From contig NZ_AUCA01000006.1 in the NCBI RefSeq assembly GCF_000429525.1, forward strand, positions 1 through 64,000: 64,000 bases of DNA, read 5' to 3'. Source of the DNA: Alicyclobacillus contaminans DSM 17975 (GTDB lineage Bacteria > Bacillota > Bacilli > Alicyclobacillales > Alicyclobacillaceae). Positions 1 through 64,000 of the stretch are shown in pieces. The stretch's first letter is position 1. Every line of letters begins with the position of its first letter. The notes beneath the pieces are model-generated. The model did not search any database and was not told the DNA's origin. It saw nothing but the letters and a program-made list of their open reading frames with translations. The translations under genes were made by a program, and so were the position numbers.

Positions 1-185
1 AACACATGTTTTAGACTGCGTTGGTGAAAGACCAGAGTAAAGAGCAACCGAAATACATTCAATACAGGAACGCCGGTTTGCTTGGTGATGTTGGATTGCC
101 GGAGCAGCTTCCCGATGCGGAATTCCTTGAAGAATGCGGTTATCATGGATTGGAGTTGATCTGAGTGCAGAGAATCACGTACCAT
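1..185 (-). CDS. IS4-family-like transposase, N-terminal fragment (runs off the window)
   Basis: Reading the minus strand from an ATG at 185 gives an open frame of 61 codons to the window edge. It contains FRIGKLLRQSNITKQTG followed by VLNVFRLLFTLVFHQRS. This resembles the N-terminal segment before the DDE domain of IS4-type transposases, where a basic GKLLRQS-like motif precedes a hydrophobic helix. The catalytic residues are not in the window. A GAGG ribosome binding site lies about 10 bases upstream and is part of the right-hand stem of the inverted repeat at 191-259. Identity is from motif memory only. Confidence 0.6.
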   Translation of the reverse strand, partial: MVRDSLHSDQLQSMITAFFKEFRIGKLLRQSNITKQTGVPVLNVFRLLFTLVFHQRSLKHV

Positions 186-190
186 GTAAG

Positions 191-259
191 AAACATCCTC
201 ACTTTTTTGTAGACTGTTTGGGTCGGCAACCTCAGTCTACCAGAAATATGAGGATGTTT
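191..259. repeat. Interrupted inverted repeat in front of the transposase start
   Basis: An 11-base arm at 191-201 (AAACATCCTCA) is exactly complementary to 249-259. Inside it an 8-base arm at 209-216 (GTAGACTG) is exactly complementary to 233-240. The loop is 16 bases. In a minus-strand transcript the outer stem would contain the GAGGATG ribosome binding site of the transposase. A transcript entering from outside the element would therefore fold and hide that site. Confidence 0.8.
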
Positions 260-291
260 TTGCTTTTACATGACCCACAGCTCCAACGAAC

Positions 292-1143
292 TCAAGAAAT
301 TACAGGCTCAATTCGGGTGCGAAACTTGAGGAAATTCACATATTGAAAGGCGAAGTAGCCGATAGCATTGCAGACCAGCGTGGGATGACGGAAGAAGGAG
401 TACCAGGGCGCGCGTACTTGTTCCGACGCTTGAAGCGTCTGTTCGTCCGACAGCACGCCGTCCGTCGAGCGAATGACTGCGAGTTCTCCTTCGTCGACCA
501 ACGGGTGTTCTTCCGGCTTGTTGGTGAACACCTTCGCCCAGATGGCCACCCAAATCAGACCGACAATACCGAGAATCACAAACGTCGTCTGCCAGCTGGC
601 GATGGACAGCAAACCCACGGCAATGGGCGCCGTCAGCAGGCTGCCGAACGGTACGCCGAATAAACCGAACGATTGCATGAATCCCTTCTCCTGCGGAGCC
701 GCCCAGTTCGCCACCGTCTTGTTCATCGTGGAAAACAGCGGACCTTCCGACAATCCGAACAGAATGCGGAAGACCGCGAAGCCGGCCAACGCAGATCCGC
801 CAAAGATGGCAACGCCGATATTACCGGCGAATGCCATGGAAATTTCAAAGACGGACCAGAGGCTGCCCGCGAGCAGCCACACAAATTTCGGCCCTTTGCG
901 GTCAGCCAACAGCCCGCCCAGGATGGATCCGGCCATATACCCGTAGCCGAAGTACCCTAGAACCGCTCCCCAAGCTGCCTTGTCCAGGTGAAACAGCTGA
1001 ATGATGGGCTCGGACGCGTAGGAGATGGCACCTCTGTCCACATAATTGATCATGGTCATGAGTACAATCAGTGCCATGATGACGTAGCGAAACTTCCGAT
1101 GCAAATCTTTTTCCCCCCATCGTGTCAGAATCCAATAAAACAT
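292..1143 (-). pseudogene. MFS transporter (ACS-like), 3' half lost at an insertion sequence
   Basis: The frame starts at ATG 1143 with GGAAAGG 6 bases upstream and encodes the first six transmembrane segments and the central loop of a major facilitator. The typical N-terminal NYVDRGAISYA segment and the loop motif GGLLADRKGPK are present, which suggests the anion:cation symporter (sugar-acid/phthalate transporter) family. Members are usually about 420-450 residues. Here normal sequence ends near residue 271 (FQYVNFL), and a dozen IS-derived residues follow before a stop at 292. Transmembrane segments 8-12 are missing, so the transporter is almost certainly inactive. The other half may lie beyond the element, left of the window. 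Confidence 0.85.
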
Positions 1144-1328
1144 GAATTCCTTTCCAGACTACCACATTTCCGAGGTCAAGTGAATCCCCTTACATTCACG
1201 CCGTTCATGCGACCAGGGTGCATGAAACGCGAGATGTTCAGAACACGCTAAGGGTTGTATTCTCCATCTGCCTCGCGTAGACTGGTTCGGAGAATGAAAT
1301 ATTTGATAAACGAAAGGAAATCGCCGCC

Positions 1329-2546
1329 ATGGAACTCTGGAAGCGGAATCTGTGGGTCTGCTGGTTCGGCTCCTTCGCCACCACTGCGGGGATGAGCCTG
1401 GTGACCCCCTTTTTGCCCCTGTACATCGAACTGCTTGGCGTACATAAAACCAGTGCTGTGGAACAGTGGTCCGGATTGGCATTCGGCGCGACCTTTCTGC
1501 TGTCCGCGATGGTGTCGCCGCTGTGGGGACGGCTTGCAGATAAACGCGGGCGAAAGCTGATGCTGTTGCGGGCCAGTTTGGGCATGTCGGTGATTGTGAC
1601 GCTCATGGGCTTCGTTCATAACGTCTACGAACTGGTGGGGTTGCGATTGCTGATGGGGGCGGTGTCCGGGTACATTGCCGCCGCCATCACGTTGGTGGCG
1701 ACCCAGACGCCAAAAGAGCATTCCGGCTGGGCGCTGGGCACCCTCTCCACCGGAACGGTCGGAGGTACGCTGCTCGGCCCGCTCATCGGCGGCTATCTCG
1801 CTGAGGCGGTGGGGCTTCGATCCGTATTCTTCATCACGGGCGGATTGCTGCTGGTCGCCTTCATGACGTCCGCACTCTTCATCCGTGAACGGTTCACCCC
1901 GTCAAAAACCACTGCGGACTATAGCTTCCGCCAGGTCTGGACCATGCTGCCCAACCGTCAGTTGGTGGCAGGTCTGTTTGTCACCACGTTCATTCTGCAA
2001 CTGGCCAACATGTCCATCCAACCCATTGTCACCGTGTATGTGGAACAATTGCGACCGAACGGCAGCCATCTCGCGCTGATTGCCGGAGTCGTCGTGGCTG
2101 CGGCCGGCGTGGCCAACGTGATGGCCGCACCGTGGTTGGGCAAACTGTCCGACGCGGTGGGGCCGCAGAAAGTGCTCTTGGTGGCGTTGATTGCAGCGGG
2201 GATCGTGTTCATTCCACAGGCCTTCGTGACCACGCCCTGGCAGTTGATGGGTTTGCGATTCTTGCTCGGGATTGCGACCGCGGGACTGCTTCCGTCCATC
2301 AACGCGCTGGTGCGCCGAAACGCGCCCGCGTCCGTGGCGGGCCGGGTCTTCGGATACAATCAGTCCGCGCAGTACCTCGGCAACATCGGCGGGTCAGTGC
2401 TCGGCGGCCAGATGGCAGCCTACTTCGGCATCCACTACGTGTTTTTCTCCACCGGCGCCCTCCTGTTGCTGAACGCATTGTGGGTGTTCCAACTCGAACG
2501 CATCGGTGGCCGGCGCCATCGTCTGCACCCGGAGGCCAAGGCGTGA
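1329..2546 (+). CDS. MFS multidrug-type efflux transporter (DHA1-like)
   Basis: A 405-residue polytopic protein with the twelve hydrophobic segments of a drug:H+ antiporter. The loop 2-3 motif A reads GRLADKRGRKLML (about residues 66-78), and a related copy GKLSDAVGPQKVLL starts the second half. Motif C-like glycines lie in segment 5 (GTVGGTLLGPLIGG). N-terminal SFATTAGMSLVTPFLPLY resembles Bacillus YitG/YfmO and MdtG-type exporters. The start has GAAAGGAAA about 8 bases upstream. It is transcribed away from the broken MFS gene, with 185 bases between them. The substrate cannot be predicted. Confidence 0.85.
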   Translation: MELWKRNLWVCWFGSFATTAGMSLVTPFLPLYIELLGVHKTSAVEQWSGLAFGATFLLSAMVSPLWGRLADKRGRKLMLLRASLGMSVIVTLMGFVHNVYELVGLRLLMGAVSGYIAAAITLVATQTPKEHSGWALGTLSTGTVGGTLLGPLIGGYLAEAVGLRSVFFITGGLLLVAFMTSALFIRERFTPSKTTADYSFRQVWTMLPNRQLVAGLFVTTFILQLANMSIQPIVTVYVEQLRPNGSHLALIAGVVVAAAGVANVMAAPWLGKLSDAVGPQKVLLVALIAAGIVFIPQAFVTTPWQLMGLRFLLGIATAGLLPSINALVRRNAPASVAGRVFGYNQSAQYLGNIGGSVLGGQMAAYFGIHYVFFSTGALLLLNALWVFQLERIGGRRHRLHPEAKA

Positions 2547-2578
2547 CGGCGTCGGCTTGAACGCCCCGCCGCTCTGCG

Positions 2579-2968
2579 TCAGTTGGCTGCCCAGTCGGGC
2601 AAAAGCCAGTAGTACACAGTCCTGCCGTTGGGACGAATTCTTCCCACTTCGAGAAAGCGATCCCCGCGCGCACAGACAAGACGAGTGCCCGTCTTCAACT
2701 CAATGGTCGAAGCGTCCGTGAAGTCCGGGACGTACTTGCTGTTTTTGCCGAGATAGACGCACCGGTTGTACCGCGCAACCACCTCGACAGGATCGGACGT
2801 GCCCCAGACCTGGTCGGCGGCGCCCGTCACCTGCCGAATCTGCGCCGCTTGCAGCGGACGATACACGCCGAGCCAGTCCTCCAGTTTTTTGTACACCACC
2901 GACAAACTCAACAGAACGCCCAACAAGGCGGCCGCCAGATGCCACCCCCAGTTGCCCCAGGTGGACAT
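2579..2968 (-). CDS. Hypothetical single-pass membrane protein
   Basis: About 129 residues; I do not recognise the family. The start at 2968 was chosen over an upstream GTG because GGGGAGGG lies 6 bases before the ATG. One transmembrane segment (WHLAAALLGVLLSLSVVY) lies near the N-terminus. A soluble domain follows, with a C-terminal stretch that looks like a small beta-rich module (IELKTGTRLVCARGDRF, VGRIRPNGRTVYYWLLPDW). It converges with the MFS gene (32-base gap) and is divergent from the next small membrane protein. Confidence 0.6.
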   Translation of the reverse strand: MSTWGNWGWHLAAALLGVLLSLSVVYKKLEDWLGVYRPLQAAQIRQVTGAADQVWGTSDPVEVVARYNRCVYLGKNSKYVPDFTDASTIELKTGTRLVCARGDRFLEVGRIRPNGRTVYYWLLPDWAAN

Positions 2969-3112
2969 GTGAAACCCTCCCCGCCTTCGGGATCTCATTT
3001 CACGAATTATACATTAGACACATTTCGTTAAGTTACAGCACAGGCGCGACAGGATTACAGAACGATGTTTTCGGAAAACCTACTAACAAAAGAAGATGGG
3101 AGGTATGGGGCA

Positions 3113-3433
3113 GTGCGACGAAAAAAGTGGATTGCCACCTGTTTGTACACCTCCTTGGTGGCTTCCGCATTGTCGTTTTTTCTGTTCCCTCATACAGAGT
3201 ACGTGCCGCGACTGCTGTATTTGATAATTGCATGCGCTTTCACGGTCACCTACGCGCTGCAGCGCAACATCCGTGGCGCCATACTGTGCGGCGTCGGCGC
3301 CCTGTTCATCGCCATGATCATTCCGAACAGCCGAACCTTGCGCACAGCGGAACTGATTCTGCTCGTATTGGCCTCGTTTGCGGCGTACGTGGTCAACCGG
3401 TACATGCAGAAGAACCACAAACAGGCCGAGTGA
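3113..3433 (+). CDS. Hypothetical small membrane protein
   Basis: A 106-residue protein with a lysine/arginine-rich N-terminus and about four hydrophobic segments. The GTG at 3113 is preferred because GGGAGGT lies 8 bases upstream; an ATG at 3065 in the same frame has no clear ribosome binding site. The tail is charged (NRYMQKNHKQAE). No family was recognised. It lies convergent to the histidine kinase gene with a 44-base gap. Confidence 0.55.
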   Translation: MRRKKWIATCLYTSLVASALSFFLFPHTEYVPRLLYLIIACAFTVTYALQRNIRGAILCGVGALFIAMIIPNSRTLRTAELILLVLASFAAYVVNRYMQKNHKQAE

Positions 3434-3477
3434 CACTGCACCCGGCCCGTACGGTGGTTTGGACTCCACCCGGACCG

Positions 3478-4851
3478 TCACGAGCCTTCCGGCGGTTTCT
3501 CACTGGGAGCTGCCGAGTTTCCGGGAAGATACACGCGAAAGGTCGTCCCCTCCCCGAGTTTGCTGTCCGCTTCAATGCGCCCACCGTGGGCCTCCACAAA
3601 CTCTTTGGCGATGGCGAGACCAAGCCCCGTCCCCCCGCTCCCTCGGGACCTATCCGACTCCGCGCGGTAAAACCGATCAAAGATGTGCGGCAGATGCTCC
3701 TCGGCAATGCCGGGTCCAGTGTCGGATACGGTCACTTTGACGCCGGGCGCCGCCCGCTCCACTGTCATCATGACCGTTCCACCCAGTGGTGTGTAGCGCA
3801 CGGCGTTGCCGACCAGGTTGACCAGGACCTGCGTGATACGGTTCGGATCGACCAAGGCAATGAGCGGTCCGGCAGGTGCATCGTAGCAGAGCTGAATGCC
3901 TCTGTCTTCCGCCTCGACTTCGAAGTTCGCCACCACGCGCTGGGTCAACTGCACCATGTCGGTGGATACTTTCTCGAGCGGCAGTTTACCAACCTCGGCG
4001 AGCGACAATTGGTGCAGATCCTGCACCAGCCGCGCGAGCCGAACCACCTCATCCTGAATCGGGAGCAGGGTGGCGGGTTCCGCCGGTTTCACTCCCTGTT
4101 GAATCAACTCCAACTGTCCTTGCATGATGGTCAAGGGGGTTCTCAATTCGTGCGCCACGTCTGCCACCAAGTGTCGGCGCGCCTCTTCCGTCCTCGACAG
4201 TCGATCCGTCATCTCATTGAATGTCTTGGCCACTTCGCCAAACTCGTCGTTGGACGACACGTCCACTCGCACGCTCAAATCGCCGTGCTGCAGCCGCTTC
4301 ATCGCCACCAAGAGCGACTGCAGCGGCGTGGTCATGAGCCGCATCAACCAAACCCCGACGAGGAGCGCCACCATGGAGGTCAGAATCGTTCCCCAAACAG
4401 TCGCCGCCGTCATGGAGGACAGGATGTTTTGTTCCACCGGACTGCCATCCAGAATCCGGTTGCTGACAGTCAGTACGCCGATTTCCTGTCCGTGCACGCG
4501 AATGGTCACGGTGGATGTATCCGACTGGCCCCGCGGCGCAGCGCCACCCTTACCAACGCTGACCAAGATGTGGCCCTGCGTGTCTTTCAGCAACAGGCTG
4601 TTGAATCCAGCGGTGTACTCCGGGTTCTCCTTCAGGTAGTACACGATGTACTGATCCACCGCGTACCACCCGTTCTGCTCGTAATACGCCGCGATGTTGC
4701 GAGCCAACTGCTCGGCGGAGGCAGCTTCGGCCGCTTTCGCATACTGTCGAAACAGTTGTCCGATATAACCGTGGGAAATGGCAAAAAACGTGCCGCCCAT
4801 GAACAGAATCAGGGCGGTCATCGCCATCCAGAGTTTGTAGCGCAGTTTCAT
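3478..4851 (-). CDS. Sensor histidine kinase with extracellular sensor domain (CssS-like context)
   Basis: 457 residues. Transmembrane helix 1 spans about residues 9-27, an extracellular region about 28-148, helix 2 about 150-170, then a HAMP domain (about 170-222). The dimerisation box DVAHELRTPL carries the phospho-acceptor His at about 234. The ATPase domain has the N box (NLVGNAVRYTP), G1 (DTGPG, about 377) and G2 (GTGLGL, about 407). It overlaps the response regulator gene by four bases (ATGA), so the two are translationally coupled. In B. subtilis the CssS kinase controls htrA. Here the pair follows an HtrA gene in the same orientation, so a secretion-stress role is inferred from context, not from the sensor sequence. 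Confidence 0.9.
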   Translation of the reverse strand: MKLRYKLWMAMTALILFMGGTFFAISHGYIGQLFRQYAKAAEAASAEQLARNIAAYYEQNGWYAVDQYIVYYLKENPEYTAGFNSLLLKDTQGHILVSVGKGGAAPRGQSDTSTVTIRVHGQEIGVLTVSNRILDGSPVEQNILSSMTAATVWGTILTSMVALLVGVWLMRLMTTPLQSLLVAMKRLQHGDLSVRVDVSSNDEFGEVAKTFNEMTDRLSRTEEARRHLVADVAHELRTPLTIMQGQLELIQQGVKPAEPATLLPIQDEVVRLARLVQDLHQLSLAEVGKLPLEKVSTDMVQLTQRVVANFEVEAEDRGIQLCYDAPAGPLIALVDPNRITQVLVNLVGNAVRYTPLGGTVMMTVERAAPGVKVTVSDTGPGIAEEHLPHIFDRFYRAESDRSRGSGGTGLGLAIAKEFVEAHGGRIEADSKLGEGTTFRVYLPGNSAAPSEKPPEGS

Positions 4852-5570
4852 AGTTGGTCCCCAAACCGGTAGCCGACGCCGTGCACGGTTTGAATATACT
4901 TGGGATTGGAGGGATCCGATTCGATTTTCTTTCTAAGGTGGCTGATATGGCTGTCGATGGTGCGTTCGTAATTTAGATACGCGTCGCCCATCGTCGCCTG
5001 CAACAGCTGCAGGCGGCTGTAGACGACACCAGGTCGGCGCGCGAGCGTAACCAACAGCTGAAACTCAGCCGGCGTCAGCACCACTTCTTCGTCGCCCCGC
5101 CACACCCGAAACTTCTCCTCATCAATCACCAGGTCGCCGCGCCGCATTACGTCCCGCTGTTCACCCTGCTTCTGCACTCGACGCAGCACGGACTTGATGC
5201 GCGCCAGCAGCTCTCGCAGCCCAAACGGCTTCGTGATGTAGTCGTCCGCGCCCATCTCCAAGCCGATGACCCGGTCAAATTCGTCCGATTTGGCCGTGAG
5301 CATGATGATGGCGACATTCGTTTTCTGCCGCAGTTCACGGCACACGTCGAGGCCGCTCATTTCAGGCAGCATCCAGTCGAGCAGGACGAGGTCGGGGCGG
5401 TGTGCCTGCGCCATCGCTAACGCCTCGCGCCCCGTCGCCGCCGACAGCACCGTGAATCCTTCCTTCTCGAGGAACGGCTGTATCACTTCAATGACCTTTG
5501 GTTCGTCGTCCACTATGAGAATTACGGCTTCGATGGTTTTCCCCGCCTTTCCACAGGTCCGTCGGACCAT
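4848..5570 (-). CDS. OmpR/PhoB-family response regulator
   Basis: A receiver domain has acidic residues (IVDDEP, about 19-24), phospho-acceptor Asp at about 65 (LLDWMLPEMSG) and the conserved Lys in ITKPFGLRE (about 114). A winged-helix DNA-binding domain follows, with a typical C-terminal half (RTIDSHISHLRKKIE, then VHGVGYRF). The start is uncertain: the ATG at 5570 adds about 15 residues before the domain and has a weak ribosome binding site, and no other ATG or GTG lies closer. It partners the kinase that overlaps its 3' end and begins 15 bases after the htrA stop. Confidence 0.92.
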   Translation of the reverse strand: MVRRTCGKAGKTIEAVILIVDDEPKVIEVIQPFLEKEGFTVLSAATGREALAMAQAHRPDLVLLDWMLPEMSGLDVCRELRQKTNVAIIMLTAKSDEFDRVIGLEMGADDYITKPFGLRELLARIKSVLRRVQKQGEQRDVMRRGDLVIDEEKFRVWRGDEEVVLTPAEFQLLVTLARRPGVVYSRLQLLQATMGDAYLNYERTIDSHISHLRKKIESDPSNPKYIQTVHGVGYRFGDQL

Positions 5571-5585
5571 GCACCGCCCGATGCA

Positions 5586-6830
5586 TCAGTTCCCCTGGCT
5601 GGAACTGAGCGCGCTCGTGTTCATCGGACTCACAGTCACGGTCAGCGAGAGTTTCTTCTGGCCGCGATACACTTCCAGGGTAGCCTTCTGACCAATCTGC
5701 AGCTTGAACAACGCTGTGCGCAATTCCGCCGCAGACGTGATGGTCTGACCGTTGATGGCGACAATCACATCCTGCGGTTGCAAACCGGCCGCCTTGGCGT
5801 TCGCCGATTGCACGGACTGCACGTACACTCCGTCTGTCACCGGTACATCCGGCCGCAGGTAGTCCGGCAGAGCGGACAGCGAGTACGCTTCAATGCCGAG
5901 ACTAGCGTGTGTGGCATGGCCCGTTTGCATAATTTCGTCAACAATAGTATGCACCGTATTGGAAGGAATGCCAAATCCCATCCCCTGTACGGTCGGATCG
6001 ACAATCTTACTGCTGTTGATGGCAATCACCTGGCCCTCCATGTTTAACAGGGGGCCGCCGCTGTTGCCTGGATTGATGGCCGCGTCGGTCTGCACGACCG
6101 TTTCATAATCGAGAATGTCCTGCGAGCTGTCAGACGTGCCATCCGACTGGCTGTCCGGCATCTCGACGGGCATCACCCGCTGCTTCGCGCTGATGATCCC
6201 GGACGTCACGGAGTCTTGAAAGTCCAGCCCCATCGGTGTTCCAATCGCCACCACCGGTTCGCCCACCTGGATGTTATCGGAGTTGCCAAACGTCGCCACA
6301 GGCAGATTCTCCACGTTTTGAATCGGTGTCTTCAGCACGGCGAGGTCCGTGTACGGATCGGTTCCGACGATGGACGCATTGATGTGCTTTCCGGAATTGA
6401 GAACCAGTTCCAACTTGTCCGCGCCGTCCACCACGTGATTGTTCGTCACAAAATACCCGTAGTTATTGTCTTTGGCGAACAGCACACCGGTGCCTACGCC
6501 CGTCTCCTGAAGCTGGCTTTGTTGATCAAAAAAGTCCTGCGTGGACTGATAATTGACCACAGCGACCACGGACGGAACGGCCTGCTTCACCACCTGTGTG
6601 ATGGCGTCGTTCACGCTGACGTTCACATTCGTCGTCGCCCCGGTGGACACGTCCGTCGGATTCACGGACGATGTCACCGCCCCTCCTTGAGATGCCGACC
6701 CGAAATGATTGGCAAGGATTGGATACATCGCCAAACTCCCGCCACATCCAACCAACGCGGATACCACTGCAACGCCAATCCATTGAGGCAAACGCCGTTT
6801 GCGGGGTTCAGAGGGTTGATAGAATCCCAT
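5586..6830 (-). CDS. htrA: HtrA/DegP-type membrane-anchored serine protease
   Basis: 414 residues: cytoplasmic basic N-terminus, one transmembrane anchor (about 17-40), a low-complexity Ser/Thr linker, a trypsin-like protease domain and one C-terminal PDZ domain (about 305-400). The triad is visible: His132 in TNNHVVDG, Asp162 in DPYTDLAVL and Ser257 in NPGNSGGPL. Members degrade or refold misfolded exported proteins. A short insert (about 225-240, Ser/Asp-rich) sits in the protease domain. The gene lies between an ABC export system and a two-component system on the same strand, which fits a quality-control function at the cell surface. Confidence 0.93.
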   Translation of the reverse strand: MGFYQPSEPRKRRLPQWIGVAVVSALVGCGGSLAMYPILANHFGSASQGGAVTSSVNPTDVSTGATTNVNVSVNDAITQVVKQAVPSVVAVVNYQSTQDFFDQQSQLQETGVGTGVLFAKDNNYGYFVTNNHVVDGADKLELVLNSGKHINASIVGTDPYTDLAVLKTPIQNVENLPVATFGNSDNIQVGEPVVAIGTPMGLDFQDSVTSGIISAKQRVMPVEMPDSQSDGTSDSSQDILDYETVVQTDAAINPGNSGGPLLNMEGQVIAINSSKIVDPTVQGMGFGIPSNTVHTIVDEIMQTGHATHASLGIEAYSLSALPDYLRPDVPVTDGVYVQSVQSANAKAAGLQPQDVIVAINGQTITSAAELRTALFKLQIGQKATLEVYRGQKKLSLTVTVSPMNTSALSSSQGN

Positions 6831-6881
6831 CCCACATACACCTCTCTCTATAATATTCGTTCCCGAAGGGTCAACAGCCGT

Positions 6882-8093
6882 TTATTCGTGGCGCAGCGCG
6901 TGAATCGGCGACAACCGACTGGCTCGAACGGCAGGATACACGCCGAACAGGACGCCAACGACCACCGATACCACAAACGCCAGCCACACCGCGTTGCCAT
7001 TGACCGCCACGGTCGTATTCATGACACGGCCCAACACCAGGGTACTGATGCCCCCGACGACAATGCCGAGTACACCGCCCAATAATCCAACCAGCCCGCT
7101 CTCCACCAGAAACTGCCGCAGGACGGCGCCGCGTGTCGCTCCGATGGCCTTGCGCAGCCCAATCTCTCGCGTTCGTTCCGTCACCGAGACCAGCATGATG
7201 TTCATAATCCCAATCCCGCCGACCAACAGAGAAATGCCTGCAATGCCACCCAGGAACTGCTGAAGGGTTTGCGTGACGCCCTGGAGGGTGCTCAGCAACG
7301 TGGATTGGTTCGTGATGACAAAGTCATCCGATTGCCCGAACGAAAGTCCGTGGCTCTCCCGGAGCGCCATCTCCACTTCCTGTTGCGCCTGCGTCATGCG
7401 CTGACCGTTCACAGCGGATGCGTAGATCACGCTCGGATTGCTCACCCCGGTGAACCTTCGCTGCAAGGTGCTGAGCGGGATGAGCACTCTGTCGTCATTG
7501 TTGGTGGCCCCGCTCGATCCCTGGCTCGCCAACTCGCCGATAATTTCAAACGACAATCCATTCATCCACACGGTCTTGCCAACCGGATTTGTGTTGCCAA
7601 AAATATTCTGCGCCGCCGTCGCCCCAATCACCGCGACGTTTGCTGCCTGTTGTTCTTCCACCAGGTTGAACGCTCGGCCGCTGGCCAAGGTCAAGTTCCG
7701 TACACTGAAAATATCCGGGGTGCTGCCTTCAGCCTGTGTTTGATAGTTAGTCGATCCGTATACCACCTGCACGCGCGTGCTCGCATCCGGCGCCACTGCG
7801 GACAGGTCGGGCAACTTTTGCAACGCCGTCATATCCGCCGCGGTCAGCGTCTGCGCGGAGCCAAGCCCCTGACTCACCCCGTTTTGCACCGACTGTCCCG
7901 GGGTGATGACCAAAAGGTTGGTCCCAAGGCCCTGAATTCGCGCCGTTACATTGTTTGTGGTCGCGCTTCCCAAGCTCATCAGCGCAATGACAGCGGCCAC
8001 CCCAATGATCATACCAAGCAACGTCAAGATGGTGCGCATTGGATTCGCCCACAGGCTTCGCACCGCCGTCCGAACCACTCTCGCGAAGGTCAT
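6882..8093 (-). CDS. ABC transporter permease, MacB/FtsX type
   Basis: 403 residues. A first transmembrane helix near residues 14-40 (RTILTLLGMIIGVAAVIAL) is followed by a large extracellular MacB-like periplasmic-core domain. Three helices fill the C-terminal 120 residues; EIGLRKAIGATRGAVLRQF lies just after the first of these. The last residues, PIHALRHE, are typical of the family. It overlaps the ATPase gene by four bases. With that ATPase and the HlyD-like adaptor it should form a MacAB-like exporter for peptides, drugs or stress signals. The substrate is unknown. Confidence 0.92.
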   Translation of the reverse strand: MTFARVVRTAVRSLWANPMRTILTLLGMIIGVAAVIALMSLGSATTNNVTARIQGLGTNLLVITPGQSVQNGVSQGLGSAQTLTAADMTALQKLPDLSAVAPDASTRVQVVYGSTNYQTQAEGSTPDIFSVRNLTLASGRAFNLVEEQQAANVAVIGATAAQNIFGNTNPVGKTVWMNGLSFEIIGELASQGSSGATNNDDRVLIPLSTLQRRFTGVSNPSVIYASAVNGQRMTQAQQEVEMALRESHGLSFGQSDDFVITNQSTLLSTLQGVTQTLQQFLGGIAGISLLVGGIGIMNIMLVSVTERTREIGLRKAIGATRGAVLRQFLVESGLVGLLGGVLGIVVGGISTLVLGRVMNTTVAVNGNAVWLAFVVSVVVGVLFGVYPAVRASRLSPIHALRHE

Positions 8094-8812
8094 ACACTCA
8101 CCCCCGCTCCGGCCTGCAGCGGCTGCGGAACGGGTTCGTCCGCGGCCACACGGCCGTCTCGGAAGCGGATGATGCGCTTCGCATGCTGCCCCACGTGCGG
8201 TTCGTGGGTCACCATGACGATGGTGGTTCCCTCCGCGTTGAGGGACTGAAACAGCGCCAGGATATCATCCGTGGCCTTGCTGTCCAGGTTTCCCGTCGGT
8301 TCATCCGCCAAAATCAGACTCGGGGCATTGACAATGGCACGCGCGATGGCGACCCGCTGCTGTTGGCCGCCGGACAGTTGATTCGGCGCGTTGCGGCCTT
8401 TCTCCTCCGGATTCAATCCCACCCGGACGAGCGCCTTGGCGGCCCGTTCCATCGCCTCTCGCTCGGGCACCTTAGCGTACCAGAGCGGCAGCGCCACATT
8501 TTCGAGCGCCGAGGTGCGCGGCAGTAGGTGAAAGCTCTGAAAGACAAATCCGATGTTCTCGTTCCGAAGGGTCGACAACGCCCGTTCCGTCAATTGGGAC
8601 GTCGGGATGCCGTGCATTCGAATCTCCCCTTCGTCGACCGTATCCAGCAGTCCCATCAGATGCATCATCGTCGATTTGCCCGATCCGGACGGACCCATAA
8701 TGGCCACAAACTCACCGGCCTCGATGCTGAGACTCACGTCCCGCACGGCGTAGAAGCGTTCCCCCGCCTGGTCATACCACTTGCTCACGTGCGACAGTTC
8801 CAGCAAGGACAT
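8090..8812 (-). CDS. ABC transporter ATP-binding protein, MacB/LolD type
   Basis: 240 residues with Walker [13 protein letters not shown] (about 40-51), Q-loop ([11 protein letters not shown]), signature [14 protein letters not shown], Walker [13 protein letters not shown] and H-loop (MVTHEPH). The FHLLPR and GNLDSK wording is that of the MacB/LolD/FtsE class. The ATG overlaps the stop of the adaptor gene by one base, with GGGGGTGG upstream. Translation of all three exporter genes is therefore likely coupled. Confidence 0.95.
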
Positions 8813-10230
8813 CAGTTGCCACCCCCGCTTCGGGCACCGTTGTACCCGCCGCCAGCACCGCCAACCCCTCCGTATCCGCCGCGGCCTGCATAACCACCGC
8901 CGAGCACGCCGCGGCCGCCAGCACCGCCTTGACCGCCAAAGCCAATGCCGCCCGCTCCGCCGAGCATGCCGCCAAGCCCCGTATTACCGGACCGGGTTGC
9001 ACCGGTTGTTGTCGTCGCCGTCTGCGTCACCACAGCCACTTGCTCCCCTTCGGTGAGACCGCTCTTAATCTCCACCTCGTTGCCTCCGTACAGCCCCACC
9101 GTGACCGGTTGGAACTGCAGCCCCACAGGTACCCGCGAGCCGGTTTCCGCCTCGGACGATGACGTGGTATCATTGTTCGACGTCGTGCCCTGTCCGGCCT
9201 TCACATACACGCCCACGGTTCCTCTCCGCTGGGTCAGTGCGGCAGCCGGTACCATGAGCACCTGTTTCGCTTGCTGTTCCACCACCGAGACGGACACGGT
9301 TTGTCCCGGCAAAAGATGGATCGATGAATTGTTCGGATTGTCTACGCGAATCGTGACCGGATACACGGTGACTCCGCTCTGGGTTTCCGGTAGATAACTG
9401 ATGTTTTCAACCTGGCCGGTCAGTGACGGCGATCCCGAGGTGGACAAGGAAATCTCAGCCGTCTGTCCAGCTTTGATGTTCGCCGCGTCCGTCTGATCCA
9501 CCGTCGCATCCACCTCGAAGTCGGACGGACTCAGATCTGCAATCACGGCGATGGGACTCGAGCCACTGCTTCCTCCGTTCCCACCACTAGAACCACCCCC
9601 CGACTGACTGGACGACTGCGACGACGTCGTGACCACGTTCGGGTTGGCCACCGAGAGCACCGTTCCCGAAATGGGACTGGTCACTGTACACGCTGCCATC
9701 TGCTGCTCCACCGAATCCACCTGCGCCTGGGCCTGGGTGACGGCCGCCTGCGCCTGCGCCACCACGTTCGGATCCGGAGCAGTCGCTCCACGTTGACCGC
9801 TCGAGGTGGCCGTCTCCTGGCTCTGAGCCAACTTGGCCTGTGCCGATGCAAGCTGAGCCTGCGCCTGCGTCAGCTGGTTCTGCAGCGAAGAATCGTCCAA
9901 ATGCGCGATGACCTGTCCTTTCTGCACGACATCACCGGGCTTGACCGACACGGATAGCAGCTTTCCCGTGTTCTCAATCTGCACTTCGCTGACGGGGGTC
10001 AACGTGCCGGACAGACTGACGCTCTGACTCACACTGCCGCGCTGCACAGTCACCCAGCGCACCTGAAACGCGGCGTCCGACGCGTCCAGTCCCCCATGCG
10101 CCGCCATGATCCAGTAGGTGAATCCACCGCCAACCAGTATCACCACGCCCGCCCACGTAATGGGGCGCTTCCACCATGCATTCCGTTTTTCAGACAATTC
10201 CTGAAGCCTTGCGGCCGGTTGAACTTCCAT
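8812..10230 (-). CDS. HlyD/MacA-family membrane-fusion adaptor with a Gly-rich tail
   Basis: About 472 residues from the ATG at 10230, chosen because GGAGG lies 10 bases upstream (the frame stays open to 10302). One N-terminal anchor (about 22-42) is followed by a lipoyl/barrel-sandwich half motif (VKPGDVVQKGQVIAHLDDS), an Ala/Gln-rich coiled-coil hairpin, the second half motif and beta-barrel domains. The final 50 residues are almost pure Gly/Ala with GG repeats, which is not part of the usual fold. In Gram-positives such adaptors work with a MacB-type permease without an outer-membrane channel. It is the first gene of the exporter operon. Confidence 0.9.
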   Translation of the reverse strand: MEVQPAARLQELSEKRNAWWKRPITWAGVVILVGGGFTYWIMAAHGGLDASDAAFQVRWVTVQRGSVSQSVSLSGTLTPVSEVQIENTGKLLSVSVKPGDVVQKGQVIAHLDDSSLQNQLTQAQAQLASAQAKLAQSQETATSSGQRGATAPDPNVVAQAQAAVTQAQAQVDSVEQQMAACTVTSPISGTVLSVANPNVVTTSSQSSSQSGGGSSGGNGGSSGSSPIAVIADLSPSDFEVDATVDQTDAANIKAGQTAEISLSTSGSPSLTGQVENISYLPETQSGVTVYPVTIRVDNPNNSSIHLLPGQTVSVSVVEQQAKQVLMVPAAALTQRRGTVGVYVKAGQGTTSNNDTTSSSEAETGSRVPVGLQFQPVTVGLYGGNEVEIKSGLTEGEQVAVVTQTATTTTGATRSGNTGLGGMLGGAGGIGFGGQGGAGGRGVLGGGYAGRGGYGGVGGAGGGYNGARSGGGN

Positions 10231-10440
10231 CGCATTCGGTCCTCCGTTCCCCTGCTCATTGACGCTATACCATGAAGAAGAAGGGTAACTTGACACATTC
10301 ATTGTAGGAGGCGCCTTACAGGACTTGGTGGAAATGATTTGAGGAACTTGTGGAGAAGTTATGGAGACCGTGACAGTTTGCGAAGATCACGTCTGAACTC
10401 GTACCGCTCGGGTGTATAAATAAGAATGAGGTGGGGTGCG

Positions 10441-10665
10441 GTGAAAGAAGCGAACGCGGTCATCTACACTGAAATATTGGAAGAGCGGGCGCCCACCTGT
10501 GACCACGGATGTCGGACAACGGTCCGGTTGACCAACGTGGTCACAGGGGCCACGTGGCAGATGTGCCATCTGTCCTTCGAACGGTTTATCGGAAACGCGT
10601 TGCAGGCGCTGGAGTGTGCCATGCGCGACTCGGCCGGCACTCAAAGGAACGACGGTCCATTTTAG
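10441..10665 (+). CDS. Hypothetical small protein with Cys/His pairs
   Basis: 74 residues from GTG 10441, which has AGGTGGGG a few bases upstream; an ATG at 10426 in the same frame overlaps that site. Cysteines and histidines occur as CDHGC, CH and a later single C, so metal binding is possible but unproven. No family was recognised. The stop codon lies next to the 3' end of the convergent glycosidase gene. Confidence 0.5.
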   Translation: MKEANAVIYTEILEERAPTCDHGCRTTVRLTNVVTGATWQMCHLSFERFIGNALQALECAMRDSAGTQRNDGPF

Positions 10666-10666
10666 A

Positions 10667-12121
10667 TCAGGGCGTGGTCAGATAGCTGTTCAAGGCCGAC
10701 CAGGCAGCGGCGTTTTCGGTTCCCAGATGCCACACGGCCACTCCGTGCAGCCGGAACGTTTTCGCCAGAGTCAGTTTGTCCGAGAGACTCGCGCCGTTTT
10801 CATAATACACGGTGTGCGTCTGACCATCCGCCTGATAGGTGAAATACGGTGCATCGGCCACGGCATCCCAGCTCGGAGACAGGTGCCTGGTCTGCAGGAG
10901 GGTGTCAATCTGTGACAGCGTCCACGCCTTGGTGGCTTGTCCAGACCAATCGTATCCGTACAGCGGAATGCCGAGCAGCAGCCTGTCGGGATGGATTTGA
11001 CTGGTGGCATACGTCAAAACTTGTTTCACCCACCCGATAGGAGCAATCGGCCCCGCCGGTCCCCCCGGGTACGAATCGTCGTAGGCCATGATGACAACCT
11101 CATCGGCCAGCGCCCCTAACGCCGCGTAGTTGTATGCATTTGCGGAAGCGGTTAGAGCGGGGACATCCACCGACAACCGCGCCCCTGCTTGGTGGAGCGC
11201 CGTGGCCAAATGGGTCATGAACTGAGTGTAGAGCGGACCGTCATTGCTCGCGACCATCTCAAAGTCCACGTTGATGCCGAGCGATGTGGTGCGGGCCAAC
11301 TGCACCAGTTGACTGATGAGTGCCTGTTCGGCCGCCGGCGTGGAGAGCACCTGGTGGAGCACATTCGTATCAAACTCGCCTGTGGTGTCATTCAGATTCG
11401 TCACCGTCACATAACCCGTGGCGCGCTGCAACACGGAGCTGGGAATGGTGAGCGGAGTGCCAACGAGTTCGCCGTCCGCCGTGATGGAATCAGTGAACGT
11501 GCTGAACTCGTTCACTTGCGCATGATTCACGAGATCGTTCAACGAAGTCTGGCTGCCCCCGTAGTTGGTGACAAAGCCGAACAGAGATGGCGGACTGGTG
11601 GGAGCGACAATTGCCAGGCTCCATCCATTCCACTCTGCGTTCATCGCGGCAGCCTGCAAAAGTTGCTGAATATAGTAGATGGGCAGGTATGTCGTGGCTT
11701 GTGCCTGCGGTCCTCCGGCGGGATCTTTCGCCGTATACGTGTTCACCTTCTTCACGGCTTGGCCATTGACAACGATGGTTGCATTGCCCGTTCCAAGGCT
11801 CAGCCCGGAGGTGTTCAACGCGAAGCCGCTGCTGAGCGTCCACGTCCGCGTGGCACCATTCCACGACACCGACCAACCACACGCTTGCAGCGCCTGTCCG
11901 ACGTAATAGATGGGCATGTACGTGGTCTGCTGGCTGCCGTCCGTGGCAACAAAGGCGTACGGTGAAGACAACACGTGCCCATTGATGGAAATGGTCTTTT
12001 TCGTTTGCACAAGCGCCGCAGCATTCGACGGGCCAACCATCAGACCACTGGCCACGCAGACGAGGCCGGTGGTCAAACTCCACTTTGTCAATCGCCTGGT
12101 CAAGGAACTTCCTGCCCCCAT
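10667..12121 (-). CDS. Secreted GH18 glycosidase with two stalk-type repeats
   Basis: 484 residues. A signal peptide ends near SNAAA (about residue 36). Two related modules follow, each with TTYMPIYY or TTYLPIYY and a WNG motif, of the copper-amine-oxidase-N or stalk type. A family 18 glycoside hydrolase barrel starts at about 180. The catalytic strand reads GINVDFEM with the acid Glu, and MAYDDSYPGGPAGPIAP and LLLGIPLYGYDW are characteristic of the spore-cortex or cell-wall YaaH/SleL-like group. The likely substrate is peptidoglycan or chitin-like glycan outside the cell. A TTG at 12103 has a better ribosome binding site (GGGGGCAGGAAG) than the ATG at 12121, so the true start may be 6 codons later. 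Confidence 0.85.
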   Translation of the reverse strand: MGAGSSLTRRLTKWSLTTGLVCVASGLMVGPSNAAALVQTKKTISINGHVLSSPYAFVATDGSQQTTYMPIYYVGQALQACGWSVSWNGATRTWTLSSGFALNTSGLSLGTGNATIVVNGQAVKKVNTYTAKDPAGGPQAQATTYLPIYYIQQLLQAAAMNAEWNGWSLAIVAPTSPPSLFGFVTNYGGSQTSLNDLVNHAQVNEFSTFTDSITADGELVGTPLTIPSSVLQRATGYVTVTNLNDTTGEFDTNVLHQVLSTPAAEQALISQLVQLARTTSLGINVDFEMVASNDGPLYTQFMTHLATALHQAGARLSVDVPALTASANAYNYAALGALADEVVIMAYDDSYPGGPAGPIAPIGWVKQVLTYATSQIHPDRLLLGIPLYGYDWSGQATKAWTLSQIDTLLQTRHLSPSWDAVADAPYFTYQADGQTHTVYYENGASLSDKLTLAKTFRLHGVAVWHLGTENAAAWSALNSYLTTP

Positions 12122-12167
12122 CGTTGATTGGTCTCTGCGCTCATTCTACGGGACCGGCGTTAGATTC

Positions 12168-13757
12168 TCATTGCACAATTGCTTCCTGTTCTTCGGAACC
12201 ACATGCGGATCCACGGTTTCCCGCTTCCCCGCCCGCATTCCTATGCGTCTCGAACACTTCGCGCAAACGGACCTCTTTGCGACGCAGCAGATCCACCAAC
12301 CCCTCAATGTACGCGCGCGGTTCCCGCGGATTCGCAAAACGTCCGAAATGTTTGCCGCCCGAGCCAATCAACTTCGAGACCGCCCCGCCGCCAACCCCGA
12401 GGATGGCCTGCCGTTCCTCCATGATGCAGATGTTGTACACGCTCTCTTTGCCGGGCAACGCAAATCCGATGTTCTCCTGGTTGCCGAGAATGTCCTTTTG
12501 GCGATACAGATAGTAGGGTCCGTAGCCGAGATCTCTCGCCCACGCCTTCGCTTCCCGCATCATCTCGCGTACTGTCGCAGCCGTAGGAATCCGAAACCGT
12601 TCGCGCTCCTCTTTCACCACCGCCGACGTCTTGAACGACATCGTGTGCACCGTGACCGACTCCGGTTGGAGCCGACCGATGCGTTCGAGGGTGTACCGAA
12701 CATCATCCACGGTTTCGCCGGGCAGTCCGACAATCAGATCCATATTGATGTTGTCGAATCCGGCGTCGCGGACAAATTGGAAACGGTGATCCACGATGTC
12801 CGGCGTATGCCCCCGACCGATATCCCGCAAGGTGCTCGCCTTGTACGTCTGAGGATTCACACTGACGCGCGTTACACCATACTTCTTCATCACCCGAACC
12901 CTGTCCGGCGTGATGGTGTCCGGCCTGCCCGCCTCCACGTCCAACTCACGCCACTGTTCGGGATTTGGAAGGTGCGTATACATCATGTCGAACAGCCTCT
13001 CCAATTCCGGGCCGCGCAAACTGGTCGGCGTACCACCGCCGATGTACACGCTTGTGATGGACAGCTCGTATTCTCGCAACAGCTGTCCGAGCTGCGCAAA
13101 TTCGGCCGCCATCGCCTCCAGAAATCCTTCAACATAGGTGGCTTTGTCCTGCATCGAATACGCCGGGAACGTGCAGTATGCACAGTGCGTGGGGCAGAAC
13201 GGGATCCCCACGTACACGCTGACTTCCCCGTCGAGGGCGTACAGCTGGGGGATGACCCTTTGCTGGGCCGCGGCAATCTCGAGCAATAACTCCACTCGAT
13301 CCGCGGACAACAGATAATCCTCGCGAAGACACCGACGGATCTCCGCTTCCGGCACCTGTCGGCGCATCATCTCATGGACCAATTTCGTCGGCCGTACGCC
13401 GGTTAAAATTCCCCATGGCTGACCTTCTCCCGCCACTGCGGTGAGCAGTTCATGGAGCACATGCAGCACCGCGCGTTTGCCCAACCGGCGCACGCTGACG
13501 TTCGACGCCGCTTCGGGCACCTCCACGGCATACGACGATTGGTGAACTTGGCTGCCCATCGTCAGAGTTCCCGCCGCCCGCAGTCGCCCTTCCACCGGTG
13601 TCAGGCGCAAATCCACCGTCATGTCCGCCGTCCCGTCGACAGGCGTTCCATCCACCGCATCGCGAATGGTGATGACGGCTCCTTCGAAAAACAGATAGGT
13701 GAGTCGCTCAATCTCCCGTTCATAAAAACATCCATCGGTCTGGATGACAATTCGCAC
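12168..13757 (-). CDS. hemZ: HemZ-like radical SAM coproporphyrinogen dehydrogenase homologue
   Basis: 529 residues from a GTG at 13757, chosen because AAGGGGAGG lies 8 bases upstream; the frame stays open to 13838. The radical SAM cluster motif is CPTHCAYC (CxxxCxxC) within IPFCPTHCAYCTFPA. VYIGGGTPTSL and the C-terminal HemN-like domain follow. The N-terminal 150 residues match the extra domain of the HemZ group (ILTGVRPTKLVHEMM). HemZ proteins are annotated as oxygen-independent coproporphyrinogen III dehydrogenases, but activity has not been shown for every member. No other heme genes lie nearby. Confidence 0.88.
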   Translation of the reverse strand: MRIVIQTDGCFYEREIERLTYLFFEGAVITIRDAVDGTPVDGTADMTVDLRLTPVEGRLRAAGTLTMGSQVHQSSYAVEVPEAASNVSVRRLGKRAVLHVLHELLTAVAGEGQPWGILTGVRPTKLVHEMMRRQVPEAEIRRCLREDYLLSADRVELLLEIAAAQQRVIPQLYALDGEVSVYVGIPFCPTHCAYCTFPAYSMQDKATYVEGFLEAMAAEFAQLGQLLREYELSITSVYIGGGTPTSLRGPELERLFDMMYTHLPNPEQWRELDVEAGRPDTITPDRVRVMKKYGVTRVSVNPQTYKASTLRDIGRGHTPDIVDHRFQFVRDAGFDNINMDLIVGLPGETVDDVRYTLERIGRLQPESVTVHTMSFKTSAVVKEERERFRIPTAATVREMMREAKAWARDLGYGPYYLYRQKDILGNQENIGFALPGKESVYNICIMEERQAILGVGGGAVSKLIGSGGKHFGRFANPREPRAYIEGLVDLLRRKEVRLREVFETHRNAGGEAGNRGSACGSEEQEAIVQ

Positions 13758-13894
13758 AGAGACACCCTCCCCTTGGCACACCGCCACTCTAACCAACCTG
13801 CTCAGGCGTGTCAATGTGGCTTTTCCTAACGCAAACACCCCCCGGAACCAGGGGATCCGAGGGGGCGCGTTGTCTATGATGTGAATTTACTGTC

Positions 13895-14446
13895 CTACGC
13901 GTTCAGCAACTTCATAAACTCTCGCATGAATCCCGGCAAATCCGGCCACGCGTGGCCAGAGACCAGATTGCCGTCGACATGAAGGCCGGTTTCCTTGTAC
14001 GTGGCGCCCATCGCTTCGACGGAGGGCTTGCACGCAATGTACGCGGTCATCGATCTCCCGGCGACGACGTCACGGACCACTTCGAGCACCTGAGCCGCAT
14101 GGCAAATGGCGCCAACCGGTTTGCCCGCTTCGAAGAAATGTCGAACAATGCGCGGTACATCCGGTTGCAGGCGAATGTATTCGGGCGCCCGTCCCCCCGG
14201 CAGAATGAGGCCGTCAAACGTTTCCGGTTGAACATCCGAAAAGGCCACGTGGGCTTCCAGCAGATACGCCGGCTTTTCGGTGTAGGTGTCCCACCCCACG
14301 AAGTCGTGAACCACCGTGTTCAGCTTTTTCACCGATGGCGCGGCAATCACAGCTTCCACTTCGGCTTCAAGCAGGCGATAGTACGGGTAGAATACCTCCA
14401 GCGCCTCCACCGCGTCTCCGGTCAAGATCAGCACGCGTTTGCTCAT
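13895..14446 (-). CDS. DJ-1/PfpI family protein
   Basis: 183 residues from ATG 14446, with GAAAGGGGG 6 bases upstream; an upstream in-frame start at 14473 lacks this. The fold is a class I glutamine amidotransferase-like flavodoxin fold. The nucleophile elbow is GAICHAAQVL (Cys about 102), and the acidic residue typical of the family lies in VEALEVFYP near the N-terminus. DGLILPGGRAPEYIR is characteristic. Such proteins act as proteases, glyoxalases or deglycases; the specific activity cannot be assigned. Confidence 0.88.
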   Translation of the reverse strand: MSKRVLILTGDAVEALEVFYPYYRLLEAEVEAVIAAPSVKKLNTVVHDFVGWDTYTEKPAYLLEAHVAFSDVQPETFDGLILPGGRAPEYIRLQPDVPRIVRHFFEAGKPVGAICHAAQVLEVVRDVVAGRSMTAYIACKPSVEAMGATYKETGLHVDGNLVSGHAWPDLPGFMREFMKLLNA

Positions 14447-14549
14447 GACGATTCCCCCTTTGGAATTCTGCATGGTTTTCCATAGGTGCCTCTTTCATGT
14501 TACCGCAACCCCATTCAAGAAGAAACAGCCAGTCAACGCATGCGGAGAG

Positions 14550-14888
14550 CTAGGGGCGGATGGTGACGCGCGTCCCAATGGGCACGGTTTCCGCCAGATA
14601 AGTCACGTCTTGGTTGTACATGCGCACACAGCCGTGGGACACGCGCTTGCCAATGGAAGACGGTCGATTGGTGCCGTGAATTCCGTAGTGAGGTCGGGAG
14701 AGGCCGAGCCAGTACGCGCCGAACGGACCGCCCGGGTTCGGCTGCTTGTTCATCAGCGTGTATTCCCCCACCGGCGTGGCGGTCAACATCTTGCCCACGC
14801 CGATGGGGAACGTCCGGATGACGCGGTTGTCCCGCAATAAGTGCAACCGAAATTCTGATAGGTCGACGATGATGTGATAGGTCGGCAA
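14550..14888 (-). CDS. L,D-transpeptidase (YkuD domain), minimal
   Basis: 112 residues that are almost only the catalytic domain. The motif [20 protein letters not shown] carries the conserved His and the active-site Cys in SHGCVRM. A TTG at 14888 is preferred because GAGGGG lies 9 bases upstream; a GTG at 14897 would touch that site. No signal peptide or LysM domain is visible, so export is unclear, although Bacillus YkuD-type spore enzymes act on peptidoglycan. It follows the methionine operon on the same strand after about 126 bases. Confidence 0.88.
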
Positions 14889-15014
14889 CGGTCTCACCCC
14901 CTCGTCATGTCATATGAACATGCGCCCGGCGTGGTACCGATTGGCCGCCTGATTGACGGCTGCACGTATCCACTCACTGGCCCGTGCGGCGACGTGTCTT
15001 CCCTCTTCGGCCGT

Positions 15015-16913
15015 CTACCCACCGAGCGACAGCGTCGAGGGCGACGCGCCGCACAAGTGAACATACCGCGTCAGCTCCGCCGTCAAGTCGTACCGCAGAA
15101 ATGGCGTGATGAGGTAAATTCCCCGGAAGTACTGCAGAGCTTCATCCAACAGCGCTCTGGCGAGGTCCAACCCGACCACGGCGGCCCGCTCCGGTTCGGC
15201 GTTGGCCATCGCGCTGAGCACTCCGTCCGGAATCGAAATGCCCGGTACCTCGTGGTGGAGGAATTGGGCATTGCGCGCACTGACCAGCGGCATCACGCCC
15301 ACGAACACCGGTACGCCGAAGGATTCCGCCGCGCGGGCGATGGGCTCGAACAGACGCGGATCGTAAATGGGCTGCGTCATCACAAAATCCGCGCCGGCCT
15401 CCAGTTTCCGCTGCAGGCGCTGGATGGCCTTATCGAACCGGGGCACGTGGGGATTGAACGCCGTCCCCACAACGAACCGAGAAGGGACTTTCATGGGCAG
15501 CCCCGCAAAGGAGATGCCGCTGTTCAGTCGCTTGACCATGCGAGTGAGTTCGATGGACGACACGTCATACACCGATGTGGCTCCTGGCAGATCTCCGAAC
15601 CGCGACGGATCTCCGGTCACCAACAGAATGTGGTAGATGCCAAGCACATGCAGACCCATCAGGTGAGACTGTTGTCCAATCAAATTGCGATCCCGGCATG
15701 TTACGTGCACCAGCGGTTCAATGCCCCGCTCCTTCAACATGCTCGCCAGGGCCATGTTGCTCACGCGCACCGTGCCAAGAGAGTTGTCGGCCAGCGTGAT
15801 CACGTCGGCGCCGGCATCGCGCAGGACCGCGGCACCGGTGAGAAATTTCCTGACGTCCAGGGTTTTCGGTGGATCGAGTTCCACAATGACGCTCACGTCT
15901 TGCTCCACCCGGCGCAACAGCGAAAACTCTTCCATCGAACGCCGTTCCGGGATTCGCACGGTCGGGTCGGCGGTCACAACGACAGATGAACCGACGACCG
16001 AAGAGCCAGCGGTCGCTCCAACAGGTGCGGCGTCCACCTGCTGGAGTCGCTGCACCAGGCGGCGAATGTGCTCCGGCGTTGTGCCGCAGCACCCCCCGAG
16101 CACGCGGACGCCCGCGGACGCCAAACCTACCATCATGTCCGCGAAGTAATCTGCATCCGCGGTGAAGGAATAGTCTCCATCGACATAGTGCAGTCGACCC
16201 GCGTTCGGATTCGCGGAATAGATCAGATCACTGGCTAAAGTTATTCTTTCGTAGGAACGTACAATGCCGGCGAGGCCCAGTCGGCAATTCAATCCCACCA
16301 CGTCCGCCCCCGCCTGCCGCAATTGGCGAAAGGCATCGTCCAATGCGCAGCCATCCCGCGTCACACCGGGGTGGTCCGGGGACAGATTGGCGAAAATGGG
16401 GACATCCGTCAATCGTTTGGCGACCGCCACGGCCACCAGGAGTTCCTCCAAATCGGCGAACGTTTCCAACAGCAGGCCATCCACGCCAGCGTCCAACAGT
16501 GTCGTCATCTGCTCTTCGAACACGCTCGCCAGCTCTGCGCCCTCCACCGGATCGGCGCCGGGTCGCACACCGAGGTCCCGGGTGCTGCCGACAGTGCCGA
16601 TGACATACGCGTCCGCGTCCCCCACAGCCTCGCGTGCAATGCGCACTGCGGCGCGGTTCAAATCCGCCAATCGCTCGCTCATCCCATATCGATCCAGCCC
16701 AATCCTGTGACCACTGAACGTATTGGTCTGAATCAACTGGGCGCCGGCCGCCACGTAGGCCCGATGCACTTCCCAGACCAACTCGGGCTTTGTGAGGCAG
16801 AGTCCTTCAAAGCACGTCCGTGCTGGGACGGCCATCTGGTGCAACAGCGTCGCCATCGCGCCGTCGCCCACCAGCCACCCGGACTGGAGTCTATCCCGCA
16901 AGTTTGTCCGCAT
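15015..16913 (-). CDS. yitJ: Bifunctional homocysteine S-methyltransferase / methylenetetrahydrofolate reductase
   Basis: 632 residues, close to B. subtilis YitJ. The N-terminal half is a homocysteine-binding barrel with zinc-ligand cysteines in GLNCRLG and GGCCGTTPEH. The C-terminal half (from about residue 330) is a MetF-type flavin reductase (PPKTLDVRKFL, DNSLGTVR, QPIYDPRLFEP, GVMPLVSARNAQFL). It supplies methyl-THF and may also methylate homocysteine. The start at ATG 16913 has GAGGGG upstream; the open frame runs much further 5' only because it shadows metH. It begins 23 bases after the metH stop, so it shares the SAM-riboswitch transcript. Confidence 0.93.
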   Translation of the reverse strand: MRTNLRDRLQSGWLVGDGAMATLLHQMAVPARTCFEGLCLTKPELVWEVHRAYVAAGAQLIQTNTFSGHRIGLDRYGMSERLADLNRAAVRIAREAVGDADAYVIGTVGSTRDLGVRPGADPVEGAELASVFEEQMTTLLDAGVDGLLLETFADLEELLVAVAVAKRLTDVPIFANLSPDHPGVTRDGCALDDAFRQLRQAGADVVGLNCRLGLAGIVRSYERITLASDLIYSANPNAGRLHYVDGDYSFTADADYFADMMVGLASAGVRVLGGCCGTTPEHIRRLVQRLQQVDAAPVGATAGSSVVGSSVVVTADPTVRIPERRSMEEFSLLRRVEQDVSVIVELDPPKTLDVRKFLTGAAVLRDAGADVITLADNSLGTVRVSNMALASMLKERGIEPLVHVTCRDRNLIGQQSHLMGLHVLGIYHILLVTGDPSRFGDLPGATSVYDVSSIELTRMVKRLNSGISFAGLPMKVPSRFVVGTAFNPHVPRFDKAIQRLQRKLEAGADFVMTQPIYDPRLFEPIARAAESFGVPVFVGVMPLVSARNAQFLHHEVPGISIPDGVLSAMANAEPERAAVVGLDLARALLDEALQYFRGIYLITPFLRYDLTAELTRYVHLCGASPSTLSLGG

Positions 16914-16936
16914 GTTCTCGCCCCCTCGTTCCTGTC

Positions 16937-19900
16937 CTATTCGACGCTGAAATACCGCGCCTCGGGATGTGCGAACACCATCGCGGAGACGCTGGCCTCC
17001 GGCTCCATCATGAATCCTTCTGTCAGGCTTACACCGATGTCCTCGGGCTGGAGCAGGTGAAACAGCTTGGCCTGATCTTCGAGATTGGGACACGCCGGAT
17101 ACCCGAACGACACCCGGATGCCTTGGTACTTCGCAATCCACCGCTCCCGCATGGTCAGCTCCGGCGCGTCCGGAATCCCCCACACATCTCGCAGCATGTG
17201 GTGCAGCCGTTCCGCAAACCCTTCCGCGTATTCGATGGCAATCGCCTGGATGGCGATGGATTTGAGGTACTCTCCCGCCTCTTTCCACCCTTCGGCCAAC
17301 GTCCGCACGCCCTGGCCCGCGGTGACCGTGAACAGGGCGATGTAATCCATTTCCCCGCTGTCCACCGGTCGCAGGTAGTCGGCAAGGCACAGGTAAGGCG
17401 GCTTCGACTGCCGAGGAAACGAGAATCGTTCCAGCACCTCGCCAGGATGCTCGGGGTGGTACACGAGCACGTCGTCCCCCTCCGCTTGAGCCGGGAAAAA
17501 CTGATAGACCGCATTCGCCCGGAGCGCGCTATCCCGCACCACCGTTGCGATCAGATGGTCCACCATCGCCTTCAGCGCTGTTGCTTTCTCGTCACCCGCC
17601 TGCAGGAGCTTTTCCACATTTCCGCGCAAGCCCAAGTGCTTGCCGAGCAGCATCTGCAAATTCACGTACGGGCGGACGAGCGCCAACGGGTAGTCGCGCA
17701 ACACGTGGCGCTGCAGATCCGGCGGCACATGGATGGGGACATCCCGCGTCACGGAAATCTTGTGAACCGCCTGTTCGACGGTCGTCCGTTCAGACGACGT
17801 AGACCTGTTCTCCATCTCCCTGCGCGCCTCTTCCAACTCCATCAACAATTGTTCCCGTTGATCCGGCGTACACAGGCGGTTGGCGATGTCCAGACCTTCC
17901 ATGGCGTCCCTCGCATAGGCCACAACCCCATCGTAATGGGCCTGGATGCGAGTCATGGTGAATTTCTTGGTCAGTGCCGCGCCGCCCACCACCAGTGGCA
18001 AGGCAATGCCCGCGTGGCGAAGGTCCTCCGCCGTGACCACCATCTGCTGCGCGGACTTGACCAACAACCCCGACAGCCCAATCATGTCCGGGTGGTGTTC
18101 GTGAACCGCCTGGATCAGCTGCTCCGGCGGTACCTTAATGCCCAGGTTCACCACCTCGAAGCCGTTGTTCGACAGAATGATTTCGACCAAGTTCTTGCCG
18201 ATGTCGTGGACGTCACCCTTCACGGTGGCCAACAGCACCTTGGCTTTGGTCGCCGTCTCCGTTTTCTCCATGAACGGTTCCAGGTGAGCGACCGCCGCTT
18301 TCATCACCTCCGCGCTCTGCAGCACTTCCGCCACAATGAGTTCATTGTTGTTGAACAACCGCCCCACTTCGTTCATGCCGTCCATCAGGGGCCCGTTGAT
18401 GATGTCGAGGGGCGACAGAGTCTGCAGTGCTTCGTTTAAATCCGGAATCAGTCCCTCTTTGGTCCCGTCCACCACGTATCGAGCAATGCGCTCCAGCAGA
18501 GGCAGCGACTGCGCAGGAGCGGTGTTGACCGGCGATTTATTGCGATAATAGGCGGTGAATTCTGCCACCTTCTCGTCGTCGGTCGCGAACAACAGTTCTT
18601 CGCACATCCGCCGTTCCTCCGCGGGAATGTTGGCGTAGCGCTCCAACTTTTCACTGTTCACGATGGCATAATCCAGTCCCGCCTTGGTGCATTCGTAGAG
18701 GAACACAGAGTTTAAAATCTCGCGTCCAGCCGGCGGCAGTCCGAACGACACATTGCTGATGCCGAGAATGGTGGCACAGTCGGGTAGGTGTTGTTTGATC
18801 AACCGTATGCCTTCCACCGTCTCCCGTGCCGCGCCGATGTAGTTCGCGTCGCCGGTTCCAACCGGAAACGTGAGCGGATCGAAAATAATGTCTTCCATCG
18901 GCAGACCATATCGGTTGACCAACAGATCCGCACAGCGTACAGCAACTTCCAGCTTGCGTTCCCGCGAGACCGCCATGCCCTGTTCATCAATGGTGCCGAC
19001 GACCAACGCCGCGCCATAACGCTTGGCCAACTCCGCAAAACGAGCCAGCCTTGGTTCTCCATCCTCTAAATTGGTGGAGTTGATGATGGCTTTCCCCTGA
19101 CTGTGTTTGAGCGCGAGCTCCGTGACGGCGGCATCGGTGGAATCAATCATGAGCGGCACCTTCACCTTTTTCACGACGAAGGGAAGAAACGCAGCCATGT
19201 CGGCAGCTTCGTCTCGGTCCGGATCGGCCAGACAGATGTCAATCACCTGAGCGCCCGCTTTCACTTGCGCGCGCGCCACTTCGGAGGCCGCCTCATACTG
19301 CCCTTCGGCAATCAGCCGCCGAAATTTCCGCGAGCCGATGACGTTGGTCCGTTCGCCGACGAGGATGGGCCGGTTGTCCGCCTCCAGAAACACGGCTTCC
19401 AAACCGGACACCGCGTGGTACCTCCGCGGGCGAATGGCTCGCGGCCGAAGTTCGCCAAGCGCCTGCTGCACCGCTGCGATGTGCGCTGGAGTGGTCCCAC
19501 AACAGCCACCCACCACGTTCAACCAACCCTGTTCAGCGAATTCCACCACCTTTGCCGCGAAACTGTCCGGGGTTTCGTGATAATGGCCGTCTTCGTCGGG
19601 AAGACCGGCATTGGGGTAGCAACTGACCCCGCAGTCGGCCAGCGCGGCCAGCGTACGAATGTGATCCCGCATGAATTCGGGGCCCGTGGCACAGTTCAAG
19701 CCAACCGTCACGGGACACAAGTGTTTGACGGAGAGATAGAACGCGTCGATGGTCTGTCCGGCCAACGTGGTTCCCATGGGCTCGATGGTACCGGACACCA
19801 TGATGGGCACGCGCCGTCCCGTTTCAGCAACGGCTCGTTCAATCCCAAAGCTCGCGGCTTTCACGTTCAGCAGGTCCTGTGCTGTCTCGATGAGCAGCAC

Positions 19901-20365
19901 ATCCACACCGCCTTCGAGCAACCCCGCGGCCTGTTCCGCATAGGCTGCCACAAGTTGTTCAAACGTCGCGCCACCGGTCACCGAAAGGCTCTTCGTGGTC
20001 GGCCCCATGGCTCCCGCCACAAACCGCGGCCGCTCGGGCCGACTGAATTGACTTGCGACCGATTTCGCCAACGATGCAGCTTCGCGGTTCAGCGCCCGCG
20101 CCAGGTGCCCAAGCCCGTATTCGTCCAGCACCAACGGCGTCGCACCAAACGTATTGGTCTCGATGATATCTGCACCCGCATCCAGATACGCCGCGTGAAT
20201 CGCGCGAATCACGTCCGGACGCGTCCGCGTCAAATACTCGTTGCATCCATCGTAGGCGCTGCCGCCAAAGTCCGCTTCCGACAGCCCCCACTGTTGAATC
20301 ATGGTCCCCATTGCGCCGTCGAGCACCAGAATCCGCTCTCGAAGCGCCTCCTGCACCGTGGCCAT
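16937..20365 (-). CDS. metH: Cobalamin-dependent methionine synthase
   Basis: 1142 residues in the full-length MetH order. The homocysteine domain (1-330) has Cys in GLNCATGPE and GGCCGTTPAH. The pterin-binding domain (about 340-610) has DPLTFPVGTGD and VGERTNVIGSRKFR. The B12 cap and Rossmann modules carry the cobalt-ligand motif GDVHDIGKNL. The C-terminal AdoMet-binding reactivation domain ends in EASVSAMVFAHPEARYF. ATG 20365 is chosen, with GAGGGGGAAGG upstream. It makes methionine from homocysteine and methyl-THF and therefore needs B12 and a reductase, not seen here. Transcription is controlled by the SAM riboswitch directly upstream. Confidence 0.97.
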   Translation of the reverse strand: MATVQEALRERILVLDGAMGTMIQQWGLSEADFGGSAYDGCNEYLTRTRPDVIRAIHAAYLDAGADIIETNTFGATPLVLDEYGLGHLARALNREAASLAKSVASQFSRPERPRFVAGAMGPTTKSLSVTGGATFEQLVAAYAEQAAGLLEGGVDVLLIETAQDLLNVKAASFGIERAVAETGRRVPIMVSGTIEPMGTTLAGQTIDAFYLSVKHLCPVTVGLNCATGPEFMRDHIRTLAALADCGVSCYPNAGLPDEDGHYHETPDSFAAKVVEFAEQGWLNVVGGCCGTTPAHIAAVQQALGELRPRAIRPRRYHAVSGLEAVFLEADNRPILVGERTNVIGSRKFRRLIAEGQYEAASEVARAQVKAGAQVIDICLADPDRDEAADMAAFLPFVVKKVKVPLMIDSTDAAVTELALKHSQGKAIINSTNLEDGEPRLARFAELAKRYGAALVVGTIDEQGMAVSRERKLEVAVRCADLLVNRYGLPMEDIIFDPLTFPVGTGDANYIGAARETVEGIRLIKQHLPDCATILGISNVSFGLPPAGREILNSVFLYECTKAGLDYAIVNSEKLERYANIPAEERRMCEELLFATDDEKVAEFTAYYRNKSPVNTAPAQSLPLLERIARYVVDGTKEGLIPDLNEALQTLSPLDIINGPLMDGMNEVGRLFNNNELIVAEVLQSAEVMKAAVAHLEPFMEKTETATKAKVLLATVKGDVHDIGKNLVEIILSNNGFEVVNLGIKVPPEQLIQAVHEHHPDMIGLSGLLVKSAQQMVVTAEDLRHAGIALPLVVGGAALTKKFTMTRIQAHYDGVVAYARDAMEGLDIANRLCTPDQREQLLMELEEARREMENRSTSSERTTVEQAVHKISVTRDVPIHVPPDLQRHVLRDYPLALVRPYVNLQMLLGKHLGLRGNVEKLLQAGDEKATALKAMVDHLIATVVRDSALRANAVYQFFPAQAEGDDVLVYHPEHPGEVLERFSFPRQSKPPYLCLADYLRPVDSGEMDYIALFTVTAGQGVRTLAEGWKEAGEYLKSIAIQAIAIEYAEGFAERLHHMLRDVWGIPDAPELTMRERWIAKYQGIRVSFGYPACPNLEDQAKLFHLLQPEDIGVSLTEGFMMEPEASVSAMVFAHPEARYFSVE

Positions 20366-20412
20366 GCGGCCTTCCCCCTCATCTCGATGTCTCTCGACAT
20401 GTTTGCACAATG

Positions 20413-20435
20413 AAAAAAACGCCCAAAAGGGCGTT
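20413..20435 (-). terminator. Intrinsic terminator of the SAM riboswitch
   Basis: On the minus strand AACGCCC - TTTT - GGGCGTT is followed by a run of T (20413-20419). It lies 16 bases after the riboswitch aptamer. The aptamer's 3' P1 strand with AAGGGTGCGT can pair with the ACGCCCTT of the terminator's 5' arm, giving the expected antiterminator. Confidence 0.9.
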
Positions 20436-20450
20436 CGTATCACGACGCAC

Positions 20451-20570
20451 CCTTATCTTTCAATACCGCACCGCCGTTCCGGGGGGCGACATTGCTGGAA
20501 TTAGCACCTCGTGCATCCGCACAGGTTGCCGGGCGTCATAGGGCCAGTCCCTCAGCCGCTCTGGATAAGG
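20451..20570 (-). ncRNA. SAM-I (S-box) riboswitch
   Basis: The minus strand has the S-box landmarks in order: P1 5' strand CCTTATC, AGAG, GGCTGAGGGACTGGCCC, the core ATGACGCCCGGCAACC, GGTGCTAATTCCAGCA, and the closing GAAAGATAAGG. P1 pairs 20564-20570 with 20451-20457. SAM binding should stabilise P1 and allow the terminator at 20413-20435 to form, reducing metH and yitJ transcription when methionine/SAM is plentiful. Confidence 0.95.
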
Positions 20571-20614
20571 TATCCGATTTGTTTTGTTCATTGCATTCTG
20601 CTCAATATATTCGG

Positions 20615-20642
20615 AGTATATCACAATTTTTCTATTTGTCCA
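20615..20642 (-). promoter_or_regulatory. Sigma-A promoter for the metH-yitJ leader
   Basis: The -35 is TGGACA (20637-20642) and the -10 is TATACT (20615-20620), with a 16-base spacer and an extended TG in TGATATACT. It lies just after the stop of the preceding SDR gene and about 45 bases before the riboswitch P1. Confidence 0.75.
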
Positions 20643-20649
20643 GCGCCGT

Positions 20650-21441
20650 TCATAGACTGCGAACCATGCCGCCATCCACCAGGATGGATTGACCGGTGAT
20701 GTAACCATTGGCCGCCGATCCCAGGAATACGGCCAACGCCGCAAACTCATCCGGTTCCCCGTAGCGTCCGAGCGGAATTTGCGCCACACTGCGCGCGACG
20801 ACTGCCGCTACGGATATGCCTTCCCGTGTGGCGGTGTTGGCGTCCAGTTCAGCCACCCTGTTGGTAGCGATTCTGCCGGGGCCAAGCGTGTTCACCAGAA
20901 TGTTGTCGGGCGCCAGCTCCAGCGCCAGCGATTTCGATAGTCCCGCTACAGCGGTTCGGAACGTGTTGGAGAGCACCAGGTTGTCAATGGGCTGCTTGAT
21001 GGACGAAGATGCGATATGTACAATTCGCCCCCAGCGCTGCGCGCGCATGTGCGGAAGCGCCCCACGCACCAAGCGCACCACGCTCAACAGCGACAGTTCA
21101 AACGCGGCTTGCCAAGCCTCATCGGCCACTGCATCAAATCCGCCCGGCGGAGGGCCACCGCCGTTGGTCACCAGCACATCCACGCCTGAGAAACGCTGTT
21201 TCACCTGAGCATACAGCCGATCAATCTCCTCCGCCTTCGACACATCCGCAGCACACCAGGCGACGTCCGCCTTTGGCACTTCCCGTTGAATCCGCTCCGC
21301 AGCCGCCGCGAGGTGCTCCGCATTGCGGCTCGCCAACATCACGCGCGCGCCCTCCTGGGCAAATCTCAAGGCGGTGGCAAAGCCGAGGCCTCGGCTGGAT
21401 GCCGTCACAAGGACTGTTTTTCCGGCCAACCCGAAATCCAC
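20650..21441 (-). CDS. SDR-family oxidoreductase with altered catalytic residues
   Basis: 263 residues from GTG 21441, preferred because AAGGAGG lies 8 bases upstream. The nucleotide-binding motif TASSRGLG (TGxxxGxG-like) and NGGGPPPGG (in place of NNAG) are present, as is the structural SSS strand (HIASSSIK). The usual YxxxK is replaced: the aligned stretch reads LSNTFRTAVAGLSK, so Tyr becomes Ser and Lys becomes Arg. The C-terminus (YITGQSILVDGGMVRSL) is normal. A known SDR subgroup, annotated 3-oxoacyl-ACP reductase-like, shares these features. The substrate is unknown and ordinary ketoreductase activity is doubtful. Confidence 0.85.
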   Translation of the reverse strand: MDFGLAGKTVLVTASSRGLGFATALRFAQEGARVMLASRNAEHLAAAAERIQREVPKADVAWCAADVSKAEEIDRLYAQVKQRFSGVDVLVTNGGGPPPGGFDAVADEAWQAAFELSLLSVVRLVRGALPHMRAQRWGRIVHIASSSIKQPIDNLVLSNTFRTAVAGLSKSLALELAPDNILVNTLGPGRIATNRVAELDANTATREGISVAAVVARSVAQIPLGRYGEPDEFAALAVFLGSAANGYITGQSILVDGGMVRSL

Positions 21442-21592
21442 TCTTCCATCCTCCTTATGCATGTGGGACGATGCCACGCGGCGTCTGCATCATGTGCATC
21501 ATGTTGCCGAGATGCGCATCCCCGTGACACCGGAACGGTTTCCGCAAAGGTTGACGCGGCAGAGACCACGTGCATTTTCCATATCATATATC

Positions 21593-21614
21593 AAAAAGGC
21601 ACCCCATGGGTGCC
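21593..21614 (-). terminator. Intrinsic terminator
   Basis: GGCACCC / GGGTGCC (21598-21604 with 21608-21614) is followed on the minus strand by five T residues. It lies just downstream of the small ORF at 21620-21805. Confidence 0.8.
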
Positions 21615-21619
21615 CTGAT

Positions 21620-21805
21620 TCACAAGTTTTCCGGGTTGGTCGTCCCCTTGTCTATATCCACTCGTTCAGGCCGCCGCGGCACCTCTGGAGCAATGCCGCC
21701 TTCGTCCCGCATGCGATCCACGCCGTCCACCACGGACTCCTCGATACTTCCGTACTCGTCAGCTTCATTGCCATCGATCCATCTCATCGATGATGTACGC
21801 CGCAT
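21620..21805 (-). CDS. Small acidic hypothetical protein
   Basis: 61 residues from ATG 21805, which has GAGGAGGG 8 bases upstream. It is charged and hydrophilic (WIDGNEADEYGSIEESVVDG, RRPERVDIDKGTTN) with no membrane segment or cysteine. A clean terminator follows six bases after the stop, supporting a real single-gene transcript. No family was recognised. The small size and hydrophilic character would fit a spore or regulatory peptide, but this is speculation. Confidence 0.6.
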   Translation of the reverse strand: MRRTSSMRWIDGNEADEYGSIEESVVDGVDRMRDEGGIAPEVPRRPERVDIDKGTTNPENL

Positions 21806-21891
21806 TTGGCATCCCTCCTCACGTGTCATGGGTTACCATGACCCATTGTCCCCAAATTCATACGCACTGGGTCTGAACCTTGTCGCCTACG

Positions 21892-21915
21892 AAAAAAGGG
21901 AGTCCGAAGACTCCC
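21892..21915 (-). terminator. Intrinsic terminator
   Basis: GGGAGTC - TTCG - GACTCCC on the minus strand (21898-21915) is followed by six T residues. It ends the transcript of the small ORF at 21943-22131. Confidence 0.88.
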
Positions 21916-21942
21916 TGGGGTGAAACTTGCACGACGTCCCAT

Positions 21943-22131
21943 TCAATTCGAGCGGCGTCCGAGATGCGGCACGTTCGCCCGATGGATCTGTTTCCACGGG
22001 ATAGGCACAATTACCGCGTCGTGAAACGCCCTATCCCGCCGTTCGACGATGGCCTCATAGTGTTCGTTGGAGCGGAGCGCCCCCAGAAACGTGAGCGCAT
22101 CGTTGTGTTGATCCGTATGCTGGTTTGACAT
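21943..22131 (-). CDS. Small hypothetical protein
   Basis: 62 residues from ATG 22131 with GGGGGTGG about 5 bases upstream. It is rich in His, Asn and Asp (MSNQHTDQHNDALTFLGAL) and ends in a basic RR. A strong terminator lies 27 bases after the stop. No family was recognised. It follows glyQS on the same strand and could be cotranscribed with it. Confidence 0.55.
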   Translation of the reverse strand: MSNQHTDQHNDALTFLGALRSNEHYEAIVERRDRAFHDAVIVPIPWKQIHRANVPHLGRRSN

Positions 22132-22250
22132 GTAAGCCACCCCCGTCTATGGTGTGCCCACATCGTCGCTGTAGCATGCGACACTGCGTACTCCGCCCAT
22201 TCCGCAGCAACGAGAAGCGGGAGCGCCCGCGGCCACGGCGTTCCCAAGTT

Positions 22251-23630
22251 TCAGATCCGGACCTTCTCCCGCAGCCAATCCGCCACGTCGGAAATGGGTA
22301 TCCGTTCTTGTTCCATGCTGTCTCGGTGCCGGATGGTGACACACCGGTCCTCCTCGGACTGAAAATCGTACGTGATACAGAATGGCGTACCGATTTCATC
22401 ATGGCGGCGATACCGTTTGCCGATGGAACCGGAATCGTCGTAGTCCACGCGAAATTCTTTGACCAGTCCCGCAAATACTTCGCGGGCGCCCTCCTGTAAT
22501 TTCTTGCTCAGAGGAAACACCGCCGCCTTGTACGGTGCAATCGCAGGATGGAAATGCAGCACGGTCCGCACATCCCCGTCCGGCAGCGTCTGTTCTTCAT
22601 ACGCGTCTGCGAAAACGGCGAGGAACAGCCGATCCGCACCGATGGACGGCTCAATCACGTACGGAATGAAAGGCTCCTGCCCCTCCTCCGTCACTGTGAA
22701 ATCCTCATTGGAATACGACTGATGTTGGCTCAAGTCGTAATTGGTCCGGTCTGCCACACCGAGCAGTTCGCCCCATCCGAATGGGAACTTGTACTCCACG
22801 TCGGTGGTCGCCGCACTATAGTGCGACAGCTGTTCCTTTTCGTGATCCCGAAGGCGCAGATTTTCTGGCCTGAGTCCGATGTCCAACAGCCAATTGTAAC
22901 AGAATTCCCGCCAATACGAGAACCATTTCAGGTCTTCCCCAGGCGCGCAGAAGAACTCCAGTTCCATCTGCTCGAATTCACGCGTTCGGAAAATAAAGTT
23001 TCCAGGCGTAATTTCATTGCGAAAGCTCTTGCCAATCTGCCCGATGCCAAATGGCAGCTTCTTGCGCATCGTTCGTTGTACGTGCCGGAAATTCACGAAT
23101 ATCCCCTGGGCCGTCTCCGGGCGCAGGAAGATTTCATTGGACGCCTCATCCGTCACGCCCTGATGCGTCTTGAACATCATATTGAACTGGCGAATGGGCG
23201 TAAAATCCTTGGCACCACAGTCCGGGCACGTCACGCCGTACTCCGCCATCAGCGTTTCCATCTCGTCAAACGAGAGCCCGTCCACCACTTTCTCAATACC
23301 CTTTGCGGCCAATGCTTCTTCAATCAACTTGTCCGCACGGTGGCGCGCTTTACATACCTTGCAATCAATCATGGGATCGTTGAAGTTGCCCACGTGGCCC
23401 GATGCGACCCACACCTGTCGGTTCATGAGAATGGCTGCGTCCAACCCGACGTTGTATGGCGATTCCTGGATGAATCGTTTCCACCATGCGCGTTTGATGT
23501 TATTCTTCACTTCGACGCCGAGAGGGCCATAATCCCACGTGTTTGCCAGGCCACCGTAAATCTCAGAGCCGGGAAAAACGAATCCGCGGTGTTTTGCGAG
23601 TGCGACGAGCTGTTCCATCGTAACTGTCAT
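22251..23630 (-). CDS. glyQS: Glycyl-tRNA synthetase (single-chain, class II)
   Basis: 459 residues, the usual length for the dimeric bacterial/eukaryotic-type GlyRS. It has [12 protein letters not shown], the motif 2 region with [20 protein letters not shown], and motif 3 near [11 protein letters not shown]. The C-terminal anticodon-binding domain contains [22 protein letters not shown] 23630 is chosen (GGAGG upstream); an upstream start at 23654 would overlap that site. It charges tRNA-Gly with glycine. No T-box leader was seen upstream. The gene is divergent from the HAD phosphatase. Confidence 0.96.
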
Positions 23631-23670
23631 GTTGATTCTGTTCCTCCGTTCCAAATACGAACATAGCGAT

Positions 23671-23700
23671 ATGATACTTGATTTCGCATTGGCTGTCTAA
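23671..23700 (-). promoter_or_regulatory. Probable sigma-A promoter of glyQS
   Basis: -35 TTAGAC (23695-23700), 18-base spacer, -10 TATCAT (23671-23676), about 40 bases before the glyQS start. It is a consensus match only. Confidence 0.5.
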
Positions 23701-23724
23701 CCGCAGCCCGTTTCTCGTGAAATT

Positions 23725-23754
23725 TTGACCCTCAAAAATGCGGCACCGTATAAT
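23725..23754 (+). promoter_or_regulatory. Sigma-A promoter of the HAD phosphatase gene
   Basis: -35 TTGACC (23725-23730), 18-base spacer, perfect -10 TATAAT (23749-23754), 40 bases before the ATG. Confidence 0.7.
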
Positions 23755-23794
23755 ATCGGGTGAAACGTGAAGCGGCAGACAGAGGAGTGGTCCA

Positions 23795-24604
23795 ATGGCT
23801 GAAACATTTCGCAGTAATTCCCGACATGACATTCGAGCCGTCTTTCTGGATATAGACGGCACGCTGTTCGTGGACGGACAGCTAGTCACAAGCGCACAAG
23901 AGGCAGTCTCCAAACTGAAGGAACGGAACATTCGCGTCGCCCTCTGCACGGGTCGTTCCACTGTACACACCCGCGCCATTCGGAACACGCTCGACATCCC
24001 GGATGCCGTCTATTTCAACGGCGGGTTGGCCGTCACGCATACGGAGACCGTGTACTCCACGCCCATGAAACCTCATGTGGTGGAGCGCGCCATCCACTTC
24101 AGCGAACGCAATCGCATTCCGATGATACTTCACACGGCGCATCGAACCATGATCTTCCGGCCGTTGCCGCAGGCGCTCACTCCGATTCTGCAAGCGTACG
24201 ATTATCCGCCCTTGGAGCAAACGACCCCCGAAACTTGGAACGGAATGGAGGAACCGGTGTATCAGTTGAATCTGTTCATGACACGCGACTGGGACACTCG
24301 CGTGCAATCGGCCTTTCCAGAATGCCTGTTATATCGTTGGCACGATCACGCGGTGGATTTGCAGGTGCGCGGGAGCGACAAGTCTCACGGTGCCCTTGCC
24401 CTACTCGACGCATGGAACATTCCCGCAGCGTCAGCCCTCCATATTGGGGACGGAGGCAACGATGTCGGAATGTTTCAGGTTCTCGGATACTCCATTGCCA
24501 TGGGAAACGCGCGTGCCGAAGTGAAGCAGCATGCAAAATGGGTAACCACCAGCGCCTCCGAGCACGGAGTATGGAACGCCTTTCACCAACTCGGCATCAT
24601 TTGA
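23795..24604 (+). CDS. HAD-superfamily Cof-type hydrolase
   Basis: 269 residues. HAD motif I is FLDIDGTLF (nucleophile DxDGT), motif II CTGRS, motif III around the SDKSHG lysine, and motif IV GDGGNDVGMFQ. A C2-type cap (about residues 85-190) places it in the Cof/YidA-like phosphatases acting on sugar phosphates or nucleotides. The N-terminus matches DGQLVTSAQEAVSKL. GAGGAG lies upstream of the ATG. The substrate is unknown. Confidence 0.92.
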   Translation: MAETFRSNSRHDIRAVFLDIDGTLFVDGQLVTSAQEAVSKLKERNIRVALCTGRSTVHTRAIRNTLDIPDAVYFNGGLAVTHTETVYSTPMKPHVVERAIHFSERNRIPMILHTAHRTMIFRPLPQALTPILQAYDYPPLEQTTPETWNGMEEPVYQLNLFMTRDWDTRVQSAFPECLLYRWHDHAVDLQVRGSDKSHGALALLDAWNIPAASALHIGDGGNDVGMFQVLGYSIAMGNARAEVKQHAKWVTTSASEHGVWNAFHQLGII

Positions 24605-24745
24605 TGAATCCTGCCGAAATACCATGGCAGCGGTGTTTTCTCGACGAAAAATGCCAATTACCCACGAACCGTAGCACCTTTTCTCATTACCACGGCAATG
24701 ACCAGGAATCCGCGTAGCCGTCGGACACCCTGCCGCTCCTTCGTG

Positions 24746-25063
24746 TTATTCGTCATCGTCCGGAATCCAGAGCGTGTCTCCCGGATGAATGCGCCATGTG
24801 TTCAAGTGGTTCATCTTTTCAATTTCATCCACGACCGGCCGAGGATCTGCGTGAGGATGCACCTGCGCAGCGATGGTCCACACCGTATCTCCCGGCTGTA
24901 CAACGTATTTCACCGCCTGAGCCTGCGCGGACGCTGGACCACCCCACCAATGCGCGCACAGACCAATCCCGAGCGTCCAACAAATCGCGTAAAACATCAA
25001 CCACGCCGAGCGTCTTCCCCGCCTCACCGATTTGGAGCGCATGAGACCCTGACCGTATTGCAA
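24746..25063 (-). CDS. yneA: YneA-like cell-division inhibitor (LysM), SOS-controlled
   Basis: About 105 residues from a TTG at 25063 (GGGGGTGGG upstream); ATG 25042 is an alternative, giving 98. A basic N-terminus, one transmembrane segment ([19 protein letters not shown]) and a short linker precede a C-terminal LysM domain ([15 protein letters not shown] ... [13 protein letters not shown]). This is the YneA layout, and the gene is divergent from lexA as in B. subtilis, where YneA halts septation during DNA damage. The promoter carries LexA boxes. The identity is strong from layout plus context, although LysM proteins are common. Confidence 0.88.
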
Positions 25064-25075
25064 AGCACCCACCCC

Positions 25076-25089
25076 CGAACGTGTGTTCT
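25076..25089. promoter_or_regulatory. LexA (SOS) box 1
   Basis: CGAACGTGTGTTCT matches the Gram-positive consensus CGAACRNRYGTTYC at all but the last position. It lies downstream of the yneA -10, within the transcribed leader. Confidence 0.9.
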
Positions 25090-25095
25090 GTGTAC

Positions 25096-25124
25096 AGTGT
25101 ATATGCGAACGCATGTTCTGTCAA
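25096..25124 (-). promoter_or_regulatory. Promoter of yneA
   Basis: -35 TTGACA (25119-25124), 17-base spacer, -10 TACACT (25096-25101). LexA box 2 fills most of the spacer and touches the -35, so LexA binding should block it directly. Confidence 0.75.
25106..25119. promoter_or_regulatory. LexA (SOS) box 2
   Basis: CGAACGCATGTTCT matches CGAACRNRYGTTYC except at the last position. It sits between the -35 and -10 of yneA. Confidence 0.93.
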
Positions 25125-25132
25125 CAGAAACG

Positions 25133-25146
25133 CGAACATTTGTTTG
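25133..25146. promoter_or_regulatory. LexA (SOS) box 3
   Basis: CGAACATTTGTTTG fits the consensus with small deviations and overlaps the lexA -35 (TTGCAA). The same arrangement is seen at recA (56894-56907). Confidence 0.9.
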
Positions 25147-25171
25147 CAACAAAGGATACCCGTGGTATACT
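25144..25171 (+). promoter_or_regulatory. Promoter of lexA
   Basis: -35 TTGCAA (25144-25149), 16-base spacer, -10 TATACT (25166-25171). LexA box 3 overlaps its -35, giving autoregulation. Confidence 0.75.
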
Positions 25172-25203
25172 GGTGCCAGCAAAGGGAACGGAGGAATCAC
25201 GCG

Positions 25204-25836
25204 GTGACGAAACTATCGAAGCGGCAACAGGCCATCCTGGACTTCATCCGACAGAACGTTCGAGAGAAAGGATACCCGCCGTCCGTGCGCGAAATCGGGG
25301 AAGCGGTGGGACTCGCATCCAGTTCCACGGTGCATGGGCATTTGGAACGACTGCAATTGAAAGGATTTTTGCGACGCGATCCCACGAAGCCACGCGCCAT
25401 CGAACTGCTTGAGGACGCAACCGATGACAGCGGGGATGCTGCGGCATTGCCGGAGACGGCTGTGTTCGCCCCCATCGTCGGCAAGGTCACAGCAGGCGAA
25501 CCCATCACGGCGGTCGAAAACGTGGAGGATTATTTCCCGTTGCCGAAAAGTCTTGTACATAACGACGAAGTGTTTCTTCTGCGCGTTCAGGGAGATAGCA
25601 TGATTGAGGCCGGCATCTTCGACGGGGACTTCGTCATTGTTCGGAAGCAGGAGCAGGCCCGCAACGGGGATATCGTGGTGGCCTTGACGGAGGACGACGA
25701 GGCCACGGTGAAGCGTTTCTTCAAAGAGGCGGATCACATTCGTCTGCAGCCGGAAAACGCCGCGATGGAACCGCTGCGCTACCGAAATGTACGCGTGCTC
25801 GGCAAAGTCATTGGGGTGTTCCGCGCCCTGCACTGA
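25204..25836 (+). CDS. lexA: LexA repressor of the SOS response
   Basis: 210 residues from GTG 25204, with GGAGG 9 bases upstream; the open frame begins further 5' but runs through the operator. The N-terminal winged helix reads [17 protein letters not shown] and [25 protein letters not shown]. The C-terminal self-cleaving domain has the Ala-Gly cleavage site in KVTAGEPI, the catalytic Ser in GDSMIEAGI and the Lys in ATVKRFFKE. RecA filaments induce autocleavage and so derepress genes with CGAAC-N4-GTTYG boxes. Confidence 0.97.
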
Positions 25837-25881
25837 ACCGCCCATGCGCACATGCGCCAACTCGTTGACCACCAGTGAAAC

Positions 25882-25910
25882 AGGGGCTGGAGTAACACTC
25901 CAGCCCCTTT
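25882..25910. terminator. Terminator between convergent lexA and glnA
   Basis: A perfect 12-base stem AGGGGCTGGAGT / ACTCCAGCCCCT with an AAC loop lies 45 bases after lexA and about 30 bases after the glnA stop. The T-run is short on the plus side and absent on the minus side, but the position suggests use in both directions. Confidence 0.75.
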
Positions 25911-25938
25911 GATGTACGGCAACTTCCCGCACGGTCCC

Positions 25939-27276
25939 TCAATAGTTGGTCACGTACTGCTCCCATTCCCACTCGGTGACCTGCGTGCGGAACATATTCC
26001 ACTCTATCGTTTTCGCTTCAATAAAATGCGTGAACACATGTTCGCCGAGCGCATTGGCGATGACCTCGTCTTTGGCCAGCGCTTCGAGCGCCTTGCCCAA
26101 ACTCTCCGGCAGACTGTGAATTCCGGCCTCCGCCTTTTCTTCATCGGTCATCATGTAGATATTCCGATTCGTCGGCGGCACCAAGGGCAGTTGACGACGA
26201 ATGCCGTCCAGGCCGGACGCCAGCATGGCTGCGATGGCAAGGTACGGATTGCCCGAGGGATCTGGGCTGCGAACCTCAATCCGTGTGCTCATGCCACGCG
26301 CGGCCGGGATGCGAACGAGAGGCGATCTGTTCTTTGCAGACCACGCCACGTAGCACGGCGCCTCATAGCCCGGAACCAACCGCTTGTAAGAGTTCACCAG
26401 CGGATTGCAAATCGCCGTAAACGCCGGCGCGTGCTCCAAAATGCCCGCCAGGAAGTGGCGCGCCGTGGCACTGAGCCCGAGCTCATCCGTCTCATCGTAA
26501 AAGGCGTTGGTGCCGTTGCGGAACAGCGACATGTGACAGTGCATGCCGGAACCGTTGATACCGTATACCGGTTTGGGCATGAACGTCGCGTGCAATCCGT
26601 ACTGCCGCGCAATCGTTTTCACCACCAGCCGGAAAGTCGCGATGTTGTCGGCCGCTTCCACCGCATCCGCGTATTTAAAATCGATCTCGTGCTGCCCAGG
26701 AGCCACTTCATGGTGCGACGCCTCAATCTCAAACCCCATCGATTCCAGCGTCAGCACAATCTCCCGTCGGCAGTTTTCGCCGAGATCCAACGGCGCCCAG
26801 TCAAAATACCCGCCCTCGTCATTCACTTCGGAAGTGGGCCGGCCGTTGGCATCCAATTTAAACAAGAAAAATTCCGGCTCCGGTCCGACGTTGAAGGAGT
26901 CAAACCCCAATTCCCGCGCTTCTGCCAACACCCGCTTCAAAACCGATCTCGGGTCGCCTGGGAACGGTTGTCCGTCCGGCAGATACACATCGCAAATCAG
27001 ACGCGCAACTTTGCCCAACTCCGATGCCCACGGAAACACGAGCCAGGTGGACAGGTCCGGAACCAGGTACATATCCGATTCTTCAATCCGTACGAACCCT
27101 TCGATGGACGAACCGTCAAACATAATCTTGTTGTCCAACGCCTTTGGCAGCTGATCCACGGGGATTTCGACGTTCTTGATGACCCCGAGCAAGTCGGTGA
27201 ACTGCAGGCGCACATAGCGAACATCCTCGGTTTCGGCAAGCGCCAAAATCTCTTCCTTCGTATACTCCTTGCGCAT
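25939..27276 (-). CDS. glnA: Glutamine synthetase, type I (GSI-alpha)
   Basis: 445 residues. The beta-grasp N-terminus contains [16 protein letters not shown], and [20 protein letters not shown] is characteristic. The ATP/glutamate sites include [20 protein letters not shown] and [11 protein letters not shown]. The length and the lack of an adenylylation NLYDLP-type loop fit the feedback-inhibited Bacillus GSI-alpha class. In such species feedback-inhibited enzyme acts with GlnR/TnrA in nitrogen control. GGAGGAGG precedes ATG 27276. It lies 33 bases after glnR in the usual glnRA operon. Confidence 0.97.
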
Positions 27277-27309
27277 TCCAGTCCTCCTCCGCCAAACTTC
27301 CAGCGCCAG

Positions 27310-27690
27310 TTATTTGCGTCGATAAAACCGCGACAGATCCCCCTGAAACTCGTTGGGTCCAGCGTCCGGGCGTCCCAATTGCTGCTGCATCCACTTGTAC
27401 AGTTCCTTGTCCGACGGTTCCGGCCGCTTGGTATCCGGTGTACTGGTTGCACGCCGGGCTAACTGCGCCTTCACACCGGCCATGTTCAACCCTCGGTCCA
27501 ACCAACTCCGCACTTCCAGCAGGCGCTCCACGTCATCGAACGAAAACAGACGCTGATTGCCTTCACTGCGCGCAGGCTGAACCAATCCATGTTCTTCGTA
27601 ATACCGGATTTGGCGTGCGGTCAATCCCGTGAGCTTTTGAACAATGCCGATTGGAAACAACGGCATCTGCCGCCTCGCATGAAGGTCCAC
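27310..27690 (-). CDS. glnR: MerR-family nitrogen repressor GlnR
   Basis: 126 residues from GTG 27690 (GGAGG 9 bases upstream); the open frame continues to 27732. The MerR winged helix reads TGLTARQIRYYEEHGLVQPARS and NQRLFSFDDVERLLEV. The C-terminal tail GDLSRFYRRK corresponds to the helix that folds back and is released by contact with feedback-inhibited glutamine synthetase. It represses glnRA. A perfect GlnR/TnrA-type site lies upstream. Confidence 0.95.
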   Translation of the reverse strand: MDLHARRQMPLFPIGIVQKLTGLTARQIRYYEEHGLVQPARSEGNQRLFSFDDVERLLEVRSWLDRGLNMAGVKAQLARRATSTPDTKRPEPSDKELYKWMQQQLGRPDAGPNEFQGDLSRFYRRK

Positions 27691-27722
27691 AGGCGTTCCC
27701 CTCCAAGTCCCCGTTACCTGCC

Positions 27723-27751
27723 ATATTACCATTCTTCTGCAAATTTCACAA
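27723..27751 (-). promoter_or_regulatory. Promoter of glnR-glnA
   Basis: -35 TTGTGA (27746-27751), 17-base spacer, -10 TAATAT (27723-27728), with the GlnR operator 6 bases upstream of the -35. Confidence 0.65.
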
Positions 27752-27757
27752 CGTCCG

Positions 27758-27774
27758 TGTAACGAAAAATTACA
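27758..27774. promoter_or_regulatory. GlnR/TnrA operator
   Basis: TGTAACGAAAAATTACA (plus strand) is an exact TGTNA-N7-TNACA site. It ends one base before the stop codon of the upstream gene and sits just upstream of the glnR -35, as in Bacillus glnRA. Confidence 0.9.
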
Positions 27775-29013
27775 TTAAGTCGTGAGCATTAATGACTCTG
27801 CAATCCGCTCCATGGCCAGGTATGCGTGTTCGTACGTCAATCCGCCCTGCAGGAACCCGGTATAGGGCGGTCGCATCGGGGCATCCGCCGACAGCTCGAG
27901 CGAACCGCCCTGTACGAACGATCCGGCCGCCATCACCACCTGGTCTTCATATCCGGCCATCGGCGCCGCCTCCGGACGCACGTGCGCGTCCACTGGTGCG
28001 CTGGCTTGAACCGCTTGACAGAACGCGAGCAGCGCAGCGGGTGACGGAAACGCAGCGGTGACGATGATGTCTGCCCGCGGCTCGGACCACTTGGGGCTCA
28101 CCGCAAGCCCGAGCGCCTCCAGCACACGAGCGGCGAGAATCGAACTCTTCACCGCCTGGCTGACGGTGTGCGGCGCCAGAAACAGGGCTTGGTAAAACGG
28201 CCGCAGGAAATCGTGCGTCGGGCCCGCTTCCGAGCCGACGCCGGGCGCAGTCAAGCAGGTTGCCGCAGCCTCCACATAGCGCGCGCGGCCGACCACGTAC
28301 CCCCCGGTTGGTGCAATGCCCGCGCCTGGATTTTTAATCAAAGACCCCGCAGCGATGTCCGCGCCCACTTCGGTGGGCTCCACATCCTCCACGAATTCGC
28401 CGTAGCAATTGTCGACGGCGATGCACACCTGGGGCCACTGCGTTCGAATCGCCGCAAACACCTCGGCCAACGTCCGATTCGACAACGCGGGCCGGCTGCT
28501 GTAGCCACGGGACTTCTGAAACATGACCACGCGCGTGCGCGGAGTGATCCTGGCTAGAATACTCTGCAAATCCACACCGCCGTCCGGCAGGAGCGGCACC
28601 ACCGTGTGTGTCACACCCCACTCCGCCAGACTGCCCGGCGCCGGCCGGATGCCGACCACCGCCTCGAGCGTGTCGTAAGGCGCTCCCGTTGCAAACAACA
28701 GTTCATCTCCCGGACGCAATACCCCGAACAGCATCAGCCGCAGCGCGTGCGTCCCCGAAATGATTTGAGGGCGCACCAGTGCCCGTTCGGTGCCGAACAC
28801 GCGCGCGTACACACGCTCCAGCTTGTCGCGCCCTCCATCATCCAACCCATACCCCGTGCTCCCCGACAGATCCGTGGCGGCCACTTGTTCTGCCCAAAAA
28901 GCCTCCAGGACTTTGCGTTGATTGTGACGGGCCGTCTGCTCCACCACCGCGAATGCCGATTGCACTTCCTGTTCACATGTCGCAACCAACGCCCGCGCTT
29001 GCTGTTTCACCAA
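27775..29013 (-). CDS. ynbB: Methionine gamma-lyase / aluminium-resistance family PLP protein (YnbB)
   Basis: 412 residues, the normal length. It is a cystathionine-lyase-like PLP enzyme: STGYGLDDGGRDKLERVYA at the N-terminus, the aldehyde-binding region SGTHALRLMLFGVLRPGDEL, IAVDNCYGEFVEDVEPTEVG, and the PLP lysine in AAGSLIKNPGAGIAPTGGY. The family is annotated as aluminium resistance or methionine gamma-lyase-like; the in vivo role is unclear. Translation overlaps the end of hflX: TTG 29013 or GTG 29010 could start it, the latter making a GTGA overlap. The hflX-ynbB-glnR-glnA order matches B. subtilis. Confidence 0.92.
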   Translation of the reverse strand: MVKQQARALVATCEQEVQSAFAVVEQTARHNQRKVLEAFWAEQVAATDLSGSTGYGLDDGGRDKLERVYARVFGTERALVRPQIISGTHALRLMLFGVLRPGDELLFATGAPYDTLEAVVGIRPAPGSLAEWGVTHTVVPLLPDGGVDLQSILARITPRTRVVMFQKSRGYSSRPALSNRTLAEVFAAIRTQWPQVCIAVDNCYGEFVEDVEPTEVGADIAAGSLIKNPGAGIAPTGGYVVGRARYVEAAATCLTAPGVGSEAGPTHDFLRPFYQALFLAPHTVSQAVKSSILAARVLEALGLAVSPKWSEPRADIIVTAAFPSPAALLAFCQAVQASAPVDAHVRPEAAPMAGYEDQVVMAAGSFVQGGSLELSADAPMRPPYTGFLQGGLTYEHAYLAMERIAESLMLTT

Positions 29014-30356
29014 TCGCGTAACCTCTCCTCTCTTCCGCCATCGTCGGCAACGACGCCTTCCGGTGTCCGAATGACAGCGTCGATTTCCACGCCGGTCATG
29101 GTTTCCGTGGCGGCCATCAATTCAACGATTCTGCGGCGCTCCATCACCACCGTGGCTTCGACGGTGGCATCGCCGCCGATATGTACATTCGTCACTCGAC
29201 CGTATGGGTGCAGCCATCCCGACAGCACGGCATGCGCATTTCCCCGAACGGTCACCTGCACGCTCTCCATGCCGAGATGGCGCGCCACCGCGTCGTACAA
29301 CGCCTGCATGCCCTCGCCCGTGGTTGCCGATCCGTACAGACTGGCCATCGCCCGGGTATCCGGGGGAGGCGTCTCGCCGACCGCATCCATTTTGTTAAAC
29401 AACGTGATGATGGGCTTGTCCAGAGCCCCAATCTCGCTCAGCACCTGATAGGTGGTCTCCATTCGCTGCAGCGTCGCCGCCGTCCCGTCGACGACGTGCA
29501 CCACGAGGTCTGCGGCCAGGACCTCTTCCAGGGTGGCCCGAAACGACTCCACCAACAGATGCGGGAGATTCTGCACAAAACCGACCGTGTCGAGCAGCAC
29601 CGCTTGGCCGGTGGAGCCAACTTGGACGCGGCGCGCCAACGGATCGAGCGTGTCAAAGAGACGGTCATTCCCCGCCTCCACCGATGTTCCGCCGCAATCC
29701 GTCAACCATCTCCGCATGACCGTGGATTTTCCCGCGTTCGTGTAGCCGACGAGGGCGACGACGGGCACGGATTTGGCACGTTGGCGGCGCGCGGTCTCCC
29801 GATGTGCGCGCACGTGGGCCAGGGCTTGACGCAGGTGCTGAATGCGCTGCCGAATTCGCCGCCTATCCATTTCGAGCTTGGTCTCACCCGGTCCCCGCGT
29901 GCCAATGCCGCCACCCAGCCGGGACATTTCCGCGCCTCGTCCGGTCAGTCTCGGCAGCAGGTATTGCAATTGCGCAATTTCAACCTGAAGCCGGCCTTCC
30001 CGCGATTTTGCGCGCAAGGCAAAAATATCGAGGATCAACTGCGTTCTGTCAAGTACGCGACAACCGAGGTGGTGCTCCAGGTTTCGTACTTGCCCGGGCG
30101 ACAGCTCCCCGTCAAACACCGCAAGCTCAACCTCGTGCTCCTCGATATAACGCGCCATTTCGGAGATCTTGCCAGAACCAAGATACCATGCGCCGTCTAT
30201 GCTGGACCGGGTTTGCTGGAAGACCGCCACCACCGCCGCACCCGCGGCTTCACAAAGCCCGATGCACTCATCCCGTCGGGTGATGAATTGCTCGTCCGTC
30301 TCCTGCGGGCTTCGCCGACAAGCCAAAACAATCCGCGTTGTTTCCGCAGCTGCCAC
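29007..30356 (-). CDS. hflX: HflX-type ribosome-associated GTPase
   Basis: 449 residues from GTG 30356, with GAGGTGAT five bases before it. The N-terminal HflX domain contains YLGSGKISEM and VLDRTQLILDIFALRAKSRE. The conserved linker GGGIGTRGPGETKLEMDRRR leads into a GTPase domain with G1 GYTNAGKST, G3 DTVGF and G4 NKMD. HflX binds and splits stalled 70S ribosomes under stress. It starts four bases after the preceding small membrane gene and ends overlapping ynbB. Confidence 0.96.
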   Translation of the reverse strand: MAAAETTRIVLACRRSPQETDEQFITRRDECIGLCEAAGAAVVAVFQQTRSSIDGAWYLGSGKISEMARYIEEHEVELAVFDGELSPGQVRNLEHHLGCRVLDRTQLILDIFALRAKSREGRLQVEIAQLQYLLPRLTGRGAEMSRLGGGIGTRGPGETKLEMDRRRIRQRIQHLRQALAHVRAHRETARRQRAKSVPVVALVGYTNAGKSTVMRRWLTDCGGTSVEAGNDRLFDTLDPLARRVQVGSTGQAVLLDTVGFVQNLPHLLVESFRATLEEVLAADLVVHVVDGTAATLQRMETTYQVLSEIGALDKPIITLFNKMDAVGETPPPDTRAMASLYGSATTGEGMQALYDAVARHLGMESVQVTVRGNAHAVLSGWLHPYGRVTNVHIGGDATVEATVVMERRRIVELMAATETMTGVEIDAVIRTPEGVVADDGGREERLRDW

Positions 30357-30360
30357 GTCA

Positions 30361-30585
30361 TCACCTCGTTGCCTCCATTGTATCACGGGACATACGGGTT
30401 GCCTCCACAGTCCCGCATACGGGACAGCGACCGTCGTTGAGCGCGCGCATCCGCATCTGCAAGGGCGCAGCCGCCTGTGCTAGAGCCCGCCCCTCTTTTT
30501 TACCAACGCGCCGCCCCACCATGTAGGCCACGAGCGCTATGAAGCAGAGACCCATCCACCACGCCAACCACAATGAAAGGTTCAT
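30361..30585 (-). CDS. Small membrane protein with a CxxC motif
   Basis: 74 residues. One transmembrane segment (WLAWWMGLCFIALVAYMVG) is followed by a basic stretch (GRRVGKKEGR) and a cytosolic tail with CPVCGTVEATR, half of a zinc-ribbon. GGAGGT precedes ATG 30585. It overlaps the UbiA-like gene (ATGA) and is followed by hflX after four bases, so it is part of that operon. No family was recognised. The lone CPVC may bind metal as a dimer. Confidence 0.65.
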   Translation of the reverse strand: MNLSLWLAWWMGLCFIALVAYMVGRRVGKKEGRALAQAAAPLQMRMRALNDGRCPVCGTVEATRMSRDTMEATR

Positions 30586-31208
30586 CCCCAGGGCACCTCC
30601 TTGTCATCCTCTCCCGAAGCGGACCACAGCGAACGGGTGGTCGCTTCCGACCACATCGTAATCACCGTGAACGCCAGAAATGCTATCGCGGTCCACCAAG
30701 CGTTGAGCAGGATGGCACCGCACAAGGCGAGCATGGTGAGCAGGGTTGCCTCCACCACTCCCAAGCGCAGGGCGATGTTGTGTTGTCCCGTCCGCTGGTC
30801 GGCGAGCCTATCCACCAAGTCATCCAACCAATCGAACATCGCCATCAGCAGGAGCCCCCAGAGCGCAGTCCGCCAACCGGTCAAAACCAATGACAATGCG
30901 ACGGCCATGACGGTTTCCAGCCACGCCGGCAGCTTGGTCGGTAGTACTTGCTTCCAGTCCGACAACATGCCCACCGCATAGCTGCCGAAGAAAACCGACA
31001 ACGCCATCGGCAATTGGGCAGCCGCCGCCAAAAAGGCGAGCACCATCCCGTACGGCAGCGCGGATCTCGACATTCGAACCGCCAGCGTGTGCTTTCCTCG
31101 GCAGATGTCGTACTCCGCGTCCAGATAATCGTCCACCCATTTGATCGCCGCTCCAGCCAATACCAAACACAGAAAGATGCGGAACCCTTCAAGCAAATCG
31201 CCAAACAT
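30582..31208 (-). CDS. UbiA-superfamily-like membrane protein
   Basis: 208 residues and about seven hydrophobic segments. Two acidic motifs resemble the metal-binding sites of UbiA prenyltransferases: WVDDYLDAEYD near residue 25 and DWLDDLVDRLADQ near residue 125. The spacing of about 100 residues between them fits the family. The protein is shorter than typical UbiA enzymes (about 280-300), so it is either a compact member or has lost the last helices. GGGAGG lies before ATG 31208, inside the end of the GTPase gene (20-base overlap). The substrate is unknown; the link with SpoVK suggests a sporulation lipid role. Confidence 0.55.
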   Translation of the reverse strand: MFGDLLEGFRIFLCLVLAGAAIKWVDDYLDAEYDICRGKHTLAVRMSRSALPYGMVLAFLAAAAQLPMALSVFFGSYAVGMLSDWKQVLPTKLPAWLETVMAVALSLVLTGWRTALWGLLLMAMFDWLDDLVDRLADQRTGQHNIALRLGVVEATLLTMLALCGAILLNAWWTAIAFLAFTVITMWSEATTRSLWSASGEDDKEVPWG

Positions 31209-31815
31209 GTTGCTTCACCTCCCGGAACCCCGTCGCGTACAGCGCCGATACGGGGATGACGCGATGGCGGGTGAAGCGCTTGGACAACGCGGCATATCCG
31301 CTCCGCGCTTCCGGAAGGTCCATTTTGTTCGCAAGGATGATATACCCCGACTGCGTTCCTCCATAGTCCGCTAGTTGCTCCTCCACCGGATCCCACCACG
31401 CGTCCCCGCTGCCCACCCCCTGCATCAACCGCCGGCCAATCTGGGCAGCGTCCACGATGTGCAGGACGATCCGGGCGGAGAACAGCACCTCCAGGGTTTG
31501 GGCCATCGCCTCGCGCACCGAAGCCTCCGGGTGAATGCCGTCGCATAACCCGGTGCTGTCCGACAGCAACAGCGTGTGCGTCCCCTTCTTGTGCGGAAAC
31601 TCCACAGCCAGCGACTGGAGGTTGCGGGTCCGGTGCGGTGTCGCATCCGACAATTCCACCTCCGCGGCGTTCACGCTCATGCGTCGGCGCTCCGTCTGCC
31701 CGTCCGTGCGCTCCACCAGCCAGTTTAGTTCGCGAATCCCCATAAATTTCGCAAAGTGAATGCAGAACAACGTCTTTCCCACGTTCGTTTTCCCAATCAC
31801 CAAGCCTCGGTTCAC
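31189..31815 (-). CDS. Small TRAFAC-class GTPase linked to SpoVK
   Basis: 208 residues from GTG 31815, which overlaps the spoVK stop as GTGA; the frame continues upstream only as a spoVK shadow. G1 GKTNVGKT is at about residues 8-15, the DxxG-type switch is LLLSDSTGL, G4 is NKMD and G5 is near PVSALYATG. It is Era/EngA-like but lacks KH or other known C-terminal domains. The segment between G1 and G3 is unusually long (REL ... ERRRMSVNAAEVELSDATPHR). The function is unknown; tight coupling to spoVK suggests a sporulation role. Confidence 0.75.
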   Translation of the reverse strand: MNRGLVIGKTNVGKTLFCIHFAKFMGIRELNWLVERTDGQTERRRMSVNAAEVELSDATPHRTRNLQSLAVEFPHKKGTHTLLLSDSTGLCDGIHPEASVREAMAQTLEVLFSARIVLHIVDAAQIGRRLMQGVGSGDAWWDPVEEQLADYGGTQSGYIILANKMDLPEARSGYAALSKRFTRHRVIPVSALYATGFREVKQHVWRFA

Positions 31816-32801
31816 AGCACCATCCCCTCCCGCTGAAAGTCCTGCGGCTGAAGCGTCATGGCCGCCTGCCGGTCCACGGTCGCCGCCTCGAACAACCGCA
31901 GCGCCTGTCGCCGAATCGCCCGCTCCACCAGATTGCGCACAAACCTGGCGTTGGAGAAGTTGCTGCGGTGGCACGAGGACAGCGCTTCCTCCAGGTACAG
32001 CCGGAGTTTTTTCTCCGCCTCCGGACTCAACCGGTACTGACGATCTGCCGCGATGCGCCTGGCGATTTCGAGCAGCGCCGCAACGCTGTAGTCAGGAAAC
32101 GTCACGTGAATGGGAAAGCGACTGGGCAAACCGGGATTGGTGGAAAGAAACCATTCCATCTCCCGTTCATACCCCGCGATGATGGCGATAAATTGATTCC
32201 GAAAATCCTCCATGCTCTTGACCAGGCAATCGATGGCCTCGCGTCCGAAATCCTTTTCCCCTCCGCGGGCCAACGAGTACGCTTCGTCAATGAACAGCAC
32301 GCCCCCCAATGCCTTCTTCACCATCTCGCGCGTCTTTTGCGCGGTATGGCCGATGTACTCCCCGACCAAATCCGCTCGTTCCACTTCCACTAGGTGGCCC
32401 TTTTCAAGGAGACCACACTCGTGGAACATCCTTGCCAACAACCGCGCCACGGTGGTTTTCCCGGTTCCAGGATTACCCTTGAAGACCATGTGCAAAACCA
32501 CCGGCTCCGCACGCAGTTGCAAGCTTTGCCGCCGCTGTTGCATATACAGGTACGCGAAAATCTCACGAACGGTCGCTTTCACCTCATGCAATCCCACCAG
32601 CGCATCCAATTCGTCCAAGATTTCCTGCAAGCGTTCGCGGCGGATGGTCGGATGACCGGAAACGGAAGGTCCAGGAGCCGCTTCACCGCTCAACTGTCGC
32701 AGTGCATCGGACAGTGCAATCTGTCCCTGGCGATATTGATCAATCACGTGCTGTGCAACGATGGGCCGCACCGTGGTGCGCCTGTGGTCAGACGGCAACA
32801 T
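31812..32801 (-). CDS. spoVK: Stage V sporulation protein K, AAA+ ATPase
   Basis: 329 residues. A CbbX/SpoVK-type AAA domain starts near residue 65 (LDALVGLHEVKATVREI). Walker A is GNPGTGKTTVARLLA, Walker B GGVLFIDEAYSLARGG, then sensor-1 (IAIIAGYEREME), an arginine-finger region and NPGLPSRFPIHVTFPDY. SpoVK is expressed in the mother cell and needed for late spore maturation in B. subtilis. GAGGTGATGG precedes the ATG. A 40-codon ORF ends four bases upstream, and the GTPase gene overlaps its 3' end. Confidence 0.95.
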   Translation of the reverse strand: MLPSDHRRTTVRPIVAQHVIDQYRQGQIALSDALRQLSGEAAPGPSVSGHPTIRRERLQEILDELDALVGLHEVKATVREIFAYLYMQQRRQSLQLRAEPVVLHMVFKGNPGTGKTTVARLLARMFHECGLLEKGHLVEVERADLVGEYIGHTAQKTREMVKKALGGVLFIDEAYSLARGGEKDFGREAIDCLVKSMEDFRNQFIAIIAGYEREMEWFLSTNPGLPSRFPIHVTFPDYSVAALLEIARRIAADRQYRLSPEAEKKLRLYLEEALSSCHRSNFSNARFVRNLVERAIRRQALRLFEAATVDRQAAMTLQPQDFQREGMVL

Positions 32802-32804
32802 CCA

Positions 32805-32927
32805 TCACCTCGGGTTGTACCGGAACGTCTGGTCGTCGTGGACATCGTCATCCGGTAAGTATGTGTGCGCAAAGTAACGTATGCAGCCAATCGGATCTGG
32901 GTGAATGCCCAGTGGACAGGTGGACAC
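32805..32927 (-). CDS. Candidate 40-residue protein upstream of spoVK
   Basis: GTG 32927 opens 40 codons that end three bases before the spoVK start. The sequence looks protein-like, with acidic and aromatic residues and cysteines (CPLGIHPDPIGCIRYFAHTY, then LPDDDVHDDQTF). The ribosome binding site (GGGGA) lies in the 3' arm of the terminator hairpin at 32928-32960, so translation may depend on that hairpin being open. No family was recognised. Coupling to spoVK is the main support. Confidence 0.45.
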   Translation of the reverse strand: MSTCPLGIHPDPIGCIRYFAHTYLPDDDVHDDQTFRYNPR

Positions 32928-32960
32928 AAAAGCGTCCCCGGTGCTTACACCGAGGACGCT
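32928..32960 (-). terminator. Terminator after the GerA/SpoVAF-like gene
   Basis: A 13-base stem with one mismatch (AGCGTCC.CGGTG / CACCG.GGACGCT, 32931-32943 with 32948-32960) is followed on the minus strand by TTTTG. It lies 12 bases after the germination-gene stop. Confidence 0.8.
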
Positions 32961-32971
32961 GGCGAGGTATC

Positions 32972-34480
32972 TCACCCTTTGCGGCGAACGATTTTCGGTT
33001 GAAAAATGGGTGGACGTCCGGATTCCACCGCTGTGGGACGGCGAAACAGAATCTCCCGCAGCCCGTTTCGCCATTGAAACGGAATGAGTGGCCAAAGATA
33101 CGGGATGCCGAAGGAACGGGTTCGATACAACAGGAGGAACCATGTGATGCAGGCAATGGCGAATCCCCAACCGCGGAAGAATCCCGTCCAGACAATGATC
33201 CAAAAACGGGCCATTTGATTCGCCGTGGCCAACTCGAAGGATGACGTTGCGAATTGCGCAATCATCACAAACCCCATGTAGACGAGGACTTCCGGTTGAA
33301 GCAGGTGAATGTGCGTGGAGAAATCACCGAACAACATCGCGGCCACAATCCCCACCGCCGAAGCGAGGGTCGATGGCGTATTGATGACCGCCAGGCGCAG
33401 GATGTCCAGCGCCAGCTCGGCCACCAGGAGTTCCACGAACAATGGAAGCGGATCGTCCCGCGAAGCGATGAAAAAACTCAAGCGCCTGGGCATCGCAGTC
33501 GGATGTGCGTTGACGACCAGGAACACTCCGGGCAAAAACACGCTCATCAGCACCGACAACAGGATGACCCAGCGCAGATACGTCCCAATCATCGGATAGG
33601 AGTGGTACTCCTGGGGATGCTGCAGATGCTGAAAGAAGGTGACGGGCGCAATGATCACTTCGGGACTGGTATCCACCACAATCAACACGTGACCATCGAG
33701 CAGAGCGGTGGTGGCGACGTCAGGGCGCTCGGTATATCGCACAATCGGATACGGATTCCACCGTACCTTGCCAATCAATTCGGCCACCGCCTGATCCGCC
33801 ATCGCCAGCGAATCTACGCGAATCCCCTTCAATCGCGCGCGAATGTCATCGACCAACTGCTCACTGGTGACATCCTGCAGATACAGCAAGCTCACGTCCG
33901 TTTGAGAACGTGCGCCAATCTGCATCAGTTCGATGCGTAGCCGCGGATCCCGAAGGCGTCGGCGAATCATCGCGCAGTTGAGCAGCATTGTCTCGGTGAA
34001 CGAATCCGCCGGTCCACGAATCACCCGCTCCACCTGGGGATTGGAGATACTGCGCATGGGGTACACCCGCGTGTCCACCAACAGCGCCTGATTGCATCCT
34101 TCGATGAACGTGACCATCGGACCGGAGAGGATGAACCGGATCACGTCCGACATCTTGTCCAACACCTGGACCTGCACAAACGGCAGGTGCGTGTTCAGGT
34201 ACTCCATCAGCTCATGCGCGGTGTATCCTTTATCGGCCGGATATTCTTTGGCGAACGCTTCCACCGTTTGTTCGAAATTCTGCATCAGCAACAGCACGTG
34301 CGTGGTCATAAAGAATCCGTTCATGATGTATGTGGTCATGTGCACGTGGTCGTAGTGGAATGGCTTTTGGATGATGTCCCACGTCGTCCCGATGCCCAAC
34401 AGTTCGTGGACAAACTCAACATTTTCGCTCATTCGGGACGAAATGGGGGTTTGCTCGGCTCGCTCCATGGCGGTTGTCAT
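32972..34480 (-). CDS. GerA-family spore germination protein, SpoVAF-like
   Basis: About 502 residues from ATG 34480 (GGAGGGG 12 bases upstream). The N-terminal half is the soluble GerA domain (FSENVEFV-like start SRMSENVEFVHELLG; GPMVTFIEGCNQALLVDTR). The C-terminal half has about five membrane helices (RWVILLSVLMSVFLPGVFL, GIVAAMLFGDFSTH). The ending FGIPYLWPLIPFQWRNGLR resembles SpoVAF more than GerAA/GerBA. No GerAB or GerAC partner follows, which also favours SpoVAF. SpoVAF acts in the spore inner membrane with the SpoVA dipicolinate channel, but no spoVA genes are in this window. Confidence 0.82.
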   Translation of the reverse strand: MTTAMERAEQTPISSRMSENVEFVHELLGIGTTWDIIQKPFHYDHVHMTTYIMNGFFMTTHVLLLMQNFEQTVEAFAKEYPADKGYTAHELMEYLNTHLPFVQVQVLDKMSDVIRFILSGPMVTFIEGCNQALLVDTRVYPMRSISNPQVERVIRGPADSFTETMLLNCAMIRRRLRDPRLRIELMQIGARSQTDVSLLYLQDVTSEQLVDDIRARLKGIRVDSLAMADQAVAELIGKVRWNPYPIVRYTERPDVATTALLDGHVLIVVDTSPEVIIAPVTFFQHLQHPQEYHSYPMIGTYLRWVILLSVLMSVFLPGVFLVVNAHPTAMPRRLSFFIASRDDPLPLFVELLVAELALDILRLAVINTPSTLASAVGIVAAMLFGDFSTHIHLLQPEVLVYMGFVMIAQFATSSFELATANQMARFWIIVWTGFFRGWGFAIACITWFLLLYRTRSFGIPYLWPLIPFQWRNGLREILFRRPTAVESGRPPIFQPKIVRRKG

Positions 34481-34515
34481 TGACAGTCCATACCCCTCCA
34501 TCCCAGTCTCCCGTC

Positions 34516-34545
34516 TACCATCCCCGAACGGAGGGAAAATCATGC
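34516..34545 (-). promoter_or_regulatory. Candidate sigma-G promoter of the germination gene
   Basis: -35 GCATG (34541-34545, consensus GNATR), exactly 18 bases, -10 GATGGTA (34516-34522, consensus CATNNTA, one mismatch). It sits 36 bases before the start codon and fits forespore expression of a SpoVAF homologue. Confidence 0.5.
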
Positions 34546-34570
34546 AACCCCGCCGACTGCGAGACAACAC

Positions 34571-34600
34571 AAAAAAAGAAGGTCCTTTTCAGGAACCTTC
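34571..34600 (-). terminator. Terminator of the tRNA operon
   Basis: AAGGTTCC and GGACCTT (34592-34599 with 34579-34585, one bulge) form a stem with a short A/T-rich loop, followed on the minus strand by a run of T. It lies 12 bases after tRNA-Ser. Confidence 0.8.
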
Positions 34601-34612
34601 CTTGTTCGGTGG

Positions 34613-34702
34613 CGGAGTGAGACGGATTCGAACCGTCGATACGGTGTTACCCGTATACTCGCTTAGCAGGCGAGCGCCTTCGACCTACTCGGCCATCACT
34701 CC
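34613..34702 (-). tRNA. tRNA-Ser (GCT)
   Basis: 90 bases with the long variable arm of class II tRNAs. Acceptor GGAGTGA pairs with TCACTCC; discriminator G; anticodon loop CTGCTAA gives GCT, reading AGC/AGU. CCA is not encoded. It is the last gene of the tRNA operon. Confidence 0.95.
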
Positions 34703-34714
34703 AGGCGTGATTGG

Positions 34715-34787
34715 TGGGCGGTAACGGGCTCGAACCGCTGACCCCCTGCTTGTAAGGCAGGTGCTCTCCCAACTGAGCTAACCGCCC
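34715..34787 (-). tRNA. tRNA-Val (TAC)
   Basis: 73 bases. Acceptor GGGCGGT; anticodon loop CTTACAA gives TAC; T loop GGTTCGAGC. Discriminator A, followed by CC but not a full CCA. Confidence 0.95.
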
Positions 34788-34853
34788 AAAATTCTAATTG
34801 CGGACGCTGCACCGAAGAAGGCGCTCGCGCCCACCTTCGAAGCGAAAACACCG

Positions 34854-34929
34854 TGGAGCTCCCAATCGGACTTGAACCGATGACCTCATCCTTACCATGG
34901 ATGCGCTCTGCCGACTGAGCTATGGGAGC
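34854..34929 (-). tRNA. tRNA-Thr (GGT)
   Basis: 76 bases including encoded CCA. Acceptor GCTCCCA with TGGGAGC; anticodon loop ATGGTAA gives GGT. Confidence 0.95.
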
Positions 34930-34930
34930 A

Positions 34931-35005
34931 TGGCTCCCCGAGTAGGATTCGAACCTACGACCCTCCGGTTAACAGCCGGATGCTCTACCGCTGAGCTATC
35001 GAGGA
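34931..35005 (-). tRNA. tRNA-Asn (GTT)
   Basis: 75 bases including CCA. Acceptor TCCTCGA with TCGGGGA (two G-T type pairs); anticodon loop CTGTTAA gives GTT. Confidence 0.95.
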
Positions 35006-35043
35006 ACAAGGATACCGTACCCGTCCATTCAGGTACGACAGGA

Positions 35044-35119
35044 TGGTGGAGGTAGACGGATTCGAACCGACGACCCCCTGCTTGCAAGGCAGGTGCTCTC
35101 CCAACTGAGCTATACCCCC
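35044..35119 (-). tRNA. tRNA-Ala (TGC)
   Basis: 76 bases including CCA. Acceptor GGGGGTA; anticodon loop CTTGCAA gives TGC. The acceptor includes the G3-T70 pair that identifies tRNA-Ala. Confidence 0.95.
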
Positions 35120-35149
35120 AGGACATCCGCTCTCCCCGTCAGGAAAGCG

Positions 35150-35226
35150 TGGTCGGAGCAGCGGGATTTGAACCCACGACCTCCTGCTCCCAAGGCAGGC
35201 GCGCTACCAAGCTGCGCTATGCTCCG
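35150..35226 (-). tRNA. tRNA-Pro (TGG)
   Basis: 77 bases including CCA. Acceptor CGGAGCA with TGCTCCG; anticodon loop CTTGGGA gives TGG. Confidence 0.95.
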
Positions 35227-35303
35227 TGGCGTGCCCGGAGAGATTCGAACTCCCGACCTCTTGATTCGTAGTCAAGCGCTCTATCCGGCTGAGCTACGGG
35301 CAC
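35227..35303 (-). tRNA. tRNA-Arg (ACG)
   Basis: 77 bases including CCA. Acceptor GTGCCCG with CGGGCAC; anticodon loop CTACGAA gives ACG, expected to become inosine. Its 3' CCA abuts the tRNA-Pro 5' end. Confidence 0.95.
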
Positions 35304-35327
35304 ATGGGTCCGGTCGCGAAGACCGTT

Positions 35328-35402
35328 TGGCTGGGGAGGAAGGGATCGAACCTTCGCATGACGGAGTCAAAGTCCGTTGCCTTACCGCTTGGCTACTCCC
35401 CA
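35328..35402 (-). tRNA. tRNA-Gln (TTG)
   Basis: 75 bases including CCA. Acceptor TGGGGAG with CTCCCCA, discriminator G; anticodon loop CTTTGAC gives TTG. Confidence 0.95.
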
Positions 35403-35405
35403 ATA

Positions 35406-35482
35406 TGGGGTGAGTAGTGGGAATCGAACCCACGAATGCCGGAACCACAATCCGGTGCGTTAACCACTTCGCCATACTCACC
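35406..35482 (-). tRNA. tRNA-His (GTG)
   Basis: 77 bases including the extra 5' G (G-1) opposite discriminator C and an encoded CCA. The anticodon loop TTGTGGT gives GTG. Confidence 0.95.
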
Positions 35483-35483
35483 A

Positions 35484-35559
35484 TGGCAGGGGCGGCAGGA
35501 TTCGAACCCACGACATGCGGTTTTGGAGACCGCCGTTCTACCAGCTGAACTACGCCCCT
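35484..35559 (-). tRNA. tRNA-Trp (CCA)
   Basis: 76 bases including 3' CCA. Acceptor AGGGGCG with CGCCCCT, discriminator G; anticodon loop CTCCAAA gives CCA. Confidence 0.95.
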
Positions 35560-35578
35560 GCATGCCGCTCACAGCGGC

Positions 35579-35663
<85 letters not shown>

Positions 35664-35667
35664 GCAC

Positions 35668-35743
<76 letters not shown>

Positions 35744-35758
35744 GCCGCGACAAGACGT

Positions 35759-35788
35759 AATGTATCACATCCAAAACAGCATTGTCAA
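35759..35788 (-). promoter_or_regulatory. Promoter of the 12-gene tRNA operon
   Basis: Perfect -35 TTGACA (35783-35788), 18-base spacer, -10 TACATT (35759-35764), 16 bases before the first tRNA. Confidence 0.75.
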
Positions 35789-35829
35789 CGGGATTTTCTT
35801 TCCATTAGCCATCCAAAATTGACCAGCGG

Positions 35830-36075
35830 TCATCCCTCCGTCGTGTTCGACTCCAGGTTCAGCGTGACGCTGCGAAACGGCGTAAATGTCGAGATGGCGT
35901 GTTTGTATATCATCTGCTGTTTGCCTTCCGATTCCAATACGATGGTGAAGTTGTCAAACGCGCGGACGAGGCCGCGAATCTGAAACCCGTTGACCAAATA
36001 TACGGTGACGGGAATTTTGTCCTTTCGAATTTGATTCAAAAACGTATCTTGAATATTGATTGGCTGTTTGCTCAT
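35830..36075 (-). CDS. hfq: RNA chaperone Hfq
   Basis: 81 residues, normal for Gram-positive Hfq. The Sm1 motif spans [20 protein letters not shown] and the Sm2 motif is [10 protein letters not shown] (canonical YKHAISTI). It forms a hexamer that binds small RNAs and mRNA. AAGAAGGG precedes the ATG. It follows miaA after 37 bases, as in many bacteria. Confidence 0.97.
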
Positions 36076-36112
36076 CTGTATGCCCTTCTTTCAGAAAAGT
36101 GGTACTTCACAC

Positions 36113-37087
36113 TTATTCTCGGCAGGCGCTTTGGATTCCTGCCAGCATACGTTGGCCCACCGATAAAATCCGTTGCAGATCCGCATCTTCGACCCGTCCC
36201 TCGGGATCTAATTCAATCCACTCCACCCGCGGATCCCTCCGGAACCAGGAAAGCTGCCGTTTCACAAAGCGACGGGTGTTCTGTTTCACTGCCGCCACCG
36301 CCTCGGCCAACGAACACTCGCCGTCCAGCCAGGCCAACAACTCTTTGTACCCAATCGCCTGCATTGCGGGCAGACTGCGCGAATAGCCGCGTTCCCACAA
36401 GCGCGTCACCTCAGACGCCAACCCGTCCGCCATCATTGCATCCACGCGTCGATTGACGCGCTCATACAGAATGGGCCTATCCACCGTCAACCCGAACTGC
36501 ACGGTCCAATATCGGCCACCTTTGACCCGCCAATCGTACGATGCGGACAAAGGCCGTCCACCCCCCGCCTCATACACCTCCAAAGCGCGCAGCACCCGCC
36601 GCGTGTCATTGGGATGCAGGCGCTGCGCCGTGGGCGGATCGACCTTGGCCAACGCCGCATGCAACGCTTCCGCGCCATGGGCTTCGAGATACCGCACCCA
36701 CCGTTGACGCGCCTCCGGCGCTTCGGTGGCAGCACCAAAATCCAAGTCCTCGCAGATGGCCCGGATGTACAAGCCGGTGCCGCCCACAACAATTGGCAAC
36801 TTGCCGCGCCGGTGCAACGCAGCGATGACCTCGTCCGCGGCGGTCACCCAGTCGGCCACCGTGAACCGCACATCAGGTTCGACCAAATCGAGCAGGTGGT
36901 GAGGCACGCCCTGCCTCGCGTGCAGAGGAACCTTCGCGGTTCCCACGTCCATGCCGCGGTACACCTGCATCGAATCCGCGGACAGCACCTCTCCGTTTAG
37001 AATTTTGGCCAACGCAATGCCAAGATCGCTCTTCCCGGTGGCGGTTGGCCCGACGATACACAACACCGGCGGCTTATGTTCGTTCAT
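36113..37087 (-). CDS. miaA: tRNA dimethylallyltransferase MiaA
   Basis: 324 residues from ATG 37087 (GGAAGGAG upstream), overlapping the end of the methyltransferase gene by 14 bases. The P-loop is VGPTATGKSDLG. Other signatures are LSADSMQVYRGMDVGTAKV, PHHLLDLVEP, VGGTGLYIRAI and the C-terminal KRQLSWFRRDPRVEW. It adds dimethylallyl to A37 of tRNAs reading UNN codons. MiaB, encoded 6 kb upstream in this window, then methylthiolates the product, so both steps are encoded here. Confidence 0.97.
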   Translation of the reverse strand: MNEHKPPVLCIVGPTATGKSDLGIALAKILNGEVLSADSMQVYRGMDVGTAKVPLHARQGVPHHLLDLVEPDVRFTVADWVTAADEVIAALHRRGKLPIVVGGTGLYIRAICEDLDFGAATEAPEARQRWVRYLEAHGAEALHAALAKVDPPTAQRLHPNDTRRVLRALEVYEAGGGRPLSASYDWRVKGGRYWTVQFGLTVDRPILYERVNRRVDAMMADGLASEVTRLWERGYSRSLPAMQAIGYKELLAWLDGECSLAEAVAAVKQNTRRFVKRQLSWFRRDPRVEWIELDPEGRVEDADLQRILSVGQRMLAGIQSACRE

Positions 37088-37919
37088 ACGCCGTCTCCTT
37101 CCACGCGACACCATACGCGAATTTGGCGCGCGGTTTGTCCGGGTGCAGATGAAAGCGTTCGAATTCCCCGGAATCCGGGCGCTCTTTCAACACAACCGCC
37201 CGCCGCGCAACCCGCAGCGCCTCCCGCCAAGCATCGTGCGCCAGAGGCGCTGGATTGGCCAGTCCCCGCACGCTCTCCAGATCTGACGAGGGATTGTGCA
37301 GCGGATGGCGAAACATCGGATCGAAATACACCACGTCCACAGCGTTGTCGCTCATCTGTTGGAGCACCGCGACGTGATCTCCACAGTGCGCTTCAATGCG
37401 AGCCAACAGGGGCTGGAGCGACGGGTACAGGTGTCCTTCGTAACGCTGGGCGTATTGAAACAGGCGAACCAGCAGCCACGACGAATCACACGCCAGCACG
37501 CGCCCCGTATCCCCCACCGCGGCCGCCAGCACGAGGCTATCCACCGCGAGCCCGAACGTGGCGTCCAACACCACATCCCCGCGGCCAATGCGGGCGACCC
37601 GCACCAGCCGATCGCGCTGCCCCCCGCGCATAGCAGCAATGCGAGGCAGCGCCATACCCGGGTGAAACCACACCGGCTGCTTCGGATTCGCCCGCAACAC
37701 CACGCGCAGCGGCTCATCCGCCACCACGATGGCGTCCGCACCCGTCTTTCGAAACAGCGTCTCCAGGCTGTCCTTACCGCGCCGAACCACGTCGCAGGTA
37801 AACCACTCCGCCGCCCGGCGCACGCGAATTCTGGCCACGGACGTCACATTCACCGGTGTGGTGCAACAGACTCGCAGGGCCCCGCTTTCGTTTCGGTGGA
37901 CACTCGCGATGTCAAACAA
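37074..37919 (-). CDS. Class I SAM-dependent methyltransferase, RsmJ-like
   Basis: About 281 residues. The Rossmann SAM-binding region contains DVVLDATFGLAVDSLVLA. The catalytic strand VVYFDPMFRHP resembles the DPMFP motif of RsmJ-type 16S rRNA (m2G) methyltransferases. TPGMALPRIAAM-like sequence (FHPGMALPRIAAMRGGQ) is typical of the Gram-positive homologues next to mutL-miaA. The start is uncertain: TTG 37919 overlaps the mutL stop by 8 bases. The target is not known. Confidence 0.75.
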   Translation of the reverse strand: MFDIASVHRNESGALRVCCTTPVNVTSVARIRVRRAAEWFTCDVVRRGKDSLETLFRKTGADAIVVADEPLRVVLRANPKQPVWFHPGMALPRIAAMRGGQRDRLVRVARIGRGDVVLDATFGLAVDSLVLAAAVGDTGRVLACDSSWLLVRLFQYAQRYEGHLYPSLQPLLARIEAHCGDHVAVLQQMSDNAVDVVYFDPMFRHPLHNPSSDLESVRGLANPAPLAHDAWREALRVARRAVVLKERPDSGEFERFHLHPDKPRAKFAYGVAWKETAYERT

Positions 37920-39825
37920 TGCGTCGAAACTCCTTCTCCAATTGCTGCGCGGTCAACCGCAAAAAGACCGGACGTCCATGCGGGCAATGAAACGGATCTT
38001 CCAGGGTCGACAGCGCTTCGCACAAGGCCTCCATCTCGAGCGGATGAAGGAAGTCATTGGCTTTGATGGCTGCCTTGCAGGCGCGCATCACAATCTGATC
38101 CCGCAATACATCCCGAACGTTGGACAGCCGTGCGGAGGCAGCGAGGGTTTCCAGAAACTCTTCCACCAGTTGACCGTAGTCGAGCCCCTCCCAAATGGTT
38201 GGAATGGTGCGGACCACCACGTCTCTGCCTCCGAACGCTTCAAGACTGAGCCCCATCTCCGCGAGCAGCTCGCGATGCGTCTGAACCGCGTCCCACTGCG
38301 CCCCCGACAGGGTCAGGTTGAGCGGCGTCACCAACGCAATGGCCGGCACTTCAGCCGCGCGCATGCGCTGGCTGAAACGCTCGTACAACACGCGTTCATG
38401 CGCCGCGTGTTGATCAATCACGTAGAGGTCCTGACCATCCTCCGCAATCATGTACATCCCCAGCGCCTGCCCTACGGGGCGCAGCCGCCAGTTCGATGGG
38501 CGCTCTTCAGCCGCACGGTCCGCGTCGGGCGCAGCGGGCTCATCCGCCACGGGCACATCCGTGTGGGATGGTTCGGGCGGACTGCTTTGCAGCGGCATCC
38601 ATTGTTGCCAGTCCACCGGTTGTTTGGGCGTGCGGGACACGGTCGGCACACTGCCTTCGCGCTTTCCCGGGGACGCGGTCAGTACCCTCGATCCGGCGCT
38701 GGTGGGATATCCGGTCCCCGGCTGGTAGGGCGCAGCCGGTTCCGCCGTCGTCGCCAACTCCAGCTTCGCCTGCTGGCCCGACACGACACGCCGGTCGCTG
38801 GCTGGCGTCCCACTGAACGAAACCCCCGGGACCAGAAATGTGGTATCGAGCACACTCTGGACGGCTCGCTGCACCATCTGCACCACGTCTCGTTCCTCAC
38901 TGAAGCGGACCTCAGCCTTGTGTGGATGAATGTTGACATCCACCAGCCCCGGATCCATCTCCAGGTACAGGGCGTACATGGGATGTTTGCCCACCATGAG
39001 CCGGTTGCCGTATCCGGCCACCACGGCTTGGTGCACGGCGGGGTTTCGAATGGGGCGTTGATTGATGTACAGATATGTATGGCTGCGGCTCGACTTGGCC
39101 TGTGTGGGGCGTCCAATCCACCCGTGCAGGCGATAATCCGCAGTGTCCGCCGTCACAGGCAAAAACTGCTTCGCTTCGCCCACGCTGTACAGCGCTGCCA
39201 GCACATCGCGAACACTGCCGTTGCCCGTGGTCTGAAACACCACGTGGTCATCGATGGCGCAACGAAACCCCACATCCGGCCGCGCCAGCGCCGCCCGGTG
39301 GATCACATCCAGGCACCTCGACTGCTCCGTCTGCACGGATTTGAGGTACTTCAACCGAGCCGGGGTGTTGAAGAACAAATCCCGCACTTCAATGCGGGTT
39401 CCGGGCGGCATGCCCACGGGCTCCGGTGCACTCGGCTTTCCCCCCGCCACTTGGACGGTCACTCCCTGCTCTGCGGTGGGCACTCGCGACTGCAGGGTGA
39501 CCTTCGCCACAGCCGCGATGGATGCCAGCGCTTCTCCGCGAAAACCAAGCGTTGAAATGCGCATCAAATCCCGCGCTTGGCGAATTTTGCTGGTGGCGTG
39601 ACGGGCGAACGCCAACACCGCGTCCTCAGCGTCCATCCCACGCCCGTTGTCCTGGACCGTGATTTCGCGAATCCCGCCTTCGACCAAACGCACGAAGATG
39701 GAGGTGGCGCCCGCATCCAGGCTGTTTTCCACCAACTCTTTCACGCAACTGGCCGGACGCTCGACCACCTCACCCGCGGCGATCTGATTTGCTAGGTTTG
39801 CCGGGAGTACTTGGATTTGTCCCAC
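37912..39825 (-). CDS. mutL: DNA mismatch repair protein MutL
   Basis: 637 residues from GTG 39825 with GAGGGAGG upstream. GHKL ATPase motifs: ELVENSLDAGAT, DNGRGMDAED, HATSKI and LGFRGEAL. A variable Pro/Ser-rich linker (about 330-430) separates the C-terminal dimerisation/endonuclease domain, which has QHAAHERVLYERF (DQHA(x)2E(x)4E-like) and ACKAAIKAND. The C-terminal CPHGRPVFLRL metal site is intact, so it is an endonuclease-type MutL as in Bacillus. It overlaps the mutS 3' end by 34 bases. Confidence 0.97.
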   Translation of the reverse strand: MGQIQVLPANLANQIAAGEVVERPASCVKELVENSLDAGATSIFVRLVEGGIREITVQDNGRGMDAEDAVLAFARHATSKIRQARDLMRISTLGFRGEALASIAAVAKVTLQSRVPTAEQGVTVQVAGGKPSAPEPVGMPPGTRIEVRDLFFNTPARLKYLKSVQTEQSRCLDVIHRAALARPDVGFRCAIDDHVVFQTTGNGSVRDVLAALYSVGEAKQFLPVTADTADYRLHGWIGRPTQAKSSRSHTYLYINQRPIRNPAVHQAVVAGYGNRLMVGKHPMYALYLEMDPGLVDVNIHPHKAEVRFSEERDVVQMVQRAVQSVLDTTFLVPGVSFSGTPASDRRVVSGQQAKLELATTAEPAAPYQPGTGYPTSAGSRVLTASPGKREGSVPTVSRTPKQPVDWQQWMPLQSSPPEPSHTDVPVADEPAAPDADRAAEERPSNWRLRPVGQALGMYMIAEDGQDLYVIDQHAAHERVLYERFSQRMRAAEVPAIALVTPLNLTLSGAQWDAVQTHRELLAEMGLSLEAFGGRDVVVRTIPTIWEGLDYGQLVEEFLETLAASARLSNVRDVLRDQIVMRACKAAIKANDFLHPLEMEALCEALSTLEDPFHCPHGRPVFLRLTAQQLEKEFRRIV

Positions 39826-42458
39826 TGCAAGACCTCCCTCGCCTGTTCGACCAAATTGTGCAGTTCATTGAGTGCCGCCACAGGCGTCAACGTGTTGACG
39901 TCAAGCTCGGCCAACGCCTGAAGCACCGACTCCCCACGCCAAGCGAACAGGGGCAGCGAGAAATCTGGCGACGCCATCTTACTCGATGAGCCGCCATGGG
40001 AGTCGACCGCAGCCGCCGTTTCCACACCAGCGTCGACCGTGGACTTCCCCGCCTCGGCCGTCTCTCGCACTTTCAGCAACGCCGCTGCCCGCTCAATCAC
40101 AGCATCCGGAATCCCTGCCAGTTTGGCCACCTGTATGCCGTAGCTCTTGTCGGCAGGGCGCGGCACCACGGTGTGCATGAAGGTGATGCCATCCGGACTC
40201 TCCCGGACCAGCACCGAACAGTTGGCTGCCCCATCCAGGCTATCCGCCTTTTCGGTCAGTTCGTGGTAGTGCGTGGCGAACAGAGTCAACGGCCGACTGT
40301 CCGGCGACAACAGCGCCTCCATGACCGCCTCGGCGATGCTCATCCCGTCGTACGTACTCGTCCCTCGTCCGATTTCATCCAACAACACGAGGCTCCGGTT
40401 CGTCGCCTGCCGTAAGATCTGCGCCAGCTCGACCATTTCCACCATGAAAGTGCTCTGGCCTTCGGCCAAATTGTCGGATGCGCCAATCCTGGTGAAAATG
40501 CGGTCCACCAGTCCAATCACAGCGGACTCCGCAGGCACGAAACAGCCCATGTGCGCCATCAGCACAATCAGTGCGGTTTGGCGCATGTATGTACTCTTTC
40601 CGGCCATGTTCGGCCCGGTGATCAGCAGCAAATCGGCGTCGTCGCCGAGCCGCACGTCATTCGGCACGAACGTGCCGGGATGCGCCGATTCCACCACCGG
40701 ATGCCGACCCTGTTGAATGAAGATGCCGCGCTCCGCCCGAATCACCGGCCGGGTGAACCGACACTCTGCCGACACGGTGGCCATGGAACACAGCGCGTCC
40801 AGCACCGCAATCCGCTCGGCCACGCGCTGAAGATCGGTGAGGCGCTCCACCACACCATCCCGCACCTCGCAGAACAGCTCGTACTCCCGCTCCACACTGC
40901 GCTCCGCCGCCGTCAGAATTTCCGCCTCGCGCTGCTTCAGCTCCGATACCACGTACCGTTCGGCCGCGGCCAGCGTCTGCCGGCGCTCGTACGTGTCCGG
41001 CACCAGGTGCACGTTCGCCTTGGACACTTCGATGTAGTAACCGAACACCTTGTTATACCCTACTTTGAGCGACCGGATGCCGGTTCGTTCCCGCTCCTGC
41101 TGCTCAAACTGCGTCAACCATTCCTTGCCGGAACTGCTCAATGTCCGCAGCCGATCCAACTCCGCATCCACCCCGTCGCGGATCAAGCCGCCTTCGCGAA
41201 CTCCGAGCGGCGGTTGGTCCACGAAGGTCCGGAGAATGGTTTCCGACAGGGACGCGAACTCAGGCAGTCCCCGCATCAATTGCTGAAGCAGATCACTCGA
41301 CGCATCCCGAAGCATGTCCTCGAGACTCGGGAGTTGCGCGAGCGATTGACCCACAGCGCGGAGGTCCCGCGCATTCGCGGTCCCGAGGGCGAGCCGGCCC
41401 GCCAACCGTTCCAGATCATAGATTTCCCGCAGCGTCTCGCGAATCGACTCGCGCAAAAAAAAGTCGTCCACCAGCGCCTGGACCGCACCCAGCCGATCTT
41501 CAATGGCGGCCACGTCAGCCAATGGCCGTTCAATCCACGTTCTCAGCATACGAGCACCCATCGCGGTCACCGTCGCATCGAGCAGGCCGAACAGCGACCC
41601 TTTCTTTTGCCGCCCCCGTCCCGACTCCAACAGTTCCAGATTCCGCTGCGCCGTGTAGTCCAATACCAGGTGCCCACGGCTCGCCAAATTTTTCGGAACC
41701 CGCAGATGCGCAAGCCGTTGTTTCTGGGTCGCCGCCAGATAATCCATCACCGCGGCCAAGGCTTCCACGGCCACCGGTACGTCGTCCAGCTCGAGGGCCG
41801 CCAATTGCGGGAGGTGAAATTGCTCACACACCGTCCGCTCGGCGCGAAGCGGTGCGTCCAAGGGTTCGTCAACCCACGAGATACGCACGCCGTTTTGTCG
41901 GCTCCATTCGTCCACCGCACTCCCTGCCACCCAGTCCTGCTGACTGCTGTACGCAAGAATTTCGGCCGGCGTCCACTGTGCCAACCAATCCCGCAGCTGG
42001 TCCTGGGACGATTCGGCGTACCACAGATCACCGGTGGCCACATCGGCCAAAGCCAATCCACAGGTTTCCCGACGCCGAACCAGCGCCGCGAGAATCCGGC
42101 GCTGATCTCCTGCCTCCTTGGTTACAGTCCCCGGTGTCACAATCCGAACGACTTCACGTTTCACCAAACCCTTGGCCTGCTTGGGGTCTTCTGTCTGCTC
42201 ACAAATGGCCACACAGTACCCCTGGTCCACCAGTTTCTCAATGTAGGCCGTGGCCGCGTGGTACGGAACGCCGCACATCGGCACGCGCCCCTGGCTGCCG
42301 GCGTCCCGCCCCGTCAGCGTGATGTCGAGAGCCCGGCTCGCGGTGATGGCGTCATCGAAGAACAACTCGTAGAAGTCGCCCAACCGGAACATCAGCAACG
42401 CGTCCGGATATTGTCGCTTAATGTCCACATACTGCTGCATCATCGGCGTCAGCGCCAC
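39792..42458 (-). CDS. mutS: DNA mismatch repair protein MutS
   Basis: 888 residues from GTG 42458 (GGGGGTG upstream). The mismatch-binding domain has the Phe-X-Glu motif region (LMFRLGDFYELFFDDA). The ATPase has Walker A GPNMAGKSTYMRQ, Walker B LVLLDEIGRGTSTYDG and the conserved FATHYHEL. A dimerisation helix-turn-helix and a Ser/Ala-rich tail follow. It pairs with MutL encoded downstream. Confidence 0.98.
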   Translation of the reverse strand: MALTPMMQQYVDIKRQYPDALLMFRLGDFYELFFDDAITASRALDITLTGRDAGSQGRVPMCGVPYHAATAYIEKLVDQGYCVAICEQTEDPKQAKGLVKREVVRIVTPGTVTKEAGDQRRILAALVRRRETCGLALADVATGDLWYAESSQDQLRDWLAQWTPAEILAYSSQQDWVAGSAVDEWSRQNGVRISWVDEPLDAPLRAERTVCEQFHLPQLAALELDDVPVAVEALAAVMDYLAATQKQRLAHLRVPKNLASRGHLVLDYTAQRNLELLESGRGRQKKGSLFGLLDATVTAMGARMLRTWIERPLADVAAIEDRLGAVQALVDDFFLRESIRETLREIYDLERLAGRLALGTANARDLRAVGQSLAQLPSLEDMLRDASSDLLQQLMRGLPEFASLSETILRTFVDQPPLGVREGGLIRDGVDAELDRLRTLSSSGKEWLTQFEQQERERTGIRSLKVGYNKVFGYYIEVSKANVHLVPDTYERRQTLAAAERYVVSELKQREAEILTAAERSVEREYELFCEVRDGVVERLTDLQRVAERIAVLDALCSMATVSAECRFTRPVIRAERGIFIQQGRHPVVESAHPGTFVPNDVRLGDDADLLLITGPNMAGKSTYMRQTALIVLMAHMGCFVPAESAVIGLVDRIFTRIGASDNLAEGQSTFMVEMVELAQILRQATNRSLVLLDEIGRGTSTYDGMSIAEAVMEALLSPDSRPLTLFATHYHELTEKADSLDGAANCSVLVRESPDGITFMHTVVPRPADKSYGIQVAKLAGIPDAVIERAAALLKVRETAEAGKSTVDAGVETAAAVDSHGGSSSKMASPDFSLPLFAWRGESVLQALAELDVNTLTPVAALNELHNLVEQAREVLQWDKSKYSRQT

Positions 42459-42497
42459 ACAAACACCCCCTGCACCACAAACTCGCGAACCGGCCGG

Positions 42498-42920
42498 TCA
42501 GTCGTTCTCCCCACAGGTGCAGCCGTTGCCGTCCGGACCCTTGCCGCATCCCTGTCTTGGTCCCAGTTCAACCGGCAGACGTTCCCCGAGCCGAACCAAG
42601 AGCAGATGCATGACGCCTTGTACGAGGTCGTTCAGTTCCGCCTGAGCTTCTTTGTACTGCATGGCCACCGGGATGCCGTACAATCGTTCTTCGAGGACTT
42701 GAATTTCGGCGGCCAATTCCTGCACCTTCGGGTGGTCCGCCGGGAGAGCCTGGCTCAATCCAATCCGGTTGTTCGTCTTCAACTTTAGTGTTTCAAACAG
42801 TTTCTGCGCCTCCGTGTGCGACTCCATCTTGGCACGGGCCTTCCAGTACTGGTGGGCCGCCTCCGATTGGCAGATCATTTCCGCAATGGTGTCCGCTTTG
42901 GCCATCAACGCGTCCATCAT
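42498..42920 (-). CDS. ricA: YmcA/RicA (YlbF family) regulator
   Basis: 140 residues, helical and rich in Ala, Glu and Gln. Its place between miaB and mutS identifies YmcA. In B. subtilis YmcA-YlbF-YaaT (RicAFT) binds iron-sulphur clusters, and the complex acts in RNase Y-dependent mRNA maturation and biofilm/sporulation control. Here a C-terminal cysteine cluster, CGKGPDGNGCTCG, provides candidate cluster ligands. The ATG overlaps the miaB stop (ATGA). The rny gene is in the same window. Confidence 0.88.
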   Translation of the reverse strand: MMDALMAKADTIAEMICQSEAAHQYWKARAKMESHTEAQKLFETLKLKTNNRIGLSQALPADHPKVQELAAEIQVLEERLYGIPVAMQYKEAQAELNDLVQGVMHLLLVRLGERLPVELGPRQGCGKGPDGNGCTCGEND

Positions 42921-44410
42921 GCCAATTCCTCCTCGGCGACGGCAACGAGCGACCCCATCAACGTCCAGGTCTTCGGCTCCACAATCCGCACCGGCACCGT
43001 TTGCCCGGTCAGCAACGCATCGCCCGGAAACAGCACCAGCTTATTGGTCCTGGTGCGTCCCGCCAACACATCCGGGTTGGTCTTGCTCTCTCCTTCCACC
43101 AACACATCCACCACGGCGCCCGTCAACTGTTCATTGTGCGCGCGGCTGATGGCGTACTGAAGGTCGTTCAAACGCTGCAACCGCGCCTTCTTGACACACA
43201 TCGGCACGTCGTCCGGGAAGTTGGCGGCAGGGGTGTTTTCCCGCGGCGAATAGATGAAGGTGAACGCATTGTCGAAGCGCACCTCTTCGACCAGACGCAG
43301 CGTATCCTCGAACTGCTCCTCCGTCTCGCCGGGAAAGCCCACGATGATATCGGTGGTCAAGCTCACGCCCGGGATGGCCGCACGAATCTTGCGGACCAAC
43401 TCCAGGTAAAATTCACGGGTGTGTGATCGGTTCATGCGCTTGAGAATCTGGTTGTTCCCAGACTGAACCGGCAGGTGGATGTGTTCCACCACTTTGTCGC
43501 AGTCGGCAATGGCGGAGATCAATGCATCCGTGAAATTCCACGGATTGGACGTCGTGAACCGAATCCGCTCAATTCCCTCCACGGCATTGACCTGCCGAAG
43601 CAACTCGGCAAACGTGATGGTTTTGAGGTCGACGCCATAGTCGTTCACGTTTTGTCCGAGCAGGGTGATTTCCTTCACGCCCGCGTCCGCCAGCGACCGA
43701 ACCTCGGCCAAAATATCTTCGGGCAGGCGGCTGCGCTCCGCACCGCGCGTGTACGGGACAATGCAGTACGTGCAGAATTTGTTGCATCCGTACTGAATGT
43801 TCACCCAGGCCCGCACCCGATCCTGACGAACCTTCGGAATATCTTCAACGGTCTCCGCCGCCTTGTCCCAGACTTCCAGAATGGTTTCCTGACTCTGCCG
43901 AGCCTGGATGAGGAGCTGGGGCAGGCGGTGAATGTTGTGCGTGCCAAAGACCACGTCCACCCACGGGAACTTCTCAAGAACGAGCTGCTGCACACCCTTT
44001 TCCTGCGCCATGCAGCCGCACAACCCAAGGATCAATTCGGGATTCACCGACTTGAGCGGACGCAGCCGCCCGATTTCACCGAACACTTTGTCCTCCGCGT
44101 TCTCGCGAACCGCGCACGTATTGAAGAGGATGAAATCCGCTTCGGCGTCTGTGGCAGCCGGTTGATAGCCCATGGCCTGCAACAAGCCGGCCATCGTTTC
44201 CGTGTCATGTTCGTTCATCTGGCATCCGTAGGTTTTAATCACATAACGATACGGCTCGCCCGACGCTTTCAATCCCACCTGGTAATTTCTCGTCAGTGCC
44301 TCGACGTCGAACGAGGTTCTCGTGGCCGTGTTCGGCCGATGCGTTCCAAACACCATGCCCGCTCCGGGCTGCAGGCGCCCCTCTCGCAGCTGGGTGATCA
44401 AATTTTCCAT
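42917..44410 (-). CDS. miaB: tRNA-2-methylthio-N6-dimethylallyladenosine synthase MiaB
   Basis: 497 residues. The UPF0004 N-terminal domain has three cluster cysteines (YGCQMN, NTCAVRE, CGCMAQ). The radical SAM motif is CNKFCTYC, then GYFPGETEEQ-type sequence (VGFPGETEEQFEDT) and a C-terminal TRAM domain (GRTRTNKLVLF). It methylthiolates i6A37 in tRNA after MiaA. About 55 residues precede the domain, a normal Gram-positive extension. Confidence 0.97.
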   Translation of the reverse strand: MENLITQLREGRLQPGAGMVFGTHRPNTATRTSFDVEALTRNYQVGLKASGEPYRYVIKTYGCQMNEHDTETMAGLLQAMGYQPAATDAEADFILFNTCAVRENAEDKVFGEIGRLRPLKSVNPELILGLCGCMAQEKGVQQLVLEKFPWVDVVFGTHNIHRLPQLLIQARQSQETILEVWDKAAETVEDIPKVRQDRVRAWVNIQYGCNKFCTYCIVPYTRGAERSRLPEDILAEVRSLADAGVKEITLLGQNVNDYGVDLKTITFAELLRQVNAVEGIERIRFTTSNPWNFTDALISAIADCDKVVEHIHLPVQSGNNQILKRMNRSHTREFYLELVRKIRAAIPGVSLTTDIIVGFPGETEEQFEDTLRLVEEVRFDNAFTFIYSPRENTPAANFPDDVPMCVKKARLQRLNDLQYAISRAHNEQLTGAVVDVLVEGESKTNPDVLAGRTRTNKLVLFPGDALLTGQTVPVRIVEPKTWTLMGSLVAVAEEELA

Positions 44411-44677
44411 TCCGCTTCACTCGCTTTCCACGTATTCATGAACGTCATGCGCAAACTGGCCATATTCAAACCCTGTCGGGAGAAGTTCGCTTGGAGCACT
44501 TGTCTGTGCATACATCATCCTTCATTATATAAGAAAACCCAATCGTATCGCGAAAGCCAAGTCTTGCTACCCGTCTGAGGAGCGGACTCGGCCAGGCTCT
44601 CCCATTATAGACCGGTCTTTCCGCAGTGGAAAGCTTGTCCATGTCAAAGGTTTTCCACAGGGAAAAAGGAGTGTCTC

Positions 44678-44929
44678 ATGTCCGAAAAACGACAGGTACC
44701 CACGTTTCGACTTCACTTACCAGAGCACGCGCAGCCGCTGGAGGGACCGGTGGTCTGTCCGGATCGGACGGAGGTCGCCACCAATCTGACGACCATTCAC
44801 CACATCCTGAAGGCGCACGATGCCTGTCTCGTGTACGCGGGGCAGTGGGTGTACGTGCCGTTTCACGCCATCCGCAAAATCGAACGCGGCGCACATCGGT
44901 TCCAGTTGCCCTGGCCGCTCAATCCATGA
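44678..44929 (+). CDS. Hypothetical small protein
   Basis: 83 residues, plus-strand gene inside a minus-strand region. AAGGAG lies 6 bases upstream of the ATG. No membrane segment is visible; the pattern CLVYAGQWVYVPFHAIRKIERG near the middle looks like a small beta-barrel edge. No family was recognised. It is convergent with the coat ATP-grasp gene (24-base gap). Confidence 0.6.
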   Translation: MSEKRQVPTFRLHLPEHAQPLEGPVVCPDRTEVATNLTTIHHILKAHDACLVYAGQWVYVPFHAIRKIERGAHRFQLPWPLNP

Positions 44930-44953
44930 CGGCACGCCTGGACGTCCCCGCCG

Positions 44954-46258
44954 TCAGCCGCGTCGATTGGCACCGGTGGTGAGCGGAGCCTGCGCCTGCC
45001 GCAGGTGGTCCAGGTGATTCAGCACCCCGACCAAAGAGCGCGAGCGAATATCCGCCTCGTCAAATTTCATGGGCTTCGCATTGGCCTCGAAAAACCAGGG
45101 ATGTCCTTCGTCATCCACGCCCACATCCATCGACATTTCGCCAAGCGCATAGTGATAGTGTGCGTCGATAGCTTTTGCGCAGCGGATCAGCATGTCGTCC
45201 ATCCGTTGATCCACGGCTTGACTTTGCTCGCCGAAATGCTTCGTCATCACTTCGGTCGCATCGGCGATGCTGCCGCCGTTTGGGACATGGGTGGTGATGG
45301 TATGCTGACCGGCCACGCGAACGCCTTTCCCCACCACGGACCACAGATCTCCCCGCTTTTGCAGCAGCACGCGAAAGTCACAGGGTCGGCCTTTCCACAT
45401 CAGCAGCGGGACCGCCGCCTGAATCACGTAGCGCCCCGGCACGCGTTCCTGGCGAATCATCTGCAGCAATCGGCGAAAGGTCGGTGCCGAGAACGTTTTG
45501 CAGCTGGTGTTTTTCAGCACGCTGACGGTGAAGCCACTCGCTGCATGGTCAATTCGAATCATCCCGTGTCCAATGCTGCCGCCCGCAGGCTTCAAGTACA
45601 CGGCGCGATGCCGCACCAGCATCTGTTCCAGCGCCGTCGCCGCCAGTTGATTGACGGTTTCCGGCAGATACTGTGCGAGCCCCGCCGCCCGAATGACATC
45701 GTAGACTTCCGCCTTGTTGAAGTAGTCCGGATTGAACATCGGGATGGCGAGCGAGCGTAAAATCTGCTTCGCCTGCACGGTTGCCGGTTGACGTTCCAAA
45801 TACCGGGTAGGAATGCGGTTGTACATTGCCTCGGGATGCGGAACGGGGAGCGCCAACCAGCGACGGTACCCGAGCCGGACGTACCCGGTCCAGGTCGCGT
45901 CCTCCGAGACCGCATTCGTCGGAACCACGTACATCAGACAGTTGCGTCGCCGCGCGACGCTCATCAGGTCGCGAAAGCAAGATCTCGAACCAATGAACTG
46001 GCCTCCCCCCGCGCCTGCCAGAATGGCGTAGACGGGTCCCGCCGTCCAAGCCCCCGCCGTCCGATGAACGCCAATCCGCTGCCGATATCGCACCTGCCCG
46101 CGCGGCAGGCGAGATACCAGCGGCACCCGCCAGTTCGACAGACGAACCAGCGCATTCCCGCCGAGTTTCCGAACTGTTTCAGGAACCAGAATCACCACCG
46201 ACCATCTGCCGTTCCCTCGGTCCAGCCACACGACTTCCCCATTCCATGTTCGGCTCAC
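44954..46258 (-). CDS. YheC/YheD-family ATP-grasp protein (spore coat)
   Basis: 434 residues. A soluble N-terminal domain precedes an ATP-grasp fold. Visible elements are VYLKPAGGSIGHGMIRID (the lysine and glycine loop), VIQAAVPLLMWKGRPCDFRVLL, and the metal-binding strand MDVGVDDEGHPWFFEANAKP with the conserved Asp and Glu-x-Asn. ATP-grasp enzymes join a carboxylate to an amine or thiol through an acyl phosphate. B. subtilis YheC/YheD are coat-associated proteins of unclear activity. GGGAGGGAGG precedes GTG 46258. It is the last gene of a four-gene operon with two more YheC/YheD proteins and an amidoligase. Confidence 0.88.
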   Translation of the reverse strand: MSRTWNGEVVWLDRGNGRWSVVILVPETVRKLGGNALVRLSNWRVPLVSRLPRGQVRYRQRIGVHRTAGAWTAGPVYAILAGAGGGQFIGSRSCFRDLMSVARRRNCLMYVVPTNAVSEDATWTGYVRLGYRRWLALPVPHPEAMYNRIPTRYLERQPATVQAKQILRSLAIPMFNPDYFNKAEVYDVIRAAGLAQYLPETVNQLAATALEQMLVRHRAVYLKPAGGSIGHGMIRIDHAASGFTVSVLKNTSCKTFSAPTFRRLLQMIRQERVPGRYVIQAAVPLLMWKGRPCDFRVLLQKRGDLWSVVGKGVRVAGQHTITTHVPNGGSIADATEVMTKHFGEQSQAVDQRMDDMLIRCAKAIDAHYHYALGEMSMDVGVDDEGHPWFFEANAKPMKFDEADIRSRSLVGVLNHLDHLRQAQAPLTTGANRRG

Positions 46259-46285
46259 GACCGTGCCTCCCTCCCGTCCTTCGGC

Positions 46286-47776
46286 CTATCCTCGCCCCAC
46301 AGCCGCGCCCGCGCGCGCCGTCGTCCCCCGCTGTGGTCGCCGTGCCGATCCCGCCCGTCGAATGGTGAGTGGAAGTCCCCACACCGTCCGCACATCGACC
46401 GATTCGTCCCACGTTTGTCCGCGGCGGATCATGTCCATCAGCGGATCGATATATTCTTTGTACCGCTCATACGCGCTCAGTCCGGAGAGCGCGCGCAAGT
46501 TCCGCTCAGCAATCGGGCGCAGCAGGTCTTTATCTCCGGTCAGGAATGCGGTTTGCAGCCGCTCCTGGTACAGATCCACCAACGGCAGTTCCCGATGGTG
46601 AACCGCCACGACGTAGGCCAGACACAATGCGGCCATCGTGATGTCCGGATGAACGACGAAACTGCCGGGGGTGCGGTATTCAAACCCTCCGTAGTCCTTG
46701 TGCCGAATGTCTCCGAGAAATCCGTAGCGCTGCCGCCGTAGGCGGGCGGTTCGAGCGTCCTCCACCAGCATCAGCGGCAAGCCCACGTAGTTGTCGAGAG
46801 CTTTCACGAGGCGACTGGAGAAGGGTATGCTGGAAAAATGAATGTGCCCACCGGTCCAGTAGCGCCGGAACGGCATGCTCCCCGCGCGCCACTCGACATT
46901 TGCTCGGTTGATTTTTTCGATGGCCTCCAACATGGCTTCCCGCAGGTTGGCCACCAGTCCAAGGGGTGTGCTGTCCGGCTCTGGTCGAAGCTCCATCAGC
47001 GGCAGCCGCTTTCCATCAAACTGGATGCTGCGGTCATCGCAGCCAACGCGCCCCTTGCGTGTGAAATACCGACTGGCGAGGACCATCTTCCCTTCAGCGT
47101 TCCGGAGAATCAATTCCACGTCCGCCCCGAGCAGGAACGCCCCCGGCTCCACGCCGGAACGCTGCTCTTCTCGGCGCACGAACGACGTCACCGCATCGGC
47201 GTACAAATCCAACAATCGCCCTAGCAGCACGGGGGCACCGGTGACGTCGAGGACGTACAGGACGCCTTTTTGCCCCATGCCGATGCTGACGAGACCGTGG
47301 TCCAGTCCCAGCGTGTGCAGTGCGCGGGCCGCCAAGCGCACGGCGCGCATCGTCGCTTTGTCTTCGTCCAGCGCCACTTCTCGAAACGTGTCCTGCAACT
47401 GCTGAATTCGCTGGTTGATCCAGACGGGGGCATTGTCGGACCGAAAGCAGGCCAACGGTGTCAGGTCGAACAGCGGAATGCGATACTGTCGTACCAGCCG
47501 TACATCCTGCGCTCCGTTCCTGTCCTTCGACCAAACGCGAATCCCCATTCGGCGCAGAAACCGCGCCATGGACGCGCGGCTGAGCGTCCGCGCCATGGCG
47601 TCCTGCGGATTGAGCGCCTCGGCTTCCGGGGGGTCTGCCTCCGCGTGCCGTCCCCAGCGGATCACCGTATCCCCGCTGGCCAGATGCGTACTGGAGAGGT
47701 AGGGCTTCAGCGACGGTACCCTTTTCAACAATCGCTTGGCCGATGGTTGCCCAGCGTGCAGCAAATAGCAGGTCAT
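46286..47776 (-). CDS. COOH-NH2 ligase-type amidoligase (phage phiEco32-like type 2)
   Basis: 496 residues from ATG 47776 (AAAGGAG upstream; a GTG nine bases earlier is too close to it). The core resembles the glutamine-synthetase-fold amidoligase family: PGAFLLGADVELILRN (first acidic metal ligand), then WTGGHIHFSSIPFSSRL (conserved His pair) and YGFLGDIRHKDYGGFEYRTPGSF. An N-terminal part of about 190 residues is unassigned. Such enzymes make amide or peptide bonds between carboxylates and amines with ATP. It sits between two YheC/YheD genes on the same transcript, which suggests a joint pathway. Confidence 0.72.
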   Translation of the reverse strand: MTCYLLHAGQPSAKRLLKRVPSLKPYLSSTHLASGDTVIRWGRHAEADPPEAEALNPQDAMARTLSRASMARFLRRMGIRVWSKDRNGAQDVRLVRQYRIPLFDLTPLACFRSDNAPVWINQRIQQLQDTFREVALDEDKATMRAVRLAARALHTLGLDHGLVSIGMGQKGVLYVLDVTGAPVLLGRLLDLYADAVTSFVRREEQRSGVEPGAFLLGADVELILRNAEGKMVLASRYFTRKGRVGCDDRSIQFDGKRLPLMELRPEPDSTPLGLVANLREAMLEAIEKINRANVEWRAGSMPFRRYWTGGHIHFSSIPFSSRLVKALDNYVGLPLMLVEDARTARLRRQRYGFLGDIRHKDYGGFEYRTPGSFVVHPDITMAALCLAYVVAVHHRELPLVDLYQERLQTAFLTGDKDLLRPIAERNLRALSGLSAYERYKEYIDPLMDMIRRGQTWDESVDVRTVWGLPLTIRRAGSARRPQRGTTARAGAAVGRG

Positions 47777-47801
47777 GGCCCACAACTCCTTTCAGGGTCG
47801 G

Positions 47802-49181
47802 TCACCCCTTCGCCTTGGCCAGCCGCAATGCGTACTCCATTGGGCGTGAAAACGCCAGGTCCACAATGTCCTGGCGACCCGTTTCTGTGGTTGGCGATTT
47901 CCATGGTTTGGAGTTCACCTCTATGATCCAAACGTGTCCGCGATCATCCAGTCCGACGTCAATCCCCAATTCTCCGAACGTCTTCCCGGATTGCGCCTCA
48001 ATCACGTCTGTCACCAGACGGCTCACTTTGCGAATCATGCGCCTCGCCCGATTCCGCCGATGCGGTTTGGCGTACAGTTCACGCAGCACCGTGTCCACGG
48101 ACAGCGCTTCGCCACCGCTGCTCAAGTTGGACGTGAACTCGCCGGATCTGGCGACGCGGGCGAACATCTTGGTGCGTTTCCACTCCCCGGTGCCGTCCCG
48201 CTGCAGCACAATCCGGATGTCGAACGGCCGCTGTTTGTGTGTCGCCAACGGAATGCCCTCCTGAAGCAGGTAGGGACGTGACTTCAAGCGTCCCTTCAGG
48301 GCGTCGAGCAGCGCCTCCGGTGTGGCGGCCCGCGCCGTTTGCTTGCCGTTCTGCTGTTTCAGTTCATACAGGTATCCGGTGTCCCCCTGACGCGTGATGC
48401 GAATGATGCCGAGCCCCAGGCTTCCGTGAATCGGCTTGAGAAACACGACGGGATGCTGTTTGACAAATGGGACGAAATCTCCGTGTTCGCTGTATTTCAA
48501 CGTCTGTGGAATATGCGGCCGCGTGCGTGCATCGGCGGTCAACCACTCGTGCACCTGCCGTTTGTCAAAAAATCCGTCGTTAAAAATGCGCTGCTCGTAC
48601 AATTTGCTGAGCTTTCTCCGTTTTTCGATGTACTTTGGATTCCGTTCAACTTTTCTTGAAATCACCTGATCATAAATGGCGTCCGGAAGAGGAAGTAGCA
48701 ACGGATTCCAATTTTCCCCATCCAACACGTAGCCGTGGACGCGTTGGCGGGCAAAATCCACATCCTGAATCCCAAACAGATACACGAGCGCGCCCAACTT
48801 CCGGCCGGCTTCCGCCATTTTGCGCAACCCGGGCAGCTGCTTGGAAGACATCAGACACTTCCGTTTGGCATCCCAGCGCGGATTGCAGAGAATACCGATG
48901 GTCGGCCCAACATGCACGCGGTCCCCCGCCCACCTGGCGGAGACCCAGTCGATGGGCACATGCAACAACACCTGCTGGATGAGACCCTCGCTGAACCACA
49001 CCGTGTCCACCGGCACAACGGGATCGACGGTCAACAGCGCATCGATCACTTGGCGGCCAAAGGAACACCGGCAGGTCGCCATGCGCCGGCGGTCTGCCGG
49101 GAAGATGGCCTGGGGATGGGCGCGGATTTGGGGACGCGGATTGGGAAACACAACAATCCGATACGTGCGCTCTTCGCCCAT
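47802..49181 (-). CDS. YheC/YheD-family ATP-grasp protein
   Basis: 459 residues from ATG 49181 with AAAGGGG upstream. The N-terminal region contains QVIDALLTVDPVVPVDTVW. ATP-grasp elements: VVFLKPIHGSLGLGIIRI, RPYLLQEGIPLATHKQRPFD and the metal strand GIDVGLDDRGHVWIIEVNSK. The spacing to its neighbours is 14 and 25 bases, giving a tight operon. It keeps the ATP-grasp catalytic residues, so activity is likely. The substrate is unknown. Confidence 0.88.
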   Translation of the reverse strand: MGEERTYRIVVFPNPRPQIRAHPQAIFPADRRRMATCRCSFGRQVIDALLTVDPVVPVDTVWFSEGLIQQVLLHVPIDWVSARWAGDRVHVGPTIGILCNPRWDAKRKCLMSSKQLPGLRKMAEAGRKLGALVYLFGIQDVDFARQRVHGYVLDGENWNPLLLPLPDAIYDQVISRKVERNPKYIEKRRKLSKLYEQRIFNDGFFDKRQVHEWLTADARTRPHIPQTLKYSEHGDFVPFVKQHPVVFLKPIHGSLGLGIIRITRQGDTGYLYELKQQNGKQTARAATPEALLDALKGRLKSRPYLLQEGIPLATHKQRPFDIRIVLQRDGTGEWKRTKMFARVARSGEFTSNLSSGGEALSVDTVLRELYAKPHRRNRARRMIRKVSRLVTDVIEAQSGKTFGELGIDVGLDDRGHVWIIEVNSKPWKSPTTETGRQDIVDLAFSRPMEYALRLAKAKG

Positions 49182-49195
49182 GCGGATGGCCCCTT

Positions 49196-50386
49196 TCAAC
49201 GATCTGATTCAGCGGAAACCCCGGTTGCCCTGATAGCATATTCAAGGAGCCCACGAAGTGACAGTTCACGGACATCGCCGGGCAGCGCTCGGAGCATGCG
49301 GCGCCCTGGCGTGGGATTGACCTCGAACAGCGTGACGTCCAGCGTTGGCCGAATCGCTAAATCCACCCCCACTTCCGCATAAGGACCATACAGTTCATAC
49401 AGCCGGTCCGCCACGGCGAGGGCGACCGTATCCATCCGCCGCAATGCCTCCGCCACGGTTCCGGGGCAAAGTTGCTGCAACGCGCGCTCCGCCGGTATCG
49501 CCTCTCCGCCGCTGTGGATATTGGTGGTCACAGCGCCCGTACGGCCCACGCGCGCCACGCGCGCCATGACCTGGAACTTGTCTGTGCATTGGACGAGCCA
49601 CCGAAAATCGATGGGGCGCTCGTCTTTGGTGCGCGGCAGCGCCACGGTCTGTTGCACCAGACAGCGATGAAGCCGCATGTCAGACCAGAATTGTGCCAAT
49701 CCAGCGTCCTCCGCCAAACGCCGCTTCATCACCCGAATCTCCGGACGCCCTTTACCGGCGGGGGGGATCCGCTGCTCGTACAAGGCCACCGGCTCACCGT
49801 CCTCCACCATCACACGCACCACCCCCACCCCTTGCGCGCCGTTCAGCGGCTTTAGATACACGTCCTCGTACCGGGAGAGCGCCCGCAGCACGTGCTCGGG
49901 ACCGTTGGCGACATGGGTGTGCGGCAACGCGTGCCGGATGGACGCGTGGTCATTCATTTTTTGATAGAACGTCCACTTATTGCTGATCTCTCGCGGCAGG
50001 GTGTGAAGGCGTTGGGCCGAAGCGAAGTGTCTCAAGTCTGCCTGAACCGTCCGCGGCGAAGCATGCCGAAAGCTGCCAGATCTGCGGATCACCACATCCG
50101 GATACGCCATGGCCACCGATTCCCAACGTGCACCGCTTTCATCCCACCGCCATCCGTTCCGCGTGCGCGCATAGCCGGGAGTCAGCACCGTCACATCCAC
50201 GTCCAGTTCCTTGCCGAGTGACGTCAAATCCCGAAACATCGACGTTTGTTCGCCAAACAGGGCTCCACTTTTCTCCGGTCCGTCGACATACACGGCGAAC
50301 ACCGTACCGTTCCGCGTCGACCTGCGCGCACGAGATGGCGGTTTGCTCGCTCTCCCGGCGCCGCGCATGCCCGTCCAAATCGCCAC
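49196..50386 (-). CDS. YheC/YheD-family ATP-grasp protein
   Basis: 396 residues from GTG 50386, which has GGAGG seven bases upstream; the ATG at 50392 touches that site. ATP-grasp elements: VYLKPLNGAQGVGVVRVMV, then CLVQQTVALPRTKDERPIDF, and the metal strand VGVDLAIRPTLDVTLFEVNP. The EVN motif ends in PTP rather than the SKP seen in the sister genes, so the acceptor may differ. It is the first gene after cotE and its terminator-like hairpin. Confidence 0.86.
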   Translation of the reverse strand: MAIWTGMRGAGRASKPPSRARRSTRNGTVFAVYVDGPEKSGALFGEQTSMFRDLTSLGKELDVDVTVLTPGYARTRNGWRWDESGARWESVAMAYPDVVIRRSGSFRHASPRTVQADLRHFASAQRLHTLPREISNKWTFYQKMNDHASIRHALPHTHVANGPEHVLRALSRYEDVYLKPLNGAQGVGVVRVMVEDGEPVALYEQRIPPAGKGRPEIRVMKRRLAEDAGLAQFWSDMRLHRCLVQQTVALPRTKDERPIDFRWLVQCTDKFQVMARVARVGRTGAVTTNIHSGGEAIPAERALQQLCPGTVAEALRRMDTVALAVADRLYELYGPYAEVGVDLAIRPTLDVTLFEVNPTPGRRMLRALPGDVRELSLRGLLEYAIRATGVSAESDR

Positions 50387-50405
50387 AACCATCCCTCCTG
50401 CAAGA

Positions 50406-50431
50406 AAGGCGGGGCCTCTTCGCCCCGCCTT
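50406..50431 (-). terminator. Attenuator-like hairpin between cotE and the coat-enzyme operon
   Basis: A perfect 10-base stem AAGGCGGGGC / GCCCCGCCTT, loop of six, then TTTCTTG on the minus strand. It lies 32 bases after the cotE stop and ends about 15 bases before the ribosome binding site of the next gene. It would lower read-through into the ATP-grasp genes. Confidence 0.7.
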
Positions 50432-50462
50432 CTCCGTGGATTCGGCCTTGCGGTAAAATTCG

Positions 50463-51002
50463 TCAGTCCTCGATGTCTACTTCCTCCAGCAGATCTTCTT
50501 CCTCTTCCATAAAGTCGTCGTCTTTCTTCTCCACAGCCTCGCAGGTTACAATGCACAGTTTCGTCCGGCCAATCACTTCCACCCCCAGTTCTTTTTCCAC
50601 GCGGACCAAGATCTCTGATCCGTTCCCCGTCACTGCAGCATCCAGGCAGTTCGGGTTCTGGAGCACCCGAACCTCCACTTCCCTTGTCTCCCGGTCTGCC
50701 GACAGGTCGAGGTCACGAAGCGCAATCTGCTCCACGTACGATACGGTGTCTTTGGCGACGGCGGTTTCCGAATTGCCGTTGTAGGAGTACCAGACGTTCA
50801 CGTCGAATCGTCCGCGCACTTCCACGTAATCTCCGACCAATTCGGCCTCGTACGAATGATTCATGACCCAGCATCCGCCAATCGTGGTCGGCCGGTTTGC
50901 CGGGCGAATCGTGTACGTGGTCTGCGAGTACTTGCTACCTCGCCCACAAACCGCGTGGGCCATGATTTCGCGGTAGTTTAAATCTTTGTTTGAGAGCACC
51001 AT
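50463..51002 (-). CDS. cotE: Outer spore coat morphogenetic protein CotE
   Basis: 179 residues from ATG 51002, with AGGAGGAGG upstream; the frame extends to 51026. Landmarks: REIMAHAVCGRG, TTIGGCWVMNHSYEA and FDVNVWYSYNGNSETAVAKD, as in Bacillus CotE. The C-terminus is a Glu/Asp-rich tail (DDDFMEEEEDLLEEVDIED). CotE is made in the mother cell and organises the outer coat. It is the first gene on this strand before the YheC/YheD cluster. Confidence 0.95.
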   Translation of the reverse strand: MVLSNKDLNYREIMAHAVCGRGSKYSQTTYTIRPANRPTTIGGCWVMNHSYEAELVGDYVEVRGRFDVNVWYSYNGNSETAVAKDTVSYVEQIALRDLDLSADRETREVEVRVLQNPNCLDAAVTGNGSEILVRVEKELGVEVIGRTKLCIVTCEAVEKKDDDFMEEEEDLLEEVDIED

Positions 51003-51142
51003 GCGGCTACCTCCTCCTGAGTTCACAGGCGCAGAACGATGTTGCCCGAAGGCGACTGCCCAGCCTGCGGTACTGCATCAGTATGCTTTGCTGCGAACAA
51101 TGGTGCGACGGTCCAGGGAGCATCCGCCCCGTCCGGCATACG

Positions 51143-51176
51143 CAAAAGGTCCCCGGTCAACAACGACCAGGGACCT
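51143..51176 (-). terminator. Terminator after the dipeptidase gene
   Basis: A 12-base stem with one mismatch (AGGTCCC.GGTC / GACC.GGGACCT, 51147-51158 with 51165-51176) is followed on the minus strand by TTTTG. It is 30 bases after the stop. Confidence 0.8.
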
Positions 51177-51205
51177 GTTCCGAACCGATGTATCGCCAAG
51201 GGCAT

Positions 51206-52159
51206 CTACGCATGACGCGGCAATGTACGATAAAGGAAGGATTCAAAATTGCGAAAGCACAACTTCTCCGCCAATGGACGGCCATACCTTTGCACCAATC
51301 GCTCAGTGAACGAGGCGTAATCTTCCGCAGTCGCCAAGCCTGCCACAGGGTGCGTGGTTCCATCAAAGTCCGATCCGAACCCCACATGATCCTCACCGCC
51401 GAGCGAGAGTACGTGATCCAAATGCCTGCACAACTGGTCCAGTGTTCTGTTCGCCGGGTCGCCCACGAAACTGGCTTCAAACACCAGTCCCATCCAGCCT
51501 CCCCGCGCGTACAGTTCGCGAATTACGTCGTCCGGAAGATTGCGCGGATGTCCGTGAATCGCCCGCGCATTGGCGTGGGACGCCATGATGGGACCGTTCG
51601 TATGCGTGAGCAGTTCGCGTACTCCGGCATCCGCCAAGTGCGCGATGTCAATCCACATGCCGAGCCGATGCGCCTCGCGAACCACGCGCCATCCCGCATC
51701 GGTCAGTCCTCCGCCCCGCGACTCCAGGCAGCCGTCGGCCAACGCGTTGGGATGGTTCCACGTCAGGCCGATACCGCGAACGCCCAACCGATACAGCGTG
51801 CGCAGCAGTTCCGGTTGGCCACGCAGACAGCCACCGCCTTCAAGGGACAACACGCCCGCGATGTTCCGGGACCGACGGGCAGCTATCCATTCATCCAACG
51901 TCCGGATGGGGGCGACACCTCCGGCCTGGACGATTTCCTCGTAAAACAAGTCAATCTGGCGAAGAACGGTCTCCAACTGGAATACGTCCGGTTCCCGCGG
52001 CGACACGTAGAGCGCGAATACCTGAGCCATGACGCCGCCTCTTTGCAATTTGTCCGCGCTCGCCTGCAGCGGGGAAGCTGGATCTGTGAACGAACATCCT
52101 TCCCGCTCCATGCGGTACAGCACATCGACATGGGCATCCGCCACCGCCAGTCGATTCAT
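51206..52159 (-). CDS. Membrane-dipeptidase-family (renal dipeptidase) metallohydrolase
   Basis: 317 residues. The N-terminal metal motif is DAHVDVLYRM (HxD-type), then the bridging Glu in SLEGGGCL, and later histidines in IDIAHLADAGVRELL and SHANARAIHGHPRNLPD. VGFGSDFDGTTH is the family C-terminal signature. It hydrolyses dipeptides, often those with D-residues; the substrate is inferred. The ATG overlaps the spoVS stop by four bases, so it may share the spoVS transcript. Confidence 0.92.
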   Translation of the reverse strand: MNRLAVADAHVDVLYRMEREGCSFTDPASPLQASADKLQRGGVMAQVFALYVSPREPDVFQLETVLRQIDLFYEEIVQAGGVAPIRTLDEWIAARRSRNIAGVLSLEGGGCLRGQPELLRTLYRLGVRGIGLTWNHPNALADGCLESRGGGLTDAGWRVVREAHRLGMWIDIAHLADAGVRELLTHTNGPIMASHANARAIHGHPRNLPDDVIRELYARGGWMGLVFEASFVGDPANRTLDQLCRHLDHVLSLGGEDHVGFGSDFDGTTHPVAGLATAEDYASFTERLVQRYGRPLAEKLCFRNFESFLYRTLPRHA

Positions 52160-52416
52160 CGCGGCTCCACAATCAACTTGATGGCGGTGCGTTCTTCGCC
52201 ATCAATGACAATATCGGTGAACGCAGGGACACAGACCAAATCCACGCCACTGGGTGCGACAAATCCGCGTGCGATGGCCACCGCCTTGACCGCCTGATTC
52301 AACGCGCCGGCCCCGATGGCTTGAATCTCGGCACTGCCGCGTTCGCGAAGTACACCTGCCAAAGCGCCTGCTACGGAATTGGGGTTTGATTTTGCAGATA
52401 CCTTTAATACATCCAC
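52156..52416 (-). CDS. spoVS: Stage V sporulation protein S
   Basis: 86 residues from GTG 52416 (AAGGAGGT upstream), exactly the length of Bacillus SpoVS. The sequence is nearly invariant: LKVSAKSNPNSVAGALAGVL, GAGALNQAVKAVAIARGFVA, GEERTAIKLIVEPR. It is an Alba-like protein affecting sporulation past stage V. A near-consensus sigma-H promoter lies upstream. Confidence 0.98.
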   Translation of the reverse strand: MDVLKVSAKSNPNSVAGALAGVLRERGSAEIQAIGAGALNQAVKAVAIARGFVAPSGVDLVCVPAFTDIVIDGEERTAIKLIVEPR

Positions 52417-52468
52417 CCTAAGGCGACCTCCTTCAATGACCACGGGACTGGACTAGCACACTATATCG

Positions 52469-52497
52469 ATATTCGCTGTATTCCGGTATATTCCTGT
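52469..52497 (-). promoter_or_regulatory. Sigma-H promoter of spoVS
   Basis: -35 ACAGGAATA (consensus RNAGGAWWW), 11 bases, -10 AGCGAATAT (consensus RNNGAATWW), 53 bases before the GTG. spoVS is a known sigma-H target in B. subtilis, so sequence and expectation agree. Confidence 0.8.
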
Positions 52498-52499
52498 AA

Positions 52500-53276
52500 T
52501 CAGGATTCCACGCGCCGAATTCGCTGAATGGATTGCGCGGTCCCGGTGACATCGTCCAGTTCCAGCACCACCGCGCAAAACTGTCGCGGACCGTCCGCGA
52601 CTTGAAACCGCGCGGGCCTCTGCGTCATCATCTTGTGCATCACCCCTACCCGATCCATCCCGAGAATGCCGTCGTTGGGTCCCACCATCCCCACATCGGT
52701 GATATACGCGGTACCGTTCGGCAGCACGCGCTCGTCCGCTGTCTGCACGTGCGTGTGCGTCCCCAAAACCGCTGACACGCGCCCATCCAGATACCAACCC
52801 ATAGCCAGCTTTTCAGACGTGGTTTCCGCGTGCATGTCGACAATGATGTGTCGGACACCCGATTGCTCCTGCAAAATCTGGTCCACCGCGCGAAATGGAC
52901 AGTCCAACTGGCTGAGAAACGCCCGGCCCATTACATTCACAATCATCACCGGCACGCCCTTCACCTGACAGGTGGTGTATCCCCTGCCCGGCGTTCCCGG
53001 CGGATAGTTCGCGGGACGAACCACCCGTGCGTCGTCATCAATCCACAACTCGGTGTCCTTCTGATCCCACGCGTGGTTGCCCAGCGTCAGGAACTCAATC
53101 CCCGCATCGTACAGAAACTCAGCGCTCGCTCGGTTGAGTCCCCGGCCGTGCGTGGCGTTCTCTCCGTTGGCGATGACGAGGTCCGCGCCCCCCAGTTCCG
53201 CCATCTCGCGAAGACATTGCGCCGCGTACTCCTGTCCAGGCCTGCCCACGATGTCACCCACGAATACAACCTTCAA
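52500..53276 (-). CDS. ymdB: YmdB-type metallophosphodiesterase
   Basis: 258 residues. It has calcineurin-like ligands VFVGDIVGRPG, ANGENATHGRG (Glu/Asn), LGNHAWDQ, and DMHAETTSEK. GTHTHVQTADERVLPNGTAY carries the later histidines. YmdB hydrolyses cAMP-type cyclic nucleotides and affects biofilm gene expression in B. subtilis. It starts with TTG 53276 (GAGGG upstream) and follows rny as in Bacillus. Confidence 0.95.
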   Translation of the reverse strand: MKVVFVGDIVGRPGQEYAAQCLREMAELGGADLVIANGENATHGRGLNRASAEFLYDAGIEFLTLGNHAWDQKDTELWIDDDARVVRPANYPPGTPGRGYTTCQVKGVPVMIVNVMGRAFLSQLDCPFRAVDQILQEQSGVRHIIVDMHAETTSEKLAMGWYLDGRVSAVLGTHTHVQTADERVLPNGTAYITDVGMVGPNDGILGMDRVGVMHKMMTQRPARFQVADGPRQFCAVVLELDDVTGTAQSIQRIRRVES

Positions 53277-53305
53277 GCCTATCCCTCACGTTCCGCCGCA
53301 CGACG

Positions 53306-53337
53306 AAAAAATAGAGCAGCCAAACACGGCTACTCTA
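53306..53337 (-). terminator. Terminator at the end of rny
   Basis: A stem TAGAGCAGCC / GGCTACTCTA with one mismatch includes the rny stop codon and is followed on the minus strand by six T residues. It precedes ymdB by about 30 bases, so ymdB may be read by partial read-through. Confidence 0.8.
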
Positions 53338-54876
53338 CTTTGCGTATTCCACGGCTCTAGTTTCTCGAATCACTGTCACCTTAATTTGACCTGGGTAATC
53401 CAGCTCGTTTTCAATTTTCTTGGAAATACTCTTCGCAATGCGTACAGACTCCGCATCGTCAATCACATCCGGCTTCACAATGATGCGCACTTCCCGTCCT
53501 GCCTGAATGGCGTATGACTTTTCCACACCCTCGAAGGACTCAGCAATGGCCTCAAGTTTTTCCAAACGTTTCATGTAAATATCCAACGTCTCTCGACGTG
53601 CTCCCGGCCGGGCTGCAGAAATGGCATCCGCAGCAGCCACGATGACCGAAACCGCTGAGCTGAACTCCACATCTCCGTGGTGCGCGGCAATGGCGTTGAT
53701 GACCACTGGATGCTCGCGGTACCGTCGAGCCAGGTCTACGCCGATTTCGACGTGAGATCCCTCAACCTCGTGCGTAACCGCCTTCCCGATATCGTGCAAC
53801 AAGCCACCGCGCTTCGCGAGATTGACGTCCAATCCCAGCTCCGCCGCCATCAGACCCGCCAGGTGCGCAACCTCCACCGAGTGCTTCAGCACGTTTTGTC
53901 CGTAACTCGTCCGAAAGCGCAAACGTCCAAGAAGCTTCACCAAATCCGGATGCATGCCGTGCACGCCTGTTTCAAACGTGGCCTGCTCGCCTTCCTCGCG
54001 AATCAAATCATCGATATCGCGGCGAGCCTTTTCGACCATCTCTTCAATCCGAGCCGGGTGAATTCGACCGTCCGCAACCAGCCGCTCCAATGCCACTTTG
54101 GCAACCTCTCTGCGGACCGGATCAAACCCCGACAGGATGACCGCCTCCGGCGTATCGTCAATGATCAGATCAATACCGGTCAACGTTTCCAGCGTGCGAA
54201 TGTTCCGGCCTTCTCGTCCGATGATGCGCCCTTTCATCTCATCGCTCGGCAGATTCACCACGGAGACCGTGATCTCCGCCGCGTGATCCGCCGCACAGCG
54301 CTGCACCGCTGTCGCGATGATGTCGCGAGCTTTTTTCTCCGCTTCCTGACGCGCTTGCTGTTCAATCTCTTTCATCAGTACCGCCGCATCATGGCGGCTT
54401 TCCCGTTCCACGGCGGACAGGATGTGCTCCCGCGCCGCTTCCTGCGTCAAACCGGATATACGCTCCAGTTCTCGTACCTGCTGTTGATACAGAGCCTCAA
54501 TATCTGCCTGCTTTTCCTCAAGCAACCGCTCTTTTTCTCGCAAAAGTTCAGAACGTTTGTCCAAAGACTCCAACTTTTTGTCAATGGCTTCTTCCTTCTG
54601 GAGAATGCGGCGTTCCAACTTTTGCAGTTCGGCGCGTCGCTCTCGCCCTTCGCGTTCCGCTTCCTGGCGAATTCGATGCGCCTCATCTTTGGCTTCCAAC
54701 AACATTTCTTTTTGCTTTGCTTCAACGTCCTTCTGAGCCGACTCAATGATATGCAATGCCCGCGTTTCCGCAGCACCGATTTTGGCTTCCGCAATCGACT
54801 TACGAACCGCGTACCCAATCCCTGAACCGACCAGAAAGGCTACAATCACAACAACAATCCACACAAGTGGTTCCAT
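53335..54876 (-). CDS. rny: Ribonuclease Y
   Basis: 513 residues. An N-terminal membrane anchor (about 5-24) is followed by a long Glu/Lys/Arg coiled coil, a KH domain with [20 protein letters not shown], then an HD domain ([35 protein letters not shown]). It starts bulk mRNA decay and maturation at the membrane. RicA (YmcA), which helps target its cleavages, is encoded in the same window. GGGAGG precedes the ATG. Confidence 0.97.
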
Positions 54877-54958
54877 GAAACTGCCTCCCTGCTCAACCCA
54901 GGCAACACTGCTGGGAACCGCTTTTTCGAGCTAGAGGCCGTAAATGATACGCAGTTCA

Positions 54959-54988
54959 ATTGTATCTTTTTGTACCAATCGTTGTCAA
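54959..54988 (-). promoter_or_regulatory. Promoter of rny
   Basis: Perfect -35 TTGACA (54983-54988), 18-base spacer, -10 TACAAT (54959-54964), about 80 bases before the start codon. Confidence 0.75.
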
Positions 54989-55054
54989 GAAACCTGGCAG
55001 GGAGGACGAGTGCGCCACGCTGTGTCTTTCAGAGGCGTTTGGAGCATGGCGTGC

Positions 55055-55738
55055 TCACCCGTCGTCGGATGAATCCATTTGGTTCAGTACCCGGAGGATG
55101 AGTGAGGCTGGAAAACCCTTTCGCTGCAACGCTGCGCCGACCTGCTCACGACGCTTGGACGGCGGAACGTTCCGCTTGCGACTCCACATCCGGCGGGCCT
55201 GCGCCAGAGCCGCTTCGCGCTCGTCGTCTCGGTCGTCCTCTTGCATCAACGACCGCCACACAGATTCCATCACATCCGCGGCGATACCGCGCTGCTTCAG
55301 CTTCCACGAGATTTCTCTGCGACTCGCCCGCTCACGCCACGCCAGAATGTACTGTCTGGCATAATCCGCGTCATTCACGTAACCCAATGACTGCAGGTCA
55401 TCGACGATGTCGGACGCCACTTCCACAGGGCATTGCAACCGCACAAGATAACGCCGCACTTCCTCTTTCGTACGCGGACGCAGTCGCAGATAGCGCAGGC
55501 TCTTATCCATATATAGCGCCTTGCTCTGTGCCGCTTCCAACTGGCGCATGTCGGAAGCGGACACCGGTTCACCGCGGCGGAGGCCCAAATCGGCAACCAG
55601 GCGCAGCGGAACCTCCAGCGGCTCATGTACGGCGAACAGCAACCGAACACAGCTCGGACGGCGCGGGATGTCCTCCATCCCCATCAGTCGATCCGGCTGT
55701 ATCTCATCGCTATTCGTCAAAATCAAACACCTCGTCAT
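55055..55738 (-). CDS. recX: RecA regulator RecX
   Basis: Up to 227 residues. RecX three-helix modules: [39 protein letters not shown]-type repeats ([15 protein letters not shown]) and a last module [16 protein letters not shown]. RecX modulates RecA filaments. The frame overlaps the recA stop by 29 bases; starts at 55738 (ATG), TTG a few codons later, or ATG 55684 are all possible, none with a strong ribosome binding site. Its tandem position after recA is common. Confidence 0.9.
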
Positions 55739-56756
55739 CCACTGGCGCAGCGCTCACCAAATTTGCAGTCCCCAGTTGGAATGCCTCGCGAATCTTCTGC
55801 TCAATCTCATCCGCCACTTCCGGATGTTCCTTCAAGAACTGCTTGGCATTCTCGCGTCCCTGCCCGAGGCGTTCATCATTGTATGAATACCAGGCACCGC
55901 TTTTCTGAATCACATCAATGTCCGTCGCGATGTCAATCATGCTGCCCTCGCGGGAAATCCCTTCGCCAAACATGATATCCACTTCCGCCTGTTTGAACGG
56001 GGGGGCAACCTTGTTCTTCACCACTTTGATCTTCGTCCGGTGGCCAACCACGTCATTTCCCTGTTTGATGGCCTCACCTCTGCGAACTTCGAGGCGCACG
56101 GACGCGTAGAATTTCAAGGCCCGCCCACCGGTCGTGGTCTCCGGGTTGCCGAACATCACGCCGACTTTCTCCCGAAGTTGGTTGATGAAAATCGCCATCG
56201 TCTTCGATTTGCTGATGGCCCCAGCCAACTTGCGCAGCGCTTGCGACATCAGCCGGGCCTGCAAACCGACATGGGAGTCTCCCATTTCGCCTTCCAACTC
56301 ATTTTTCGGAACGAGCGCCGCAACGGAGTCCACGACGATGATGTCCACCGCTCCGCTTCGCACGAGCGCTTCCGCGATTTCCAACGCCTGTTCCCCGGTA
56401 TCCGGCTGCGAAATCAAAAGCTCGTCGATATTCACGCCGAGTTTTCCCGCGTACACCGGATCCAGCGCGTGTTCTGCGTCGATGAACGCCGCCTGCCCGC
56501 CTCGTTTCTGAACTTCAGCCACCGCATGCAGGGCCACCGTCGTCTTCCCGGAGGACTCCGGGCCGTAGATTTCAATAATTCGGCCTCGTGGAAAACCACC
56601 AATGCCGAGCGCAATGTCCAATGCAATCGATCCAGACGGCACCGTTTCCACATTCATGTTGGCGGTGGCTTCTCCCAATTTCATGATGGAACCCTTGCCA
56701 AACTGTTTCTCAATTTGCTTTAACGCAACCTCCAACGCCGCACGACGGTCGCTCAT
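55710..56756 (-). CDS. recA: Recombinase RecA
   Basis: 348 residues from ATG 56756 (AGGATGG upstream); the frame opens earlier at 56822 without a site. Walker A is [13 protein letters not shown], and [20 protein letters not shown] (L2 region) and [19 protein letters not shown] are conserved. The acidic C-terminal tail ends DDEVFDFDE. RecA drives homologous repair and LexA cleavage. Its promoter carries a LexA box over the -35. Confidence 0.98.
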
Positions 56757-56868
56757 ATACACCATCCTATCTGCATCCCCAAATCGGCATCGAACCACCG
56801 GCGCAAACGCCCAGCCGCTCAACCTGTGGAACTAGCTTCGCGCTGTCGCCCCTCGATTCCTGCTCCCT

Positions 56869-56896
56869 ATTGTATCAATCCCAGCACAAAATGCAA
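56869..56896 (-). promoter_or_regulatory. Promoter of recA
   Basis: -35 TTGCAT (56891-56896), 16-base spacer, -10 TACAAT (56869-56874). The LexA box overlaps its -35. Confidence 0.75.
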
Positions 56897-56907
56897 ACAT
56901 TTGTTCG
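56894..56907. promoter_or_regulatory. LexA (SOS) box of recA
   Basis: On the minus strand CGAACAAATGTTTG, a good match to the Gram-positive box, overlapping the -35 and lying about 140 bases before the recA start. Confidence 0.93.
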
Positions 56908-56931
56908 CCAAATCACACCGGCTTACATGCA

Positions 56932-56960
56932 GAACGGCGTGACCTCTGGCCACGCCGTTC
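56932..56960 (-). terminator. Hairpin after the helicase gene
   Basis: A perfect 10-base stem GAACGGCGTG / CACGCCGTTC with a 9-base loop, 83 bases after the helicase stop and 25 bases upstream of the recA LexA box. No T-run follows, so it is a likely but incomplete terminator. Confidence 0.5.
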
Positions 56961-57043
56961 TCGTTCCCGTTCGCCCGTTGTGGTTGAACAGACATTTCCG
57001 TTCCCGCGCGAGGGCGGCTCGTTCGCCCCCTCGCCGCAATGAT

Positions 57044-58624
57044 TCACCGCGTCCGCAGCCGAGGTTTCGCCGGCTCCATATTGACGCGCGCGCCATTGAT
57101 GCGGCTTTGACGCAGCGCCTCGTAGACAAATGGCGCGGATTCCTCCTCAATCTCCACGAACGTGAAGCGATCAAAGATATCAATCTTCCCGACCACTTGG
57201 CCAGGTACACCCGCCTCTTCCGAGATGGTGCGCACCAGGTCTCCCGGGCTGACGCGTGCGCTGCGTCCGATGTTCACGAAGAATCGAACCATGCCCGGGC
57301 TGGCGCCGGTATCGCCGAAGTCGTAGTCCGCTTCTTCCTGGCTCTCCAGTTCACCTGCGGAGGCCAGTTTCAACGCGGCGCAGGCGACATCGATGGGATC
57401 GTGCTCATCGATGATGTTGCCGAGAATTGCACGATAGTGTGCCAACCCGCCGTCCTGGATGGCTTCAATAATCCGATTTCGCCACATTTCCGCCTGCCGT
57501 TCGGCAACGTCCGCAAGCGACGGCACTTCTCGCGCCAGCAGCTTCGCCTTGGTCTCCCGCTCAATCTGTTTCAACAGCTTAAACTCACGCGGGGTCACCA
57601 AAGTGATGGCCAACCCCCGCTTGCCGGCACGGCCCGTGCGGCCAATGCGGTGCACGTAGGATTCCGGGTCTTGTGGGATATCGTAGTTGATGACGTGTGT
57701 CACATTGTCGACGTCGATGCCGCGCGCCGCCACGTCGGTGGCCACCAACAGCTCAACCTCGTTCTTGCGGAACTTGTTCATCACGCGGTCCCGCTGAGCC
57801 TGGCTGAGATCACCGTGCAGACCGTCGACCAGATAGCCGCGCGCAAGCAGCGCTTCGGTCAGTTCGTCCACACCGCGCTTCGTCCGGCAGAAGATGATGC
57901 CCAACTGGACGTCCTCACTGTCGACAATCCGGCACAGACTCTCGAGCTTGTTCCGTTCGAGAACCTTGTAATACACCTGATCAATCAGCGGTACCGTGAC
58001 CTCGCCGCGGTTGACCGTCACGTGTTCCGGATTGCGCATGTATCGCGTGGCCAGCCGCTTGATATCCGTGGTGAACGTCGCCGAGAACAACATGGTCTGC
58101 CGGTCCTCCGGGGTCTCCCGGAGAATTGTCTCAATGTCGTCGATGAAGCCCATGTCGAGCATTTCATCTGCTTCGTCCAGCACCACGGCGCGCAGATTCT
58201 GCAGCTTCAACGTACCCCGCCGAATATGATCCAGCACGCGGCCAGGGGTGCCGATGACAATTTGCACACCCTGCTGCAGCGCACGTATCTGGTGTCCAAT
58301 GGACTGCCCGCCGTAAATCGGCAGTGTCCGAACCCGCTTGTACTTGGCGATTTTCCGGAACTCCCCCGCCACCTGAATGGCGAGTTCGCGCGTCGGCGTC
58401 AACACCAACGCCTGGACCTTCCCTTCCGTGCTGACCATATTGACCAAAGGAATACCAAACGCAGCCGTCTTGCCTGTACCGGTCTGCGCTTGTCCAATCA
58501 CGTCTCGCCCTTCCAACACCAAGGGAATGCAGGCGGCCTGAATCGGAGACGGTTCTTCAAATCCCATCTCGTCAATGGCCTGCTGCACCTTGCGATTTAG
58601 ATCCAACTCTTGAAAAGCTGTCAT
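57044..58624 (-). CDS. cshA: DEAD-box RNA helicase, CshA/DeaD type
   Basis: 526 residues. Motifs: Q-motif (FEEPSPIQAACIP), I AQTGTGKT, Ia PTRELAIQ, Ib TPGRVLDH, II DEAD, III SAT, V ATDVAARGID, VI HRIGRTGRAG. A C-terminal RNA-binding module like that of DeaD/CshA-DbpA types follows (FFVNIGRSARVSPGDLVRTI). It unwinds RNA in ribosome assembly and decay. It sits between cinA and recA, which is not the B. subtilis order. Confidence 0.95.
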   Translation of the reverse strand: MTAFQELDLNRKVQQAIDEMGFEEPSPIQAACIPLVLEGRDVIGQAQTGTGKTAAFGIPLVNMVSTEGKVQALVLTPTRELAIQVAGEFRKIAKYKRVRTLPIYGGQSIGHQIRALQQGVQIVIGTPGRVLDHIRRGTLKLQNLRAVVLDEADEMLDMGFIDDIETILRETPEDRQTMLFSATFTTDIKRLATRYMRNPEHVTVNRGEVTVPLIDQVYYKVLERNKLESLCRIVDSEDVQLGIIFCRTKRGVDELTEALLARGYLVDGLHGDLSQAQRDRVMNKFRKNEVELLVATDVAARGIDVDNVTHVINYDIPQDPESYVHRIGRTGRAGKRGLAITLVTPREFKLLKQIERETKAKLLAREVPSLADVAERQAEMWRNRIIEAIQDGGLAHYRAILGNIIDEHDPIDVACAALKLASAGELESQEEADYDFGDTGASPGMVRFFVNIGRSARVSPGDLVRTISEEAGVPGQVVGKIDIFDRFTFVEIEEESAPFVYEALRQSRINGARVNMEPAKPRLRTR

Positions 58625-58700
58625 TGTATCATCTCACCTGTCTCAAAAATTCCCGCAAACCACTGTCGGGCTGAACTCATGATGCAGCGTGAACCGGCGA

Positions 58701-59999
58701 TTATGCATGGTCCGCCGCATCCTGACTCAAAACCTTCACCAATTGCCAGAGCGCATTTTTGCTCGACCGAATCCGAATCTGCTCGCGCGATCCGCGGAAC
58801 AAACCGCGCTCCACCACCGAACCCGTTGGCCCAGCCACGGCGATGTACACCAAACCCACCGGTTTATCCGGCGTGCCTCCATTCGGCCCCGCAATGCCCG
58901 TGGTGGCCAGGCCGTACGTCGAGCCAAGCCGTTGGCGAACGCCTTCTGCCATCTCCTTCGCCGTCTCCGCAGACACCGCCCCGTGTTCTCGAAGCGTTTC
59001 TGGAGAGACGCCGAGGACTTCCATTTTCACCGCATTCTCATAGGCGACCACGCCGCCCTTCCAAACTGCGGACACCCCGGGGACTTCCGCCATCATGGCG
59101 TTGACCATGCCCCCCGTGCAGCTCTCCGCCACCGCCACCGTCGCCCCGCAGGCCTGAAGCCCTCGATAGGCGGCCACAGGAAGCGTGTCCTCATCCGTTC
59201 CATAAATGAACGACCCCAGGCGGCGGCGAATTTCCGATTCCATCGCACGAACCAATCCCTCGGCCTCACCGACGGACGGCGCATTCGCGGTGATGCGTAG
59301 CAGCATCTCCCCTTCTCCGGCCAATGGAGCCAGCGTCGGATTGCTGCTTTGCATCAGATCGTGAAGCTGTTCATCGACGTGAGATTCACCAATGCCGCAG
59401 AAGTGAAGAATCCGGGAAATCAGCACCTGTGGAGATGGAAACAAGCGCAACAATCGGGGAAGCACTTCATTTTTCAGCATCGGCTTCATTTCCAGCGGCG
59501 GCCCGGGCAGCAGGAAGTAATGCACTCCCTCATGTGCCACGTACTGGCCGGGTGCCGTTCCATTCGGATTCGGCAATATCTCCGCTCCCTGAATGCGCAT
59601 GGCCTGCCGTCGATTCTCCTCCGGCATGGTCCGCGACCGGCTCCGAAAGAACGATTCCACCATCGCCAGCGCCTCTGGATCCAGTGTCAACGGCAATCCG
59701 AGGTGCTTGGCCACCGCATCCCGCGTCAAGTCGTCATTCGTGGGGCCGATGCCGCCCGTCAAAATCACGACATTCGACCGCTCGGAGGCCTGTTTCAAGA
59801 CTTGCACGATGCGTTCCAGGTTGTCTCCCACCGCGTGGTGATGATAGAGAAACAGGCCGTGTTCGGCCAACATCCTGGAAACGGACTGCGCATGCGAATT
59901 CAGAATCTGCCCAAGCAGTATCTCCGTACCAACCGCAATGTGTTCCGCAATACATCTCTGGTTCAATGACCCCGCCCCATTCTCATGGAGTCGACTCAC
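58701..59999 (-). CDS. cinA: CinA: nicotinamide-nucleotide amidase / competence-damage protein
   Basis: About 432 residues. The N-terminal MoaB-like domain reads IAVGTEILLGQILNSHAQ and ILTGGIGPTNDDLTRD. The C-terminal PncC amidase domain has AVAESCTGGMVNAMM and TTGIAGPNGGTPDKPVGLVY. It recycles NMN by removing the amide. The start is uncertain: GTG 59999 has no good ribosome binding site, and a TTG 11 codons later would match family length better. Confidence 0.95.
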   Translation of the reverse strand: MSRLHENGAGSLNQRCIAEHIAVGTEILLGQILNSHAQSVSRMLAEHGLFLYHHHAVGDNLERIVQVLKQASERSNVVILTGGIGPTNDDLTRDAVAKHLGLPLTLDPEALAMVESFFRSRSRTMPEENRRQAMRIQGAEILPNPNGTAPGQYVAHEGVHYFLLPGPPLEMKPMLKNEVLPRLLRLFPSPQVLISRILHFCGIGESHVDEQLHDLMQSSNPTLAPLAGEGEMLLRITANAPSVGEAEGLVRAMESEIRRRLGSFIYGTDEDTLPVAAYRGLQACGATVAVAESCTGGMVNAMMAEVPGVSAVWKGGVVAYENAVKMEVLGVSPETLREHGAVSAETAKEMAEGVRQRLGSTYGLATTGIAGPNGGTPDKPVGLVYIAVAGPTGSVVERGLFRGSREQIRIRSSKNALWQLVKVLSQDAADHA

Positions 60000-60002
60000 A
60001 GG

Positions 60003-60581
60003 CTACCCAACATTCTCAATCACGCGTTTGTTCTTGACGAAGTAGTCAATCCCTGAAACGACAGTGGCGACAACCATCACGTACACCATCAGCGTGTCAA
60101 AAGGGAAACCAACGTAAGAAAACGGAAAATTGTTGATAATCAGAGCGACCATCGTAACAATCTGCGACGCCGTCTTCCATTTCGCCAGCCGGCTCGCTGC
60201 AATGACGAGTCCCTCGCCAGCGGCGACCAGCCGCAGACCCGTGACGGCGAACTCGCGGCTGATGATGAGAATCGCCACCCACGCGGACAGGCGCTGCATC
60301 TCCACCAGACTGATGAGCACAGCAGAAATCAACAATTTATCCGCGAGGGGATCTAAAAGCTTTCCGAACGTGGTCACCATCTTACGCTTTCTCGCGATGT
60401 ATCCGTCCAGTCCATCCGTGCTCGCGGCCAGGATGAACACGAGCGCAGCTATCATCTCGCTCCCCGTGGTGGTTCGGTGATTGATGGTCACAGTCCAGAA
60501 ATCAAACCGAACCAGGAGCAGGAAAATCACCACTGGCACTAAAAAGATTCTGGCTATCGTAATCCGGTTAGCCAGATTCAA
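60003..60581 (-). CDS. pgsA: CDP-diacylglycerol-glycerol-3-phosphate phosphatidyltransferase
   Basis: 192 residues, polytopic. The CDP-alcohol phosphotransferase motif is TDGLDGYIARKRKMVTTFGK followed by LLDPLADK, giving DG-x2-AR-x8-G-x3-D-x3-D. It makes phosphatidylglycerol phosphate. Likely start is TTG 60581 (GGGGAG 8 bases upstream). Confidence 0.95.
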   Translation of the reverse strand: MNLANRITIARIFLVPVVIFLLLVRFDFWTVTINHRTTTGSEMIAALVFILAASTDGLDGYIARKRKMVTTFGKLLDPLADKLLISAVLISLVEMQRLSAWVAILIISREFAVTGLRLVAAGEGLVIAASRLAKWKTASQIVTMVALIINNFPFSYVGFPFDTLMVYVMVVATVVSGIDYFVKNKRVIENVG

Positions 60582-60747
60582 TCAAAACACTCCCCATCCC
60601 GCTGCTCAATTCATTGCTGTTCGACTGGTCTACAGCCGCCGATGCACTGTACGCATCAGGAACCAATCTTCGCCACAATACAGTATAGCCCAGCGTCAGG
60701 AAGTCTGTCAAAACAGCTTCCCGCACCGGGCCTCACCTCCATCCGAC

Positions 60748-61242
60748 CTATCCGCGATAATTCGTAAACTGCAGCGGCACATCCAGGTCTGCCTCCCGCA
60801 GCATCTGGATCACCGCCTGCAGGTCGTCGCGGCTCTTTCCCGTCACCCTGACCTGGTCGCCCTGGATGCTGGCCTGCACCTTCAGCTTCGTGTCCTTAAT
60901 CAGCTTCGTGATTTTCTTGGCCGTATCCTGGTCAATGCCCTGCTGGAGCGTGACCACCTGTCGCACCGTGCCGCCCGAGGCCGGTTCAATCTTCCCCATT
61001 TTCAGGGCTTTCAACGAGATGCCCCGTTTCACACACTTGGTCTGCAACACATCCGTCAGGGCAGCCAGTTTGTACTCGTCGTCAGAGACGAGGACGAGCG
61101 TTTCTCCGTCGAACCGGATGTCGCTCTTGCTGCCCTTGAAGTCGAAGCGGGTCTGAATCTCCTTCAGGGTCTGATTCACCGCATTGTCCACTTCTTGCAA
61201 TTCAACCTTTGACACAATGTCAAAGGATGCGTCCTTGGCCAT
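60748..61242 (-). CDS. yajQ: YajQ-family nucleotide-binding protein
   Basis: 164 residues. Characteristic segments: [38 protein letters not shown] and [21 protein letters not shown]. YajQ homologues bind RNA or cyclic-di-GMP in some species. AGAAAGGAG precedes the ATG. It lies between rodZ and pgsA. Confidence 0.95.
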
Positions 61243-61296
61243 TACGAACGTTTCTCCTTTCTCCCGATGGTGTATCGCCGAAGTCCGTGCATCGAT

Positions 61297-62253
61297 TCAC
61301 TGCGCCTGTCCTTTGGTGACGGTCACATAGATCGGGCTGTTTGTATTTGGCAATGACAGCGACTGGCCGTTCACCGTCAAACGAACCCCAGGCGGAAACC
61401 CGAGGCGGATGCGCACGGTTTGATTCCCGGTCCATGTCCGCTGCGCTGGTGGATTCAGCGTCTCGCTCGGATCGACCAACTTTTGATCCACCCACGTCTG
61501 CAGCCAACAGCTCTGCGTGTCCTGAAGCTGAACGGTCAACGGATCCGCGGTGGCGACCACGAACGTCTGCTCACCCCCGGAGAAGGTCTGCGACACCACC
61601 TGAAGCTTCGACGCAGGTGATGTGCTCCCCGGCGCATTCCCCGTTTGGTTGCCTGGATTCGACGTGTTCCCCGGCGCGTTTGTCGCGTTGGACGAAGACG
61701 ACGCATTGGAAGCGCCGGAATGAACCGTGTCCGTTTGATTCAACGTGGATAAACCCGCGTTATCCGAATGTCCCTTGCCGGGTCCGCCAATCAACCACCA
61801 GGCCGCGCCAACCACGGCGAGAATGGCGACAACGGCTGCCGTCTCTCCCCAGTAGGTCTTGCCCCGGCCTGCGCTCCGTTCACCCAGACGCACGGAAGTC
61901 GGTCGTTCCAGACGCGTGGGCTTGGTTGCCGTACGGCTCGGCTTTACACGCTGCGGCGTCGGATCCGCTTCCTGCACCGGCTCGGGCGTCGGCTGCGAAC
62001 CTTCCTCCACACCGTCGGCTTCGCCCGCCGTACCTATGTATTGTTCCAACAGTTGTTTTCCGTCGAGACCCACCGCCTCCGCATAGCTGCGCACAAACCC
62101 CCGCGCGTAGACATCACCGGGCAACAAGTCCCAGTCTCCGTCTTCCAGAGCAATCAGGTAGCGCTTGCGAATCTTCGTTTTCTCCTGCAGTTCATCCAGC
62201 GTGATATTCAACTGTTCGCGGCGATTCCGCAAAACCCTTCCCAACTCTTTCAC
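61297..62253 (-). CDS. rodZ: RodZ-like cell-shape protein (YmfM)
   Basis: 318 residues from GTG 62253 (GAGGAGG upstream). The N-terminal helix-turn-helix reads GRVLRNRREQLNITLDELQE and FVRSYAEAVGLDG. A basic linker, one transmembrane segment (TAAVVAILAVVGAAWWL) and a long Ser/Asn/Thr-rich extracellular spacer lead to a DUF4115 domain. It links MreB to cell-wall synthesis in other bacteria. It follows the ymfK gene. Confidence 0.93.
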   Translation of the reverse strand: MKELGRVLRNRREQLNITLDELQEKTKIRKRYLIALEDGDWDLLPGDVYARGFVRSYAEAVGLDGKQLLEQYIGTAGEADGVEEGSQPTPEPVQEADPTPQRVKPSRTATKPTRLERPTSVRLGERSAGRGKTYWGETAAVVAILAVVGAAWWLIGGPGKGHSDNAGLSTLNQTDTVHSGASNASSSSNATNAPGNTSNPGNQTGNAPGSTSPASKLQVVSQTFSGGEQTFVVATADPLTVQLQDTQSCWLQTWVDQKLVDPSETLNPPAQRTWTGNQTVRIRLGFPPGVRLTVNGQSLSLPNTNSPIYVTVTKGQAQ

Positions 62254-62297
62254 GCAGTAAACCCTCCTCTGGCCGCCACGCCAGTCCGGATCGGCCG

Positions 62298-63101
62298 CTA
62301 TTCCTCATGCCACCTGGCCGCCTCCTGTTCATACACTTCATATTGAATCGCCTCGTCAGGATCCCGGCGCAGTTCAATCAGCAGATCAAACAACTGCCAG
62401 CCAAAATGGGAATGTTTTACAAAAATATCCGGGTGCTCAATGACGACCGGTGCCGGCAGGCGCAACACCTCATCCACCAGCATCAGATGCCGCTCATCTC
62501 CGCGCAGCGTTGATACCGCGCCGTCGATGATGTACACCAACTCGTTGGACTCAAGCTGTTCCCGCCGAAGTTCTCGTATTATCGTTTGCTTCAACAGGGT
62601 TGAAGATACAAACGTCCAGCGCTTGTTGGCGTAAACGCTGGCGGCCACAATCGATTCGGTCTTGCCCACGCGCGGTTGCCCTCGCATGCCAATCACCTGT
62701 CTCCCCGGCCGCTTCAACAATTCCCCGAGAAAGTCGACGAGAATGCCCAGTTCGTCGCGAACAAAGCGATAGGTGCGCGTCTCGGTGTCACTGCGCTCGA
62801 TGAACTTGCCATGCCGGACCGCGACCCGGTCGCGCAAGGACGGACGGCGCAGCGCCGTCAGCTCGATATCCTCCAACAACGCCACCATGGAGCGCAACAA
62901 GTCCACGGATTCCGGCCGCTCGGTCCGCAGCAAAAAGCCGCGTCCCGTCTCGGAAACACCGCCGAGTTGAAGAATATTGAATCCGAGCATGCCTAACAGC
63001 GACGCCACATCGCCCAACAACCCGGGCCGGTCTTTCCGGATGCGATACTCGAAGTAGATGTCTGCAGGGTCCCCCTGCAGCCACTGCTGCATTTTCGACA
63101 T
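62298..63101 (-). CDS. ymfK: YmfK-type DUF3388 protein (ACT-like plus P-loop-like region)
   Basis: 267 residues from ATG 63101; GGAGG lies 13 bases upstream, and the frame is open to 63134. An N-terminal ACT-like part (FEYRIRKDRPGLLGDVASLL) suggests small-molecule sensing. A later GMRGQPRVGKTES looks like a Walker A loop. The C-terminus resembles B. subtilis YmfK, a function-unknown protein next to ymfM. Only family membership is claimed. Confidence 0.85.
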   Translation of the reverse strand: MSKMQQWLQGDPADIYFEYRIRKDRPGLLGDVASLLGMLGFNILQLGGVSETGRGFLLRTERPESVDLLRSMVALLEDIELTALRRPSLRDRVAVRHGKFIERSDTETRTYRFVRDELGILVDFLGELLKRPGRQVIGMRGQPRVGKTESIVAASVYANKRWTFVSSTLLKQTIIRELRREQLESNELVYIIDGAVSTLRGDERHLMLVDEVLRLPAPVVIEHPDIFVKHSHFGWQLFDLLIELRRDPDEAIQYEVYEQEAARWHEE

Positions 63102-63137
63102 GCTGGTCCCGACTCCTCCCTTGCCGCACGGCAACGG

Positions 63138-64000
63138 TTATGTGGCCAATCCCGCGACGGCGCTCCATGCCGTCCGGATAGGCGACGGTACATTCGACCA
63201 GGCTGTTGTGACATTGATAGCGTTGTTCGCCAAGGAGGACGCCATCCCCTGCCAGCTCGATTGGACCTGTGGCGAAAGAACACCCGTAGAAACCTGCAGC
63301 AGTTGGTCAGGCGTGGCGGAAACCACGCCCGGCTTCCACGTGTGATTCGCGAATGCCAACAAGTCCTCGACCGCCGCCTGCACATCGGGCATCGCCGGCT
63401 GTGTGCTGATCCCGGATACGCCGGGTTGAGGTACGAGCGACAGGAGCACGGCGCGCGCCGCGGACAGGGTCGACGCTTCCGCAGCACTCAGCACGTGATT
63501 GGTGATGACAATGGGTGGCACGGGCCCGCTCGCGCTCTGGGACGGCGCGGATGCGTTCACCGCCTGCAGTTGCACGTTCGGAGCGGCCGCGTACAACCCA
63601 CCGAGCGTCGCTTGCTCCGCCGACGCCGGCACGCCGCTTGGTCCCGACAGCCAACCGACCACTGGCGCCGAGGTCGTCCATCCGGCGCTTTCCAGGGTAC
63701 CTGCCAACCACCCCGTGCCGTAGCCGGTGATGGCCTCATCCGGTACGCGTTGCCGGAAGTTCGCTAAGTTCCCCAGCTGACGATTGCCCGCTGTGGACAA
63801 CCATTCAAACATCACCTGCGGATGCTGCTGGACCATGGTTGCAAAAGCGTTGTCCGGCAAGTCTGCCGAGGCCACCATCACCAGCCCCACGCCGGTGCTC
63901 CGAATGGCTTGCGCAACCTCCTGTTCGAGCTGCCCAGACGTGCAGAACTTCACCTGCACATTGAGGCCGGACGCCGATTCCAGCGTCTGCACGGCGTCAG
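63138..64000 (-). CDS. BMP/Med-like periplasmic-binding-fold protein, N-terminus outside the window
   Basis: The frame is open at the right edge, so at least 287 residues are present and the start (likely with a lipoprotein signal) is missing. VGLVMVASADLPDNAF and ITGYGTGWLAGTLESAG resemble the BMP/Med substrate-binding fold. A Ser/Ala/Val-rich stretch follows. It ends about 36 bases before the likely ymfK start and may be in the same operon. Function is not assigned. Confidence 0.55.
   Translation of the reverse strand, partial: DAVQTLESASGLNVQVKFCTSGQLEQEVAQAIRSTGVGLVMVASADLPDNAFATMVQQHPQVMFEWLSTAGNRQLGNLANFRQRVPDEAITGYGTGWLAGTLESAGWTTSAPVVGWLSGPSGVPASAEQATLGGLYAAAPNVQLQAVNASAPSQSASGPVPPIVITNHVLSAAEASTLSAARAVLLSLVPQPGVSGISTQPAMPDVQAAVEDLLAFANHTWKPGVVSATPDQLLQVSTGVLSPQVQSSWQGMASSLANNAINVTTAWSNVPSPIRTAWSAVAGLAT

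Follow-up and report, generated by a model that had tools for sequence, protein, structure and literature searches.

CotE is the organizer of the outer spore coat, and in Alicyclobacillus contaminans DSM 17975 its gene is followed by four genes for predicted amide-forming ligases. What such enzymes would do beside a main coat gene, and on which substrate, is the question raised by this locus. To our knowledge, no function has been assigned to YheC and YheD, the family to which three of the four products belong, even in Bacillus subtilis. Iyer, Abhiman, Burroughs, and Aravind reportedly predicted in 2009 neighborhoods of CotE, YheCD, and COOH-NH2 ligases in Firmicutes, with a role in coat or wall modification. 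The window, i.e., the whole stretch of 64,000 nucleotides that was analyzed, is part of contig C6 of the 3.27-Mb genome and carries the cotE locus on its minus strand, with the following features.

50463-51002, minus strand: cotE, outer spore coat morphogenetic protein, 179 aa (PF10628, 199 bits; ATG after AGGAGG)
~50402-50431, minus strand: predicted intrinsic-terminator hairpin in the gap between cotE and grasp A, GGCGGGGC-gaagag-GCCCCGCC, then TTTCTT
49196-50392, minus strand: ATP-grasp A (YheC/YheD family), 398 aa (PF14398, 165 bits; catalytic residues intact)
47802-49181, minus strand: ATP-grasp B (YheC/YheD family), 459 aa (PF14398, 255 bits; catalytic residues intact)
46286-47776, minus strand: LIG, COOH-NH2 ligase (phiEco32-like type 2), 496 aa (PF14395, 329 bits)
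44954-46258, minus strand: ATP-grasp C (YheC/YheD family), 434 aa, GTG start (PF14398, 209 bits; catalytic residues intact)

Along the minus strand, the gene order is rny, ymdB, spoVS, a gene for an M19 dipeptidase, cotE, grasp A, grasp B, LIG, grasp C, miaB, ylbF, and mutS. The start codons of grasp A, grasp B, and LIG were inferred via ribosome-binding sites, and grasp A has a second possible start (GTG at 50386). The three ATP-grasps exceeded the curated PF14398 cutoff of 26.8 bits across the domain, and LIG matched PF14395 over positions 1-254 of 254 (E-value 1.7e-98; cutoff 25 bits). These scores upheld the preliminary description of three YheC/YheD ATP-grasps and one COOH-NH2 ligase beside cotE, whereas the ligase, which had been placed last among the four genes, is the third. 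The intergenic gaps of 14-27 bases described previously apply within the four-gene set (approximately 14, 25, and 27 bases) but not between cotE and grasp A, which are separated by approximately 70 bases containing the terminator. Compared with graspetide (RiPP) clusters, with regard to gaps only, these distances leave no space for a precursor-peptide gene between the genes, although a precursor might be encoded farther away. An 83-aa convergent open reading frame was dropped as a member of the set because it matched no family, lies on the opposite strand, and occurs patchily. Among named genomes, the LIG nearest to that of the source was from Alicyclobacillus pomorum (73% identity); in a Paenibacillus database record, the LIG gene is still labeled as a hypothetical protein.

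The preliminary description had proposed to examine whether the set is conserved next to cotE in related genomes, and the outcome was strongly positive, as the neighborhood was found again across approximately 60 genera, far beyond chance. PF14395 was present in 161 of 301 genomes of the class Bacilli (source genome counted) and PF10628 in 210 of them; 161 genomes encoded both, none encoded LIG without CotE, 49 encoded CotE without LIG, and 91 encoded neither (Fisher's test, 2.5e-41, kinship ignored). Gene order was read in 60 loci, which came from 58 genomes across many genera, and LIG was located downstream of cotE, barring second copies in two genomes. Two architectures emerged, cotE-LIG-mutS and cotE-grasp-grasp-LIG-grasp(-grasp), the latter with the variants cotE-grasp-grasp-grasp-LIG and cotE-grasp-LIG. 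The linkage extended to the deep lineages f16, f26, and f7; in one deep-lineage genome (G088), cotE and LIG were on separate contigs. The two genes were unlinked in G142, an exception that is possibly an assembly effect, with LIG at the contig start, and G171 was scored as LIG-negative, although its contig ends inside LIG after cotE-grasp-grasp. All sampled LIG-negative genomes fell into one clade of the mutS tree, in which cotE directly precedes mutS, and the absence of LIG is a single event on this tree. PF14395 had no match in B. subtilis, which was included in the control set. At least one YheC/D gene was found somewhere in each of the 161 LIG-bearing genomes (lists compared by eye), and YheC/D proteins were also present in genomes without LIG. 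The ATP-grasps of slots A, B, and C represented separate old lineages (8 label changes vs. 44 in shuffles). The cotE-LIG pair forms the conserved core of the locus, to which some lineages have added ATP-grasps.

We then considered the enzymes themselves. Enzymes of the ATP-grasp and glutamine-synthetase-like classes use ATP to activate a carboxylate, which is then transferred to an amine. The ATP-grasp residues K, Q, D, R, D, E, and N were essentially invariant in 81 proteins from every slot, and the corresponding set (Lys, hinge Gln, Asp/Arg, Mg-binding Asp, Glu, and Asn) was intact in grasp A, B, and C. Alignment of LIG proteins (n = 34) revealed 37 invariant columns, including D219/E221, E262/R264, H311/H313, R347/R348, and E366; the invariant residues are concentrated in GxDxE, ELRPxP, GGHIHFS, RRxxYGxxGDxR, and FEYRT, and the core of these motifs was also kept in phage relatives. 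This conservation points to ligase activity of both LIG and the ATP-grasps. A search of PDB sequences with the LIG profile returned zero matches. Structural prediction of the LIG catalytic domain (residues ~205-475) by AF2 from 16 sequences gave a model with a pLDDT of 88 and a pTM of 0.89, which matched YbdK (1r8g) with a Z-score of 17.1 over 237 residues (rmsd 3.1), plant GCL with 16.1, PafA/Dop with 15.4-15.7, and glutamine synthetases with ~12. As modeled, the catalytic domain has the glutamine-synthetase/gamma-glutamylcysteine-ligase fold, and the refutation offered in the preliminary description, that the protein might be no amidoligase, failed against both profile and fold.

The N-terminal half of LIG was examined separately. 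Modeling of the whole length from six close sequences gave a poor result (pLDDT 42.5), and only the N-terminal part of that model was used; from this weak model, the best Foldseek matches were all ATP-grasp-fold proteins (RimK, Ddl, ArgX, and PsnB). Comparison with ATP-grasp by hhalign was marginal (E-value 9e-5, with a probability of just 59%), and residues ~52-184 resembled the C-terminal lobe of ATP-grasp. Since the conserved ATP-grasp catalytic set is absent from this half, we regard it as a probable pseudo-ATP-grasp. Domain fusions in a single protein are standard evidence of a shared pathway. Proteins in which LIG and ATP-grasp are fused were found as the second copies in two genomes and in one Haloplasmataceae bin, and two of the three adjoin a Mur ligase, one of these also adjoining PEP mutase. 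These natural fusions back the earlier claim that the two folds act together, and neighboring ATP-grasp and GS-like ligases often work in succession (PMC4431377).

Comparison with known systems delimited these similarities. LIG shares its fold with YbdK and gamma-glutamylcysteine ligases (GCS2-type) over the aligned 237 residues (Z 16-17), but at 10-17% identity, and LIG differs from them in being fused to an ATP-grasp-like half and encoded beside coat genes. The likeness to PafA/Dop (Pup ligase/depupylase) is one of fold alone; PafA nevertheless shows that an enzyme of the GS fold can activate the C-terminal acidic residue of a protein. RimK-type protein-modifying ligases have the ATP-grasp fold, and the RimK type extends an acidic protein C-terminus with amino acids. 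Grasp A and B showed weak matches to RimK and glutathione-synthetase models, the best reaching 26 bits here against NCBIfam cutoffs of 143-350.

Evidence of use in sporulation came from split genes in relatives. In A. suci, cotE was split by a 2.85-kb element with the 8-base repeat CAAACGAA as the joining site, and joining yielded an open 179-aa CotE ending in LEEVEIED. In G066, a 4.0-kb element occupied cotE at a different codon, and joining at AACAACACAGA restored the gene, whereas in G281 a 13.6-kb element split grasp C, for which joining at TTTGATAAGGC gave a 441-aa enzyme; the relatives therefore present two insertion sites in cotE and one in grasp C. Further split cotE genes were found in A. 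fastidiosus and additional f12 genomes. A gene for a serine recombinase (PF00239+PF07508+PF13408) adjoined the 5' piece at each element examined, and the elements of three relatives (L010, L112, and L115) had repeat cores of 8-11 bases and zero internal stops once joined. Known elements of the skin type are excised during sporulation (PMC5595907, PMC4191935); in Alicyclobacillus, a prophage integrated in sigK has been described (PMC13141910). The elements described here resemble those in sigK, spsM, gerE, and yabG in the serine recombinase by the 5' piece, the short repeat core, and in-frame rejoining, but they interrupt cotE and an ATP-grasp gene linked to the coat, and for neither gene did our literature search find a report of such elements. 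By analogy, they would leave cotE and grasp C during sporulation. Such insertions are tolerated where a gene serves only the terminal mother cell, so that the split grasp C constitutes independent evidence of its use in sporulation. In the named relatives, gene assembly in the mother cell can be followed in a simple way with the split cotE as marker. Together with the control of yheC and yheD in B. subtilis, which are sigma-E/SpoIIID genes (PMC517825), these elements favor the use in spores suggested in the preliminary description.

We also analyzed how the enzymes might be expressed. Our own scan detected a hairpin followed by a T-run after cotE in 54 of 61 loci, compared with 0.8% of gaps shuffled by mononucleotide, which is an easy control; after LIG, the same scan detected one in 1 of 61 loci. 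The hairpin between cotE and grasp A was absent from the output of a general promoter and terminator scan. With the terminator located in the ~70-base gap, a plain operon of cotE and the four genes was rejected. At the source locus, ~10-16 bases separate the hairpin from the start of grasp A, a spacing that leaves little room for a separate promoter. Judging from this layout, enzyme expression is probably coupled to cotE via partial read-through of its terminator, which would yield much CotE and little amide-ligase enzyme; a promoter inside cotE is a possible alternative driver of grasp A and the genes after it. Scanning upstream of cotE for sigma-E and sigma-K consensus sequences gave zero matches in Alicyclobacillus-type loci and, in three other loci, a few sigma-K-like or loose sigma-E-like matches, obtained without controls.

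Next, we focused on the C-terminus of CotE. The product of the source cotE has an acidic tail with the last residues EEEEDLLEEVDIED. Asp was the last residue of CotE in 50 of 62 proteins from genomes with LIG and in 2 of 27 from those without, and position -4 was acidic in 58 of 62 and 5 of 27, respectively. The usual ends were IDDLD or EVEIED with LIG and EEE, SSSFQ, or SNKN without LIG, and deep LIG lineages had varied ends (IIIEDLK, FADELD, and ADLLL). The association of tail with LIG (p = 9e-9) involved a motif picked after the tails were seen, and because the absence of LIG is a single event in the mutS tree, the tail contrast amounts to one comparison and was set aside as a statistical test. 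Constraint on the acidic C-terminus of CotE is confined to genomes with LIG, as one evolutionary contrast.

Taken together, these data are best explained, with a probability of roughly 50%, by a mother-cell amide-ligase module tied to CotE that adds amino acids or short peptides to a coat protein. LIG and the ATP-grasps would use ATP to turn a carboxylate into an acyl phosphate, to which an amine would be joined, in successive steps, and the product would be an amino-acid or short-peptide modification on a spore-coat protein. We infer the mother-cell timing and the coat-protein target, and the acidic C-terminus of CotE would be the most specific candidate among targets. A specific though unlikely proposal is that this tail is acted on by LIG, whether or not the ATP-grasps take part; such chemistry would date back to the ancestor of Bacilli and would have disappeared from the B. 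subtilis clade, where the tail then drifted. The proposal could take two forms: LIG may add residues to the tail, or the terminal Asp may be activated, as PafA activates the terminal Glu of Pup, and CotE joined covalently to other coat material. The terminator after cotE, the retention of YheC/D without LIG, and the result of the sigma scan weigh against the coat-protein module. In B. subtilis, the shell made by YheD on the spore speaks for this explanation, and the lack of contact between YheD and morphogenetic proteins in a bacterial two-hybrid assay counts against it (PMC7911427).

The products of the enzymes need not be proteins. Tandem ATP-grasp and GS-like ligases typically belong to pathways for peptide metabolites (PMC4431377, citing Iyer 2009), the solved structures most closely related to LIG are those of gamma-glutamylcysteine-type ligases, and the fusions of LIG and ATP-grasp adjoin Mur ligases and in one case also PEP mutase; accordingly, a serious but less probable possibility is that the enzymes make a peptide-like small metabolite or polymer in free form, which is placed in or under the coat. 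The gene linked to the set, however, is a structural coat gene, the set includes no transporter or other biosynthetic enzymes, and the constraint on the CotE tail points, weakly, to a protein partner. The Mur ligases beside the fusion copies could also indicate modification of cortex or germ-cell-wall peptidoglycan, with the cotE linkage reflecting shared sporulation timing only, and the functionally best-known relatives are the ATP-grasp D-Ala-D-Ala ligases and Mur ligases. We consider this improbable, since LIG never occurs without CotE, their adjacency has been kept across very deep lineages, and B. subtilis YheD is located on the spore surface (PMC7911427). Least probable is a purely structural role in the coat, with catalysis lost: B. 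subtilis YheD is coat-associated and self-interacting (PMC7911427) and the N-terminal half of LIG resembles a degraded ATP-grasp, but the catalytic residues show essentially no variation in any ATP-grasp slot or in the LIG catalytic domain. The spore-coat peptide-tagging or crosslinking pathway proposed in the preliminary description was supported in part, i.e., in its amide-ligase identity, cotE linkage, and spore use; the preliminary description had overlooked the core status of cotE-LIG, with ATP-grasps as later additions, and the conserved terminator that follows cotE.

That PF14395 is associated with YheC/D and CotE had reportedly been predicted before, and our results share with that 2009 prediction the families, the neighbor cotE, and the general idea of modification. 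What is probably added here is the near-strict cotE-LIG rule with its counts and single LIG loss, the terminator, the split genes, the tail constraint and the hypothesis built on it, and the probable pseudo-ATP-grasp half. Spore coat chemistry is mostly known from the lineage without LIG. LIG accompanies cotE in nearly all sampled spore-forming lineages of Bacilli except that of B. subtilis, which suggests a coat modification invisible in the usual model. If the coat-protein module is correct, the sampled spore formers of Bacilli that do not belong to the B. subtilis clade, such as Alicyclobacillus and Paenibacillus, would bear an overlooked enzymatic modification of the coat, and CotE would be a defined protein in which to seek it.

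Serine-recombinase elements split cotE, the outer spore coat morphogenetic protein gene, in several relatives, and ATP-grasp C of the operon downstream of it in one:

L010:3670-7062, split cotE (Alicyclobacillus suci/fastidiosus set)
L009:1407-7121, split cotE
L112, L113 and L114, split cotE
L115:822-15709, split ATP-grasp C (genome G281)

The insertions in cotE occupied two distinct positions (A. suci/fastidiosus and f12 genomes, group g22), and cotE of genome G181 (g100) was interrupted as in the g22 f12 genomes. Joining at the short repeats restored the cotE reading frame in the loci tested (L010 and L112), and the pieces of ATP-grasp C in G281, separated by a 13.6-kb element with an 11-base direct repeat, were in-frame when rejoined. 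No published element in cotE was found in the literature searched. The A. suci element contains a strong hairpin (CCCCCGC...GCGGGGG; L010:6710-6760).

Two further features were also recorded:

window 44678-44929, plus strand, 83-aa ORF, convergent with the operon and assigned to no family
G120:C8:87800-87982, degraded additional fragment of cotE; the gene is also present intact in this genome

Relatives of the ORF were observed at the equivalent position in several Alicyclobacillus-type genomes.

Phage relatives of the COOH-NH2 ligase were found at loci L099-L109 and L111; in L111 (MW202697.1), the annotations of nearby genes name a class I glutamine amidotransferase and another predicted amidoligase. 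Elsewhere, the ligase and YheC/YheD ATP-grasp domains were combined in one protein:

L052:8458-12549, Mur ligase adjacent
L055:8425-14632, Mur ligase, PEP mutase and TPP enzyme adjacent
L011:4997-7927

The Mur ligase neighbors (L052 and L055), together with the PEP mutase and TPP enzyme (L055), suggest a phosphonate-containing amide as the product of the pathway.
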